Part shown: one piece after another, positions 1 through 54,810 of the stretch
How the letters are laid out: the number at the start of each line of letters is the position of its first letter
Numbering within the stretch: the stretch's first letter is position 1
Assembly (NCBI GenBank): GCA_022616725.1
Contig: JAKEEH010000420.1
Coordinates: forward strand, 1 to 54,810
DNA from: Limisphaerales bacterium
Lineage (GTDB): Bacteria; Verrucomicrobiota; Verrucomicrobiia; Limisphaerales; JAKEEH01
DNA length: 54,810 nucleotides
Direction: 5' to 3'
Translations under genes and position numbers: made by a program
Notes under the pieces: model-generated
The model's input: the letters and a program-made list of their open reading frames with translations, nothing else
Database searches by the model: none
Told to the model about the DNA's origin: nothing

Positions 1-116
1 GCCTGCATTACCGGCTCTCGCGTCGGCACTGCGTGGCGCCCTAAAAAATCGCTTGCCCGATGGAAATGCCACATTCCACACCACCTTGCGGAATCGCTGC
101 AAATCGAGCCAGGCGA

Positions 117-144
117 TTGACAAGGGAGGCAGATCGGCTACGTT
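117..144 (+). promoter_or_regulatory. possible promoter of rpsT
   Basis: A perfect TTGACA at 117-122 is followed after 16 bases by TACGTT at 139-144, a weak -10 match, about 30 bases before the rpsT start codon. Spacing and position suit a housekeeping promoter, but the -10 match is only partial and no start site is known. Bases 1-116 hold nothing I can recognise. Confidence 0.3.
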
Positions 145-175
145 ACGCGGCTCAATTTTGGATTAGATCGTTTTT

Positions 176-439
176 ATGCCGAATACGAAGTCTGCCGAAC
201 GCCGCATGCGCAACAGCGCGCGCAAACAATTGCAAAACCACAGCATCAAGTCGCGCCTGAAAACGCTATCGCGCTCCTATCTGGACGCGATTGAAGCCGG
301 GAAGAAAGAGGATGCGCAAACGGCGTATCGGCTCGCGGCGTCGGCGTTTGACAAGGCGGCCAAATCGGGGGCGATTCACCGGGCGAATGCCGATCGCAAA
401 AAGTCACGCCTGGCTCTGCGGTTGGCGAAGCTGAAATAG
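176..439 (+). CDS. rpsT: 30S ribosomal protein S20
   Basis: An 87-residue basic protein of the usual S20 length. It begins MPNTKSAERRMR and carries the family's NSA(R/K)-rich N-terminal helix, a central acidic/basic helix ending in a G-K-K linker, and the C-terminal IHxNxAxRKKSRL segment. S20 binds 16S rRNA near its 5' domain and helps assemble the small subunit. No clear Shine-Dalgarno precedes the ATG; the upstream base run is T-rich. The next gene is on the opposite strand and converges with it, so rpsT appears to be transcribed alone. Confidence 0.95.
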   Translation: MPNTKSAERRMRNSARKQLQNHSIKSRLKTLSRSYLDAIEAGKKEDAQTAYRLAASAFDKAAKSGAIHRANADRKKSRLALRLAKLK

Positions 440-474
440 GGCCGCGCGCCGTCGGGCGCTGTTCTCTTGCAGAT

Positions 475-1584
475 TTACGAATACGGCGCGCGTTCGCCCG
501 GGTTGCGTCCGGGCGGAAGGAGGGTTCCGGCGGCGGCGCGGCTGCGGAGATCCTGTTCTTCGGAAATCATCTGGTTCTTCACGCTGCGCATCCATTTTCC
601 GTGCGGGTTGTCGAGGTAACCGCGGGCGGTCAGCGGGCGATGTTTCATGTATTCCATCCACGCGGCATCCAGCGCCTGGCCAATTTCGAGCTTCGAAAGG
701 CTATCACAGTCGATTGCAGCGATTTCAGTTGAGAGGCCCGGCTTCAGGCCATCTTTGACGCGCTTGACAATGATCCGGCCGGGGCCGTTGGTCTCGCCGC
801 GCACCCAAATAAATTGCCGGACGTGCCAGCGGAGGAAGTCCGAGTCCCGAAGCGCGCCGGGGACGTCGCCGTGGACGAAAGCGAGAGGAAGGCGCGCGTA
901 ACCCGCCATCGAGTTGAAGGGCGCGGGGTAGCGGCCACCCTGACGGCGAGCCGGTTTGTCGGGCCAAAGGAACCAGTCAAGTTTTAATTCGTCTGATCCT
1001 TTAGTGTGAGCGGCAATGACTTTGTCGAGCACTGCGCCGGTGGTGTCGCAGCCGTGACGGCCATAGATGACCGAGGACCGGCCGTCTTTCGTCTTTTCCG
1101 TATGGCTGATCGGTTTGCCTGCCGGGTCAAGGATCATCTGGTCGCCGGTGCCGAGGATGAAGCCAAAGCGGTCTTTGTAATGGTTGCCCTGTTCCCAATC
1201 GAAGCGCAGGCCGATGAAATGGCGGGCCAGGCGGGAGTAAACGTCTGGTTTCGAGAGCACCCGGCTCTCTTCAAACTTAAAGCCGGGTCAGAAGACGCCG
1301 GTGCAATAGTTGTCGGCGACCTTGGTATAGGTGCTGCCGTCGCCGACGAGCGAGTAGCCCATGAGGAAGAGCGGCTTGCCGGTGGCCTGCGACATTTGCA
1401 ACGCTTGCTCAAGAGTCGGCACCCAGAAAACTTCGTCTGCGCCGCGGACAGCGTTAGTGGATGCGACCGCGCCAGAGATGAGGAGAAGCGAGAGAAGGGC
1501 GGCAGCGAGTTTGACGCAGAAATCCGAAGGTCGAAAGCCGAAGCTCGAAGGAAGGTCCGAAATCCGGAATCCGAACCGCGGCAT
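475..1584 (-). CDS. secreted thioredoxin-fold protein with in-frame TGA (candidate selenoprotein, or nonsense-interrupted gene)
   Basis: One reading frame runs from about 1584 (ATG; an earlier ATG lies at 1638) to the stop at 475 and is broken only by a TGA at 1288-1290. Before the TGA are a signal-peptide-like segment (VKLAAALLSLLLISGAVAS) and a thioredoxin-like opening (GKPLFLMGYS...NYCTGVF). After it come PGFKFEES, a helix ending ARHFIGLRFDWEQGN, and a strand pair FGFILGTGDQMILDPAGKPI, matching the beta3/alpha/beta4-beta5 parts of a thioredoxin fold. Aligned to the usual WCxxCK, the TGA sits at the first Cys. About 270 codons downstream remain intact with normal codon use. The residues just before the signal peptide come from an intergenic TTCGGATTTC-type repeat, so the exact start is unclear. 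The fold is well supported; the redox role and selenocysteine are inference. Confidence 0.6.
1260..1290 (-). other. in-frame TGA followed directly by a stem-loop
   Basis: In the transcript sense, TGA (1290-1288) is followed with no gap by CCCGGCT, a 14-base loop, and AGCCGGG, a perfect 7-bp stem spanning 1287-1260. Bacterial selenocysteine insertion elements are hairpins that start just after the UGA, so the placement fits. The loop is larger than usual and its G residues begin about 12 bases after the UGA, closer than the commonly described 16-37, so this is not a textbook element. The stem could be coincidental in GC-rich DNA. Confidence 0.4.
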
Positions 1585-1640
1585 TCGCGCTTCGGATTTC
1601 CTTGGGATTCCGGACTTCGGGCTTCGGACTTTCGTCATGT
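1529..1640. repeat. intergenic TTCGGATTTC/GAAGTCCGAA-type oligomer repeat
   Basis: Short imperfect units such as gaaatccgaa, cttcggattt and cttcgggcttcgga are strung together in both orientations between the peroxiredoxin and the thioredoxin-fold gene. The same family recurs at 35890-36140. Here it supplies the first residues (PRFGFRISDL...FGFRPSDF) of the downstream reading frame. Confidence 0.6.
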
Positions 1641-1651
1641 TTTGACTTGAA

Positions 1652-2185
1652 TCACGACTGTTTCAGCTTGGCGACGGCTTCCTTCATCTCCGCCAGATGC
1701 GTGTCCGCCGAAGGCGTGTCGGTTACGTGCACGATTTTGCCTTGTTTATCGATGAGGAAGCTGGCGCGGCGAGCCATCTTCGACTCACCACGACGCACGC
1801 CGTAGGTGTCGGTTATTTTTCCTTCGGCATCGGCGAGGAGCGTGAAGTTCAGGTTGTGCCTTTCGCGGAACTTCTTGTGGCTCTCCTCGTTGTCGAAGCT
1901 CACGCCAACGACCTCGACGCCGGCTTTCTTAAGGTCGGTCATCTGGTCGCGGAAGCCGCAAGCCTCTTTGGTGCAGCCCGGGGTGTCGTCTTTGGGATAG
2001 AAATAGAGCAGAACGGCATTTTTGCCGGCCTGATCGGCGAGTTTCCACGATTTGCCGTCCTGATCTTTGCCTTCAACCAGGGGCGCTTTATCGCCCACTT
2101 TCGGCGTTTTCGAGGGTTCGGCCGCGGTGGCGGCGAAAGCGGCGGCAACCACGATTCCGAGGGAGAGTTTGAACATGCTTTTCAT
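1652..2185 (-). CDS. secreted BCP-type peroxiredoxin
   Basis: A 177-residue thiol peroxidase of the AhpC/TSA superfamily, BCP-like subgroup, which reduces hydroperoxides through a reactive cysteine. An N-terminal signal peptide (MKSMFKLSLGIVVAAAFAATAA) predicts a periplasmic protein. The peroxidatic cysteine is C71 in DDTPGCT, with the BCP-type resolving cysteine C76 five residues later (CTKEAC). The C-terminal half holds the FxLLAD, YGV and FLID(K)QGKI segments of the fold. I chose the start at 2185 because upstream codons are low-complexity and overlap the preceding gene, while this Met begins a clean signal peptide. It lies 16 bases after the Gfo/Idh gene and just before the thioredoxin-fold gene; a shared envelope redox role is plausible but inferred. 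Confidence 0.88.
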   Translation of the reverse strand: MKSMFKLSLGIVVAAAFAATAAEPSKTPKVGDKAPLVEGKDQDGKSWKLADQAGKNAVLLYFYPKDDTPGCTKEACGFRDQMTDLKKAGVEVVGVSFDNEESHKKFRERHNLNFTLLADAEGKITDTYGVRRGESKMARRASFLIDKQGKIVHVTDTPSADTHLAEMKEAVAKLKQS

Positions 2186-2201
2186 ATGCGTTTGGATTTT
2201 T

Positions 2202-3224
2202 TTACAGCGTAACAATCTGACGTAAAGTAACGGATTTCTCTTCAGCTTCGCAAATCTCGACTGCACTAAGAGCATCGCGTCCAGTGACAATGGAGGGAGG
2301 CCGGCCAGATTGGATGGAATCAATCATGTGCTTGAGCTCGAGGACGTAACCGTCCGGGCCGGGGCAGGGGATCGTGCGCGGAGTTTGGCCCTCCTCACAT
2401 AAACGGAGGGTGTCGGCGCTGCGAGCAAGGTCATAATCCGCGGTCGCTCGCTCGAAATTGACGGTGTAAGTCATGCTGAAACCGAATCCGGGGACCATGG
2501 CCCAGCTTCCTTCGGCGTGCACGGTGGCGCCGGAGCCGACTTCGTACTGGGTGACGACGTGGTCAATTGCGCCGCTAAATTTCTTGTAACCGGTCGAGAA
2601 GACCGATTTGGGCCGGCCAAAACAGAACTGCACAAAATCCGTGTCGTGGATGTGCAGGTCGAAGAGGCCGCCGCCGGACTCGGCCCCATTAAAGAAGTTC
2701 TTTTGGCCCCACGCGGGGGGCTCGGCGACGCGACGGAAACGGGCGGCAAGGACTCTGCCGTATCTGGCGCTGTCGATCGCCTCCTTCAGCCACGCCCACC
2801 CGGGCCAAAAGCGCATGCACATGGCGGGCATGAAAAATCCCTTTGCCGTTTCGGCGGCGGCAGCGATTTGCCTGGCCGTGGTGGACGCGCGGGCGAGCGG
2901 TTTTTCGCAAAGAACGTGCTTGCCAGCTTTCAGCGCGGCAATAGCCAGATCGCGGTGAGCAACAGTGGGCGCGCAGATGTCGATCAAGTCAATGTCCGGA
3001 TCGCTGAGCAGGTCATTGACGCTTTTGGTCGCTTTGATGCCGTGCATCTCGAGCACAAGCGGCTTGTTGTCACCGACATTGCCGGTGACCTTGGAGAAGT
3101 CGCCGTCCAGATGCCGCCCGCTGGGATTGCACAAGGCGCCGAGCTTGACGCCCTCAAGCTGTTGATAGGCCTTGATGTGGGTGGCGGCCATGAAGCCCAA
3201 CCCGATGATGCCGACGTGGAGCAT
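2202..3224 (-). CDS. Gfo/Idh/MocA family oxidoreductase
   Basis: A 340-residue NAD(P)-dependent oxidoreductase. It opens with the Rossmann motif VGIIGLGFMA and carries the family signature HVLCEKPLA, with the lysine expected to act in hydride transfer. The C-terminal half has the beta-sheet substrate domain with FDLHIHDTDFVQFCFG, whose His-xx-Asp arrangement is typical. Substrates in the family are sugars, inositols and related polyols; the substrate here cannot be read from sequence. No signal peptide is visible, so it should be cytoplasmic. It is followed closely by the peroxiredoxin gene on the same strand. Verrucomicrobia carry many paralogues of this family. Confidence 0.88.
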   Translation of the reverse strand: MLHVGIIGLGFMAATHIKAYQQLEGVKLGALCNPSGRHLDGDFSKVTGNVGDNKPLVLEMHGIKATKSVNDLLSDPDIDLIDICAPTVAHRDLAIAALKAGKHVLCEKPLARASTTARQIAAAAETAKGFFMPAMCMRFWPGWAWLKEAIDSARYGRVLAARFRRVAEPPAWGQKNFFNGAESGGGLFDLHIHDTDFVQFCFGRPKSVFSTGYKKFSGAIDHVVTQYEVGSGATVHAEGSWAMVPGFGFSMTYTVNFERATADYDLARSADTLRLCEEGQTPRTIPCPGPDGYVLELKHMIDSIQSGRPPSIVTGRDALSAVEICEAEEKSVTLRQIVTL

Positions 3225-3229
3225 GCGCG

Positions 3230-3640
3230 TAAGATAGTTAAATAGTTAAATGAGTTAAAATAGTTAAATGGTTAAAAATGCGTGAATCGGTGAGAATTGC
3301 GTCGTTGTTGCAAGTGCTTGGTACAGCTTGGTCGAGCCGTCCAGTTTTTGTGAAATCGTAAAGTTGTGTACGGTTTTGCTGGCTGCAGGGTTGAAGGGTG
3401 ACCGGTTGAAGCGTTGAATCCTGAAACCGGAGGAATAGGCGAGCCCCAATCTCCGAGCCTCCTGAGCCGTCGAAGGGTTGGATCGTTGCACGCAAAAATT
3501 TCACCATTTTGAGGGTGGTTTTCATAAGAGGGCTGATTTCATTGGGTTTTCCGCATGTGACCCCTGAAGAAATGGTGAAGAAATGGTGAAGTTTTCTCGA
3601 GGGCATAAAGCGTTGAATTGAAGGGTTGAAGGGTGATGGG
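3230..3640. repeat. non-coding tract of GTTAAA/GTTGAA oligomer repeats
   Basis: The stretch begins with repeated 'gttaaat' units (3234-3281) and continues with 'gttgaag'/'ggttgaagggtga' units near 3408 and 3607-3640. Open frames here read as S-T-x-Q-P-F-N-P type peptides, a hallmark of repeat translation rather than a gene. Related tracts lie at 5640-5765 and 25430-25560. A small hairpin with stem CGCAGGTT/AACCTGCG sits near 3697-3715. Confidence 0.6.
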
Positions 3641-3799
3641 TTGATGTGGCGGAAACGATGCGCCGACAGGCTGCCGATTCGGAGATCTGCGATACCGCAG
3701 GTTGGAAACCTGCGCATCCCGGGAAAAGCCATCAGTTTTCATCAGTTTTCATCAGTTTGGCCTGGTTTCCGGACATCCCCCCTGTTTTTTCCCTGTTTT

Positions 3800-4120
3800 T
3801 CGCGAGTGGAGGCGGGTTGTTGCCAACCCGCCCCCTCTAAGAACCGTACGTGAAAGTTTCCCTTCATACGGCTCAAGCCTCTCTAACCGGTGCTTGCTGA
3901 TGAGAGCACACGGCGGCAACGGTGGTGAGTGCTGCCAGATCATGGGAGGGCCTTCGATGACGCAGTCATGTTCAGTCCACCCAGGACGCGCCAGGCAAAG
4001 CAGCGGCGCTTCTGGAAGTACTCGGTGTAGCGTGGGTCATACGGATGGGCTTGGCTCCGATTTTGATAAAGGCTCCTCCCAGGTAATACCTAATCACGGA
4101 GAGCTGATCAAATGTCGCAG
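3800..4120 (-). mobile_element. group II intron relic (3' end with domains V and VI, decayed maturase)
   Basis: Read on the minus strand, 3874-3841 is a 34-base element that fits intron domain V: it starts GAGCCGTATG and ends ACGTACGGTTC, with the AGC catalytic triad, a GAAA tetraloop and pairing lower and upper stems. Directly downstream, at about 3830-3800, is a perfect 9-bp GC-rich hairpin with a GCAA loop that suits domain VI. Upstream, broken frames still read HPYDPRYTEYFQKRR, like the segment before the C-terminal domain of intron-encoded reverse transcriptases, but stops interrupt it and no open reverse transcriptase frame remains. The 5' end cannot be placed. I infer a dead intron fragment. 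Confidence 0.6.
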
Positions 4121-4376
4121 AAGTAATCTTGAGCAACCCTAAGCGGTTATCCATTAGCAGCCCTATCACCGCCCAGACTAAGCCGACGAAGGCTGCAAGG
4201 CGCTCATTTCTGGCCTGGTGCGGCGTAAGAGAATGAGCTGTTAACGCGACGCCACAACCACGCGGAGTTCAAAGCGTAGTAGATATGCGTTAAGTCTGAG
4301 CGCAGGAAGTCGGCAGGCCGGGCGGTTAAAAAGCTATTAAATCGGGGGGAACCGCGGGGCGGCGAGCCGTGTCCCT
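4121..4376. other. non-coding stretch, no gene recognised
   Basis: Between the intron relic and the next open frame I see no convincing coding region on either strand; frames are short and stop-ridden. It may be further intron or maturase debris, but I find no motif to prove it. Confidence 0.35.
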
Positions 4377-4616
4377 TTAGGGAAAATCATCGGTTAGGAA
4401 GCCGTAAAGAAACTCAAATCCCCAGAGGGCCCAACCCGGCGCAGAAGTCGAAAAATAGTGTGTTTGGAACACCCTTTCGTCCAAATACACAGCCAGGAAT
4501 GGAGCAAGGTAAATCACAATTAGGCCGATCAGAAAGTAATTGGTCCAGTTTGCAAACGACATGATACGCCCGATTGACTGGGCACGTTGTCGGAGGGCAT
4601 TTGCTTGAGTCGCCAT
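4377..4616 (-). CDS. small membrane protein, unknown function
   Basis: If translation starts at the ATG at 4616 the product is 79 residues: a short charged N-terminus (MATQANALRQRAQSIGR), one strong hydrophobic segment (NYFLIGLIVIYLAPFLAVYL), and an aromatic tail. The open frame extends upstream to 4811 into the CBM9 gene's end, but that part has no protein-like character. I do not recognise a family. One transmembrane helix and normal composition make it a plausible gene; it could also be a chance frame beside the intron relic. Confidence 0.4.
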   Translation of the reverse strand: MATQANALRQRAQSIGRIMSFANWTNYFLIGLIVIYLAPFLAVYLDERVFQTHYFSTSAPGWALWGFEFLYGFLTDDFP

Positions 4617-4741
4617 TTCTTTTGCCTGCGGAGCATCAGGTTGCACTCTGATTCCTTGAGGCAGTCTGATTGTTCCAAAACTAACGCGCTTGCACAATAA
4701 CAGATCGGGGGCGGCGGTCACCGTGGCTAAACGGCGGGCCG

Positions 4742-5557
4742 CTATTTGCCGAACTGCAGGTAGCCAAAACGCGCCGGTTGGTGGAAACCCGGCAGGCGCG
4801 TGGGCGACCAACTCAGCAATTCCGGCGGTCGCCCCTTCGCCCGGTTAAAACGATAAAAGTTCGCCCGCCAGGTCACATTGGGTTTCGGGCTGGGTTGGCC
4901 GAGGTCGGCAAAGGGCAGGAGCACTTCCACCTGCCAACTATTGTCTTTATCGTTTGAGTTGCCCACCGTGCCTTTCACCTGGACGGCGCTCTTCATGCCT
5001 TTGGCGGTGTAACTCCAGTCGCCGGTGAAGTTCGTGGAGACGCCGCGGTGGTCCAGTCGGTTGGTGATAATGGCGTCGAAGACACCGCCGAGAGGATTCC
5101 ACTGCAGTTCAAAGTAGCGATCCAGGCTTTCGGAAGTAACGAAGAATTCTGCAACTTCCTCCTCCCAAAACTTGCTGTCGCGCGCCGTGAACGTGGCCTG
5201 AATGTCGGAATCGGTGCACGTCCAGCCGAGATAAAGCGCGTTGGTGTCATACCAGATACGAACGACGGTTTTCTCTCGCTCAGGTCCGGAGCCGTCGTTC
5301 TGGGAGAACGGTGTCAAGACCGCGGCGTTCGCCCAGGCTGGTTCACTCAGGTCGCCGTCCACGATCACGGGGCCGTGCAACTGCGGTACTATGACGCGCT
5401 CAGGCGCAGGGAGAGATTTCAGATCAATGGACTTGTCTGCCGCCGTAGTCGAGAAGAGGCTCATGAGGCACCACACCACGGCGAGAAGAGCGCGGCAAGC
5501 CGGCAACAGTTGAAAGAGCGAGCCGGCTCGGAGCGCGGGAACTAAATTGAGTGACAT
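4742..5557 (-). CDS. secreted carbohydrate-binding family 9-like protein
   Basis: About 271 residues starting at the Met at 5557, which has AGGA nine bases upstream; a longer start at 5608 is possible. A hydrophobic leader (LLPACRALLAVVWCLMSLFSTTAA) indicates export. The rest is one CBM9-like beta-sandwich: PVIVDGDLSEPAWANA near its start, then WYDTNALYLGWTCTD, the EEEVAEFF strand and NSWQVEVLLPFADLG. Proteins of this type bind sugars or act as substrate-recognition modules on the surface, often without an enzyme domain, as here. Its 5' side is flanked by repeat-rich non-coding DNA, and no sugar-degrading gene lies next to it. Domain assignment is firm; the ligand is unknown. Confidence 0.75.
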   Translation of the reverse strand: MSLNLVPALRAGSLFQLLPACRALLAVVWCLMSLFSTTAADKSIDLKSLPAPERVIVPQLHGPVIVDGDLSEPAWANAAVLTPFSQNDGSGPEREKTVVRIWYDTNALYLGWTCTDSDIQATFTARDSKFWEEEVAEFFVTSESLDRYFELQWNPLGGVFDAIITNRLDHRGVSTNFTGDWSYTAKGMKSAVQVKGTVGNSNDKDNSWQVEVLLPFADLGQPSPKPNVTWRANFYRFNRAKGRPPELLSWSPTRLPGFHQPARFGYLQFGK

Positions 5558-6107
5558 GACGTTTGATCCTAATAGCGCGCCCTTCGCTCGCAAGCCCGTT
5601 GTGGTCACCGGAGCCTCTTGTGGAAGCTGAACGGTTGCGGAGCAGTTAAATGGTCAAAGGAGTTAAACGGGGTTGAACCGCAGAGACACAGAGGCGCGAA
5701 GGCCCGGAGGCGCCGAGGCGCAGCGTTGAAGCGTTGAACCGTTACAAACGTTACAACGTTTAATCGGGGGAACGGCGGAGGCGGAATTCGAAAGCGAGAA
5801 TTGCAAATTGGAAAATATTGGAATTTCAAATTCAAAAGCGACGGGCCCGGCAGGTGCGAGTTCCTGCCGTCAGGGCTCGAGCAGAGGGTCGGCGGTGTCA
5901 CGCGGCAGCCAGAGTTCACTTCCCGCGGGGTGTCCTCGGGTCCGATCGTCCGCGGAAGGCTCAAGGCAACGCTTCCGCGATCGCGCCCGCGATTAACCAA
6001 TTCGATGTTTTTGACGAAGTTGAAATGCAGCCGCCATCAGGCGTGCGGATCTGCAGGGCCGTCTGCGTTCGCGGCAGTTTTCCGCCAAGGCTTCGCGGAG
6101 GGGTTAT
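5558..6107. repeat. non-coding tract with GTTGAA, CACAGAG and TTGCAAATTGGAAA-type repeats
   Basis: From about 5640 to 5765 there are gttaaa/gttgaa units, a 'ccgcagagacacagaggcgcgaag' type unit (shortened here), and gttacaacgtt units; 5790-5835 has AT-richer caaattgg/tttcaaattc units. From about 5836 to 6107 the DNA is GC-rich with no convincing gene, although short frames exist on both strands. The same families occur in other gaps of this window. Confidence 0.5.
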
Positions 6108-6545
6108 CTAACACTTGTTCCTGGACGCCGAGCCCTTCTGCACCTTCAAATCGCGGGCGCGGTTTCTTTCCTCCAGTTTCTGGATCTGCTCGGGATTCAA
6201 GAAGGCTTTGATTCGTTCGTCCCTGGCTTTGAAAATGGCGCGCACGCGACCATCGTTGTCTTTGCGGATGGCCTTGAATTCGGCCGCGGTCTGTTCGAGG
6301 ATAGGGCGGATGTGCTTGACCTGCGCCTCGGTCAGATCGAGATCCTTCTCCAGCCGAGAGCACATATGGTCTGTGAACTCACGCAGGCCGCGATCGTTCC
6401 GCTCACGATCTCCGCGCTCGGTTCGCGGCGGGGGGGGCGGCGGCGCTTTGGATTTGCCGACGCGGTATCCGACGCTGCCGCCGACGGCGAGCCCGGCGAG
6501 GAACAAGGCGACTAACCCGGAAATGACTTTGCCTTTGGCGTTCAT
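6108..6545 (-). CDS. membrane-anchored CpxP/Spy-like periplasmic stress protein
   Basis: A 145-residue protein: N-terminal hydrophobic anchor (VISGLVALFLAGLAVGGSVGYRVG), a proline run, then a charged all-helical domain with DLTEAQVKHIRPIL and FLNPEQIQKLEE. These two 'L(T/N)xxQ' helices are the hallmark of the CpxP/Spy/ZraP-like group, small chaperones or metal sensors of the periplasm. The start at 6545 is set by an ATGA overlap with the upstream anti-sigma-like gene, giving translational coupling. Being the third gene of a sigma/anti-sigma cassette suggests it senses envelope or metal stress; that is inference. Confidence 0.7.
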   Translation of the reverse strand: MNAKGKVISGLVALFLAGLAVGGSVGYRVGKSKAPPPPPPRTERGDRERNDRGLREFTDHMCSRLEKDLDLTEAQVKHIRPILEQTAAEFKAIRKDNDGRVRAIFKARDERIKAFLNPEQIQKLEERNRARDLKVQKGSASRNKC

Positions 6546-6859
6546 TGTGCCCACGTCAGTCCCATAGCTTCGTCGAGGGCTTTAGTCACGGCGGAAATTT
6601 CGTCGGGTTCGCGGACTGTTTCGGTTTTGTCGATTGCGGCGAGTGTCAGAGCCACCGCCAGAACCGTCATCACGGCTGCCGCGGCCAATGCTTTGCGCAA
6701 GAGCGGCAAGAGCGCCTCGGAGTCCGATTCCGAGCGGGCGGAGCGCCAGGCGGCCAGAATACGGGCCTGGGTCGGAAATTCCAGTTGCGCCGCGACGCAC
6801 TCTTCGCGCGCGCGGATGGCGGCATTCCTGAACAATCTGCTTAACGGATCACGTTTCAT
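6542..6859 (-). CDS. single-pass membrane protein, probable anti-sigma factor
   Basis: A 105-residue protein with a charged cytoplasmic N-terminus (MKRDPLSRLFRNAA...), one transmembrane helix around residues 56-76 (ALAAAAVMTVLAVALTLAAI), and a short acidic outer tail. It starts in an ATGA overlap with the sigma-factor gene and ends in another with the CpxP-like gene. I see no HxxxCxxC zinc motif, so it is not a classical zinc anti-sigma factor. Position, topology and size support an anti-sigma role by context only. Confidence 0.6.
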   Translation of the reverse strand: MKRDPLSRLFRNAAIRAREECVAAQLEFPTQARILAAWRSARSESDSEALLPLLRKALAAAAVMTVLAVALTLAAIDKTETVREPDEISAVTKALDEAMGLTWAQ

Positions 6860-7449
6860 TTTCGTTTGCTCAACAGCATATCCAATTGTTTACGCAGCTT
6901 ACGGCGTGCCCGGAAGGCGCGGACTTTGATCACCGATTTGCTCCACCCGGTGCGCTGGCGGACTTCCTCGACCGAGCGGCCCTCGAGGTGCATGAGCGTA
7001 ATCACCATCCGATCCGACGGGGACAATGTTTCCAGCAATTTCGTCACCAGTTCATGCGAGGCGATGCTCTGCGACGGCTCGAGATCCTCGCTGGAGACCG
7101 CCAGTGACTGCACCACTTGCTCCTCTTCTTCCGAGAGGTCGGCGTAGCGCAATTCGGGCCGCACCCGCTCTTTCGAGATCTGGTGGATGCAGGTGTTGAT
7201 CGCGATGCGCGAGACCCAATGCTCGAGCGGCACCAACCCCGCGTATTGCTCGAGACGCGTAAACACTTTCACAAAAACCGCTTGTAACATGTCTTCTTCG
7301 CTGGTGCGTCGAGGTAAATGAGCACGGACTAATTTCAACACCAGTGGATGCAGATGCTCCAACAGGTCGCGCGCCGCCGCTTCGTCACCCTCGCGCACTC
7401 GGGCCACACACGCTGAAATGTTCAGCGCGGGCTCCCGCTCATGTGCCAC
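6856..7449 (-). CDS. ECF-family RNA polymerase sigma factor
   Basis: About 197 residues if started at the GTG at 7449. Region 2 is seen in LLEHLHPLVLKLVRAHL, DMLQAVFVKVFTRL and the DNA-melting WVSRIAINTCI; region 4 in LETLSPSDRMVITL, then the helix-turn-helix SVEEVRQRTGWSKSVIKVRAFRARRKLRKQL. It would direct RNA polymerase to stress promoters and is expected to be held by the membrane protein encoded next. The open frame continues to 7662, but that part overlaps the divergent HPr promoter and looks non-coding, so the start is uncertain. A long acidic linker (ADLSEEEEQVVQSLAVSSEDLEP, split here by eye) joins the two regions. Confidence 0.8.
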   Translation of the reverse strand: MAHEREPALNISACVARVREGDEAAARDLLEHLHPLVLKLVRAHLPRRTSEEDMLQAVFVKVFTRLEQYAGLVPLEHWVSRIAINTCIHQISKERVRPELRYADLSEEEEQVVQSLAVSSEDLEPSQSIASHELVTKLLETLSPSDRMVITLMHLEGRSVEEVRQRTGWSKSVIKVRAFRARRKLRKQLDMLLSKRK

Positions 7450-7696
7450 AATTCTCAAGGATTTAGACCAGCTAAAACTATCGTGGTTACAGGCAATTGT
7501 CGCGTGAATTTGTGAGGGTCGGTTCGCTTCACGGTTCGAGGGAGTTTCCGCGCGCGATGGCAGGCGCGTGCAAACGGAGTGGGCACAGTCCAAGCGACCT
7601 GTGAATGTCAACTTCTTTCGGATTAACTGGATGCCGGAGACCCCTATTTTTGTATTTTGCAATCGGCGTGAGGCAGAGTATTATCAGGGTCAACGG

Positions 7697-7996
7697 ATGT
7701 CGCCAGCTCGCAAAATCAGTGAAGAATTGAGGATCACCAAGGAATTGGTTATCACCAATAAATTGGGCGTCCATGCCCGTCCTGCGGCCATGTTTGTCAA
7801 AACGGCCAACCGCTATGACTGCGACGTGTTCGTCGAGAAAGATGGCGAGCGGGTCAACGGCAAGAGCATTATGGGATTGATGATGCTCGCCGCCGGGCCT
7901 GGAAGCCGGCTGCTGATTTTTGCCGAGGGCGAAGATGCCGCCAAAGCCGTGGTCGAACTCGAAGCCCTCGTGAAACGAAAGTTCGACGAGGAATAG
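7697..7996 (+). CDS. HPr-family phosphocarrier protein
   Basis: A 99-residue protein starting at 7697, with about ten extra residues before the usual HPr start. The active-site histidine is H26 in LGVHARPAAMFV, and the regulatory serine position is S57 in NGKSIMGLMMLAA, both intact. HPr passes phosphate from enzyme I to sugar transporters or, as NPr, serves nitrogen/carbon regulation. No PTS genes are nearby, so a regulatory role with an HPr kinase is possible, as the serine site is kept. It heads a plus-strand run with gatC, ftsY, ribD and ribE. The frame extends upstream to 7568, but that part overlaps the sigma-factor leader. Confidence 0.9.
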   Translation: MSPARKISEELRITKELVITNKLGVHARPAAMFVKTANRYDCDVFVEKDGERVNGKSIMGLMMLAAGPGSRLLIFAEGEDAAKAVVELEALVKRKFDEE

Positions 7997-8044
7997 GCCG
8001 CGACGTTCCTTGCCCTTTTGGTTTCTTCATCTAACCTTCTATCC

Positions 8045-8332
8045 ATGGCCGAAACGGACCTGAACGTTAAATACGTCGCCCACCTTGCGCGGCTGAAGCT
8101 TACTGCTGAAGAGGAGCAGAAGTTTGGCGCGCAGCTTGGGCAAGTGCTTGGTTATATCGAGAAGCTTCGCCAGCTCGACGTCTCGCAGGTTGAGCCGACG
8201 GCTCACGCGACGCCGCTCTCGAACATCACGCGTCCCGACGAGGTCCGCCCCTCTATCTCAAATGAGGAAGCTTTGCGCAATGCCCCCGCGAAGGCGAACG
8301 GCCTGTTCGTCGTGCCCAAAATTGTGGAATAG
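8045..8332 (+). CDS. gatC: Asp-tRNA(Asn)/Glu-tRNA(Gln) amidotransferase subunit C
   Basis: A 95-residue GatC: VKYVAHLARLKLTAEEEQKF at the N-terminus, the LGYIEKLRQLDVSQVEPTAH core, then the NITRPDEVRPS and APAKANGLFVVPKIVE C-terminal motifs. GatC wraps around GatA and GatB and stabilises the complex that converts Glu-tRNA(Gln) or Asp-tRNA(Asn) to the amidated form. The start at 8045 gives the normal length; an earlier in-frame ATG at 8018 lacks conserved residues. Unusually, gatA and gatB do not follow; ftsY comes next, so the rest of the complex must be elsewhere. Confidence 0.93.
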   Translation: MAETDLNVKYVAHLARLKLTAEEEQKFGAQLGQVLGYIEKLRQLDVSQVEPTAHATPLSNITRPDEVRPSISNEEALRNAPAKANGLFVVPKIVE

Positions 8333-8367
8333 AACGTCACGCCGGCATTAAATGGGCTGGTAGCCGT

Positions 8368-9285
8368 ATGGGCGTGTTCGATAAATTCAAGGAGGGGTTG
8401 CAGAAGACCCACAGCAAGCTGGTCCACGAGATCAAGCGCATCGTCACACTCTCGCCGAAACTGACGGGCGCGACCCTGGAGGAACTCGAAGCCGCGCTGC
8501 TGGCGGCGGATTTTGGCGTGCCAGTGACCGAGGCCATTATCGCGGAAGCAAAAAAGGCCTACGAGACGCAAGGGCGCGGAGGCGGGGAGATATTTGAAGT
8601 CGCGCGGCGCGAGGTCGAAAGAGTGCTTTCCGCGAAGAAGGCAGGGTTGCATAAACAGCCGCAGGGCCTGACGGTGGTTTCGATTGTGGGGGTGAACGGC
8701 ACGGGGAAAACCACGACGGCAGCCAAGCTGGCCCATTTCGTGGAGGGCCGGGGTGAAGCCGCGGTGCTGGCGGCGTGCGACACATTTCGGGCGGCGGCGA
8801 TTGAGCAGCTTAAACTGTGGGGCCAACGGCTTGATGTCCCGGTGGTGGCGGGCGCTTACGGGGCCGATCCGGCTGCGGTGGCGCATGACGCGGTGCTGGC
8901 GGCGCAAGCGCGCAAAGCGCATTACTTATTTGTGGACACCGCCGGCCGGCTCCACACCAAGCACAATTTGATGCAGGAACTGCAGAAGTTGCACCGCGTG
9001 ATGGACAAAAAGGTCCCCGGCGCGCCGCACGAGACGCTGCTGGTGTTGGATGCAACGACGGGGATGAACGCGCTGACCCAGGCGCGAGAGTTTGACAAGG
9101 CCGTGAAGCTCACCGGGCTGATCGTGACCAAGCTGGACGGGACGAGCAAAGGCGGGATGATTGTGGCTATCCAGAAGGAACTCGGAATTCCGATAAAGTT
9201 TGTAGGAGTAGGTGAGCAACCCGACGACCTGCAACCGTTCGATGCGGCGGAGTTCGCGCGCGCCCTGTTCGAGGAGAAGGAATGA
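8368..9285 (+). CDS. ftsY: signal recognition particle receptor FtsY
   Basis: A 305-residue SRP-family GTPase. The N-terminal four-helix (N) domain is followed by the G domain: G1 loop GVNGTGKTTT at 108-117, the insertion-box region with CDTFRAAAIEQL at 137-148, DTAGRL at 190-195, and TKLDGTSKGG near 255-264. FtsY docks SRP-ribosome complexes at the membrane for co-translational insertion. The acidic A domain seen in E. coli is absent, which is normal for short FtsY proteins. Its stop overlaps the ribD start by four bases (ATGA), so the two are translationally coupled. Confidence 0.95.
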   Translation: MGVFDKFKEGLQKTHSKLVHEIKRIVTLSPKLTGATLEELEAALLAADFGVPVTEAIIAEAKKAYETQGRGGGEIFEVARREVERVLSAKKAGLHKQPQGLTVVSIVGVNGTGKTTTAAKLAHFVEGRGEAAVLAACDTFRAAAIEQLKLWGQRLDVPVVAGAYGADPAAVAHDAVLAAQARKAHYLFVDTAGRLHTKHNLMQELQKLHRVMDKKVPGAPHETLLVLDATTGMNALTQAREFDKAVKLTGLIVTKLDGTSKGGMIVAIQKELGIPIKFVGVGEQPDDLQPFDAAEFARALFEEKE

Positions 9286-10406
9286 ACGAAAGCGGGGCCG
9301 AGCACGCCTGTTTCATGCGGGTGGCGCTGCAACTGGCGCGGCGAGGCTACGGCAGAACTTCACCGAACCCGATGGTTGGAGCGGTGCTCGTGCGCGATGG
9401 GGAGATTATCGGTCGCGGGTGGCACCGCCGGGCAGGCGAGCCGCACGCCGAGATCGAGGCTTTCGAAGACGCGCGACAGCGCGGTGCTGAATTGCGCGGA
9501 GCGACCCTCTACGTGACGCTTGAGCCGTGCAGCACGCATGGACGGACCCCTCCTTGTACGGAGGCGATTTTCTCGGCGGGGGTGCGGCACGTCGTGGTGG
9601 GCGCAATTGACCCAAATCCGAAGCACGCTGGGCACGGCCTTAAGATTCTTCGAGGGCATGGCATCGAGTTGACGCAGGGAATTCTCGCGGACGAAGCAGT
9701 TCGGCTAAACGAAGCGTTCAACCACTGGGTGGTAGAGCGCACGCCCTTTGTGACAGTCAAAACGGCGATGAGCCTTGACGGGAAAATCGCGACACGCACC
9801 GGCGAGTCGAAATGGATCACGGGTGAAGCCGCCCGCGCACACGGCATGAAACTGCGATACGGCGCCGACGCAATGCTTGTTGGGATCAACACTGTATTGC
9901 GAGACGATCCCAGCCTGACGGTGAGGCTGAAGGGCGTCACAAAGCCGCTGCGGCGGATCATCCTGGATTCGAGAGCGCGCACCCCGCTGGCGAGCCGCGT
10001 GATCTCTGACGAGCACGCCAGCCTCACGACCGTCGTCGTAGGCAAAAATGCCCCTGCAGGACGCATATTGAAGTTGGAACGGAGGGTCCGGGTCTGGCAG
10101 GCGCCGGAGCGGAACGATGGCATCGACGTGCGCTGGACCTTGGAAAAGCTGGGCGGGGAAAACGTGACTCACCTGCTGGTGGAAGGGGGCGGCGAGGTGA
10201 ATGCGGCGTTTTTGCTCGGCGGGTTTGCTCAGCGCATTGCTTTTTTCTATGCGCCGCTTGTGATTGGGGGAAACGATGCTACAAAGGCGGTCGCGGGCAT
10301 CGGCATTCTCGATGCTGCGAAGGGCCTGCGGCTCACCGACGTAAACTGGAAGCGCCTGGGTGTGGACTTGCTGTTAACCGCGCGCGTCGAAGGCCGCCGC
10401 AATTAG
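9282..10406 (+). CDS. ribD: bifunctional riboflavin deaminase/reductase RibD
   Basis: A 374-residue fusion enzyme of riboflavin synthesis. The N-terminal deaminase domain has the zinc site H55-A-E57 and P82-C83...P91-C92 (EPCSTHGRTPPC), and the C-terminal reductase domain has TVKTAMSLDGKIATRTGESKW (read in two parts), the DAMLVGINTVLRDDPSLTVR loop and LLVEGGGEVNAAFL. Together they turn the GTP cyclohydrolase II product into 5-amino-6-ribitylamino-uracil phosphate. It overlaps ftsY by four bases and is followed six bases later by ribE. The remaining genes (ribBA, ribH) are not in the window. I saw no FMN riboswitch upstream. Confidence 0.95.
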   Translation: MNESGAEHACFMRVALQLARRGYGRTSPNPMVGAVLVRDGEIIGRGWHRRAGEPHAEIEAFEDARQRGAELRGATLYVTLEPCSTHGRTPPCTEAIFSAGVRHVVVGAIDPNPKHAGHGLKILRGHGIELTQGILADEAVRLNEAFNHWVVERTPFVTVKTAMSLDGKIATRTGESKWITGEAARAHGMKLRYGADAMLVGINTVLRDDPSLTVRLKGVTKPLRRIILDSRARTPLASRVISDEHASLTTVVVGKNAPAGRILKLERRVRVWQAPERNDGIDVRWTLEKLGGENVTHLLVEGGGEVNAAFLLGGFAQRIAFFYAPLVIGGNDATKAVAGIGILDAAKGLRLTDVNWKRLGVDLLLTARVEGRRN

Positions 10407-10412
10407 CTAATT

Positions 10413-11012
10413 ATGTTTACTGGAATTGTTGAAGAAGCTGCCACCGTGACGCATGTGCAGGAGGGCAAGGAATCGATTGAGTTCGCCGTCGATTCCAAGG
10501 TCTGCGCGAAAGCGCTGAAAATCGGCGACAGCCTTGCCGTCAATGGCTGCTGCCTCACGGTCGTCAATCGCAGCGGCCTGGCCAAACGGATCATCCACTT
10601 TGACCTGCTGCTGGAAACCTGGAAACGCACAAACCTGCAGTTCATGCACCCGGGATCGCTGGTAAACCTTGAGCGTCCGCTGGCGGCGAATGGCCGGCTG
10701 GACGGTCATTTCGTCACCGGCCACATCGACGGCATCGGCAGCATCCTGCGCTGGGAACAATCGGGCAAGGATTGGGTGCTGGAAGTGTTCCCGCCCGAGG
10801 AAGTGATGCGCTACCTGGTGCCGAAAGGCTCGGTGGCGGTGGACGGCATCAGCCTGACGGTCGCGGAAGTGCGAAAGAAAAGCTTTGTGGCATGGATCAT
10901 TCCACACACGCGGGACCACACGGCGATGAGCGCGCGGACAGTCAGCGACGCCGTGAATCTGGAAGCCGATATTCTGGGCAAGTACGTGGAGAAGTTCGTG
11001 AAGCCGCGATAG
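10413..11012 (+). CDS. ribE: riboflavin synthase alpha chain
   Basis: A 199-residue enzyme that dismutates two 6,7-dimethyl-8-ribityllumazine molecules to riboflavin. It opens with MFTGIVEE, followed by two lumazine-binding beta-barrels: the first with LAVNGCCLTVV and NLERPLAANGRLDGHFVTGH, the second with GSVAVDGISLTVAEV and FVAWIIPHTRDHT. The C-terminal helix (LEADILGKYVEKFV) trimerises the enzyme. Length is normal. It lies six bases after ribD in the same operon. Confidence 0.95.
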   Translation: MFTGIVEEAATVTHVQEGKESIEFAVDSKVCAKALKIGDSLAVNGCCLTVVNRSGLAKRIIHFDLLLETWKRTNLQFMHPGSLVNLERPLAANGRLDGHFVTGHIDGIGSILRWEQSGKDWVLEVFPPEEVMRYLVPKGSVAVDGISLTVAEVRKKSFVAWIIPHTRDHTAMSARTVSDAVNLEADILGKYVEKFVKPR

Positions 11013-11035
11013 AGCGCGCTCGCCGTTCGCGCGCT
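11013..11035. terminator. possible hairpin between convergent genes
   Basis: A GC stem (AGCGCG...CGCGCT) lies between ribE and the convergent lipoprotein gene. No T-run follows on either side, so it is only a weak candidate for a terminator. Confidence 0.3.
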
Positions 11036-11042
11036 AGAGCGT

Positions 11043-11315
11043 TCACAGCGGCTCGATTGACCGGATGCGAAACGCCGGAAGAATGACTTCGGCGCCCGAA
11101 CTGTCCTTGAAACGATACGTCTCAGTGGCTTTGTCCAGTTTTGGCCGGCTGGAGGTGGTGATTTCATGGTGGTTGCTGAGCGTGATTTTATAGCGCTGCG
11201 CGCAACCCGTGGTGAAGCAAAGGGTCAGGGCGAGGAGGGCGGCCAGCGTCATTCGATTGTTCTCGCGCCGATTGCCATATTTCGCGTGGCGTGGATCTGC
11301 GTTGCGTACTTTCAT
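11043..11315 (-). CDS. small YgdI/YgdR-type lipoprotein
   Basis: About 90 residues when started at the Met at 11315 (an alternative Met at 11252 also precedes the signal sequence). After a basic segment (RRENNR) comes a hydrophobic stretch ending in a lipobox FTTGC, so the mature protein would be lipidated at that cysteine. The following domain, YKITLSNHHEITTSSRPKLD...YRFKDSSGAEVILPAFRIRSIEP, fits the YgdI/YgdR SH3-like lipoprotein family (about 50 residues after the Cys). Its function in the envelope is unknown. The gene converges with ribE. Confidence 0.7.
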   Translation of the reverse strand: MKVRNADPRHAKYGNRRENNRMTLAALLALTLCFTTGCAQRYKITLSNHHEITTSSRPKLDKATETYRFKDSSGAEVILPAFRIRSIEPL

Positions 11316-11876
11316 AAGATTCTGGAGCATGGGAAGACGTACGTATTCGTACTTGGACATACTCGTCGATTCGGAATCACTCAAGAAAATCTCCGCCGCT
11401 GCGCCATGCTTATTGGCGTTCGGTACGGAAATGCGAGGTAAGTTGCAGATTTCTTGGGGTCGATCCCCGCAGGATTTGGCAGATCCAAAGCTTATTCGCT
11501 TTGGGAGCATAGACTTGCTTCCCCATAGGGGTCAGGCCGGCAGCAGTTTTGGCGCGCGCTTGGCCATAAGCCCAAGACGGCCGGTGCGTCGTCGGTCGTC
11601 GCTGAGTTTGGTGGTTAGCCGGCAAAGGAAGCAGGATTTTGTCTGGGGCCTGATTTGCTCCAGGATGGCCTATAAACGTTCGTAAGCGTGAGGGGTATCC
11701 ACATAGCGGCCGGTCAAGCTTTATCGTTAAACATTGGCTATTCCCGACATCCGGGATCCCGCAAAAGCGCCTTATAACTAAAATATGTAATATAATATGT
11801 CTATAACTATAGTATAGATTGGTATCCGACAAGCGAATTCGGGCACGTGAAAACTCAGCACGTGTGTCAGAGGGGA
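11316..11876. other. gap without recognised gene; AT-rich at its end
   Basis: Open frames exist on the minus strand (for example 11410-11832), but the peptides look non-natural and match no family I know. From about 11770 to 11820 the sequence turns strongly AT-rich (ctataactatagtatag), unlike the GC-rich surroundings. This marks the edge of the accessory islet that follows. Confidence 0.4.
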
Positions 11877-11880
11877 TTTT

Positions 11881-11899
11881 TGTGTCAGAACTGTGTCAG
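11881..11899 (+). repeat. direct repeat, left edge of islet
   Basis: TGTGTCAGAACTGTGTCAG is itself a doublet of TGTGTCAG. A copy matching at 17 of 19 positions lies at 13680-13698, just before tRNA-Leu. The pair brackets the islet with the TIR gene and could be an attachment site or a footprint of a mobile element. A further partial copy is at 11863-11870. Confidence 0.5.
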
Positions 11900-12159
11900 G
11901 ATCAAAGTTGCCATTGAATGACTTCCAGAAACTCCAAGGCTGCCCCGCACCGTCACCCTTCCCCCTTGGATTCTTGGGCACCCCGCCCTTCGGGATGGCA
12001 GCCCTTGCTTTCCGGGCGTGGCTATTCTCGGGATTGCTGCGGCCCAGCCATCAATGCGACATGCCATGAGAATTCTGAAGCGGAATATCTTGGCTTTTGA
12101 GTCGCTGTGGCTCAGTTTCGTCAGTCGGACCGAATAGGCGACGGAAGGCTGGAGAGCAT

Positions 12160-12378
12160 ATGAAAATCACCGATTTGATTTCTGAGTTACAGCAGTTAGC
12201 CAAATCCGCTGCAAATGCGAACGTGGTGTTCGAGTGGCATGAATTTGAGGGCAACGGCACTTGTAGCAGCCCCGCGGCCTTGCCGGTGACCGAGTCATCA
12301 TACGGATCACAGAGCCAAATCGAGTCAATGCGGTCAAAGGTGTGGAGTACGATGCGTAGGGCTGAACCTTTATGCTGA
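12160..12378 (+). CDS. small hypothetical protein of the islet
   Basis: A 72-residue frame with a good Shine-Dalgarno (GGAGAG three bases before the ATG). The N-terminal MKITDLISELQQLAKSAANANVVFEW resembles, in pattern only, the small 'MKV-x-DLIxxLxxLxxDAxV' proteins common in phages and islands. The C-terminal third (SQIESMRSKVWSTMRRAEPLC) lacks that character and may be out of frame. It lies 19 bases upstream of the TIR gene and could form an operon with it. Function unknown. Confidence 0.5.
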   Translation: MKITDLISELQQLAKSAANANVVFEWHEFEGNGTCSSPAALPVTESSYGSQSQIESMRSKVWSTMRRAEPLC

Positions 12379-12397
12379 GCATCTGACGGAGTGTGGT

Positions 12398-12847
12398 GTG
12401 GATATTTTCGTCTCGCATGCAGCATCGTCCGTGCGATATGCGGTGCGTTTTAAGGAGCTAATCCTTGAGTGTTCGACAGGCGCTAAGGTGTTTCTGAGTT
12501 CAGATTGGGAATCCATTCCTTCCGGTTCGATCTGGCTTGAGCAAATCGAAAGCGCGCTATTGAAATGTCAGCAGTTTTTCGTGCTCATCGTCGAGCCGGC
12601 GGATGCAAAGCGCCTTTGGATCAACTACGAGGTCGGTTTCGCGAGAGGCAGACAATTACTCCCGAAGATAATCGTATTCAGCGGCATTCCTCCAACCGCA
12701 TTCGAGTATCCGCTGAGCGGTATCCACTTACTTTTTCATGGCGACACAAACCGGTGGATGTCGGAATTTCGAGAGATTGGCCTGCGAGTAACTACGGAAA
12801 TCCAAGGACGCTTTGCAGCCTTGTTCGAGAAAAGGTCCGTGCCATAG
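12398..12847 (+). CDS. TIR-domain protein
   Basis: A 149-residue protein that is almost entirely one TIR domain: strand A DIFVSHAASSVRYAVRFKELI, then AKVFLSSDWESIPSGSIWLEQIESALLKC, strand FFVLIVEP, and the helix WINYEVGFARGR carrying the putative catalytic glutamate E78. Bacterial TIR domains often cleave NAD+ or make cyclic ADP-ribose signals in phage defence (Thoeris, TIR-APAZ and others). The start is GTG at 12398, with GGAG upstream. There is no fused sensor or effector domain, so partner genes would be needed; the next gene, 39 bases away, is the obvious candidate. Confidence 0.8.
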   Translation: MDIFVSHAASSVRYAVRFKELILECSTGAKVFLSSDWESIPSGSIWLEQIESALLKCQQFFVLIVEPADAKRLWINYEVGFARGRQLLPKIIVFSGIPPTAFEYPLSGIHLLFHGDTNRWMSEFREIGLRVTTEIQGRFAALFEKRSVP

Positions 12848-12886
12848 TCCGCCTTATTGCGCGTGCAGCGGTTTCGCTCGGTTCTT

Positions 12887-13483
12887 ATGATTAAAGCCAC
12901 GGAGCGATGCGTGAAGCAATTTCGGATATACCTGAAATCTGAGTTGAGCAAACTCGGGAACCAAGGAAATGGTTGTTGGTTTCTGGGCTGTGTTTCATCC
13001 GAGGTCCTCAACTTGTGCGGCGTGCCAGCTAATCTCGACGATCTTGTTGAGGCGTTTCATTCACAGGAACGAGTAAACACGTTTGTAGATTCATTGGCCG
13101 ACACAAAACTGGAGTTGCTCACCAAGACCTGTGATCAGGAATGGAGGAAGAATGGCATCTATGACGAGCTGAAAAACCATTCAGATTGGAGAGAGGAACG
13201 CGTTGCAATCGGCAGCGTTGACGTGCGGCAAGCTGAACCTGAACTACCAATCGCGGCTATTTTTAAGCGCAATGCCTTCCAGCTCACCCGCATTGCTGAC
13301 GATCCTGAACTCTGGACACACAAACCATATGCGGAGTGGGATTTGAACGCCCCGGTTTTCTTCCCCATATTTCTGGGTAGGTACAAATCAGGCCGCTGGA
13401 AGTTATTTGACGGTATTCATCGGGCGATTCACCTTGCCCGACGAGGCGAAGACACGATAACGGTTTACTTTTACAAGGTCTGA
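12887..13483 (+). CDS. hypothetical protein with C-terminal ParB/sulfiredoxin-like motif
   Basis: A 198-residue protein of unknown family started at the ATG at 12887 (a TTG at 12857 would add ten residues). The C-terminal 80 residues end in FLGRYKSGRWKLFDGIHRAIHLARRGEDTITVYFYKV (read in parts): the D-G-x-H-R-A at about 175-180 is the signature of ParB-like/sulfiredoxin-like nucleotide-binding folds. The N-terminal 120 residues are helical and charged with no motif I recognise. It follows the TIR gene by 39 bases on the same strand. A joint defence role is possible but inferred. Confidence 0.65.
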   Translation: MIKATERCVKQFRIYLKSELSKLGNQGNGCWFLGCVSSEVLNLCGVPANLDDLVEAFHSQERVNTFVDSLADTKLELLTKTCDQEWRKNGIYDELKNHSDWREERVAIGSVDVRQAEPELPIAAIFKRNAFQLTRIADDPELWTHKPYAEWDLNAPVFFPIFLGRYKSGRWKLFDGIHRAIHLARRGEDTITVYFYKV

Positions 13484-13656
13484 CCTTTGCAAGGCGCATG
13501 TCGCCTTTCGCTTCAAGGATGCTGTCCGAATCAGATTCCCTGTGGGTTAAACTTGCATTTCCCGGGGCTGTTGGTCAGCTTCGATCATGCCATATAGCGT
13601 GCCGTTGAGCTTGAGCCATCGGACTGCGCCCAACCGCACTTTGCTTTTTGCTTTCA

Positions 13657-13678
13657 GACGGGCCGGGGGGCCGTTTTC
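13657..13678 (+). terminator. possible terminator of the islet genes
   Basis: An imperfect GC-rich hairpin (ACGGGCC...GGCCGT) is followed by TTTTCTT on the plus strand, about 170 bases after the ParB-like gene. Its right edge runs into the direct repeat at 13680. On the minus strand, 13680-13555 retains a short open tail ending in stop that I could not assign. Confidence 0.35.
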
Positions 13679-13679
13679 T

Positions 13680-13698
13680 TGTGTCAGAGTTGTGTCAG
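13680..13698 (+). repeat. direct repeat, right edge of islet
   Basis: TGTGTCAGAGTTGTGTCAG, the partner of the repeat at 11881-11899 with 17 of 19 identical positions. It lies 35 bases from the 3' end of tRNA-Leu, a common integration target. Confidence 0.5.
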
Positions 13699-13715
13699 TT
13701 CAGACCAATTTTCGC

Positions 13716-13733
13716 ATTTTCCTCAAGGAAAAT
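13716..13733 (-). terminator. stem-loop downstream of tRNA-Leu
   Basis: ATTTTCC and GGAAAAT pair around a four-base loop directly after the tRNA, overlapping the last base of CCA. It may help end transcription or define the 3' end, although no strong T-run follows. Confidence 0.4.
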
Positions 13734-13817
13734 GGTGCGCTTAGCAGGACTTGAACCTGCACGGGTTGCCCCACTACCACCTCAAAGTAGCGTGTCTGCC
13801 AATTCCACCATAAGCGC
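13733..13817 (-). tRNA. tRNA-Leu (anticodon GAG)
   Basis: Read on the minus strand from 13817: acceptor arm GCGCTTA pairs with TAAGCGC, then a D arm (TGGTGGAATTGGCAGACA), an anticodon arm CTACT-TTGAGGT-GGTAG with GAG at the anticodon position, a long variable arm typical of leucine tRNAs (TGGGGCAACCC), a T arm with GGTTCAAGTCC, discriminator A and an encoded CCA. All arms close with good pairing. It decodes CUC/CUU codons. The accessory islet with the TIR gene lies directly at its 3' side. Confidence 0.95.
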
Positions 13818-13950
13818 GAACGACACCAAATTATTCAAGCCTCCACACGTTGCGTGCGCAAGTCAATTTGATAGCACAACGGGCGTGGAGTCGCAAGGTC
13901 GGACCTGCGATTTTCTTCGAATTGTGGGTCGCGCGCTTCCTCTCAATCCG

Positions 13951-14682
13951 TTATTTCACCGCCGCCCAGACTCGATGCGTATCATCGTGATCTTCCAGGC
14001 TCTGTAAGAACTCGCCGACTTCCGCCCGCTGTTCTTCGGTCAGGTCCGGGCAGGTTTTCGGGACGTAGCCCAGTTCACTCGTGATCACAGTCCAGCCATT
14101 TTGCTTGAGCCACTGTGACACTTCGTGGACGGCATTGCGTTCGGTAATGAAGCGGGCGCCCGCGGCTCCTTCCGGAATGTCGTCGTTGTCGGCAGCCGTT
14201 AGGGGTTCGACTTCATTGGCTCCGGCCTCGATAGCGGCAGCTTCGATGTCGCTGGCGGGGTTTGAATGGTAAGCCTCGACCAGGCCGACATGATCGAAGA
14301 GAAATTTATTGCTGCCGCCGGCGCCGAGTTGGCCTTTTTTGAAGAGCACGCGGAACTCCGGGGCGGTGCGGTTGGTGTTGTCCGTGAAGACCTCGACAAT
14401 GACAGGCACCTTGTGCGGCGCATAGCCTTCGAAAACGACGTGCTCCATGACCAACTTTTCCTCACCGAGGCCCGCGCCTTTCCTGATCGCCCGCTCGATG
14501 ACGTCGCGCGAGACGCTTTCTTTGCGGGCTTTCTCGACCGCGGTGGCCAGGCGCGCATTTAAATTGGGATCAGCGCCGCCCAACTTCGCGGCGACGGCAA
14601 TCTCTTTGACGATCTTCGCGGTTTTCTGGCCTTTCTTCAGCGAGGCCACCGCGCGTTTGGCATGAAGCCATTGGCGTCCCAT
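13951..14682 (-). CDS. yebC: YebC/TACO1 family protein
   Basis: A 243-residue YebC-like protein of normal length. It begins MGRQWLHAKRAVASLKKGQKTAKI and shows the family hallmarks DPNLNARLATAVEKARKESV, IERAIRKGAG, VIVEVFTDNTNRTAPEFRVLF and the SNKFLFDHVG segment, then the C-terminal domain with GWTVITSELGYVP. YebC proteins act on translation of polyproline stretches and/or as DNA-binding regulators. It stands alone between tRNA-Leu and the metal-efflux operon. Confidence 0.93.
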   Translation of the reverse strand: MGRQWLHAKRAVASLKKGQKTAKIVKEIAVAAKLGGADPNLNARLATAVEKARKESVSRDVIERAIRKGAGLGEEKLVMEHVVFEGYAPHKVPVIVEVFTDNTNRTAPEFRVLFKKGQLGAGGSNKFLFDHVGLVEAYHSNPASDIEAAAIEAGANEVEPLTAADNDDIPEGAAGARFITERNAVHEVSQWLKQNGWTVITSELGYVPKTCPDLTEEQRAEVGEFLQSLEDHDDTHRVWAAVK

Positions 14683-14739
14683 GGCCTAAATTAGCGTGAA
14701 GTTGCGCGCAAAGGCAATGATTGCCGACGATAGGGATGA

Positions 14740-17700
14740 TTAGGGAGTGACCTCGCTGCCGCAGTCGAGCATCTCGGAGCCATAGAACGGGTTCTTGAGC
14801 GGACCTTGTAGTTGCAACCAGGACGAGGTCTGTCCGGGCTTCGGAGCCATCGGGCATTTGTAGATTTTGAGCGATCGGAAGGCGTCGTTCTGCTGGCGCG
14901 CGGCTTTCCCGAAGTCCGCAGCGCGCGCGGTGAACGCATAAAATGCTGTGCGCGCGTCTTCGAGGGACTGCGACCGCGGGAGCGTCGAGGCGCTCTGGAT
15001 CGGCTGAACAAGTCCGTGCCACGGGTGCGTGGCATCGAACGCCTGGGCGAGTTCCGTCGCCGCTGAGGGCAGCTTGCTCGCGGCTTGATTGAAATCGTCG
15101 AGGCTGTCTGCGGAGAGACTGGCCGTGACGGCATCAGCGGCGGCGAAGAATGTCTTCGTCGCATTCACTTGCTGTTCGGTTAACTCAACCTTTGGTGCCG
15201 CCGCTATCTGCGGCGCTGCGGCCGATGCTGAGGTCGCCACTGTGACGGGGAAGGTGACTTCGCCTTTGCCGCGTGGGCCGTGGTATTCGAGTTTCGCGAC
15301 CCAGCCGCCGGCCATCTCGGGCCTGATCGAAGCGCGATATTGGCCTGGCGCGCCAGTCGGTTTCACGGCTGCGCTGTTGTGCATCACCATGCCCGGCATG
15401 CTCATGTCGAGCGCGAAGCGCACCGTGCCGACATCCACCAGTTCGCCATTCGCGTCGCGGAATTCGATGAGGAAATCATTTCGCGCGAAGACCAATTGGC
15501 CTTTCGGATGAATGAATGTGACGGTGAGATCGTTCACGGATTGTGTCGCGAACGGTGTGCCGGAGATAGGTCCGGCCATCGGACCGAACTTCTGCCATGC
15601 GAAGTAACCGCCGATGGCGAGGACGGCCAGCGTCAGGAGCGTAAGAGCGTAAGAGCGTCGAGCGTGGGACACGCGATCACGCGCAGGCGCTCGGACGCTC
15701 GGACGCTCCAACGCTCCAACGCTCGGACGTAGATCATCACGTGTCTCCTTGGGCAAATGCCGCCGTCGCCAGAGCGCATAGATCGCTGGATAAATCAGCA
15801 GTTCGAGGACGCCGGAGGTGATGACGCCGCCAATCATCGGCGCGGCAATGCGTTTCATCACGTCCGCGCCGGATTGGGTTGTGGGCGACCACATGATCGG
15901 CAATAGCCCAAACAGGATGGCGCAGATGGTCATGATCTTGGGCCGGATGCGTTGCACTGCGCCTTCGATGACGGCGACATTGAGGTCGCCCATCGTCCTC
16001 ATTCGGCCTTGCGCTGAGAACTTGTCCCATGCGTGGTCGAGGTAGAGCAGCATGACCACGCCTGTCTCGGCATCGAGTCCAGCCAGGGCAATGAGGCCGA
16101 CCCACACGGCGATGCTCATGTTGTAGCCGAGCAGGTAAAGAAACCAGAAGGCGCCCACGAGCGAGAACGGCACGGCCAGCAGCACGATGAACGTCTTCGT
16201 GACGGACTTCGTGTTCATGTAAATCAGCACGAAGATGATCAGGAGCGTGAACGGCACGACGATCTTGAGGCGCTTCTCGGCTTCCTGGAGATACTGGAAC
16301 TGTCCCGCCCATTGCATGTAATAACCAGTTGGAAACTGGACCTGCTCGCGAATCCGTTCCGAAGCGGCACGGACGTAGCCGTTTAGATCGTCGGTGTCGA
16401 TGTCCACGAACACGAAGCCGACAATTTGGCCGTTCTCGGTACGAATGGAGGGCGGGCCGGTTTTGAATTCAATGTCGGCGAGGGCAGCGATGGGGATTTG
16501 TGGCGTCGTCGGAGCGTTCATGCCTTGTTCCCCCATACGCTCCGATGCTCCGGCGCTCTCACGCTCCATCCCCATTGGCGCCGCGACCAGCACTCGTTTC
16601 AAAGCGTCGAGGTCTTCGCGAAAATCACGGGCGTAGCGGACGTTGATCGGGTAGCGCTCACGCCCCTCGACAGTCGTCGCGATGGTCTTGCCGCCGACGG
16701 CTGTTTCAATGATGTCGTTCACATCACCAACGGTCAGGCCGTAGCGCGCTGCCTCTTTGCGTTTTACAGCGAAATCCAGGAAGTAACCGCCTGTGGTGCG
16801 CTCCGCGAACGCGCTGCGTGTGTTTGGAAAATTGGCGAGCGCCTTTTCGATCTGCACCGCAACGTTCTCGATGGCGCCGAGGTCCGGGCCGAAGACTTTG
16901 ATGCCGAGAATAGAGCGAAAGCCAGTGGTCAACATTTCGGTGCGCGTTTGAATAGGCATCCAGAAGATGTTCGCCATGCCCGGGGTTTTGACCTTCTCGT
17001 TCATTTCGGCAACGAGCTTTTCCCACGTCATGCCCTGGCGCCATTCCTTCGGCGGCTTGAGCATGACGACGGTCTCGACCATTGAAAGAGGCGCAGGGTC
17101 GGTCGCCGTTTCAGCCCAGCCCGCTTTGCCGAAGATGCGCTCGACTTCAGGAAACTCGCGCAGCATCCGGTTCTGCACCTGGAGAACTTTGACCGCCTCA
17201 TTAATGGAAATGCCGGGAACAGCCGTTGGCATGTAAAGGATGTCTCCCTCGTTTAGCGGCGGCATGAACTCTTTGCCGAGTTCTCTGTACGGAAACACGG
17301 TCGCGGCAAGAATCACAAGCGCCAGCAGAATCGTCAGCCAGCGGAACCGCAGGACGAAATGGACGAATGGCTGATACGCCCAAATGAGAAAGCGATTCAC
17401 CGGGTTTCTCGCCTCGGGCGTGATTTTCCCGCGAATCCACATCAGCATCAGCACAGGAACCAGTGTCACGCCGAGAAACGCCGCGAAGAACATCGCGAAT
17501 GTTTTTGTGAACGCGAGCGGCCGAAAGAGCCGGCCCTCTTGCGCAGTCAAAGAAAAGACTGGCATGAAGCTCACGGTGATGACCAGAAGCGCGAAGAAGA
17601 GCGGACGCCCGACACTCTTGGCCGCGGCGACAATGACCTCGATCCGCTCGCGATTTGTCGGGTCGCGGCCCTTCTCCTCGCGGAAGTGTTCGAGAAATTT

Positions 17701-19005
17701 GTGCGCGTTCTCGATCATAATGATGGCCGAGTCCACCATCGCGCCGATGGCGATGGCGATGCCGCCCAGCGACATGATATTCGAGGTCAGATCCAGCTCG
17801 TACATCGGCAGGAACGAGAGGATAATCGCAATGGGCAGCGTGATGATGGCCACGAGCGCCGAGCGGACATGCCAAAGGAAAACGATGCAGACCAGCGCGA
17901 CGATGATGCTTTCCTCAATTAGCTTTTCGCGCAGCGTGGCAATGGAGCGTTTGATGAGACCGCTGCGGTCATAAGTGACGACGAGCTCCACTCCCTCCGG
18001 GAACGACGATTTGACCTCTTGGATCTTCTTCTTGATGCCATCAATGACGCGCAGCGCGTTTTCGCCGTAGCGCATCACCACGATGCCGCCGACAACTTCG
18101 CCCTGGCCATCGAGTTCCGCGATGCCCCGGCGAATATCGGGGCCGAGATGAACATTGCCGACATTCTTCACATAGACCGGGGTTCCGCCGACCACCTTGA
18201 GCGGAATGTCTTCGATGTCTTCGATCTTTTTGATGTAACCGCGACCGCGAACGAAGTACTCCGTCGAGCCGACTTCAAAGAGCTTTCCGCCCACGTCAGC
18301 ATTGGACATGCGAATCTTCGCAACGACATCACTGAGCGGAATGCCGTAGGCGACCAGCTTGTTTGGGTCGAGATCCACCTGGTATTGCTTCACGAAGCCG
18401 CCGATCGGCGCCACTTCGGCGACGCCTTCGACGGATTCGAGGGCGTAGCGCAGATTCCAGTCCTGGAATGTGCGCAGGTCCGCGAGACTGTTCTTGCCGC
18501 TCTTGTCCACGAGGGCGTATTCGAACACCCAACCAACGCCGGTCGCATCCGGGCCGATGACGGGATTCACGCCTTCGGGCAACATGCCTCGCACAGCACT
18601 GAGATATTCGATGACGCGCGAGCGGGCCCAATAAATGTCCGTGCCGTCCTCGAAGATGACGTAAACGAAGGATTTGCCGAACATGGATTCCCCGCGCACA
18701 AACTTCACTTTCGGCGCCGCGATGAAGCGCGTGGAAATGGGATACGTGATTTGATCCTCGATCAGGTCGGGCGAGCGGCCTTCCCAATCGGTCGTAATGA
18801 TCACCTGTACGTCGCTCAAGTCCGGGATGGCATCCAGCGGCGTTCTGGTGAGCGCCCAAATACCGCCAGCGATGCCGAAGATAATCAGGACAATAACGAG
18901 GAATGCGTTCCTGGCGCTCGCGCCGATCAAGCGCTCGATCAGTGTCTCCGCGGCCGGTGAGGGCGGCTGGCTGGGCGGGCTTTGGAATGTCGAGTTGCTA
19001 TCCAT
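14740..19005 (-). CDS. CusA/CzcA-type heavy-metal RND pump fused to YtkA-like and DUF3347-like domains
   Basis: A 1421-residue protein; CusA/CzcA pumps are about 1050 residues. Residues 1-1085 form a full RND transporter: first TM helix, porter domains with the SDVQVIITTDWEGRSP start, the IAIGAMVDSAIIMIEN helix with the proton-relay Asp, and LIALAGLDAETGVVMLLYLDHAW, pointing to Cu/Ag or Co/Zn/Cd export. Residues 1086-1118 are a repeat-derived linker, 1119-1138 an extra TM helix, about 1150-1256 a YtkA/FixH-like beta domain (MSMPGMVM), and about 1273-1421 a DUF3347-like domain ending YKCPMAP...NPFYGSEMLDCG, the C-terminal domain seen in metal-efflux adaptors. A second repeat insert lies at about 810-830. 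The gene follows the adaptor gene by 14 bases. Substrate assignment as Cu/Ag is inferred. Confidence 0.85.
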   Translation of the reverse strand: MDSNSTFQSPPSQPPSPAAETLIERLIGASARNAFLVIVLIIFGIAGGIWALTRTPLDAIPDLSDVQVIITTDWEGRSPDLIEDQITYPISTRFIAAPKVKFVRGESMFGKSFVYVIFEDGTDIYWARSRVIEYLSAVRGMLPEGVNPVIGPDATGVGWVFEYALVDKSGKNSLADLRTFQDWNLRYALESVEGVAEVAPIGGFVKQYQVDLDPNKLVAYGIPLSDVVAKIRMSNADVGGKLFEVGSTEYFVRGRGYIKKIEDIEDIPLKVVGGTPVYVKNVGNVHLGPDIRRGIAELDGQGEVVGGIVVMRYGENALRVIDGIKKKIQEVKSSFPEGVELVVTYDRSGLIKRSIATLREKLIEESIIVALVCIVFLWHVRSALVAIITLPIAIILSFLPMYELDLTSNIMSLGGIAIAIGAMVDSAIIMIENAHKFLEHFREEKGRDPTNRERIEVIVAAAKSVGRPLFFALLVITVSFMPVFSLTAQEGRLFRPLAFTKTFAMFFAAFLGVTLVPVLMLMWIRGKITPEARNPVNRFLIWAYQPFVHFVLRFRWLTILLALVILAATVFPYRELGKEFMPPLNEGDILYMPTAVPGISINEAVKVLQVQNRMLREFPEVERIFGKAGWAETATDPAPLSMVETVVMLKPPKEWRQGMTWEKLVAEMNEKVKTPGMANIFWMPIQTRTEMLTTGFRSILGIKVFGPDLGAIENVAVQIEKALANFPNTRSAFAERTTGGYFLDFAVKRKEAARYGLTVGDVNDIIETAVGGKTIATTVEGRERYPINVRYARDFREDLDALKRVLVAAPMGMERESAGASERMGEQGMNAPTTPQIPIAALADIEFKTGPPSIRTENGQIVGFVFVDIDTDDLNGYVRAASERIREQVQFPTGYYMQWAGQFQYLQEAEKRLKIVVPFTLLIIFVLIYMNTKSVTKTFIVLLAVPFSLVGAFWFLYLLGYNMSIAVWVGLIALAGLDAETGVVMLLYLDHAWDKFSAQGRMRTMGDLNVAVIEGAVQRIRPKIMTICAILFGLLPIMWSPTTQSGADVMKRIAAPMIGGVITSGVLELLIYPAIYALWRRRHLPKETRDDLRPSVGALERPSVRAPARDRVSHARRSYALTLLTLAVLAIGGYFAWQKFGPMAGPISGTPFATQSVNDLTVTFIHPKGQLVFARNDFLIEFRDANGELVDVGTVRFALDMSMPGMVMHNSAAVKPTGAPGQYRASIRPEMAGGWVAKLEYHGPRGKGEVTFPVTVATSASAAAPQIAAAPKVELTEQQVNATKTFFAAADAVTASLSADSLDDFNQAASKLPSAATELAQAFDATHPWHGLVQPIQSASTLPRSQSLEDARTAFYAFTARAADFGKAARQQNDAFRSLKIYKCPMAPKPGQTSSWLQLQGPLKNPFYGSEMLDCGSEVTP
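15635..15740. repeat. inverted cluster of GAGCGT-type repeats at the CusA fusion joint
   Basis: Units of gagcgtaa/gagcgtcg run at 15635-15665, and units of cgctcgga/cgctccaa (the reverse complement type) run at 15690-15727, so the two halves form an inverted pair. They encode the R/S/P/A-rich linker of the CusA fusion (for example VGALERPSVRAPARDRVSHA). Confidence 0.65.
16518..16572. repeat. GAGCGT-type repeat inside the CusA porter region
   Basis: Three to four units (acgctccg, atgctccgg, cgctctc, acgctcc) lie within the cusA-like gene and encode an insert GMERESAGASERMGEQGMN between conserved beta-strands. The frame is kept. Confidence 0.5.
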
Positions 19006-19019
19006 TCATCGCCTCCGGG

Positions 19020-20363
19020 TTACCAACTCTTCAGAGCCCCCTGCACTTTCGCTTCTGCATCGATCAGGAAGTTGCCGCTGGCAACGACGCGCTCTCCTTC
19101 TTTCAGCCCTCTACGGACTTCATAAACGTCTCCGTATTTTCTCCCGATCTCGATCAAGCGCGGGTCAAGTCTCCCTCCACCCTTGCTCACGAAGACAACA
19201 TGTCGTTTCCCTGTGGGCAGGACGGCGCTGAAGGGGATGGTCAGCCCTTCGCCCATGTCGCGCGTCAGTTCGACATCGACAAACATGTCGGGACGCAATT
19301 TGAGGTCGGAATTCTCTACATCAATGCGGACGCGAACGACGCGCTTGGCTTCATTGATGAACGGGTCAATGACGCTGATCTTGCCTTTGAACTCGTCGCC
19401 CGGATATGCCGACGTGGTTACTCTCAGGGGCAGGTCCTTTTGCAGCAGCGACAACTCTTCCTGATAAAACTCGGCCCAAACCCAGACCGTCGAGAGGTCG
19501 GTTACGTCCACCAGGTGATCGCCGGGCATCACCTTCCGGCCCTGGTCAACCTGAACGTTCTGCACGAGGCCGCGAACGGACGAATAGAGAGTGATGTAAA
19601 CCTGGGCTTTGCGCGTGCGTTCCAACTCCTCAATCTGCTGGTCCGTGAGGTTCCACAATCGCATCCGCACTTTGGCGGACTCGATCAGAGCCGCGATGCT
19701 TTCATTGGCACCGTCCGTGCCGGCGCGTTTCGCTTCGTCGCGTGATTTGAGCAGGTCAAAAAACTCGCGCTGCGTCGTTAACAACTCGGGACTGTAGATC
19801 GTCACCAACGGCTGGGCTTTCTCGACCAGTTCGCCCTTGGATGCCACGAAGAGCTTTTCGACGTACCCTTCGACGCGTGTAACGAGGTCCCAATGGCGCA
19901 GCCTGTCATAGGCGACAACACCGACGCTGCGAACAGTCAATTGCAACGGCTTCTTTTCGACTGCTGCGTAGGTCACTCCGATTTCCTGCTGGCGCTGAAG
20001 TGGAACAGTGAATTCGCTTGGCGGCTCGCCGCCTTCCTTCTTCGTGCCTTCCATTTCGGGCATCCCAGGCATGGTTTTTGTGTCGGCTTTCTGCCCGGCG
20101 CCGGGTGCGTGAGCGGAATGATCGTGCCCAGCCGGAGGGCCCTTCTTTTTCACCGCCACCAGGTCCATCGAGCAGATGGGGCATTTGTCTTTCGGGTTTT
20201 GGGCCTTGACCGAGGGATGCATCGCGCAGGTGTAGTAATCTACATCCGCAGGTTTGCCTCCCCCGCCGCTCTTCTTGCAGGAGATTGTGGAAACCGGAAG
20301 CGCCAACGCGAATGCGAAAAGCCAAATGGATGTTCGAGCGGATTTTGGGAATGAGATTTTCAT
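19020..20363 (-). CDS. CusB-like RND periplasmic adaptor with heavy-metal-binding domain
   Basis: A 447-residue membrane-fusion protein linking the inner-membrane pump to the TolC-type channel. The N-terminus has a signal sequence ending at a possible lipidation cysteine C29 (VSTISC), then a heavy-metal-binding domain: YYTCAMHP (C46, M48, H49) and CPICSMDLV (C61, C64, M66). Next come the barrel-sandwich and long hairpin domains (VEGYVEKLFVASKGELVEKAQPL) and the beta-barrel (GLVQNVQVDQGRKVMPGDHLVDV). The C-terminus resembles normal adaptors and lacks the DUF3347 domain, which is instead fused to the pump next door. Its ATG overlaps the TolC-like gene's stop by four bases. Confidence 0.9.
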   Translation of the reverse strand: MKISFPKSARTSIWLFAFALALPVSTISCKKSGGGGKPADVDYYTCAMHPSVKAQNPKDKCPICSMDLVAVKKKGPPAGHDHSAHAPGAGQKADTKTMPGMPEMEGTKKEGGEPPSEFTVPLQRQQEIGVTYAAVEKKPLQLTVRSVGVVAYDRLRHWDLVTRVEGYVEKLFVASKGELVEKAQPLVTIYSPELLTTQREFFDLLKSRDEAKRAGTDGANESIAALIESAKVRMRLWNLTDQQIEELERTRKAQVYITLYSSVRGLVQNVQVDQGRKVMPGDHLVDVTDLSTVWVWAEFYQEELSLLQKDLPLRVTTSAYPGDEFKGKISVIDPFINEAKRVVRVRIDVENSDLKLRPDMFVDVELTRDMGEGLTIPFSAVLPTGKRHVVFVSKGGGRLDPRLIEIGRKYGDVYEVRRGLKEGERVVASGNFLIDAEAKVQGALKSW

Positions 20364-21649
20364 GGAGTGTCTTTCTTTTCCGTGGGAGGCGATTTCGGTT
20401 GCTCGTTCAAGTCAGCGCCAACCAGCGCCTCCAATTCGGCCAGCGCAGTCAAATAGGTTGTCACGTGGTGCCAATACATGGACTCGACATCGTAAAACGT
20501 TCGCTGAGCGTCGATGAGGTTGAGGAATCCGGTTCTCTCTGTCTCGTAGGCAGATCGCGTCGCCGCGATATTCTGTCGCGCCAAAGGCACAATTTTGTCC
20601 CGAAACAGTTGGGTGTGATGGTGAAATGTTTCGACCTTCTTCGTCTGTTCGCGAATCATTCCACGCGTTTCTTTCTGCGCTCCCTCCAGTTCATGTTCAG
20701 CACTGAGTTTCATCTGCCGGGCTTCCTCAATCGCCGCCTTGTATTTGCGATAGTTTACCCACGGGAATTTGAAGAAGATTCCGGTGTCGTATTCCTGAAT
20801 GCCGCTGCGGCCGTTGAACTGCCGTGCTTCGACACGAATCTCTGGATCGGGAATCCAATCGCGCCGCGCAAGCTTATAGCGGGCATCAGCGGCTTCGATC
20901 TTCTTCTGCGCCATCAGCAATTCGGGTCGTCGTTCCAGGGCCAGGGCTTCGAAGCGTTCTTCGTTCAAATCCAGGGTAAAAAATGCGGAAGTTGGCGGGC
21001 GCCCGAGAGGAGTGCGAGCCGGACGATTCATCAGGACGTTCAACTGCGATTCTGCGTCCGAGATGTCGCGCAGGACATCGAATCTCGACTCCTGTAGTTT
21101 CGCGAGGTCCGTTTCGGCAATGAGCACGTCCGACTGCGGCGCTGTGCCCGATTCGTATTTGGCGCGGCTGACGGTGACGAACTGCTTCAGCAGCTCGATG
21201 TTTCTGTCGTTGATGCCAAGCTGCTCCCAGGCATTCGCAAGGTTGTAGTAGGCGGTGCGTGCCTTCGCCATCACATCCAGCTCGCGCCGGCGGAATTCTT
21301 CAAACGCGGCGATGGCCTCGGCAAACGCCGACTTCCCGCGCAGCCGGTTCTTGCCCGTGACGGGGATTTCCTGCGCTATCATCCATTCGTTGTCTGTGAA
21401 CGCGTCGAAGCGAGTCGTGCCAAACCGCTCCACGTCCACGCCGACCATCGGATCTTCCCAGGCGCGCGCCTGCGGAATGCGCTCCTTCATGGCTTGCCAA
21501 TTGGCGCGCGCTGATTTGAGCGCCGGGTTTTGCGCGAGGACCTCGGTGATGACGCTATCCAGCGTCAGCAGGTTAGTTTCGGCGGCACCAGCGGCTGCTG
21601 CAAGAGCGCTGGCGGCGGCGACTGCAATTAAAAATATTTTCTGTGTCAT
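20360..21649 (-). CDS. TolC-family outer membrane channel of the metal pump
   Basis: A 429-residue outer membrane efflux protein with a signal peptide (MTQKIFLIAVAAASALAAAAG). It carries two copies of the TolC-type helical repeat: the first with ALKSARANWQAMKERIPQARAWEDPMVGV, the second with FTLDLNEERFEALALERRPELLMAQKKIEAADARYKLARR (each read in parts). It forms the exit duct for the CusB/CusA pair. It is the second gene of the minus-strand operon after the Cys-rich small protein, and overlaps the adaptor gene by four bases. Confidence 0.88.
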   Translation of the reverse strand: MTQKIFLIAVAAASALAAAAGAAETNLLTLDSVITEVLAQNPALKSARANWQAMKERIPQARAWEDPMVGVDVERFGTTRFDAFTDNEWMIAQEIPVTGKNRLRGKSAFAEAIAAFEEFRRRELDVMAKARTAYYNLANAWEQLGINDRNIELLKQFVTVSRAKYESGTAPQSDVLIAETDLAKLQESRFDVLRDISDAESQLNVLMNRPARTPLGRPPTSAFFTLDLNEERFEALALERRPELLMAQKKIEAADARYKLARRDWIPDPEIRVEARQFNGRSGIQEYDTGIFFKFPWVNYRKYKAAIEEARQMKLSAEHELEGAQKETRGMIREQTKKVETFHHHTQLFRDKIVPLARQNIAATRSAYETERTGFLNLIDAQRTFYDVESMYWHHVTTYLTALAELEALVGADLNEQPKSPPTEKKDTP

Positions 21650-21782
21650 TACACGACGTACGTTTATTCGTTAAAGCCCAACAACTTCGTAAGGCGATGA
21701 ACCCTTGGAGGTTCACGTTGAAGAACGGATATGTGGCGACAGGCGCCCGGTCAGGGCACACGTCGGGCGTAGAAACAGAAAA

Positions 21783-22124
21783 TCAGATCAGGTAACTGCA
21801 GTGCCGGTCGTAAAGAGGAACAGTCGAGGAGCCCGAACCGGCGCCAGCCAAAGAAAAGGAAATGAGAAAGCACTGAGACGGGGCCGCAATCGTAACCGGA
21901 GCCAACACCGCGGCCGCGAGTTGAATGCGAGATTCGGTCTGAGACGAGACCGGAGGCGCAACCGGGGCAGGCGCCGAATTGCCGGAGCAGCAACCAATCT
22001 GCGCGCACGAACACCGAACGCAGCACGCGTCGGGCTCCCGCGCGGCGTGAGCGACCATCGCGAACTGGCCGGCGAAGAACACCAAGGCCATCAGATATGT
22101 CCAAACGAATTTCACTATCTGCAA
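21783..22124 (-). CDS. secreted Cys-rich small protein, probable metal-responsive first gene of the efflux operon
   Basis: A 113-residue protein with a signal peptide (YLMALVFFAGQFAMVAHAA) followed by a dense cysteine cluster C34, C35, C38, C40, C45, C46 in the order CC-x2-C-x-C-x4-CC, then a low-complexity A/P/V stretch and SQCFLISFSLAGAG. Such clusters bind soft metals such as Cu(I) or Ag(I). It is on the same strand as the TolC/CusB/CusA genes, 133 bases upstream of the first. I do not know a named family. A metallochaperone or sensor role for the periplasm is inferred from context. Confidence 0.6.
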   Translation of the reverse strand: MQIVKFVWTYLMALVFFAGQFAMVAHAAREPDACCVRCSCAQIGCCSGNSAPAPVAPPVSSQTESRIQLAAAVLAPVTIAAPSQCFLISFSLAGAGSGSSTVPLYDRHCSYLI

Positions 22125-22243
22125 ACGAGCACCCGAAATTAGACGCCCTAACCCTCTAATCCTTCAACGGCATTGGTTTGTCAAATCTTTAGTGCGAGCG
22201 GCCAGCCGACAAAAACGCTTCTGAATTCGCGGCAGCGTCGTGG

Positions 22244-22267
22244 AGTGCGCCTGTCCTCTGGCGCTTT
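22244..22267 (+). repeat. 24-bp interspersed repeat, single copy
   Basis: A 24-base unit reading AGTGCGCCTGTCC...TGGCGCTTT that also occurs twice, as an inverted pair, at 47270-47293 and 47346-47369. Here it stands alone near the end of the heme-protein gene. It looks like a REP/MITE-type element. Confidence 0.6.
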
Positions 22268-22313
22268 TTCAAAACTGAGATGCGGCCGTCATACTCTTGC
22301 GCCAGTTGTCCTC

Positions 22314-25244
22314 CTAGGGCGCGCTCAAGAACTCAAGCAAATCACTCATCTGTTCCAGCGACAATCCTTGCTCCAACCCCTCGGGCATCAGCGATTTTCC
22401 CAAGGGGGTCAGTCTGCGGACTTGCGCACGAATGAGCGTGGTCTCGACTCCGCCGCCCGCGGTCAGAGTGACACTACCGGGCGCGTCTCTCACCAGCAGT
22501 CCCGAAACTGTGTCGCCCTCGACGGTTTCCACCAGATAGTTCTGGAAGTTCGGCGCTGCCTCGCGATCCGGATCGATGATGTTCACCAGCAGCTTCTCCT
22601 TACCCGAAGCTTTCATCGTGGCGATGTCCGGACCCACAGCGAACCCTTCGGTCCCGGCCCGATGACAAGAGGCGCAGCGCTCCCGGTAAATCGCGGCCCC
22701 GCGTTTCGGATCGCCGGCGAGGCGCGTCGCAGGCATCAACCGCTCTACCACTGCCTCGCGTTCACGCTTTCCGGTGACGCTGAACAGTGTGCGCGCGAGT
22801 TGATAGACCGGCGGCTCGGGATGGTTGATGAGGAATTGCATCTGTTGGGGTGTCAAATAACTTTTGTCCAGCGCTTCGTTTGCAATCGCGTTCAGCACCG
22901 CGGAGGCCCATTCGCCACGCGAGAGCAGAAGCGTCATCGCTTCGAGGCGCGTGTCCGGTCCGAGCCTGTTCCAGATGGGGAGCAGCATCCCCGGCACATC
23001 GCGATTCCTGAATCGCCCCAGCGCCCGCACCGCCGCAGCTCGAATGTCAGGCAAAGGCGCGGTGAGCGCGTTCGACAGCGCCGGTTTGGCGAGATCAAAA
23101 TCGATGTGCGCAAGATACGCGACAGCATCCTTGCGCACAGTGATCGCCGCGGAATCTGAGTCGGCCGCTTGTAACGCGCGTTTGGCGAGGTGTTCGGCTG
23201 TGCGACGGTCAGTAAACGCAGCGAAAGTTTTGCCCGACCTATGCAGACCGGCCGCGAGAGTGTTAGCGATGGCAAATGGATTATCAGCGGTCCCAGTCAG
23301 GTATTGCAAGACGACCCGCACCGCTCCGGTTTGGCCTTGAGCTCCAATCAGCATGGCCAAATCGGGCAGCAATTCGGGGCGATGCGGCGCAACGAGGCGG
23401 AATACCTCGGCTGCCGTGGCCAAGCGCGTGGCGTCCGAGGTGTCGAGAGAACTTGATAAGGCAGCCCGCGCCCAACGGTCATCGGCATGATCGCGAAACA
23501 TTGCAGCGAGGACCGCGGGATCCGCGTCAAAAGCGCCGAGGGTGAATGCCAGTTGATAACGCACCTGCGCATTGGCGTCGCCCCTCATCTGCAAGACTTT
23601 GGCCGCGAGCGCCGGCTGGCTTTTCAGCATCGGCTCGCTGAGTCGAAGTGCGTGCTGGCGAACCTCCGGGGGCGCATCGTCCAAAGCGGACATCAGGTCC
23701 GCCGGGGTGAGCGCGCCCAACCCGTTCAATGCGTAAAGCGCGTGCAGACGGCCTTCGCTCGGTTTAGCGCCGCGCATGACCGCGCGCAACGCTGTGACCG
23801 CGCTGCGGTCCCGCCTTTCGTAGAGAAGCCGCGCGGCGGTGTCACGGCGCCAACCGTTCGGGTGCGTTAATGTCGCAGCCAATTGCTCCGTCGTTGCCGA
23901 ACTCAGGCGCGCCGGCCTTCCGCGCTGAAAGTTCGCGGGCACGATGCGGTAAATGCGTCCGCGGTCATTGCCGCTGTTCAGGTCAAGGTGTTTCTTGATC
24001 CCCGGCGGGAGCGACCATGGGTGTTCGATGACCTCGCGATACATATCGGCGAGGTAGAGGCAACCGTCGGGGCCGTTGGCGAACTGCACAGGCCGAAACC
24101 AATTGTCTTTCGAAGCAAGGAATTCGGTCTTCTGCTCGTCGGGTGCGCGTTCGGCCTGCAGCTCGACTCCGCTCTGACGCAGCTTCTTGCGATGCACGAG
24201 GTTGCTGCCGCAATCGCCAATAAAGGCATCCCCCACGTACTCGGGGCCGTAGGCGTCACCGCGGTAGATTGTCACGCCCGTCGCGCTGGTGAAATACCCG
24301 GAAGGCCGCCCGCCGCCTTCAATGGGCCCGGGCACTTTACCCGCGACACGCCACTGCGTGCGGATCACGCGCCAGGGTTCGTCCGGGCTGATGCGATAGA
24401 CTGGCGCCGCGCCGCCATCAACCGCGATATCCACCAGGGCGCGCGGCAGCGAGTAAACGTGATTCCGTTCCGCATAGCGCTCTTCATACATCACCGCCTG
24501 GATGTGGCTGCTGTTGCTGCAGACGAATTTGCGGCCGTGGTTGTCGAAGCTCAAGCCATGCTGGCTCCCGCCGGATTCGGCGCGGAAGTCGAGGGTGCGC
24601 GGATCAAATGAAAAATCGCGGCCGCGCAGGTTCACCGCGGGGGCGTCCGGCGCGTCGGGTCGGGTAATGGAGCCGCCATTGGGCCCGGTCGCGCCGTGGA
24701 TTCGGTTGTCGAGGCTCCAGTTAAAGCTGTTGGGCAGCGCCTGCACGTTCAGGCGTTCCGTGCCTTTGCCGAACCCGGTGAACACGACGCGGCGCTCATC
24801 CGCCTGGCCGTCGCCATCCGTATCTTTCAGGAAGAGGATGTCGGGCGACGCAGCAACGAAGACGCCACCGCCGTACGCAATGACGGCTGTTGGCCACGCC
24901 AGCTCTTCGGCAAAAACCGTGCTTATATCGAACCGCCCGTCATTGTCGCTGTCCTCCAACACCCGAATGCGCCCGAGGCGTTCGTCGCGGCGTTCGGAGT
25001 AATCGCGCATCTCGACGACGAACAAGCGCCCATCCTCGTCGAAGCACAGGGCCACCGGATCAAGCACCTGCGGTTCAGCGGCGGCGAGTTCGAGGCGAAA
25101 GCCGGGCCTGATTTGGAACGTTCCCAGTGCCTTATCAGGCTCGACCGGCGGTATTCTGGGCAGATCGGTCGCGGCCGCTTCGGGCTCCGCGCCAGATGCC
25201 GACACCGCAAATAGAATGGCTATAAGCCCAGAGAAAGGACGCAT
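22314..25244 (-). CDS. PVC-type heme-binding CxxCH protein (beta-propeller, HEAT repeats, cytochrome-like C-terminus)
   Basis: A 976-residue exported protein started at the Met at 25244 (MRPFSGLIAILFAVSASG), giving a clean signal peptide; the frame extends to 25388 without sense. Residues about 50-430 are a beta-propeller of the PVC 'membrane-bound dehydrogenase' type (FQIRPGFRLELAAAEPQV, LFVVEMRDYSERRDERLGRI, DGCLYLADMYREVIEHPWSLP). The middle has helical HEAT-like repeats, and near residue 857 comes the heme c site CASCHRAG in a mono-heme domain with GPDIATM. These proteins are typical of Planctomycetes and Verrucomicrobia and are thought to oxidise sugars in the periplasm; substrate unknown. 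A second member lies at 41585-44707. Confidence 0.85.
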   Translation of the reverse strand: MRPFSGLIAILFAVSASGAEPEAAATDLPRIPPVEPDKALGTFQIRPGFRLELAAAEPQVLDPVALCFDEDGRLFVVEMRDYSERRDERLGRIRVLEDSDNDGRFDISTVFAEELAWPTAVIAYGGGVFVAASPDILFLKDTDGDGQADERRVVFTGFGKGTERLNVQALPNSFNWSLDNRIHGATGPNGGSITRPDAPDAPAVNLRGRDFSFDPRTLDFRAESGGSQHGLSFDNHGRKFVCSNSSHIQAVMYEERYAERNHVYSLPRALVDIAVDGGAAPVYRISPDEPWRVIRTQWRVAGKVPGPIEGGGRPSGYFTSATGVTIYRGDAYGPEYVGDAFIGDCGSNLVHRKKLRQSGVELQAERAPDEQKTEFLASKDNWFRPVQFANGPDGCLYLADMYREVIEHPWSLPPGIKKHLDLNSGNDRGRIYRIVPANFQRGRPARLSSATTEQLAATLTHPNGWRRDTAARLLYERRDRSAVTALRAVMRGAKPSEGRLHALYALNGLGALTPADLMSALDDAPPEVRQHALRLSEPMLKSQPALAAKVLQMRGDANAQVRYQLAFTLGAFDADPAVLAAMFRDHADDRWARAALSSSLDTSDATRLATAAEVFRLVAPHRPELLPDLAMLIGAQGQTGAVRVVLQYLTGTADNPFAIANTLAAGLHRSGKTFAAFTDRRTAEHLAKRALQAADSDSAAITVRKDAVAYLAHIDFDLAKPALSNALTAPLPDIRAAAVRALGRFRNRDVPGMLLPIWNRLGPDTRLEAMTLLLSRGEWASAVLNAIANEALDKSYLTPQQMQFLINHPEPPVYQLARTLFSVTGKREREAVVERLMPATRLAGDPKRGAAIYRERCASCHRAGTEGFAVGPDIATMKASGKEKLLVNIIDPDREAAPNFQNYLVETVEGDTVSGLLVRDAPGSVTLTAGGGVETTLIRAQVRRLTPLGKSLMPEGLEQGLSLEQMSDLLEFLSAP

Positions 25245-25429
25245 CGAAACGAATTTACGAACTTCAGGAGACAAAGGCGAAACTCGTTTTGTGAAATCAC
25301 TGCACCGGACTAATATGGTGGGGTGAAGTGGTCTTAAGGTGTTCGCGTTCGGCCTGGAGGCATCCTCTCCCACACGGCGCGCCCGCATTCGAGGGGGTTG
25401 ATGACGACGGAGCCCACAAAAGGCTCCGT

Positions 25430-25565
25430 TGAATCGTAAAATCGTTGAACCGTTGAATCGGGTGGAGCCGCGGCAGGAGGTGTTAAAGGGTTAAAGGGTT
25501 GAAGGGGGCGGATTAAGCGTTGAATGCGTTGAATCGTTGAATCGTTGAACCGTCGAATCGGGCGG
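25430..25565. repeat. GTTGAA/GTTAAA oligomer repeat tract
   Basis: Dense 'gttgaatc', 'gttgaacc' and 'gttaaagg' units. The tract runs into the 3' end of the HTH-protein gene and supplies its C-terminal residues (TVQRFNDSTHSTLNPPP). A 'ccacagagctcacagagcgcacgg'-type unit lies at 25698-25725 in the same gene. Confidence 0.6.
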
Positions 25566-26093
25566 CGACGGGAGTTGATTGGCCGTCGGAAAATCGAACG
25601 ACTCGGGCTTGGGTTGTTGTAAGTCGTTGGTAATCAAGGGGCCAGCAGGTTCGCTTTCCGTGAATCGTTCGGTTTTGTTCGGTTTTTCGGAGGCCGGTTG
25701 AACCACAGAGCTCACAGAGCGCACGGAGGTCTGAGTTCGGGAGGGAGTGCCCATGAGGATCGCGCGGAGGCGGAAGTATTCGCGGCGGCTCTCGCGCAGG
25801 ATGGCAAAGGCGTCGCGCAGGCTGTAGTGATCGAGGGTGAACTGGTTGATGCGATGTTTGCAATCCTTCATGAAACAGGCCAGGTCGGTGAGTTGGTCTT
25901 CGATGCGCTCGCCCCATTCGGCTTCGGTCTCTTCCCATTTTAGGCGGCGGAGGCGGGCGATGTCGTCGGCGCGTTCGTCCTCCCAGTGGTGAAGGGTGGA
26001 TTTGGCGACGCCGAGTTGCTCGGAAATTTGGCCGAAGCTTTGGCCGGCGGCGCGGAGTTCTACAAATTTGTCTTTGGTTTCGTTGTTATGCAT
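25491..26093 (-). CDS. small helix-turn-helix protein with repeat-derived tail
   Basis: A 200-residue protein whose first 60 residues are a transposase/terminase-small-subunit-like HTH: KDKFVELRAAGQSFGQISEQLGVAKSTLHHWE. The next part is a helical, charged segment with aromatic/Arg patches (REYFRLRAILMG). From about residue 123 on the sequence is disordered and is encoded by intergenic repeats: RSVSSVVQPASE by a CACAGAG-type unit and the final TVQRFNDSTHSTL by GTTGAA units. The HTH points to a DNA-binding protein. I do not know the target. It stands alone between repeat tracts. Confidence 0.6.
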   Translation of the reverse strand: MHNNETKDKFVELRAAGQSFGQISEQLGVAKSTLHHWEDERADDIARLRRLKWEETEAEWGERIEDQLTDLACFMKDCKHRINQFTLDHYSLRDAFAILRESRREYFRLRAILMGTPSRTQTSVRSVSSVVQPASEKPNKTERFTESEPAGPLITNDLQQPKPESFDFPTANQLPSPPDSTVQRFNDSTHSTLNPPPSTL

Positions 26094-26434
26094 ATACGGT
26101 CAGTTATTTCACCGCAGAGCACGCGGGAGGACGCAGAGTTGAAAAGGCTGTAAACACGAGGTGTTTTGCGTCTCACCCGGTCTGCTGCGGTGTGAATTTT
26201 CTCGTGTTCACGCGGGAAAGATAGGCGAGGGGTGTGACAACGGTATGTCAGCAGCGATTTTAGAAAATTTCGAGGGTTTGGAGGGAGTTGGCATGGAAGT
26301 TGAAAAGAAGGAGGGGGTGGAGAGGCATAGTGTGTTATGGCGTTTTGGTGGCGGGTCAGCGTAGCCGAGGATCAACCCCTCGTCGGGCTGCGAGCTTGCG
26401 TTTATGAGCCGAATCTGCGATGCAGAGTGCATCC
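26094..26434. other. gap with a CACAGAG-type repeat unit, no gene recognised
   Basis: At about 26105-26145 there is a 'caccgcagagcacgcgggaggacgcagag' type unit, matching the family seen elsewhere. The rest holds only short frames of low plausibility (for example 26161-26364). The promoter of radC must lie here, but I see no strong -35/-10 pair. Confidence 0.35.
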
Positions 26435-27145
26435 ATGAGCAGTGGCGTTCTCATCAAGGAATTACCCGATCACGAACGGCCGCGGGAAAAACTCGCCGCG
26501 CGGGGCGCTGAGGCGCTCGGAAACCAGGAATTGATCGCCATTCTTCTTCGCACCGGGACTAAAGGCTCTTCGGCCATTCACGTCGCGCAGGAACTGCTCG
26601 CGCGTTTCAAAACCCTTGAGAACCTCGCCCGGGCTTCCCTCGAAGAATTGAGTGAGATTAGAGGCATGGGCCGCGACAAGGCCATCGCGCTCAAAAGCGC
26701 TTTTACGCTGGCCCGGCGCATGGCCCATGAATTGCGGAATGAAAGTCCATTGTTGGATACGCCGGAGCGCATTGCCGATTTGCTGCGGGAAGAAGTTCGA
26801 CTGGACAGCGTCGAGCGTTTCCACGTCATACTGCTGAATACGCGACGCCGCTTAATCCGCGTGGAGAACCTTTCGCATGGGACCCTGGACAGTTTGCTCG
26901 TTCACCCGCGGGAAGTGTTTCGTTCGGCGATCGCGGCGAATGCCTCGGCGCTTGTTTTGGCGCACAATCATCCGAGCGGCGATCCGACACCGTCCGATTC
27001 GGACATCAAAGTGACGCGCGACCTGATTCGCGCGGGGCAACTGCTGAAAATCGAGGTGCTCGATCATATCATCATCGGCCGCGCGTCGCAGGAGCGGTCG
27101 AAGGACTTCGTTTCACTGCGCGAGCTCGGTTATTTTTATACATGA
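26435..27145 (+). CDS. radC: RadC-family JAB/MPN+ domain protein
   Basis: A 236-residue protein of normal RadC length, started at the ATG at 26435 (a Met five residues earlier is possible). The N-terminal part has helix-hairpin-helix motifs (LGNQELIAILLRTGTKGSSA, LSEIRGMGRDKAIAL). The C-terminal JAB domain has the zinc motif HNHPSGDPTPSDSD, and an upstream conserved E in LREEVRLDSVERFHVILLN. RadC's cellular role is still uncertain; once linked to DNA repair, it is better viewed as a JAMM-type protein. It overlaps lpxA by four bases. Confidence 0.9.
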   Translation: MSSGVLIKELPDHERPREKLAARGAEALGNQELIAILLRTGTKGSSAIHVAQELLARFKTLENLARASLEELSEIRGMGRDKAIALKSAFTLARRMAHELRNESPLLDTPERIADLLREEVRLDSVERFHVILLNTRRRLIRVENLSHGTLDSLLVHPREVFRSAIAANASALVLAHNHPSGDPTPSDSDIKVTRDLIRAGQLLKIEVLDHIIIGRASQERSKDFVSLRELGYFYT

Positions 27146-27960
27146 TCCACTCGACGGCCGTGATTCACCCGCGCGCTCAAGTGGATTCATCCACGCGGGT
27201 CGGTCCGTACGCGGTGATCGACGCGGACGTGATTGTGGGGCCGCAATGTGAAATCGGTCCGCATGTCCACTTGACGGGGCTGACCAGAATTGGCGCGCGC
27301 AACCGTTTTCACGCTGGTTGCGTCATCGGGGACGCCCCGCAAGACCTGAAATATCAGGGGGAGCCGACGGGGCTTCGAATCGGCGACGATAACGTTTTTC
27401 GAGAGCACGTGACGGTGCATCGTTCCAGCAAAGCCGGCGAAGAGACGGTGGTAGGCAACTCCAACTTCCTCATGGCCGGCAGTCACGTCGGGCACAATGT
27501 CATGCTGGGCAACTACGTGATCCTCGCCAACGGCGCCCTTTTAGGTGGATATGTGTCAGTGCAGGACCGCGCGGTGATCTCGGGAACTTGCCTGGTGCAC
27601 CAATTCACGCGGATCGGAACGTTGGCCATGATGCAAGGCGGTTCGGGTGTCAGCAAAGACCTGCCGCCTTTTACAATCGCTCGTGGCAACAACCGCATCT
27701 GCGGCTTGAATATAATTGGCTTGCGCCGTGCCGGCATTGCCCCGGAAATCCGTCTTGAACTGAGGAAGCTGTATCTCCATCTCTTTCGCAGCGGCAAGAA
27801 GCTGCGCGCGGCCGTGGAAGAAGCGCGTGAATGGTGCAGCAGCCCCTTGTCGATCCAATTGCTTGACTTCGTCGCAGCGGCAAAACGCGGTGTCTGCCGT
27901 GATGTCAGCAGCCGCGACGATCTGGACGATCCTGACGATCCTGAGGCTGGCATTGACTAA
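27142..27960 (+). CDS. lpxA: acyl-ACP--UDP-N-acetylglucosamine O-acyltransferase
   Basis: A 272-residue left-handed beta-helix enzyme, first step of lipid A synthesis: it moves a hydroxyacyl chain from ACP to UDP-GlcNAc. Hexapeptide repeats run from VIHPRAQVDSSTRVG onward, with the diagnostic HVTVHRSS stretch and the catalytic histidine at H118 (SHVGHNVMLGN). The C-terminal helical part (RRAGIAPEIRLELRKLYLHLF) is typical. It implies an outer membrane with LPS. It overlaps radC and precedes recA by 30 bases on the same strand. The usual neighbours lpxD, fabZ and lpxB are not here. Confidence 0.92.
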   Translation: MIHSTAVIHPRAQVDSSTRVGPYAVIDADVIVGPQCEIGPHVHLTGLTRIGARNRFHAGCVIGDAPQDLKYQGEPTGLRIGDDNVFREHVTVHRSSKAGEETVVGNSNFLMAGSHVGHNVMLGNYVILANGALLGGYVSVQDRAVISGTCLVHQFTRIGTLAMMQGGSGVSKDLPPFTIARGNNRICGLNIIGLRRAGIAPEIRLELRKLYLHLFRSGKKLRAAVEEAREWCSSPLSIQLLDFVAAAKRGVCRDVSSRDDLDDPDDPEAGID

Positions 27961-27990
27961 CGCAATCCGCATCGATTAAAACAACCCATT

Positions 27991-29070
27991 ATGCCTCCCA
28001 AAACCATCGAAAAACCTGTCGAGAAAGGGCCTGCCGAAAGACCGCCAAACCTCGCGCGCAACCGCGAATTGGAGGCCGCCATTTCCAGCATCACTAAAAC
28101 CTACGGTGAAGGCAGCATCATGCGCCTCGGCGATGCGCGAGCCCTCCGCCAAATTGAAGTCATCCCCACCGGCGCTCTCGCGGTCGATCTGGCGCTGGGC
28201 GTCGGCGGCTTGCCGCGTGGACGGGTGGTCGAAATTTTCGGGCCGGAATCTTCCGGCAAAACGACGTTGATGCTTCACGTGATCGCCAACGCGCAAAAGG
28301 CGGGAGGGCTGGCTGCATTCATTGACGCCGAACATGCTCTCGACCCGGCCTACGCGAAAAAGCTCGGGGTTAATCTCGACGACCTGCTCGTTTCGCAACC
28401 GGACAGCGGTGAAGAAGCGTTGTCAATCTGCGAAACCCTGGCCCGCTCCAATGCTCTCGATGTGATTGTCATCGATTCGGTCGCGGCCCTGGTTCCGAAA
28501 TCCGAACTCGAAGGCGAGATGGGCATGGCCACGATGGGCATGCAGGCGCGCCTCATGAGCCAGGCCTTGCGCAAGCTCACCTCCATCCTGGCGAAAGCCA
28601 AGACGACCTGCATTTTCACGAATCAACTCCGGGAAAAAGTTGGCGTGATGTTCGGCAATCCGGAGACGACGCCAGGCGGCAAGGCGCTCAAATTCTACGC
28701 CAGCATCCGCCTTGATATCCGGCGCAAGGAAACGATCAAAGACACGGCTGGCAATGCCATTGGCAACCAGGTCAAGGTCAAAATTGTCAAGAACAAAGTC
28801 GCTCCGCCGTTCGCGGAGGCCGAGTTCGAAATCCTGTACAACCACGGCATCAACAAGGAAGGCAGCATCCTCGATGTAGGCGTGCAGCACGGGGTCATCG
28901 AGAAGAAAGGCGCCTGGCTGCAGTTCAACGGCGAACTGATCGGACAGGGCAAGGAGGCGGCCCGGGAGGCGCTGGCAGAAAAGCCGGAATTGGCGAAGAA
29001 AATAGTCGATGCGATTATGGCGAAACGCGCCGTTCCGGTCGAAAGCGGCAACGGCAAAGCCAGCCGGTAA
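27991..29070 (+). CDS. recA: recombinase RecA
   Basis: A 359-residue RecA. Walker A is GPESSGKTT at 84-92, then the conserved [14 protein letters not shown], the [22 protein letters not shown] loop L1 region (read in two parts), Walker B in [15 protein letters not shown], and the [29 protein letters not shown] stretch of L2 and downstream (read in parts). It drives homologous recombination and SOS induction. An N-terminal extension of about 20 residues precedes the normal core. It ends convergent with the phosphorelay operon, 15 bases from its last gene. No LexA-box-like site was evident in the short leader. Confidence 0.96.
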
Positions 29071-29085
29071 AAGCTACCTTCGAAG

Positions 29086-30393
29086 CTACGCCGCGACCGC
29101 CGTCGCGTGGCCTTTGCCTTTCATCAAACGGCTGCGCAGAACGTAGGTCAGCGCCTTGACGCTCAGTTCGATAAACATAAAAGGCTTGGCGATCAGGTCC
29201 GTGCCGCCGCTGAGGCTCGAACGCGCGCGGCTCTTGAAATCTGTCAGGCTCGTCACGAATATAATGGGCGTGTTCTTGCACGTCGGCAGCGCTCGGATTT
29301 TTGTGCAGAGCTCGAACCCGTCCATCCCCGGCATCTGCACGTCGAGAAAGATGAGATCATAAAAGTTTTCGCCCGCCAGATTCAGCGCGACCTGCGGCTC
29401 CTCGACGCTGATCGATTTCAGGTTTGCTTTCTCCAGCGCATACGTGACAGCACGGCGCGAGAGAATCTCATCGTCCACCACGAGGATATTGACCGGGGTG
29501 CCGCTGAGCAGGTCAGCGCCGCTTCCCCGCGTGATCAACTCCCCGACAAAATCGATCGAGTGTGCCACTGTCCGCAAGGTTGAGGCATTGATGTTTTTGG
29601 GTTTCTCGAACAATTCCTTGAGCAACACTTCAAGCGCCGCCGCCATCTGCGAAATGTCATGCAGGCCAGCGAGCCCGGCGCTGCCCGTCAGCGCATGGAT
29701 CTTCCGATACAGCTCCAGCACCAGCGGCAGTCGCGCGGAATCGTCGGCAGCCTTGGTAAAGTCCTGCATCCCCCTGCGAAGCTGTGCCAGCGTGTCCGGA
29801 GCCGTATTGAGGAAGGTTTGCAGGAGATCGGCCTGAAACTTCAAATCCCCCTCATCCTGCGGTGGCGGCAGCTGGACAAGATTCGACACCGGCGTGTTGC
29901 GTGACCCCGTTCCATGAAAAGGCTCCTCGACTTCGCCCGGGACCACGCCTCGTTCGACGGCGGGATCGTTTTCCGCAGGTGGCGAGGGTGGCGTGGGCGC
30001 GGCTGCCGCCACCGGAGGCATGGACGAATAGGAAAGAGCGTTCTGAATCGCCTCGATGATCTGCCGGGGGGTCAGAGTTGCCTTGTTGAACACCTGCGTC
30101 GCCCCGGCCTGGAACGATTCATGGATCATGTTCGGCACGTAGGCGTTTGTGAAGACGATGACGGGCGTCTGCGCAAATTTCCCCTGGGCGCGGATCTTCT
30201 TGAGGATCTCGACGCCGTTCATTTTGGGCAGCATCAAATCGAGCAGCACCGCATCCGGCTTGAACTCGTGAATGCGATAGAAGCCGCTCTGCCCGTCCGG
30301 CGCGATCTCGACTTCATAGCCTTCCTTCTCGAGGCGCGTCTGGTAGATATGCGCTACGATCGGGTCATCTTCGACGATAAGTATCTTTTTCAT
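29086..30393 (-). CDS. REC-Hpt-REC response regulator
   Basis: A 435-residue signalling protein with two receiver domains and an Hpt domain between them. REC1 starts KKILIVEDD with phospho-acceptor D52 (LLDLMLPKMNG). Hpt centres on H233 in LYRKIHALTGSAGLAGL. REC2 starts VNILVVDDE with D351 (FLDVQMPGMDG) and the conserved K in LIAKPF. A proline-rich linker (PTPPSPPAENDPA) joins REC1 to Hpt. There is no DNA-binding or enzymatic output domain. It is the last gene of the minus-strand phosphorelay, 12 bases after the second hybrid kinase. It may store or route phosphate; the downstream target is unknown. Confidence 0.88.
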   Translation of the reverse strand: MKKILIVEDDPIVAHIYQTRLEKEGYEVEIAPDGQSGFYRIHEFKPDAVLLDLMLPKMNGVEILKKIRAQGKFAQTPVIVFTNAYVPNMIHESFQAGATQVFNKATLTPRQIIEAIQNALSYSSMPPVAAAAPTPPSPPAENDPAVERGVVPGEVEEPFHGTGSRNTPVSNLVQLPPPQDEGDLKFQADLLQTFLNTAPDTLAQLRRGMQDFTKAADDSARLPLVLELYRKIHALTGSAGLAGLHDISQMAAALEVLLKELFEKPKNINASTLRTVAHSIDFVGELITRGSGADLLSGTPVNILVVDDEILSRRAVTYALEKANLKSISVEEPQVALNLAGENFYDLIFLDVQMPGMDGFELCTKIRALPTCKNTPIIFVTSLTDFKSRARSSLSGGTDLIAKPFMFIELSVKALTYVLRSRLMKGKGHATAVAA

Positions 30394-30405
30394 GTCAGTG
30401 TTGGG

Positions 30406-32973
30406 CTAAGCGGCGGAAAGAAGTGTGGAATGATCCTGGATAAATCGTTGGATCCGTTCGAATTCCCGGGCAATCGTCTCCAGCAGCGCGGGACCCTCGC
30501 TCAGCTTGCCCTCGCCCGCCAGTTGCTCGAGCCGGCGCAGCGGCGGCACAATCGTGACCATTCCACAGGTCGAGCTCGCGCCAGCGCAGCTATGAGCGAC
30601 TCGGTTGACCTGCGTCGCGTCACCTCGTTTGACCGCCTCGCGCAGTTGTTCAATTTGTTGCGTCGTCTGTTTCACATACAATCCAACCAATTCGTGCAGG
30701 CCATCGGCCATGTCTCCCGAAAATTCAATCAGCCGCTCCAAATCCACCGGGGGCTCGTCTCCGGAAACCTTCGTCACAGCCACGGCAGGTTTGGTCATTG
30801 TGTCGGCTTTTGGCCCGCTATCGCTCACCAGTTCCGCGCCAATTCTCTCAATGGCTGCCTGTAATCCTTCCGGGCGCACCGGCTTGGGCAAATAATCGTC
30901 CATGCCCGCTGCCACGCATTTCTCCCGATCGCCGTGCATCGCATTTGCCGTCATCGCGACGATCATGATTCGCCGGTGGAAATTCCCCGGCGCTGAGGCA
31001 TCCTTTTGCCGCAGCCGGATCCGGCGCGTGGCCTCAAGTCCATCCAGTTCCGGCATTTGCACATCCATGAAAATCACGTCATACGGCTGCCTTTCCAGGG
31101 CGCCGATAACTTCGAGGCCATTATTTGCTATATCGGCATTATAGCCCATTTGGTGAAGCAGCCGGGATGCTACCTTCTGATTGATGACATTGTCGTCGGC
31201 CAACAGCACTTTTAGCGGCAACCGCGTGGCCAACGATGCGTCCAGCTTCCTGGCCGGGCTCGTCTTGGGCGTGGGCGGCTTCGTCCCGGAGGCAGTCTGC
31301 AGAAAAGCCCCCTGCAACTGCGCCGGCTTTACGGGCTTGCTCACGCAGCTCGTGTTGGATTCAAACTCTGATTTGCACCCGACCGAACTCAGCACCACCA
31401 CGTGTGCCGATTTTGTATTCGGCAACTGCCGCAATTCACTTAACAGCGACGCCGCTTCCCCATTCGGCAACTGCTGGTCCAGCAATACCACGTCCACCGA
31501 ATCGGAACGGCACTGCGTCAATGCCTCCACCCCATTGGCGGCTTCTCGCGGCTGCATCCCCCATTTGTTCGTCAGCCGGCCCAAAAGGTGGCGGTGCAAC
31601 GGATTATCCTCGATGATCACCACTTTCAATCCTGCCAATTCGGGCCGCGCATCGAACAGGCTCGACTGCACGGGGGTGGACTGCAGGGGCAGAACAAAAT
31701 GAAACGTGGACCCCTGGCCAGACACGCTTTCGACCCACATTCGCCCATGCATCAGCTCGACCAAACCTTTGCTGATCGCCAGGCCCAGGCCCGTCCCGCC
31801 GTACTGCCGCTCCACAGAGCCGTCGGCTTGTGAAAAGCTCTGGAACAAGCGGTGCAATTTCTCCGGCCGTATTCCGATTCCGGTGTCCCGGACAGACAGG
31901 TGCACTTCCCACCAGGGCGCCGTCATTTCCACAGTATTGGAGAGAAGCGGAGGGCGGTTTGGCGGTGGATGGGCCAGCGGCTGCGACTGGACATTGACGA
32001 ACACATCTCCCTCCGACGTGAATTTGATGGCGTTGCCGATGAGATTCACCAGGATTTGCCGCAGCCGCGTCGCGTCGCCAATGACCTGGACGGGATTGCG
32101 TTCGTCCATCTCGTACCAGAGATCGAGCCGCTTTTCCGCAGCCTTCGACGCCAGCAAATCCAGTGACGCCTCGATGCAGAGCCGCACATCAAACGGGCGC
32201 TGTTCCAGTTCGAGCTTGCCGGATTCGATCTTCGAGAAATTCAGGATGTCATTGATAATCGTCAGCAGTGATTCGCCGCTGGCGCGAATGGTCTCGACGA
32301 AGTCGCGTTGCTCGGGCTGCAATTCGGTTTGCAGCAACAGCCCCGTCATCGCAATGACCCCGTTCATGGGCGTGCGAATCTCGTGGCTCATGTTGGCGAG
32401 GAATTCGGCCTTGGCCCGCGCCGTCACTTCTGCGGCGGCTCGCGCCTTCTCCAGGTCCCGGTTGGCGCGGGTTAGTTCGTTCTGCAACCGCCTGGTCTTG
32501 AGGATAGAGCGCACTCGGGCGCGCAGTTCCACGGGCTCGAACGGCTTGGTCACGTAATCCACGACGCCCAGGTCAAAACTGCGCAGCTTGTCCTCTGTGC
32601 TGTTCCAAGCCGTAATGACCACCACCGGGATATCCCTCGCCGCCGAATCGCCCTTGAGCACCTCGAGCAATTTCAGCCCGTTGAGGCCTGGCAGCCCAAG
32701 GTCCAACAGGATCAGGTCATAATTGGTTCGAGCGAGGGCTTCGGTCGCTGTACGGCCGTCGGCCACCCCGGTAACGCATAGGCCGTCCTCCCGAAGCGCC
32801 GGAGAAAGGATTTCGACCACCTCCAGATCATCTTCGATCAAGAGCACCTGAGCGGCTCCCCCCGAGGTTGTGCCTGGGGCAATGGCCACCCCCCGGCCCT
32901 CGGAGGACTCCGGTTCCGACGCGTCATTTTTGTAGTTCGGCAACAAGTGCGGTTTCCACCCGGTGGAACTCAC
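30406..32973 (-). CDS. hybrid sensor kinase REC-HisKA-HATPase-REC-REC-Hpt
   Basis: An 855-residue cytoplasmic hybrid kinase. REC1: VLLIEDD, D91 in [11 protein letters not shown]. His[13 protein letters not shown] with H197. HATPase: [14 protein letters not shown] and [15 protein letters not shown]2: [15 protein letters not shown] with LLDQQLP. REC3: [15 protein letters not shown] with [12 protein letters not shown]-terminal Hpt has [13 protein letters not shown], with a cysteine-altered version of the usual HxLKGxS. No transmembrane segment is seen, so its input comes through REC1 or a partner. The start at 32973 overlaps the upstream kinase gene by 50 bases; a GTG at 32889 is an alternative. 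Confidence 0.9.
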
Positions 32974-35836
32974 GACTCGTTTCCAGCAATAAATCTGCCG
33001 TTTCCGTCCAATCCCCCGCCTTGGCCCGCCGTTCCGTCTGTGCGCATAGTTCGGCCAGCCGTTTGGCCCCCAAATGGCCCGCGCTGCCCTTTAAGCTGTG
33101 CGCCATTGCCGCCAGAGAGGCAAAATCTTTCCCCTCATGGGCAGTTTTCATCCGGGCGAGGCGGGGACGCGCGTCCCGGAAAAACAATTCCACCAATTCC
33201 CGAACGGGTTCGGGCTGCCCCGGCTCGTGCAGTTCCCGCAAGCCTGAAAGTATCGTAGCATCGATTGGGGGCGCCAACCCAGCGTCCGAGGGAGCCTTAA
33301 GTTTCAGCAATGCACGCTGCAAAACGCCTTCGAGCGACTCCAACTGCACCGGCTTGGTCAGGTAATCGTTCATGCCCGCGGCCAGGCAACGTTCGCGATC
33401 ATTGGGCAGCGCATTGGCGGTCAAAGCGATAATGTACGGCGCCGACTTGTACGCCAGGGTGCCGCCCAGGCGCAATTGACGCGTTACTTCGTAGCCGTCG
33501 ATTTCAGGCATCTGGCAGTCGAGGAGAATGACCTGGTATGCTGCCCGCTTCATCGCAGCGATCACCTCCGTCCCATTGGACACTGCGTCGGCGCAATAGC
33601 CCAGCTTGCGCAGTTGCCGGACGATCACGCGCTGGTTGACCACGTTGTCTTCCGCGACCAGCAATCGAAGCCATCGATTCCCGGGTTCGACCTGCGAGGA
33701 ATCACCGCCGTTGGTGATCGTGCTTCCGACCGGCGGCTCCTCCCAAGTGCTCATCATATCGGAAAGGATCTCAATCAGCCTGGATTGCCGCACCGGTTTG
33801 ACCAGGCAAGCCGCAATGCCGGCCTCCTGCATGACAGACGTGCTGAGACGTTTGCCGAGAGGCGCGATGATAACCAGGCGGGTGTGCGCGATCGGGAGAA
33901 CGGCCTTGATTCTGCCCACCAGAGCCAGCCCCTCCATACCGGCATCCTCGCTGCTCAGAACACCTATGTCATAAGCTTTGCCGGCCGCCGCCGCCGTTTC
34001 CAGGTGCGCCAGGCAATCCGCGGCCGGAATCGCCGCGACGTGCCCCAACTTCACCGCCCCGAGTTGATGGACAAGCATCTCACGCGCGTGTTCCTGGTCG
34101 TCAGCAATCAGGACCCTAAGGTGACTAAGGTCGTTCTTCGTGAAAAACTCGGTCTCCGCATCGGGCTGGCGGGCCAATGGCAGTTCAAACCAAAAGGTCG
34201 AGCCTCGTCCGACCGTGCTTTCACAGCCGATTCGCCCTCCCATCATCTCCATCAACTGCTTGCAGATCGAGAGCCCCAGGCCCGTGCCCCCAAACTTGCG
34301 CGTGGTCGAACTGTCCGCCTGGGTAAAGGGAGCAAAGATGTTTCCACTGACCTTTGGATCGATCCCCATTCCGGTATCGGACACGGCGATGCGGATATTC
34401 GCAGCGTTCGCGACTGCCTCGCCTGCTTTCGATACTCGCACGGTCACTTGGCCGCGTTGAGTGAATTTCACTGCGTTGCTCAGCAAATTGGCCAGCACTT
34501 GCCGAATCCGACCCGAGTCACCTCGCAGTTTCGTCGGTACATCGGCCTCGAGCCAGCAGCCCAGTTCAATTTCCTTTTTCCAGGCGGTTTCGCCCAGCAG
34601 TTCGACGCTGCTTTCCACGGCTTCCCGCAGATCGAAATCCACCATTTCCAGGGTCAGCTTGCCCGCCTCTATTTTCGAAAAGTCCAAAATATCGCTGACA
34701 ATCCCGAGTAACGTGTTGGTGCCGTCCCGCAGCGTCTCGACGAACTCCCTTTGTTCCTGCGTCAACGGCGTGCCCAACAGCAGGCCGGTCATTCCCACTA
34801 TGGCTTGCATCGGCGTGCGAATCTCGTGGCTCATGTTGGCGAGGAAGGTCGATTTTGCCCGGGCCGATTCCAGTGCCGCGTCGCGCGCCTGTTCCAGCTC
34901 CCTTTCCATTAGCTTGCGTTGCGTTACATCCCAAAATATCCCCTGGATGCCGATCACGCGTCCCTGAGCGTCGTAGAGAGGCGTTTTGATCACGTGGACG
35001 AACAGGTTGTCGCCGTTCGGCGTCACGTGCGCTTCCACTGTGTCCAGATTCTGCAGGGTCTCCATGACGCGCACGTCATCCCGCAAATATTTATTTGCCA
35101 GCTCTGGCGGAAAAAAGTCGAAGTCCGTCTTGCCGACGATCTCGGCCAGCGGCCGCCCGATCCATTGACAGAACTTGCGGTTGGCGAACGTGAAGCGTCC
35201 CTGGGCGTCTTTGCGCAGAATGTTCTGGGGCAGCGTTTCCACCAGCGTTTGGTAAAACGCCTCTGAATCCCGCAACTGGCTTTCCGTGCGGTTGTGCTTC
35301 TCGATGAGGCGGGCGAGATCGCTGGCATGCCGCTGCTCCGCCAGCCTATGTCCGAGGTGAGCCATGATTTGCCGCGCGAGCAACTCAAGCCCTCGCAACT
35401 GCTGGGGCGAAAACCGCCGGCGTCTTCGCTCCAGAACCGCCAGCGTTCCCAATATGTAACCCTCGTTCGACAGCAGCGGCGCCGCCGCATACGAGCGTGC
35501 TCCGACTTCGTCGCGCCAGAAACGCGGCGTGCTCTCCGGCAGTTCCTCAATCATGACCGGACCCTCTGCGCCGCCCTCCGCCTCAAGGACCGCCCGGGCG
35601 CACAGCGACAACTCGCGCGCCACCTCCCGGACCTCGATCCCGACGCGCGCCTTGAACCATTGCCTCTGCGCGTCAATAAAACCAATGTAAGCCATGGGCG
35701 CGTCGCATAGGGTCGCGGCCAACGAGGCCAGTTCGTCGAGCACGGGCTCGGGATCGCTGTCAAGAATCTCCGAGGCTCGCAATGCGGCGAGTCGGCCCGA
35801 TTCCCGCGACGCAAGATTTAATGCTTCGCTGCTCAA
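32924..35836 (-). CDS. hybrid sensor kinase GAF-PAS-HisKA-HATPase-REC-REC-Hpt
   Basis: A 970-residue cytoplasmic kinase. GAF about 30-165 ([18 protein letters not shown]), PAS about 191-320 ([22 protein letters not shown]), His[13 protein letters not shown] with H337, HATPase [11 protein letters not shown]...[11 protein letters not shown]. The first C-terminal receiver (LRVLIADDQ) reads [11 protein letters not shown] where the phospho-Asp should be (S628), so it is probably unphosphorylatable. The second receiver is complete ([18 protein letters not shown]), and the Hpt has [13 protein letters not shown]. It is first in the operon, overlapping the next kinase gene. The signal could be a small ligand for GAF or PAS. 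Confidence 0.9.
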
Positions 35837-36150
35837 GCGCTTGTGCTGTTAGCTGCTTTTACCATGACCGAGCGGCACCTTCAAAGGGCAATTAGGGGCA
35901 AATCCGAAAACCGAATTCCGAAGCTCGGAGAGACGGGTCTCGGGTTTCGTGCTTCTTTCGGAGTTCGGCTTAGGGTTTCAGATTTTGACACCCTGCCACG
36001 GCGAGGAAGCAAAATTTCTGTTTTCAAACGTCGCAAGGACGCTATTCTGCGGCCGTTGAGCATGGCAAATTCGAAAACCGAATTCCAAAGCCCGAAGCGC
36101 CCATTTCGGATTGCCCATTTCGGATTTCGGATTTGCTGGGGATTTCCGGT
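35837..36150. repeat. TTCGGATTT-type oligomer repeats upstream of plsY
   Basis: A 314-base gap between divergent genes filled with units such as ccgaaaaccgaattccgaagc (split), tttcggattgccc and atttcggatttcgga. It continues nearly to the plsY start codon and is the same family as at 1529-1640. No promoter stands out. Confidence 0.6.
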
Positions 36151-36783
36151 ATGACGCTGGGACGCGACATCACATTGATGATTGTCTGCTATTGCTTCGG
36201 CTGTTTTACCTCCGGGTATTACTGGGTGCGGTGGCGCACCGGGCAGGACATTCGCGACCATGGCAGCGGGACCGTGGGCGCGCGCAACGTGGGGCGGTTG
36301 CTTGGGCCGTTCAGCTTTTTCGCGACGCTGCTGATGGATTTCACGAAGGGGGCGCTGGCGGTCTGGCTGGCCATGAAAATCAATGCGAGCCCCGAGGGGA
36401 CGGTCGCGGCGATCGTCGCGGCGGTGGTGGGCCACACGTGGCCGGCTCAACTGCGGTTCCAGGGCGGCAAGGGAGTCGCAACGTCGTTGGGAGCAATCCT
36501 GGCTTTCGATCCGCTACTGGCTTTGCTATTGGTGATTGTGTTCCTGCCCTGTTTCGCGCTGCTGCGCAATTTTACGCTTGGCGGCCTGCTGGCGTTTGCG
36601 CTCGCGCCGCTGCTGGCCTTTTTCGTCGGGCTGGGAAATGTGAGCGTAGCGGCGCTCTCGCTGGTGGCGGGAGTGATCCTGATTGCGCACCGCAAAAATA
36701 TTCGGGAAGAGATTTCTGGAATTCTTGCGCCCCGCCCGTTAAAAGAGAACTCAATGCACAAAAACAAGGGTTCCGGCTCATGA
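36151..36783 (+). CDS. plsY: glycerol-3-phosphate acyltransferase PlsY
   Basis: A 210-residue polytopic membrane enzyme of normal length. It transfers acyl groups from acyl-phosphate to glycerol-3-phosphate, first step in phospholipid synthesis. Signature motifs: GSGTVGARNVGRLLG (usual GSGNIGATNVxR), GHTWPAQLRFQGGKGVATSLG, and the last IAHRKNIREE. Five to seven hydrophobic helices are visible. The start at 36151 is chosen because the upstream residues come from a repeat and no family residue lies before it. Its stop overlaps the next gene's start (ATGA), so the two are coupled. Confidence 0.9.
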   Translation: MTLGRDITLMIVCYCFGCFTSGYYWVRWRTGQDIRDHGSGTVGARNVGRLLGPFSFFATLLMDFTKGALAVWLAMKINASPEGTVAAIVAAVVGHTWPAQLRFQGGKGVATSLGAILAFDPLLALLLVIVFLPCFALLRNFTLGGLLAFALAPLLAFFVGLGNVSVAALSLVAGVILIAHRKNIREEISGILAPRPLKENSMHKNKGSGS

Positions 36784-38414
36784 GCGCCACAGCCTCGTTA
36801 ACGTTCAAAATCGCGACGGAAGCGGCGGAGTTCGAGGCGATTCACCGGCTGAACTACAAGACCTTCGTCGAGGAAATCCCGCAGCACACCAACAACCCCG
36901 ACGAACGCCTGGTGGACAAGTTTCACGGCGAGAATACCTACGCGATCTGCCTGGCCGGCGAACGCGTCGTTGGAATGGTCGCCGGGCGCGCCCAGCGTCC
37001 CTTCTCCCTCGATCACAAACTGCCCAACCTCGATTCCCACCTGCCGCCGGGACGCAACGTTCTGGAAGTGCGCCTGCTCTCCGTCGAGAAGGAATTTCGC
37101 AACGGCTTCGTGTTTTCGCGGCTGGTGGGACTGCTCGCGCAATATTTCCGGGAACGCGGCTTCGATCTGGCGATCATTTCCGGGACCCTGCGGCAACTGC
37201 GACTCTACAAGCATTTGGGCTTTGTTCCGTTTGGTCCACGGGTGGGTTCGGGCGAAGCTCAGTTCCAGCCCATGTACTTGACCCTGGAAAGCTTCATCGA
37301 AATGGCGAAAACCCTTTCACCGTCGTCGCCGGCAGTGGAGCGAATCCTGGCCAGTTACCTGCCGGGTCCGGTCGAGGTGCACCATGAGGTTCGCAAGGCA
37401 TTCGAGCGTGGCCCGGTGTCGCATCGGTCCGACGCCTTCATCAACGACTTTCGCGCGACAAAGAAAATGTTGTGCGAGCTCACTTCGGCGGCGCACGTGG
37501 AGATTCTGGTTGGATCCGGGAGTCTGGCCAATGACGCGATCGGCGCGCAGTTGTCGCGGCTGGGAAGCCGCGGCTTGATCCTGAGCAACGGCGAGTTTGG
37601 CGACAGGCTGATTGATCATGCGGCGCGGCTGGGCCTTGATTTTGAGATGTATCAGATGGGGTGGGGCGAGCCGTTCGATTATGCCGAAATCCGCCAGCGC
37701 GTTCAGGGCAAGCCGTTCGGGTGGATGTGGGCAGTGCATTGCGAGACTTCGACCGGGATTCTGAACGAATTGAAAGAACTGAAATCGATCTGCGCGCGCG
37801 CCAGCCTCAAGTTGTGCCTGGATTGCATCAGTTCCATTGGCACCGTTCCGGTCGAACTGACAGAAGTTCACTTTGCCTCCTGCGCGAGCGGCAAAGGGCT
37901 GGCGGCGTTTCCGGGACTGTCGATGGTTTTTTACAATCAGCCTCTGACGCCCGCGCCCTTGCCGCGTTATCTCGATCTCAGCTTTTACGCGGCGCAACAG
38001 GGCATCCCGTTCACCCAGTCATCCAACCTCATCTACGCGCTCCAAACCTCGCTCAAACGTACGGCGTGGGGCGAAAAGTTTGCTCAGATCAGCGCGACAT
38101 CGACATGGCTGCGGGCTCGGTTGCGGGAACTCGGGTTCCAGATTGTGGCGCCGGATGCGCACGCCTCTCCGGCCGTTGTGAGTATTGCCTTGCCGGCGGA
38201 AGTCAGTTCCAAAAGCGTTGGCTGGCAATTGCAAAAGGCCGGTTACCTGCTGAGCTACAAAAGCGAGTATCTTTTGCGGCGCAATTGGATTCAGATTTGC
38301 CTCATGGGCGAGTGGACCCGGGAGAACCTCGCCGCTTTGCCCGACGTGCTGTTCGAACTCACCGCCAACCAACGCCGACGCAAAAGCAAACGCTTGCTCC
38401 AGACCCCTGCGTGA
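36780..38414 (+). CDS. GNAT acyltransferase-class V aminotransferase fusion protein
   Basis: A 544-residue two-domain protein. Residues about 1-190 form a GNAT-type domain (LTFKIATEAAEFEAIHRLNYKTF, AGERVVGMVAGR, EVRLLSVEKEFRNGFVFSRLVGLL, AIISGTLRQLRLYKHLGFVPFG) resembling long-chain acyl/PEP-type acyltransferases. Residues about 195-535 form a class V PLP-dependent aminotransferase with HVEILVGSGSLANDAIGAQLSRL, CETSTGIL, the LDCISSIGTVPVEL Asp, and the PLP-binding lysine K372 in ASGKGLAAFPGL. The frame is open further upstream inside plsY, but the ATGA overlap fixes the start at 36780. Linkage to plsY and an MFS gene hints at a lipid or acyl-amino compound; the actual reaction is unknown. Confidence 0.8.
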   Translation: MSATASLTFKIATEAAEFEAIHRLNYKTFVEEIPQHTNNPDERLVDKFHGENTYAICLAGERVVGMVAGRAQRPFSLDHKLPNLDSHLPPGRNVLEVRLLSVEKEFRNGFVFSRLVGLLAQYFRERGFDLAIISGTLRQLRLYKHLGFVPFGPRVGSGEAQFQPMYLTLESFIEMAKTLSPSSPAVERILASYLPGPVEVHHEVRKAFERGPVSHRSDAFINDFRATKKMLCELTSAAHVEILVGSGSLANDAIGAQLSRLGSRGLILSNGEFGDRLIDHAARLGLDFEMYQMGWGEPFDYAEIRQRVQGKPFGWMWAVHCETSTGILNELKELKSICARASLKLCLDCISSIGTVPVELTEVHFASCASGKGLAAFPGLSMVFYNQPLTPAPLPRYLDLSFYAAQQGIPFTQSSNLIYALQTSLKRTAWGEKFAQISATSTWLRARLRELGFQIVAPDAHASPAVVSIALPAEVSSKSVGWQLQKAGYLLSYKSEYLLRRNWIQICLMGEWTRENLAALPDVLFELTANQRRRKSKRLLQTPA

Positions 38415-39760
38415 GCCGTCTGCCGGCAGCCGCCGAATCGGAAAGCGACCAACCTCCGCTCGCGGGTGCTCATCGTATCACGCGACGTGCCATCACGGGC
38501 TGGGTGCTCTACGATCTCGCGAACACCATTTTCATGATGGGGGTGATTTCGTTTTTGTTCCCGCTTTGGGTGCGCGACGAGGTCGGGCCCGCCAGAGCGG
38601 ATGCCCGGTACGGAATCATCAGCGCGATTTCGATGGGCATCATCTTTTTGTTTTCGCCACTGCTTGGCGCTATGACCGACCGAGCACGAACCCGTATGCC
38701 ATTTCTTATGGTCAGCACGTTGATTTGCATCGCCCTGACCGCGTTGTTGGGCCGCGGCCCATTCATGACGACCGCGATACTTTTCGTCGTCGCCAACATC
38801 GCCTATCAGGCGAGTCAGCAGTTTTATGATGCGCTGCTCCCGGAGGTAAGTACGCCGGAGAATCGGGGGCGCATCGGCGGGATTGGTGTCGGTGTTGGAT
38901 ATCTGGGGTCGTACATCGCCATCGGCTTGAGCCTGCTGGTCGGAACCGAGAACAAGCCGCGACTGTTCACGCTTTATGCGATCGCGTTTCTGGTCTTTTC
39001 GATTCCGTGTGTACTGTTTGTCAAAGAACGAGGAAACCCGACGCCACGCCCGATCAATTTTGCGGCGATTATGGAGTCGTTGCGCGGAACGTATGACGCG
39101 TTGCGACACAGCCAGAAATTTCCCGGCCTGTTGCGATTCCTGGTCGGTCGCGTGTTCTATACGGACGCGATCAACACGGTCATCAACATCATGGTGCTTT
39201 ACACCGTCAACGTCGCGGTCGCTGGGGGACTGGACAAGGCTCAGGGCGAAGCGAAGGCGCAGATCATCATGCTGTTCGCGATCACCTTTGCCATTGCAGG
39301 TGGATTTGCGTGGGGGTGGCTCGCCGACAAGATCGGTCCGCGCCGCACTCTGCACAACGTCCTTTACTTCTGGATGGGGATTTTTGTCTTGGCGGCGCTG
39401 GTTGGCATGTTCAAATTGCCGCTCTTTTTTATGTTCGTCGTAGCCGGCGCCGCCGGCTTCGCCATGGGCGGCGTCTGGGCCGCCGACCGTCCTTTTATGC
39501 TGCGCCTAACACCTCCGCATCGCATCGGCGAATTTTATGGCTTATACGGGATGGTGGGTCGTTTTTCGGCCATCACAGGTCCTATCGTCTGGGCCGCCGT
39601 GACTTCGGCGCTGATCAAGGCCGGAGCAACCCCGCTGAAAGCGCAGGGATTCGCGGTGCTGGTGCTCCTGGCCCTGGTTCTCATCAGCTACGCCATTCTC
39701 CGGCCCGTTTCGGACAACGTTGAGCGGAGGGCCGAGCCAACAGTTCCAACAACTCCCTGA
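38411..39760 (+). CDS. MFS transporter, UMF1/Atg22-like
   Basis: A 449-residue transporter with about twelve hydrophobic helices. It starts at the GTG at 38411 in a GTGA overlap with the fusion gene; the frame is open to 37661 but that part is a shadow of the upstream gene. Motifs: GWVLYDLANTIFMMGVISFLFPLWV at helix 1 (read in parts, UMF1-like), FSPLLGAMTDRARTRMPFLM (the loop 2-3 motif), ENRGRIGGIGVGVGYLGSYI, and GWLADKIGPRRTLHN after helix 7. UMF1 members often move amino acids or small metabolites. Its position as third gene suggests export of the fusion enzyme's product, an inference. Confidence 0.85.
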   Translation: MSRLPAAAESESDQPPLAGAHRITRRAITGWVLYDLANTIFMMGVISFLFPLWVRDEVGPARADARYGIISAISMGIIFLFSPLLGAMTDRARTRMPFLMVSTLICIALTALLGRGPFMTTAILFVVANIAYQASQQFYDALLPEVSTPENRGRIGGIGVGVGYLGSYIAIGLSLLVGTENKPRLFTLYAIAFLVFSIPCVLFVKERGNPTPRPINFAAIMESLRGTYDALRHSQKFPGLLRFLVGRVFYTDAINTVINIMVLYTVNVAVAGGLDKAQGEAKAQIIMLFAITFAIAGGFAWGWLADKIGPRRTLHNVLYFWMGIFVLAALVGMFKLPLFFMFVVAGAAGFAMGGVWAADRPFMLRLTPPHRIGEFYGLYGMVGRFSAITGPIVWAAVTSALIKAGATPLKAQGFAVLVLLALVLISYAILRPVSDNVERRAEPTVPTTP

Positions 39761-39767
39761 ATCGCCG

Positions 39768-39847
39768 TTTGGTGTCCCGGCTTCAGCCGGCGTCTTGAAT
39801 GGCAGGTTGCGCGCGCCCAACACGCCGGCTGAAGCCGGGACACCAAA
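39768..39847. repeat. perfect 26-bp inverted repeat (REP/MITE-like, possible terminator)
   Basis: Arms at 39768-39793 and 39822-39847 are exact reverse complements (beginning TTTGGTGTCCCGG and ending CCGGGACACCAAA) around a 28-base loop. It would form a very stable hairpin between the MFS gene and the protease gene. GC-rich REP-like palindromes are typical of this bacterial group. It may end transcription of the plsY operon. Confidence 0.85.
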
Positions 39848-39910
39848 CTTACAAACTTGTAATGTTCGGGAAAGGCTGCTGTCACTTGCCGTTGCGACCG
39901 TGTGGGCAGT

Positions 39911-41425
39911 ATGACAAACAAATTTCGCAATCTGCCCTTCAAGGCGCGGCTCGCGTTGCTTGGAGGCGCGTCTCTGATGATCGGCGCTACGCTGGCTTTT
40001 GGCCGGCTGGCCGAAAACGATGATTCGAAGGCGCCGCCCGTGCGCCTGGTGGTGGAGGAAGCCCCGGTAAAACGAGATGGCCGTTTTACGACCAGCTTCG
40101 CTCCGATCATAAAGGAAGTTTCGCCCGCCGTGGTCAAAGTGTTCACGACGACTACACCGCGGGTGCCGACACAGCATAATCCCTTCTTCGACGATCCGTT
40201 TTTCCGGCGGTTTTTCGGGGATGATTTGCCGGGTGGGGGCGAACGCCGTTTCCGCATGCCGAAACAGCATGGCCTCGGTTCGGGCGTCGTCGTCACCGCC
40301 GATGGGTACATCCTGACGAACAACCACGTGGTCGAAAATGCCGACGAGATCAAAGTAGCGTTCGCGGATGGCAAGGAGCACACCGCGAAAGTAGTGGGGC
40401 GCGACGCCAAGACGGACATTGCCGTGCTGAAGATCGATGCGAAAGACCTGCCTTACGCGCACACGGCGAACAGCGACAACATCGAGGTGGGGGATGTGGT
40501 GCTCGCGATCGGCAATCCCTTCGGTGTCGGGCAGACCGTTACGATGGGTATCGTGAGCGCCACAGGCCGGGGCAACATTGGCCTGGACTACGAGGACTTC
40601 ATCCAGACAGACGCGGCGATCAACCCGGGCAATTCCGGCGGCGCGCTCGTGGATGCGGAAGGGCGCCTGATTGGGATCAACACGGCGATCCTCAGCCGCA
40701 GCGGCGGCAATCATGGCGTGGGCTTCGCGGTCCCGATCAACCTGGCGCGTTCCGTCATGGAAAGCCTTATGAAGGATGGGCGCGTGGTGCGTGGGTTCAT
40801 GGGCGTGAACATCCAGGACGTGACGCCAACGCTCGCAAAGGAGTTCAAGCTGAAGGAGAACACCGGCGCGCTGGTAGCGGATGTGACGCCTGATAGTCCT
40901 GCGGCCAAAGCGGGCATCAAGGCGGGCGACATCATTGTCGAGTTCAACAAGAAGCCGGTGCGCGACAGCCGCAATCTGAAATTGCAGGTTGGCCAGACGG
41001 CTCCGGACTCGAAAATCGCCGTGAAGATCCTGCGTGACGGTTCGCCGAAGACGGTGGAAGTAAGATTAAAAGAACTTCCGCGCAGTGAACTGGCGGCACG
41101 CTCCAGTCGCGATTCCGGTGGCTCGACCGAGCAATCGCTGAAAGGGGTGGCCGTGGGCGACATTGATGCCCGCGTGCGCGAGCGGCTGAATCTGCCCGAG
41201 GGCATGAAGGGTGCCTTGGTCGTGGACGTGGACGGGGAGTCCGCGGCCTACGAGGCTGGGTTGCGCCCCGGCGATGTGATCCTCGAGATCAACCGCAAGC
41301 CCGTCGCAAACGCCGAGGAGGCGGTGGCGTTAACTTCCAAGGTGGACGACCGGTCCACTCTGCTGCGTGTCTGGAGCCGAGGCGGCACGCGTTACCTGGT
41401 CGTCAATGAAGAAAAGGAAGGCTAA
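39911..41425 (+). CDS. DegP/HtrA-type serine protease
   Basis: About 504 residues from the ATG at 39911 (a GTG nine bases earlier is possible). An N-terminal membrane segment (ARLALLGGASLMIGATLAF) exports it. The trypsin-like domain has H139 (TNNHVVEN), D169 (KTDIAVLKI) and S242 (NPGNSGGAL), all intact. Two PDZ domains follow: GFMGVNIQDVTPTLAKEF...AGIKAGDIIVEFNKKPV and, near the end, AYEAGLRPGDVILEINRKPV. It acts in the periplasm on misfolded envelope proteins, in a Do-family oligomer. It stands alone downstream of the 26-bp palindrome. Confidence 0.92.
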   Translation: MTNKFRNLPFKARLALLGGASLMIGATLAFGRLAENDDSKAPPVRLVVEEAPVKRDGRFTTSFAPIIKEVSPAVVKVFTTTTPRVPTQHNPFFDDPFFRRFFGDDLPGGGERRFRMPKQHGLGSGVVVTADGYILTNNHVVENADEIKVAFADGKEHTAKVVGRDAKTDIAVLKIDAKDLPYAHTANSDNIEVGDVVLAIGNPFGVGQTVTMGIVSATGRGNIGLDYEDFIQTDAAINPGNSGGALVDAEGRLIGINTAILSRSGGNHGVGFAVPINLARSVMESLMKDGRVVRGFMGVNIQDVTPTLAKEFKLKENTGALVADVTPDSPAAKAGIKAGDIIVEFNKKPVRDSRNLKLQVGQTAPDSKIAVKILRDGSPKTVEVRLKELPRSELAARSSRDSGGSTEQSLKGVAVGDIDARVRERLNLPEGMKGALVVDVDGESAAYEAGLRPGDVILEINRKPVANAEEAVALTSKVDDRSTLLRVWSRGGTRYLVVNEEKEG

Positions 41426-41534
41426 AAGCTTTCCCCTGAAAGCCGGGTCCCTGCAACCATCCTGCCATAGTGTGGGGGCCCGGTAATTCTTTTCTTCATC
41501 CGTCCCTGTCGGATCGGCCGAAGAGCCGGCGTAA

Positions 41535-41583
41535 GGGCGGAATTTTCAATTTTCATTTGGCAGTTTTCAATTTTCAATTGCCG
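41535..41583. repeat. TTTTCAA oligomer repeat
   Basis: Units of 'aattttcaa' and 'ttttcatttggcag' lie directly before the start codon of the next gene, encoding LKIEN-type peptides on the other strand. It is the AT-rich relative of the oligomer families seen elsewhere. Confidence 0.55.
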
Positions 41584-41584
41584 G

Positions 41585-44500
41585 ATGCTTCGCGCGATTG
41601 TTAGCGGGTTGTTCTGTGCCGGCGGTATGTGGGTTTCCGCCGCGGAGCCGCCGGTTTGCCCGCCCGATTGGTCCATCGAACTCGTTGCCTCCGCGCCCAG
41701 AATCAATCATCCGTCAGTAGTTTGCAGCGCGCCCGATGGCCGAGTGTTTGTCGCGGAGGACCCGATGGACATCAGCGCGCCGCGTGCCGACGTCGCCCTT
41801 GGCCGGATTCTGTGTTTTCACCCTGACGGCCGGGTGACTATTTTTGCGGACAAATTGCATGCGGTCTTTGGCATGCAATATCTGGAAGGGAAGCTTTACG
41901 TTCTGCACAATCCGAAGTTCAGCGTTTTTACGGACCAGGAAGGAGTGGGGACAAAGCCTCATGAATTGATTGAGAGCACCAACCCGAATCCCTGGGCGCT
42001 GGATTGGAACGATCATGTGCCGGCGAACTTTCGCCTGGGGATGGACGGTTTCTTTTACGTTGCGGTCGGAGACAAGGGCCTTTATGGCGCGGTCGGGCGC
42101 GACGGCAAGCGCGTCGATTTACATGGCGGCGGGATTTTGCGGTTGCGCCCCGACGGCACGCAACTCGAAGTGTTCGCGACAGGAGTGCGCAACATTCTCG
42201 ACGTGGCCATGACGGATGAGGACGAGATTTTCACCTACGACAACACGGACGAAATGGAGTGGATGAGCCGGCTGACGCACATGGTCGAAGGTGGCTTTTA
42301 CGGTTATCCCTACGATTTCAGTCCGCGGCGGCCATACACACTTTGGATGATGGCCGATTACGGCGGCGGCGCGGCCACGGGGACGCTCTGTTACAATGAA
42401 GACGCGCTGCCCGGGGAATATCACGGCAACCTGTTTCTCGCGGACTTCGGCAAGCGACAAATCCTGCGCGTGCGCGTCGTCCGGGAGGGGGCGACCTTCC
42501 GGGCCGACTCGCGCGAAGACATGTTTTCGCGCGTTCCCAACGACTTTTATCCGGTGGGCATCTGTTGGAGCGCCGACGCGCGCAGCATGTACATATGCGA
42601 TTGGCAGCACCGCGACACCAAGGAGAAGGTCGCGGTGGGCCGGCTGTGGAAAATGACGCACAAAGCTCCGTCGCGAGCCGCGCCGAGGCCTGAATGGTAC
42701 GTGCCGGCAGCGATGGGGAAGACTGTGCGCCCAACGGTTGGCAAACTCGTGAGTTCGCTCGAGCACCCCTCTCGCGGCGTTCGGCTAACCGCGCAGCGAC
42801 TGCTGTCGTTGCGAAGCGGCGAGGCCGAGGAACCTTTGAAGCGGCTTTTGCGAAGCCAGGACGCTTCGGCTCGCGCGCGGTGGCACGCGATGTGGGCCAT
42901 AAACGCGGTCTGCGGAGATATCGTGGATTCTGTGAATGCCGGCGATGCCTCGGTTGCGCGCCAGGCGCTGCGCAAACTCGGCCAGCATTCTGGTCAGGAC
43001 CACGCGAACGCGGTCGAGAACCCGTTACGGCACAGTGATGCTTCGGTTCGATTCCATGCGGCGACCGCTCTGGGCCGGATTGGCAACGAGACTTCGGTGG
43101 CAGCACTCCTATCAGCGCTGAAAGATGTAGAATCCGTGGCGGCGTATGGGATGTTCACGGCGCTGAACCGCATCGGCAAACGCCATCCGCAAGCATGGGA
43201 GCGCATCGCGCGCGGACTCCTCTCTGAAATTTCACTGGTTCGCGAACGCACATCCTTCGCCTTGCGCGAAACCTATGATGAAAGGCTCGTGGCCGCGCTT
43301 TCCAGCATTGTTGCGGAAGAAGAGAATGGAACCGACTCGCGAGCACTGGCGCTGCGTCTGCTGGCCGAACTGCATCGGAAGCGCCCGGAGTGGAAGGGGG
43401 AATGGTGGGCATATCACCCCGTTAAATCGCCTCCGCCCGAGAAGACGGTCGAATGGGCCGGAACACCCGTCGTGTTGCAAGCCCTACGCCGGGCGCTGGA
43501 GGACGAGAAGCAAGCGATGCGTCACGCCGCAGTCGAAGGGATTCGCGTAGCGAACGACGCCGACTCCTCCCGGAAGCTGCGCGACATGTTTACTTCCGAG
43601 GCGCACCCTGAATTGAAGCGCGCCATCATTGAGACGCTCGGCGCAATCGGGGATACCAACTCCGGACCACTTTTCCTGACGGTGTTGCGCACCGGGACGG
43701 AAAATTTTCAGCAGACAGCGCTCAAAGCGCTGGGAGCGATCCGCTTCGTGCCCGCCGCGGCGGCCATTGGGGAGATCTGCGCGACGACGCGAGGCACAGT
43801 GCGGGCGACAGCGTTCGAAGCCTTGGTGAAGATTGGCGGGGTCGCAGCGCTGGCCGCATTGGAGCGGCCGCTCCGCGCAGAATCCAGCGAGATTCGCGGC
43901 GAAGCCATCGCGGCAATCGGGGCGTTGAAAAATCGGGCTGCTCTGCCGCTCCTGCTCAAGGCCCATGGCGACCCTGAGACGCGGATTGCGGCGATTGAAG
44001 CGCTCGCGGAGATGCCGGACGCGCGGGCGAGCGAGGCATTTGTCGAGGGGCTGACGAATCGCAGCGCGACCTTACGCGAGAAATGCCGCAAGGCTCTCTC
44101 TGCCATCCGAGCGGAAGCGTGGGACACGATCACCAACCGCCTGGCACATCTCCCGCCCGGGGCCATTCCGGAATTGCAGCGCGTGTACAAGGGCTTCGGA
44201 CCGGCTCGGGACAGCGCACTGTTTGCGATCGCCGTCTCGATAGCCGACCCCGCGCAATATGCAGCCTTCGCACGGGAGAACACCGGTGATCCGTCGCATG
44301 GTCGCAGCATATTTTTTGACACTGCTGGGGCGGCCTGCGCGAAGTGCCATGCCGTGCGCGGCGAGGGCGGGACCATTGGGCCGGACCTTTCGACCGTCGG
44401 CGCCCAGTTCCCGCGCGAGGTTTTGATTGAGAGCATTCTTTACCCCAGCAAGGCGATTCGGGAAGGCTACCAGCAAACCATGGTCGAACTGCGCGATGGC

Positions 44501-44707
44501 GAGTCCATCTCCGGCTCGGTTAAAGGGGAAACGGGCGATGCGGTGACGTTGCAGGACGGCGAAGGGAAGTTGCACACCGTGCGCAAGGCCGAGATCAGCA
44601 CGCGCCGAGCGAGCGAATTGTCCTTGATGCCCGAGGGACTGAACGCCGCTTTGAGCCTCCAGGAATTCGCGGATCTGATCGCGTATTTAGAGGGACTCCG
44701 ACAGTGA
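41585..44707 (+). CDS. PVC-type heme-binding CxxCH protein with HEAT repeats
   Basis: A 1040-residue exported protein, a relative of the one at 22314-25244. It starts MLRAIVSGLFCAGGMWVSAAEPP (signal peptide), then a beta-propeller (WSIELVASAPRINHPSVV, NILDVAMTDEDEIFTYDNTDEMEW, GGFYGYPYDFSPRRP), HEAT-like repeats from about residue 390 to 860 (PTVGKLVSSLEHPSRGVRLTAQRLL and others), and a mono-heme domain with C918-A-K-C-H, followed by GPDLSTVGAQFPREVLIESILYPSKAI. The family is linked to periplasmic sugar oxidation in PVC bacteria; substrate unknown. Its HEAT block is much longer than in the first copy. Confidence 0.85.
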   Translation: MLRAIVSGLFCAGGMWVSAAEPPVCPPDWSIELVASAPRINHPSVVCSAPDGRVFVAEDPMDISAPRADVALGRILCFHPDGRVTIFADKLHAVFGMQYLEGKLYVLHNPKFSVFTDQEGVGTKPHELIESTNPNPWALDWNDHVPANFRLGMDGFFYVAVGDKGLYGAVGRDGKRVDLHGGGILRLRPDGTQLEVFATGVRNILDVAMTDEDEIFTYDNTDEMEWMSRLTHMVEGGFYGYPYDFSPRRPYTLWMMADYGGGAATGTLCYNEDALPGEYHGNLFLADFGKRQILRVRVVREGATFRADSREDMFSRVPNDFYPVGICWSADARSMYICDWQHRDTKEKVAVGRLWKMTHKAPSRAAPRPEWYVPAAMGKTVRPTVGKLVSSLEHPSRGVRLTAQRLLSLRSGEAEEPLKRLLRSQDASARARWHAMWAINAVCGDIVDSVNAGDASVARQALRKLGQHSGQDHANAVENPLRHSDASVRFHAATALGRIGNETSVAALLSALKDVESVAAYGMFTALNRIGKRHPQAWERIARGLLSEISLVRERTSFALRETYDERLVAALSSIVAEEENGTDSRALALRLLAELHRKRPEWKGEWWAYHPVKSPPPEKTVEWAGTPVVLQALRRALEDEKQAMRHAAVEGIRVANDADSSRKLRDMFTSEAHPELKRAIIETLGAIGDTNSGPLFLTVLRTGTENFQQTALKALGAIRFVPAAAAIGEICATTRGTVRATAFEALVKIGGVAALAALERPLRAESSEIRGEAIAAIGALKNRAALPLLLKAHGDPETRIAAIEALAEMPDARASEAFVEGLTNRSATLREKCRKALSAIRAEAWDTITNRLAHLPPGAIPELQRVYKGFGPARDSALFAIAVSIADPAQYAAFARENTGDPSHGRSIFFDTAGAACAKCHAVRGEGGTIGPDLSTVGAQFPREVLIESILYPSKAIREGYQQTMVELRDGESISGSVKGETGDAVTLQDGEGKLHTVRKAEISTRRASELSLMPEGLNAALSLQEFADLIAYLEGLRQ

Positions 44708-44758
44708 TCTGTAAGCCCCTCCTCACGTCGAGGGTTACAAAGCGCGATCGCCACGGGA

Positions 44759-45325
44759 TCACACGATCGCGGTTCCAGGACCGGCTTCGAGCCTTTGTTC
44801 GCGGGTCTCGACCCAACGGGCCATCAGCCAGAGGACATCCGACAAGCGGTTGAGGTAAACGAGGATTTCGGCATTTTGAATTTCATCTCCTTCGCGCAAT
44901 GCGCACACGCGGCGTTCGGCGCGGCGGCACGCAGTGCGCGCCAGATCCAGAGTCGCGGAGCTGTGAGTGGTGCCGGGCGTTGCCCAGTCTTTGAAGGAGA
45001 CATTCTGTGCTTCGATTTCCTTGACGATCACATCCAACCGGGCAGTCATTTCTTTCGTCAGCAGAGGATACTCGTCTTTGACGTAGCGTGGCATGTCCTC
45101 CGGCAAGGTCGCCACTTCACCCATGAGCGCGATCAGCTCTTTCTGCGTTTTCAGCAAGTGATCGCACACAAACCCGTGTGACACCGTGGCGCGCGCCAGC
45201 CCGATTGCCGAGTTTAACTCGTCCACCGCGCCGCACGCTTCGACGCGAGGGTGGGATTTAGGAACACGGCGATTGAACATGAGCGCCGTCGTGCCCGTAT
45301 CCCCGGTTCTTGTTGCTATGCTCAC
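44759..45325 (-). CDS. cob(I)alamin adenosyltransferase, PduO type
   Basis: A 188-residue helical enzyme that adenosylates cobalamin, using ATP, to make coenzyme B12. N-terminal motif SIATRTGDTGTTALMFNRRVPKSHPRVEACGAVDELNSAIGLARA (read in parts), and the C-terminal RTACRRAERRVCAL and LNRLSDVLWLMARWVE hallmarks. No B12-dependent enzyme or cobalamin riboswitch is beside it. It is convergent with the upstream heme gene and preceded by a 109-base gap. Confidence 0.93.
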   Translation of the reverse strand: MSIATRTGDTGTTALMFNRRVPKSHPRVEACGAVDELNSAIGLARATVSHGFVCDHLLKTQKELIALMGEVATLPEDMPRYVKDEYPLLTKEMTARLDVIVKEIEAQNVSFKDWATPGTTHSSATLDLARTACRRAERRVCALREGDEIQNAEILVYLNRLSDVLWLMARWVETREQRLEAGPGTAIV

Positions 45326-45434
45326 GGCTCAGGCGGCTGAATTCGAATTCTGGTTCCAAGCGAGACCCGAACGAGTCGAGAGAGCATCAGTAAGCTTGTA
45401 CTCCTCGCCTTGACACCCCGTCAACCCCACTCTT

Positions 45435-45653
45435 TCATGCATTGACGATACGCGTGTTTGGTCCAGGGAGGCCGCGCAGCTCCTGATCAGCGCCGACAGC
45501 GACAATGCGGTTGCCCAGCACGGCGACTGATTGCGCCACCGGGAGCCGCGCGTCGAGGGTGCGAACGACGCCGTTGGTGATGGGCAAGCCAACAGGAACA
45601 GATGAAGCGGAGACAGTCGTCACGGCAAGCAGCACTGCGAGCAGCACGTTCAC
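45435..45653 (-). pseudogene. truncated amidohydrolase (N-terminal fragment)
   Basis: A 72-residue frame begins with a signal-like MNVLLAVLLAVTTVSASS and then the start of an amidohydrolase of the YtcJ type: ITNGVVRTLDARLPVAQSVAVLGNRIVAVGADQELRGL. It stops at RIVNA, before the metal-binding HxH of the TIM barrel, and no other frame continues the family. It overlaps the PPC gene's stop by four bases (ATGA), so it once formed an operon with it. A deletion to about 45435 seems to have removed the rest. Confidence 0.65.
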
Positions 45654-47323
45654 CCCCGTCGCCTCTTCGGTTCAGGCGCGGGCGTCCCGGCGGTAATGCC
45701 CAACGCGATAACGCCGCTTAGTTCGGATGGCGGGTACAGGATCAGAGGAAAGTTACGGCGAAGGGCGGGGATTGTGCTGGCGCGGGCTTCGACGACCCCT
45801 GATTTTCCGAATACGGCGAAAGTGATGAGGGTTCCGGGATGGGCGCTCGCGGGCACTTTGATTTTGAGCACGGTGTTGGTTTTCTTTTCGTCGAAGCGCG
45901 CACCCTCGACCGAAAAGGCGCCGGGCAGGCCGTCAACTTTCAGATCAATCTTGTCATTGAAGTCGTAGCGAAGGCACGCCACCGAGAGTGAAACCTCCGT
46001 GCCGTTTTTTGCCTCGATCTTGTCGTCATCTACGAAGAGGGCGAAGCCGGGGCGGAAACGCTCGATTTCAATCTGGTAAGCGAGGTCGGGTCCGCCGCGG
46101 TGCGTCAATTCCTTCGCGACAAGATGATAGCGGCCAGCGGCCTTGAGAGTGTTGGTCGCACTCGCATCCTGAGGCCCGCCAACGATAGCGGTTGCGACCT
46201 CCTTGCCGGCTTCGTCGCGAATTTCAAAGAACACGTCACAGGGCGATCCAAGGCTGCGACTGCGACTTCGGAAAATCCAGCGCTCGTCCTTGTCGGCGTC
46301 AAACTGGAACCAGTCGCGATCATCCGCCTTCTCGAAGCGGCCATTGAGGACAGTGGGCAGGGAAATCGTCGTGCCCTGCGCGGCTGAATTGTTCGGTTCC
46401 AGTTCGGTGATTTGCGGCTGATCCAGGGAATGTAAGGCAACAAAATCGCCATTGACTGCAGTGTAGGGCGCGGGACGCATTCGGCATGCGAGTGGCTTTC
46501 GGGCATCGCCGGCTGAACTGAGCACGCGCAGTTCAGCGTCGTCTTCCCCGGCGAGGGGATAGGTGCAGGTTGGGAATGCAAATTTGCCGGCGCGCAGTCG
46601 GTAATAATACTGAGGGCCACCGCCATAGGTGATGTCGCGGACTTCGGCCAGGTACTGGCCGGTGGCCGGAGGGCGAAACTGGAGGCGGCAATCCCGGCCC
46701 GCGCCCGGCGCGTCCTCATTGAATGCGACTTCGCGGCCCTTCGCATCGAGGATGCGCAGGACCGGATCGAGCCTCGATCCAAGCCGGCTGGCGACCACCT
46801 CAAAAGAAATCACTTCGCCGCGTTTTGCGTCAAAAGAATAATAGTCGAATCCCAGTTCGCGACTGACGCCGTCGATTGCAACGGGTGGCCGGATCGATTG
46901 TGCCGTCTGCGGCGAGTTGTTTGTGCCCGAAGCGGCAGTCGTCGGAAGGTCGTCGATGAAAATCATTGACAGCTCGGACGCGCCGTTCGTGGTGGCGATT
47001 CGCAGGGCGCAAACTCCGGCGGCATCGGGCGCCGTGGAAATCAAAAGGCTCGATTCATTGGTTTTGACAATTTCTGTGCCCGGCAGGCCGAGCCAGCCAT
47101 CGGTGATTCCAGAAACGCGCTCGCCAACAATCTTGAGTTCAGTTGTGCGCCCAGCGGGTATGCCGAGAGGGGATAATCGGTGAATGAGAGGACTTTGGGC
47201 GAGAACTCGGACGTTAAGGCTCGCGGCAAAAAGCAAGAGGCAAAAAAATCGAGTCGCGTAGTGTGACGTAAAGCGCCAGAGGACAGGCGCACTCCATGAC
47301 GCAAGCGCACGAGGATGGGCCAT
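45650..47323 (-). CDS. exported pre-peptidase C-terminal (PPC) domain protein
   Basis: About 557 residues from the Met at 47323; the frame is open to 47431 but that part includes a repeat. A signal-like segment (RFFCLLLFAASLNVRVLA) precedes PLGIPAGRTTELKIVGERVSG, a start seen in PVC proteins of this type. Two PPC beta-sandwiches follow: DYYSFDAKRGEVISFEVVASRLGSRLDPVLRILDAKGREVAF and DWFQFDADKDERWIFRSRSRSLGSPCDVFFEIRDEAGKEV (each read in parts). No peptidase domain is present. It probably sits on the cell surface or in the periplasm. The truncated amidohydrolase follows it. Confidence 0.75.
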   Translation of the reverse strand: MAHPRALASWSAPVLWRFTSHYATRFFCLLLFAASLNVRVLAQSPLIHRLSPLGIPAGRTTELKIVGERVSGITDGWLGLPGTEIVKTNESSLLISTAPDAAGVCALRIATTNGASELSMIFIDDLPTTAASGTNNSPQTAQSIRPPVAIDGVSRELGFDYYSFDAKRGEVISFEVVASRLGSRLDPVLRILDAKGREVAFNEDAPGAGRDCRLQFRPPATGQYLAEVRDITYGGGPQYYYRLRAGKFAFPTCTYPLAGEDDAELRVLSSAGDARKPLACRMRPAPYTAVNGDFVALHSLDQPQITELEPNNSAAQGTTISLPTVLNGRFEKADDRDWFQFDADKDERWIFRSRSRSLGSPCDVFFEIRDEAGKEVATAIVGGPQDASATNTLKAAGRYHLVAKELTHRGGPDLAYQIEIERFRPGFALFVDDDKIEAKNGTEVSLSVACLRYDFNDKIDLKVDGLPGAFSVEGARFDEKKTNTVLKIKVPASAHPGTLITFAVFGKSGVVEARASTIPALRRNFPLILYPPSELSGVIALGITAGTPAPEPKRRRG

Positions 47324-47369
47324 TGACAGTTCCGACAGGTTGTGAAGTGCGCCTGTCCTCTGGCGCTTT
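47270..47369. repeat. inverted pair of the 24-bp repeat, inside the PPC gene's 5' end
   Basis: Perfect 24-base arms at 47270-47293 and 47346-47369 are reverse complements around a 52-base loop, with a third copy at 22244-22267. The left arm is translated as part of the region before the signal peptide (SAPVLWRF), and the right arm lies upstream of the chosen start. Confidence 0.7.
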
Positions 47370-47423
47370 GGTTCCTTGCGCGATCCGGACAGTCGCGCTC
47401 CCGGTGTCAAAATATGCACGCGG

Positions 47424-48074
47424 TCAAGCACGCCGCCGTTCCTCTTTCCGCAGGAGCGCCTCCTGCTTCTTCACCTCGGCGCGAAGGAGTTCCTCGGCGG
47501 ACCAACCCTGGGCCTGGGTGCGCGTGGCCAGGGCGAACAATTCGCGCGCGAGGGCAGCTTTGCCGCGCGCGCGCGGCGCCACTCTGTTCAGCAACCCGGC
47601 TTTACGCGCCTTTTTGACGAGTTTCTCCGCGCGCAAGAGCGCCGGGAGGTGTTTCGGAATGCCATCGAAGGCTGACGCGCGGTGATGTTTGGTGCCGTGT
47701 TTTTCGGCCCGCTTGATCTGCTCCCACTGCGCCCAGACGGCGTCCACCGTTTTTGCGTCGGAAGCGCCAAAGACGTGCGGATGACGACGAACCAGTTTGT
47801 CAACCAGATGCGCGCAGACCTGATCGAAGTCGAAGACGTGGCGTTCACGCGCGAGTTGGCAATGGAAAACGACCTGAAGCAGCAAATCGCCGAGTTCCTC
47901 GAGCATTTCGTGATCGTCGCCGGCTTCGATGGCGTCCATCAGCTCATAGACTTCTTCGACGGCATGGAAGCGCAGCGTCATGTGGTCCTGCTCACGGTCC
48001 CACGGGCAGCCCTCGGGCGAACGGAGTTTCGCCATCACGTCGATGAGCTGATCGATGGGCGCTTTCTTTCTCAC
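47424..48074 (-). CDS. mazG: nucleoside triphosphate pyrophosphohydrolase MazG
   Basis: A 216-residue all-helical NTP pyrophosphohydrolase. Motifs include the start LIDVMAKLRSPEGCPWDREQDHMTLRFHAVEEVYELMDAIEAGD (read in parts), with EExYE and the second acidic pair in EELGDLLLQVVFH that bind Mg2+. LVRRHPHVFG and DAVWAQWEQIKRAEK follow, all MazG hallmarks. It hydrolyses NTPs, including aberrant ones. It is slightly shorter than E. coli MazG (263). It is the second gene of a pair with proB, overlapping by four bases (ATGA). Confidence 0.92.
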   Translation of the reverse strand: MRKKAPIDQLIDVMAKLRSPEGCPWDREQDHMTLRFHAVEEVYELMDAIEAGDDHEMLEELGDLLLQVVFHCQLARERHVFDFDQVCAHLVDKLVRRHPHVFGASDAKTVDAVWAQWEQIKRAEKHGTKHHRASAFDGIPKHLPALLRAEKLVKKARKAGLLNRVAPRARGKAALARELFALATRTQAQGWSAEELLRAEVKKQEALLRKEERRRA

Positions 48075-49180
48075 AGAATCACCAGGTCGTCGCGATGCAC
48101 GACTTCGCTCCGGGGGAGCTGACGCGATTGCACCTCCGCCGCCCCAAAGCGCGCAATCCCACGGGCAAATTCGGTTCCGTTCAGGTCACAGATGCGCACG
48201 ATATCACCGGCAGCAAAGTCCCCCTCGCAACGCGCGACACCGGGTGGAAGGAGGCTCCGGCCGGATTCGCGCAGCGCCTTGCGCGCGCCGTCATCAACGT
48301 AGAGGGACCCGCGCGGATGGTGAAAAAAGGCGATCCACCGCTTGCGGCCCTTGAGCTTGTTGGGCTGCGGCACGAAGAGTGTGCCCTCGTCCGCGCCGCG
48401 TAAAATCTCGTCAAGCGCAGTTTTCTTTCTGCCGGAAGCGATCACCAGCGGAATGCCGGCGCGTGTTACGATGCGCGCGGCTTGAATCTTCGACGCCATG
48501 CCACCCACCGACGTAGTGCTATCCGTTCCACCGGCCAACACTTCGATGGTGGCATCAATCTGCTCGACGACAGGGATGGTGCGAGGGTTGGCCTTGCCAA
48601 AATTCTCAATCACGCCGTCCACGGTAGTGAGAATGACCAGCAAATCGGCCGGGAGCAGCGAGGCCACGAGCGCCGACAGCTTGTCGTTGTCGCCGAACTT
48701 CAGCTCGGTGAACGAGACCGCATCATTCTCGTTGATAATGGGCACCACGCCCCGTTGCAGCAGGGTAACCAGCGTGTTGCGCGCGTTAAGGTGGCGCTCG
48801 TGATGTTGAAGGTCTTCGTGGGTGAGAAGCACTTGCGCGACTGGCAAATCAAACTTTGCAAAGAGCTGGCCGTAAGCCGCCATCAAATGACTTTGCCCCA
48901 CCGCCGCGCAGGCCTGCATCTCGGCGAGCTGTGACGGTCGTTTGCCATAACCGAGCACGCCCATGCCGGCACCCACCGCGCCGGAAGAAACGAGCACGAT
49001 CTCGCGCCCGGCCTTGCGTTGCGCGGCGACCTGCGAAACAAGCTGCTCCATCTGGGCAGAATCGAGCCGCTTCCGGGAGTCGGTCAGAATTCCGGTGCCC
49101 AGCTTGACGACCATGCGGGTGATGCTCTTAAGCAGTTCGCGGCGCACGAAGGTATTAAACGGGTTGACCGAATGCGGCAA
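48071..49180 (-). CDS. proB: glutamate 5-kinase with PUA domain
   Basis: A 369-residue enzyme, first step of proline synthesis. The amino acid kinase fold shows TRMVVKLGTGILT, LVSSGAVGAGMGVLGYGKRPS, NENDAVSFTELKFGDNDKLSALVA and the GGTDSTTSVGGMASKIQAARI motif (each read in parts), and the C-terminal PUA domain has GSLYVDDGARKAL and AAGDIVRICDLNGTEFARGI. ProB with PUA is the standard bacterial form, feedback-inhibited by proline in most species. proA is not adjacent. It is followed by mazG. Confidence 0.94.
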   Translation of the reverse strand: MPHSVNPFNTFVRRELLKSITRMVVKLGTGILTDSRKRLDSAQMEQLVSQVAAQRKAGREIVLVSSGAVGAGMGVLGYGKRPSQLAEMQACAAVGQSHLMAAYGQLFAKFDLPVAQVLLTHEDLQHHERHLNARNTLVTLLQRGVVPIINENDAVSFTELKFGDNDKLSALVASLLPADLLVILTTVDGVIENFGKANPRTIPVVEQIDATIEVLAGGTDSTTSVGGMASKIQAARIVTRAGIPLVIASGRKKTALDEILRGADEGTLFVPQPNKLKGRKRWIAFFHHPRGSLYVDDGARKALRESGRSLLPPGVARCEGDFAAGDIVRICDLNGTEFARGIARFGAAEVQSRQLPRSEVVHRDDLVIL

Positions 49181-49271
49181 AAGCCAAAACTCCGCGCTGC
49201 AAAGGGCAAAATGTGCGGATGGGTTGATATGCCATACTTAAAGTTTCCGCGACGTTTGCCGATATGGTACA

Positions 49272-52200
49272 ATGTCCGATTCGCGCATGAGTTCAGAAGT
49301 GCCTTACTGCAATCTCGGACGACAGGTTTACGGCTGGATCTGCCTCGGCTTTCTCTTTTTCCACGTCCCTTCAGTAATCGCAGCCGACGAGTGGAAAGCG
49401 GTGTTCGATCCTTACCAGGTGCTGACCCTGCATTTGCAAATGGACACGAACGACTGGGAGCGGGTGCGCCATGATCAACCCAGCCAGAATGAAAGTTGGG
49501 TACCCGAAGTCGCGGAGGCGCTTATGTGGGCAGATGGCGAGACTCCGTTGCGGGTGACAGTGCGCCGCAAAGGCGAATCGGACACCCCCTTGCCTGAAGG
49601 AGACCCGCAAAAGGTCAGTCTTAAAATCGACGTCAATGCGCTGGTGGATGGACAGAAGTGGCACGGGCTTAACAAGCTCAGCCTTGAGAATGGGAGCGAA
49701 AATCCATTGACGGAGGGATTTGCCTGGATCGCGCACCGGCTGGCGTGGGAGGCGGGAGTGTATGATTACGAAGCGGCTTATTCGGGATGGGTGCGTCTTT
49801 ACATCAACGGCGAACTGAAAGGCGTGTTCGTGAATGCGGAACAACGCGATGCGCAGTTTCTGAGGAACCACGGATACGACAAGGGGCCGAGCACCTGGTT
49901 GTACAAGGTGGATGGTTCGAGCGCGCTGGAAGTGGGCGTCGGGCACAGCCCCGCGTACGAGCACCTGTGTTACCCGCCGTTCAACTCAGGCGCGAGTGGC
50001 GGCGGTGGCGGAGGCGGGTGCCCGCAGCCGAACCTGGAAATCGACCTGCCGCAGTGGATCAACATCCGCGGCTTCTTCACGCTCGGGGCCGTGGAAGCCT
50101 TTGTGGAAAACCGGGACGGGCTTTTCACACACAGCGGCAAGAACAGCTACGCGGTCGATTTTGACCCGCCGTATCCGCGCACGCGGCTTTATTTTCCGTG
50201 GGACCAGGACACGACGATCTTTCAGGGGAATGCGAGCATTTACGGCAATGAACCGTACCAGACGCAACTACTGAGTCACCCGTGGTTTCAGAAGGTGTAC
50301 GAGCAGTTGCTGCGCGATCTCATCGACGGGCCGTTCTCGGTTACGTCGCTGCTGGCGGTAATCGACCGCATCGAGGTTGGAGTGGGACCGGCATTTGATG
50401 AAGACCCATACGTTTATGGCGGGAATTCCGCGGAAGCGTTTGACAATTTGCGCGCCTGGGTGGCGACACGCGTGCCGAACGTGCGGAGCCAGTTGACGCA
50501 GCCGTACTTGCCGCGCCCGCAATTCAATCATCCCGGCGGCGAGGTAGTGGCCGGCTTCAATCTCATGATGTCTGCTCCGACCGGGATGGTGTACTACACC
50601 CTCGATGGGAGCGACCCCCGGGCACCCGGGGGGATCGTTTCCGGCACCGCGCGGGTTTATACGGCGCCGATTGTCATCGACAAGACAACGCATGTCATCG
50701 CGCGGGCATTCGATGGCACGGTGTGGAGTCCGTTGCCAGCGACTGGCACCTTCAACATTGCCCGATATGCCAGTGCGCTTCGGATCACCGAACTGATGTA
50801 CCATCCGGCTACACAGGCGGTTGCAGGGGACGAGGACAATTACGAGTTCGTCGAGCTCAAGAACACGGGCGGGATATCGCTGGACCTCTCCGGTTTCTAT
50901 TTCGAAGGAATCAACTATTCGTTTCCGCCGGGTACGATCGTGGCGCCCAACGCGTTTTATGTGCTGGCGCGGAGCCGCGTGGCAATCTCCAACCGATATC
51001 CCGGAATCACGGTGCACGGCATCTATTCGGGAAAACTCGATGACGGTGGTGAAAAAATCCGACTGCGCAACTCGGATGGGAACACCGTGATTTCGGTGGA
51101 ATACGACGATGATCCACCGTGGCCGCTTGCACCGGATGGACTGGGTTATTCGCTGGTGCTGGAGGAAGCGTTTGGAGATCCGGATGCTCCTGAGACGTGG
51201 CGGGCCAGCAGTGAGGTACACGGTTCGCCAGGAGCCGATGATCCCGCGCCAGCCTACGGCCTCGGGGTGGTGATCAACGAAGTGCTCACGCACAGCGATC
51301 CGCCCTTTGAAGATGCAATCGAGTTGCACAACACGGGAACCAATGCCGTGGACATCAGCGGATGGTACTTGAGCGATGATTTCGCGCGCACGAATGCCGC
51401 CGGAAACTACAGTCTGAAGAAATATCGGATCGCGGCCGGAACCATTATTCCGGCAGGGGGCTTCAAGGTTTTTTATGAGCGCGATTTCCGGATCAACAAC
51501 ACCCTCACGCCCTTCGCACTGACGGAGTTTGGGGAAACTGTATATCTAAGCGGAGCGACGGCGGCGGGAGCGTTGAATGGCTATATTATGGGAGCGAGGT
51601 TCGGCGCATCGGACCGCGGGGTCTCTTTCGGACGTTATTCAACCAGCCGGGGGATCGACTTCGTGCCGCTGAGCCGCACCACATTTGGCGCGGATACACC
51701 GGCGACTTTGAACGACTTTCGCTCGGGGGCCGGCGCGGCCAATGCGCCGCCACGGGTGGGACCGGTGGTGATCAATGAGATCATGTATAATCCCACGGGC
51801 GGCGGGAGTGAGTTCATTGAACTTCTTAGCATCACCAATGGACCGGTGGATTTGAGCGGCTGGACGATTGCAGGCGCGAATTTCAGTTTTCCCGCGGGCA
51901 CGGTGCTTCCGTCGAGCGGGTTGATGTTGCTGCTGAAGACGAATACGACGACCGTCGCGGCGTTTCGCAGCGCATGGTCAGTGCCGGAGGGCGTACCGAT
52001 CTTCGGGCACGACTTTGTCCTGGAAAATGAAGGCGAAGCCCTGGGTTTGGAGAAGCCGAACCCAGAGGCACTCATGCCCGCAATCGAGATGGAACGAGTG
52101 CGCTACAACGACAAAAGCCCGTGGCCGACGGAGGCCGACGGGGAAGGTCCATCCCTGGAACGTTTTGCCGCTGCGGAATATGGCAATGACCCGGTCAACT

Positions 52201-53558
52201 GGCGCACGGTTGCCGCCGGCGGATCACCGGGGCGGGTAAACGTGTTCAACGCCGGCGTTGCGATTGCGAAGAATTCCTCCTGGAAGTACCACGCGGTGGG
52301 GAGCAATTTGGGCTCACCATGGCGGGAGGTCGAGTACGCGGACAGCGGTTGGCCTGCCGGTGACGGTGTCCTGGGCTACGGGGCAACGGGGCTGGGGACA
52401 GTATTGCCTTACGGAGCGAATCCCACGAACAAGCCAGTCACGGTTTACTTTCGGAAACAGTTCGTTATCAACGACCCGCTCTCGGCCATTCACAATCTGC
52501 GGCTGGATGCGATGTATGACGACGGATTTGTTGTTTACCTGAACGGAACGGAAGTGCTGCGCAGCAGTTCGATGCCAGGCGGGGCGATCACTTTCAACAC
52601 GCCTGCAGCTTCGAGTTATAACTCGGTGGGTTATGATGTTTTTGATTTGTCGGCGCATATTCCCCTGCTGCGCCTGGGCAACAATGTGCTTGCTGTGGAG
52701 GTCCACCAGGTGAGCAGCAGCAGCGACGATCTGCTCTGGGACGCTGCGTTGACCTTTGATGTGAGCACCCAACCCATCGCCGGTGTTCCGATCATTAGTC
52801 CAAACGGGGGCAGTTTTACGGGTCCGGTCGAGGTGAGCATCGCGACGACTCCTGGGGATGCGAAGATTTACTACACCCTGAACGGCACCGACCCGGATGA
52901 ATCTTCGCCCCGTTACGCGGCTCCGTTCATGGTCGAGACCAGCACGCAGGTTCGGGCGCGAGCTTACAAGCCCGGGTATAACGACAGCGGTATTGCGTCC
53001 GCGATGTTTGTGTTCGACGGTCCCGGAATGTTAGAAGTGTCGCCCGCCAGCGGCCTGACTGCAGCCGGCACGGTATCGGGGCCGTTTGTACCGCCGTCCA
53101 TCACGTACGTGCTTACGAATTCCGGGGGATTGCCAGTTAGCTGGACTGCCAGCGTCTCACAGGCCTGGGTGAGCCTCTCCCACAGCAGCGGCACGCTCGC
53201 GGCGGGGAGTGCGAGCAATGTCATGGTTTCGTTGAACGCCGGCGCGAACTCCTTGCCGGCGGGCAATCATGACGCGGTTGTAACTTTCACCACTACGAAT
53301 GGGACGCTCGTGCGGTCCGTCCAACTCACGGTTAATCCGATCCAAATGTCGCTGGCTCCACTGCTATCGGGCGGAACGTTTGAAATCACACTTCAGGGGC
53401 AGTCGAATGTAACGTATGTGATCGAGGCGTCTTCCAATTTGCTTCAATGGACACCTGTCGGGACGAATGTTGTGGGTCCCGATGGATTCTTGAAGTATGT
53501 CGAGAGTGACTCGGCGATGCTGCCGCACCGCTTCTATCGCGGCCGGCCGCACCGGTGA
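49272..53558 (+). CDS. giant secreted CotH-like/lamin-tail surface protein
   Basis: A 1428-residue exported protein. After a signal-like segment (YGWICLGFLFFHVPSVIAA) is a CotH-like kinase region (about 40-330) with WERVRHDQPSQNESWVP, YSGWVRLYINGELKGVFVNAEQ and RLYFPWDQDTTIF. A Gly-rich insert (ASGGGGGGGC) lies within it. Then come a chitobiase-type domain (YYTLDGSDPRAPGG), three lamin-tail domains (LRITELMYHP, GVVINEVLTHS, GPVVINEIMYNP), a jelly-roll-like part (MYDDGFVVYLNGTEVL), a second chitobiase-type domain (YYTLNGTDPDESSP), a BACON-like domain and a short sorting-like end. Such proteins are typical of PVC bacteria. It may link spore-coat-type phosphorylation to surface structures, but kinase activity is not proven by sequence. 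Confidence 0.8.
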   Translation: MSDSRMSSEVPYCNLGRQVYGWICLGFLFFHVPSVIAADEWKAVFDPYQVLTLHLQMDTNDWERVRHDQPSQNESWVPEVAEALMWADGETPLRVTVRRKGESDTPLPEGDPQKVSLKIDVNALVDGQKWHGLNKLSLENGSENPLTEGFAWIAHRLAWEAGVYDYEAAYSGWVRLYINGELKGVFVNAEQRDAQFLRNHGYDKGPSTWLYKVDGSSALEVGVGHSPAYEHLCYPPFNSGASGGGGGGGCPQPNLEIDLPQWINIRGFFTLGAVEAFVENRDGLFTHSGKNSYAVDFDPPYPRTRLYFPWDQDTTIFQGNASIYGNEPYQTQLLSHPWFQKVYEQLLRDLIDGPFSVTSLLAVIDRIEVGVGPAFDEDPYVYGGNSAEAFDNLRAWVATRVPNVRSQLTQPYLPRPQFNHPGGEVVAGFNLMMSAPTGMVYYTLDGSDPRAPGGIVSGTARVYTAPIVIDKTTHVIARAFDGTVWSPLPATGTFNIARYASALRITELMYHPATQAVAGDEDNYEFVELKNTGGISLDLSGFYFEGINYSFPPGTIVAPNAFYVLARSRVAISNRYPGITVHGIYSGKLDDGGEKIRLRNSDGNTVISVEYDDDPPWPLAPDGLGYSLVLEEAFGDPDAPETWRASSEVHGSPGADDPAPAYGLGVVINEVLTHSDPPFEDAIELHNTGTNAVDISGWYLSDDFARTNAAGNYSLKKYRIAAGTIIPAGGFKVFYERDFRINNTLTPFALTEFGETVYLSGATAAGALNGYIMGARFGASDRGVSFGRYSTSRGIDFVPLSRTTFGADTPATLNDFRSGAGAANAPPRVGPVVINEIMYNPTGGGSEFIELLSITNGPVDLSGWTIAGANFSFPAGTVLPSSGLMLLLKTNTTTVAAFRSAWSVPEGVPIFGHDFVLENEGEALGLEKPNPEALMPAIEMERVRYNDKSPWPTEADGEGPSLERFAAAEYGNDPVNWRTVAAGGSPGRVNVFNAGVAIAKNSSWKYHAVGSNLGSPWREVEYADSGWPAGDGVLGYGATGLGTVLPYGANPTNKPVTVYFRKQFVINDPLSAIHNLRLDAMYDDGFVVYLNGTEVLRSSSMPGGAITFNTPAASSYNSVGYDVFDLSAHIPLLRLGNNVLAVEVHQVSSSSDDLLWDAALTFDVSTQPIAGVPIISPNGGSFTGPVEVSIATTPGDAKIYYTLNGTDPDESSPRYAAPFMVETSTQVRARAYKPGYNDSGIASAMFVFDGPGMLEVSPASGLTAAGTVSGPFVPPSITYVLTNSGGLPVSWTASVSQAWVSLSHSSGTLAAGSASNVMVSLNAGANSLPAGNHDAVVTFTTTNGTLVRSVQLTVNPIQMSLAPLLSGGTFEITLQGQSNVTYVIEASSNLLQWTPVGTNVVGPDGFLKYVESDSAMLPHRFYRGRPHR

Positions 53559-53698
53559 GAACAATCACTACTCACTAATCACACTAAGAGGGTGGGTGGC
53601 GGCAATTTCCGGTGAGCACTCGCCAAATAAGGAGAAGCAGGTTCCCGGCGGCGGGGGTAACCGTACCTCAGAAATGCAACAAATCTGAAAGGACCTAC

Positions 53699-53998
53699 AT
53701 GAAAACCGAAGCACACGTCGAAAGTATCGTGAAAGACCTCAAGCACCTTGGCCGTGACGCCGAGGATCTGGTCAAAGCAACGGCTGGCGACCTGAGCGAC
53801 AAAGCTCGCGAAGCCCGCAGCCGCCTGGTGTCCGCGCTCGAGGCAGCCCGGCAGAGTTGTTCCGAATTACAGGAGAAGGCGCGAAATGGAGCGCGCGCCA
53901 CGGACAAACTCATCCGGCACAACCCGTACCAGACCGCCGGGATCGCGTTCGGCATCGGGCTATTGATCGGCGTACTCGCAACGATCCGAAAATCCTAA
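53699..53998 (+). CDS. YqjD/ElaB-like (DUF883) membrane protein
   Basis: A 99-residue protein from the ATG at 53699, with GAAAGGA six bases upstream. The first 70 residues are a charged amphipathic helix (ESIVKDLKHLGRDAEDLVKATAGDLSDKAREARSRLV, read in parts), and the end is a single TM segment (NPYQTAGIAFGIGLLIGVLATIRKS) with the family's HNPYQTAG. In E. coli relatives anchor ribosomes to the membrane in stationary phase. It is followed 10 bases later by a universal stress gene, matching a stress role. Confidence 0.88.
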   Translation: MKTEAHVESIVKDLKHLGRDAEDLVKATAGDLSDKAREARSRLVSALEAARQSCSELQEKARNGARATDKLIRHNPYQTAGIAFGIGLLIGVLATIRKS

Positions 53999-54008
53999 AG
54001 GAATGGCG

Positions 54009-54810
54009 ATGAAACGCCTCTTGATCGGCTACGACGGTTCAGACTGCGCGAGTGCGGCTCTTGACGATCTGCGGTCGGCCGGTCTGCCGGCTGAGCTGCA
54101 CGTCAAGGTGCTGACGGTGGCAGATGTCTGGCTGCCGCCGGATTCGCACAAGCTTGAGCCAGTGTATCCGGATGTGGAGGCGAAAGCCGTTCGCAGAGCA
54201 CGCGCGAGCGCGGTCGGCGTTTTGAAACAGGCGGAAGAGACGGCCAAAGCCGGTGGTGCGCGAATTCGTGAGCTCTATCCGACGTGGAAAGTTGAAGCGG
54301 TTGCACTGGCCGATTCGCCCGCGTGGGCGATGGTGCGCACTGCCCGGGAATGGCACGCCGACCTGGTGCTCGTCGGTTCACATGGGCGTTCGATGATCGA
54401 GCGGCTGTTTCTGGGCAGTGTGGCGCAGAGAGTCGCTTTGGAAGCGCCTTGCTCGGTGCGGGTGGTGCGGCCGCGTGAAGAGCGGCAGAGCGGGCAATTG
54501 CGAATGATGATCGCGGTGGATGGATCAGCAGATTCCGAGACTGCGGTCGGGGCAGTCCTCACGCGGGTTTGGCCGCTGAATGCCGAGTTCAGGCTGGTCA
54601 CGGTGATTGATCACCGGTTGCAGAGCGCGGTGGCGTGGCCGAGCGCCTATGCAGACCAATGGGTGCTGCAACACGACAAAGAGGCGAAGGAATGGGCGTG
54701 CCGAATTGTGGAATATCACGCGAATCGCCTTGACAAGACTGGACTGCGGGTCGAAACGCACATCTGCGATGGCGATCCGAAACCGGTGTTGCTGCGGGCT
54801 GCGAAAGACC
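54009..54810 (+). CDS. universal stress protein, two-domain, truncated by window end
   Basis: The start is the ATG at 54009, with AAAGGA at 53997-54002 (an ATG six bases earlier is also in frame). The first UspA domain shows LLIGYDGSDCASAAL and the ATP-binding loop GSHGRSMIERLFLGS, fitting G-x2-G-x9-G(S/T). The second begins MMIAVDGSADSETAVGAVL. The gene runs off the window at 54810, so the C-terminal loop of domain two is not seen. These proteins bind ATP and help survival under stress; it probably forms an operon with the YqjD-like gene. Confidence 0.88.
   Translation, partial: MKRLLIGYDGSDCASAALDDLRSAGLPAELHVKVLTVADVWLPPDSHKLEPVYPDVEAKAVRRARASAVGVLKQAEETAKAGGARIRELYPTWKVEAVALADSPAWAMVRTAREWHADLVLVGSHGRSMIERLFLGSVAQRVALEAPCSVRVVRPREERQSGQLRMMIAVDGSADSETAVGAVLTRVWPLNAEFRLVTVIDHRLQSAVAWPSAYADQWVLQHDKEAKEWACRIVEYHANRLDKTGLRVETHICDGDPKPVLLRAAKD

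Follow-up and report, generated by a model that had tools for sequence, protein, structure and literature searches.

The locus described here raises the question of how a TGA codon that breaks an otherwise intact reading frame is to be read: as the end of a protein, as a recent lesion or as selenocysteine (Sec). The frame lies on the minus strand of the window, which is the whole 54,810-nucleotide stretch of Limisphaerales DNA analysed, opens at ATG 1638 (or ATG 1584) and closes with the stop codon at 475-477; the TGA at 1288-1290 is its sole break. A preliminary description, which gave no strand, had already noted this single TGA, and the frame is confirmed. The read-through product has a signal-peptide-like stretch, a thioredoxin-like part and then about 170 further residues, and the TGA residue is placed in the context NYCTGVF-U-PGFKFEESRVLSKPDVYSRLARHFIGLRFD. 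The source assembly is a fragmented 6.07 Mb draft of 583 contigs and probably a MAG. The gene and its surroundings comprise:

475 to 1638, minus strand: candidate selenoprotein gene, 387 aa with the TGA as Sec (U117); a single-TGA frame with coding signal on both sides.
1288 to 1290, minus strand: in-frame UGA codon, the proposed Sec117; aligned to the first Cys of the Thioredoxin_7 CxxC even when masked as X.
1441 to 1518, minus strand: signal-peptide-like stretch (CVKLAAALLSLLLISGAVAS...), judged by reading the sequence.
478 to 993, minus strand: C-terminal region of about 170 aa, no recognised family (no Pfam match at E<=10).
1652 to 2188, minus strand: upstream gene in the same direction, a secreted peroxiredoxin (AhpC-TSA, Cys form; PF00578, 143.8 bits).
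1519 to 1620, no strand assigned: dispersed palindromic repeat (CCGAAATCCGGAATCCGAA-type) with inverted repeats, situated between the peroxiredoxin stop and the signal peptide.

The coding signal continues past the TGA. On both flanks the coding score is normal and higher in this frame than in every other frame, and the 269-270 codons after the TGA reach a hexamer score of 0.59 (0.89 in the first 50 codons), compared to 0.52 on average in the genome's long ORFs. The codon score of this downstream part is 0.307 versus 0.246, and its GC content per codon position is 0.64/0.47/0.73. The normal coding character earlier ascribed to the downstream 270 codons is consequently borne out, with hexamer and codon scores above the reference values, and these codons are free of frameshifts, second stops and loss of codon bias, which argues against a gene that is becoming a pseudogene. 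TGA is an ordinary stop here, ending 20 of 40 long ORFs, in agreement with the earlier view that the code is not reassigned. Within 1.12 Mb of the genome, 53 stops (29 TGA, 15 TAG and 9 TAA) pass the same filter for frame continuity, mostly operon neighbours lying in one frame by chance. As continuity past a TGA is no rarity, the deciding points are the place of the codon in the protein fold and the genome context. Near its start the frame runs on through the dispersed repeat (GFRISD...GFRPSDF), similar copies of which occur in seven of 103 other sampled stretches (L153, L110, L172, L100, L085, L093 and L168), and the true start codon (1638 or 1584) is therefore uncertain. The gene order suggests that the candidate and the adjoining upstream peroxiredoxin are a redox pair and probable partners.

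The place of the TGA in the fold was defined by a register test, in which the TGA residue was masked as X and the downstream half of the protein was slid ungapped along four CxxC-anchored Thioredoxin_7 proteins, with both Cys columns left out of the scoring and 20,000 shuffles for comparison. The features of the domain are:

1279 to 1293, minus strand: redox motif F-U-P-G-F (UxxF; Phe replaces the second Cys of CxxC), from sequence and alignment.
1291 to 1350, minus strand: insert of about 20 residues between a thioredoxin beta strand and the redox site, seen as an alignment gap; carries Cys112 (1303-1305).
994 to 1287, minus strand: downstream half of the thioredoxin-like domain (post-redox-site helix, next strand and LDPAGKP strand), from the register test.

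At the best of all offsets X coincides with the first Cys (score 4.0, runner-up -6.3), a register which lies 4.06 sd over the shuffles and is reached by 1 in 20,000 of them (~5e-5). The earlier placement of the TGA at the first Cys of the thioredoxin CxxC is consequently retained when the identity of the residue is hidden. In MAFFT the register is unchanged whether the site is given as X, S or C, while with G the Cys is displaced by a gap. The Pfam Thioredoxin_7 model matches the domain with its insert at E 0.0086 and, with the insert taken out, across the TGA at E 2.2e-4; as the latter match depends on an edited sequence, the masked register test is the cleaner evidence. The PF13899 gathering score of 27 bits is missed in each form (13.1 at full length, 16.6 for the domain and 21.7 with the insert left out). 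AlphaFold2 was uninformative on the single sequence (pLDDT 37); with a 12-row alignment it predicts a helix (52-62) directly behind U at 51, at a pLDDT of ~68-80, although this fold is partly imposed by the Thioredoxin_7 alignment supplied. The site lacks two features usual in thioredoxins, a second Cys and a cis-Pro. A possible resolving Cys and partner of U117 is Cys112, which lies five residues ahead of it inside the insert.

Compared to known families, the window protein shares with the Thioredoxin_7 (PF13899) and DsbD C-terminal domains a common fold and order of elements, with U at their first Cys and no gap in the register across the helix and strand that follow. It differs from them in the insert of ~20 aa before the site, in the Phe that stands as the second Cys (UxxF where Thioredoxin_7 has CxxC), in lacking the cis-Pro and in the C-terminal region of ~170 aa without a family. 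Iodothyronine deiodinases also carry a U-P-x-F stretch. The likeness to deiodinases (PF00837) which the preliminary description had pointed out holds for this short motif alone, as neither the Pfam (searched to E<=1 with the full protein and to E<=10 with the domain) nor the NCBIfam deiodinase models match. A further parallel is given by the Trx-like and Prx-like bacterial selenoproteins (UxxC, UGC, UxxU), which, as proposed for the target, have Sec at the first redox Cys and a SECIS hairpin within ~40 nt past the UGA, and which occur in the target's own genome; the target, however, has U-P-G-F rather than UxxC, in a Trx_7-like rather than an AhpC-TSA domain. A 2026 catalogue of prokaryotic selenoproteins lists thioredoxin-fold families with UxxC, CxxU, UGC and UxxU, as well as a Trx7/PDZ family with CxxU, while a UxxF Trx_7-like protein is absent from its table of 119 families (PMC13188914). 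The Trx7/PDZ selenoprotein (NF041199) has a Trx7-type domain with Sec, as proposed for the target, but its Sec occupies the other Cys of the motif, and a search of NCBIfam with the window protein gave no match at E<=5, to NF041199 or any other model.

The preliminary description had proposed a search of the genome for selA, selB, selC and selD, and all four are present, selB and selC included. SelB (330 bits) has the SelB-specific winged-helix and beta-barrel domains, SelA scores 493 bits, SelD (306 bits) is of the Cys form, and the tRNA-Sec, with the anticodon UCA, adjoins selD. The selD gene (L052 5084-7378; 764 aa) encodes SelD in fusion with a preceding NAD(P)/FAD-dependent oxidoreductase domain and is situated near the tRNA-Sec (L008 1498-1593). 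Within the order SelB is patchy, being found in 13 of 58 sampled genomes, each of a different family.

A search of the genome for AhpC-TSA domains yielded six genes with an in-frame TGA inside the domain (L208, L210, L211, L214, L216 and L221, on contigs C289, C265, C409, C173, C512 and C339, respectively). Read through, these AhpC/TlpA-type genes have the redox sites HWUPPC (two genes), DWUGPC (two genes), FUPTU and WUGC, and the WUGC gene (query from L214) matches the NCBIfam ResA-like WAxxUGC family. Since all six carry the TGA at redox sites, Sec decoding is very probably in use in this genome, at sites equivalent to that of the window TGA. Two in-frame TGAs are found in L221 (FUPTU, UxxU), and L208 and L211 have a cytochrome-like N-terminal part ahead of the Prx-like domain. 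Other candidate selenoproteins were rejected: SelD is a Cys form, and the same applies to formate dehydrogenase, considered as a selenoprotein that might maintain the Sec machinery, as the FdhA found reads RVCHAPT. The gene for this Cys-form alpha subunit (L071, contig C170) adjoins a NuoF-like sequence, despite the full Sec machinery of the genome. A paralogue search for further TGA genes in 1.12 Mb turned up no clear selenoprotein, most of its hits being antisense shadow ORFs.

A Sec codon in bacteria is expected to be followed by a SECIS element, and two overlapping structures are found after the TGA:

1259 to 1288, minus strand: 10-bp stem with a 10-nt loop, right after the UGA, -16.6 kcal/mol; includes the 7-bp stem noted earlier.
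1253 to 1269, minus strand: hairpin GAGAGC-CGGGU-GCUCUC, the proposed SECIS, with its apical loop 24 nt past the UGA; within published bSECIS limits.

The first of these, reported in the preliminary description as a perfect 7-bp stem, is confirmed, with a full length of 10 bp, and perfect 7-bp stems beginning 0-1 nt past a TGA are seen at 0.27% of the TGAs in 1.12 Mb of the genome. As a SECIS, it is rejected. The published limits comprise a loop of 3-9 nt, a stem of 4-16 bp, a UGA distance of 16-37 nt, a G in the first two loop positions and an MFE <= -7.5 (PMC13188914), while this stem has a 10-nt loop situated 9 nt from the UGA, with G third, in agreement with the earlier reservation that the loop G lies nearer the TGA than usual. 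The second hairpin had been overlooked. It was spotted by eye ahead of testing, and the limits applied were the published ones, within which it falls with a 5-nt loop opening CG (G second), a 6-bp stem and an energy of -7.5 kcal/mol bare or -8.9 with flanking bases; the share of the genome's random TGAs that also fall within them is 3-4%. The two structures are mutually exclusive and the 10-bp stem is the more stable. Removal of the 9-15 nt that directly follow the UGA, mimicking a ribosome stalled there, makes the hairpin at 1253-1269 the predicted fold.

Hairpins with a G[G/U] loop 20-31 nt past the UGA also follow all six of the other Sec-UGAs in the genome, with the loops GGUC in CACGAGC-GGUC-GCUCGUG (three genes), GGUCU, GUC and AGUUG. 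The letters flanking the loop (GAGC before, GCUC after) are common to the three GGUC genes and the target, although the target loop CGGGU differs from the GGUC of these three best siblings. With a stem >=5 bp, an energy <= -5 and a G[G/U] loop, six of six siblings and the target pass, compared to 8.8% of random TGAs; at an energy <= -7.5 the target passes together with four of the six siblings, compared to 4.1% of random TGAs.

Homologue searches returned chance matches or the repeat-encoded N-terminus only. No homologue of the window protein was found among 58 relatives, 388 genomes of the phylum and 320 of the order, nor in the GTDB contig collection and IMG/VR; a PDB sequence search gave no match and Rfam no meaningful match. 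Consequently there is no Sec/Cys pair to prove the site, though distant Trx_7 proteins have Cys there. The earlier proposal to look for Cys, Sec or Trp at this position is answered in part: no homologue with Trp was seen, but only because no homologue was found at all.

This result bears on the strongest alternative, that a once-intact thioredoxin-like gene, with Cys or some different residue in this place, was recently hit by a nonsense mutation to TGA and is becoming a pseudogene. A Cys codon is one base change from TGA, the second Cys is already gone, no homologue displays a Sec/Cys exchange, and the dispersed repeat in the 5' region may be a sign of decay. Such a mutation would nevertheless have placed its stop on the single residue where Sec is expected, ahead of a SECIS-like hairpin and in a genome with six equivalent sites at which TGA is read as Sec, and, together with the intact 270 codons that follow, this renders a nonsense mutation improbable. 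An assembly or sequencing error, conceivable in a 583-contig draft that is probably a MAG, is considerably less probable still, as a lone substitution must by chance hit the catalytic codon, turn it into TGA and precede a fitting hairpin. Least credible is a pair of neighbouring genes, one coding for 116 aa up to the TGA and the other for 261 aa from GTG 1260. Both ORFs are mechanically possible, the GTG is preceded by a purine-rich GAAGAGAG, and operon neighbours commonly share a frame in this genome; but such a split would cut one thioredoxin domain, PGFKFEESR (the codons from TGA to GTG) belongs to the aligned helix, and the coding signal of the first 50 codons past the TGA is very strong.

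The TGA at the catalytic-Cys position most likely encodes selenocysteine. The candidate selenoprotein of the preliminary description is thereby supported by its position in the fold, by selA, selB, selD and the tRNA-Sec(UCA), by the six sibling genes and by a fitting hairpin, and we consider it highly probable that the product of the gene is a secreted Trx_7-like selenoprotein whose site reads U-P-G-F, encoded beside a secreted peroxiredoxin. A ribosome arriving at the UGA (1290-1288) would open the 10-bp stem that begins there, and the downstream strand so freed could form the hairpin GAGAGC-CGGGU-GCUCUC (1269-1253), to which SelB with Sec-tRNA may bind. Sec would then be placed at the catalytic first-Cys position of the Thioredoxin_7 domain, so that the site reads F-U-P-G-F. 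Once exported, the protein would serve as a thiol/selenol redox enzyme, perhaps with the secreted peroxiredoxin from the gene just upstream as its substrate. As the usual second Cys is Phe, it would fall to Cys112 in the insert, or else to an external thiol, to resolve a selenenyl intermediate. Only tentatively can the protein be viewed, in all its particulars, as the first known member of a family that combines a Trx_7-like domain, a deiodinase-like U-P-x-F, a partner Cys in the preceding insert (C-x4-U), a family-less C-terminal region and two mutually exclusive mRNA hairpins, of which the approaching ribosome unmasks the SECIS.

If this reading is true, a functional selenoenzyme is encoded at a locus which automatic annotation would divide in two or label as broken, and it is of a type new to the catalogue of ~119 prokaryotic selenoprotein families. 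The plain reading of TGA as a stop would also break at least six other selenoprotein genes of this genome. The UxxF site without the usual resolving Cys poses a concrete chemical question, and the paired hairpins offer a testable model for a SECIS that overlaps a stronger structure.
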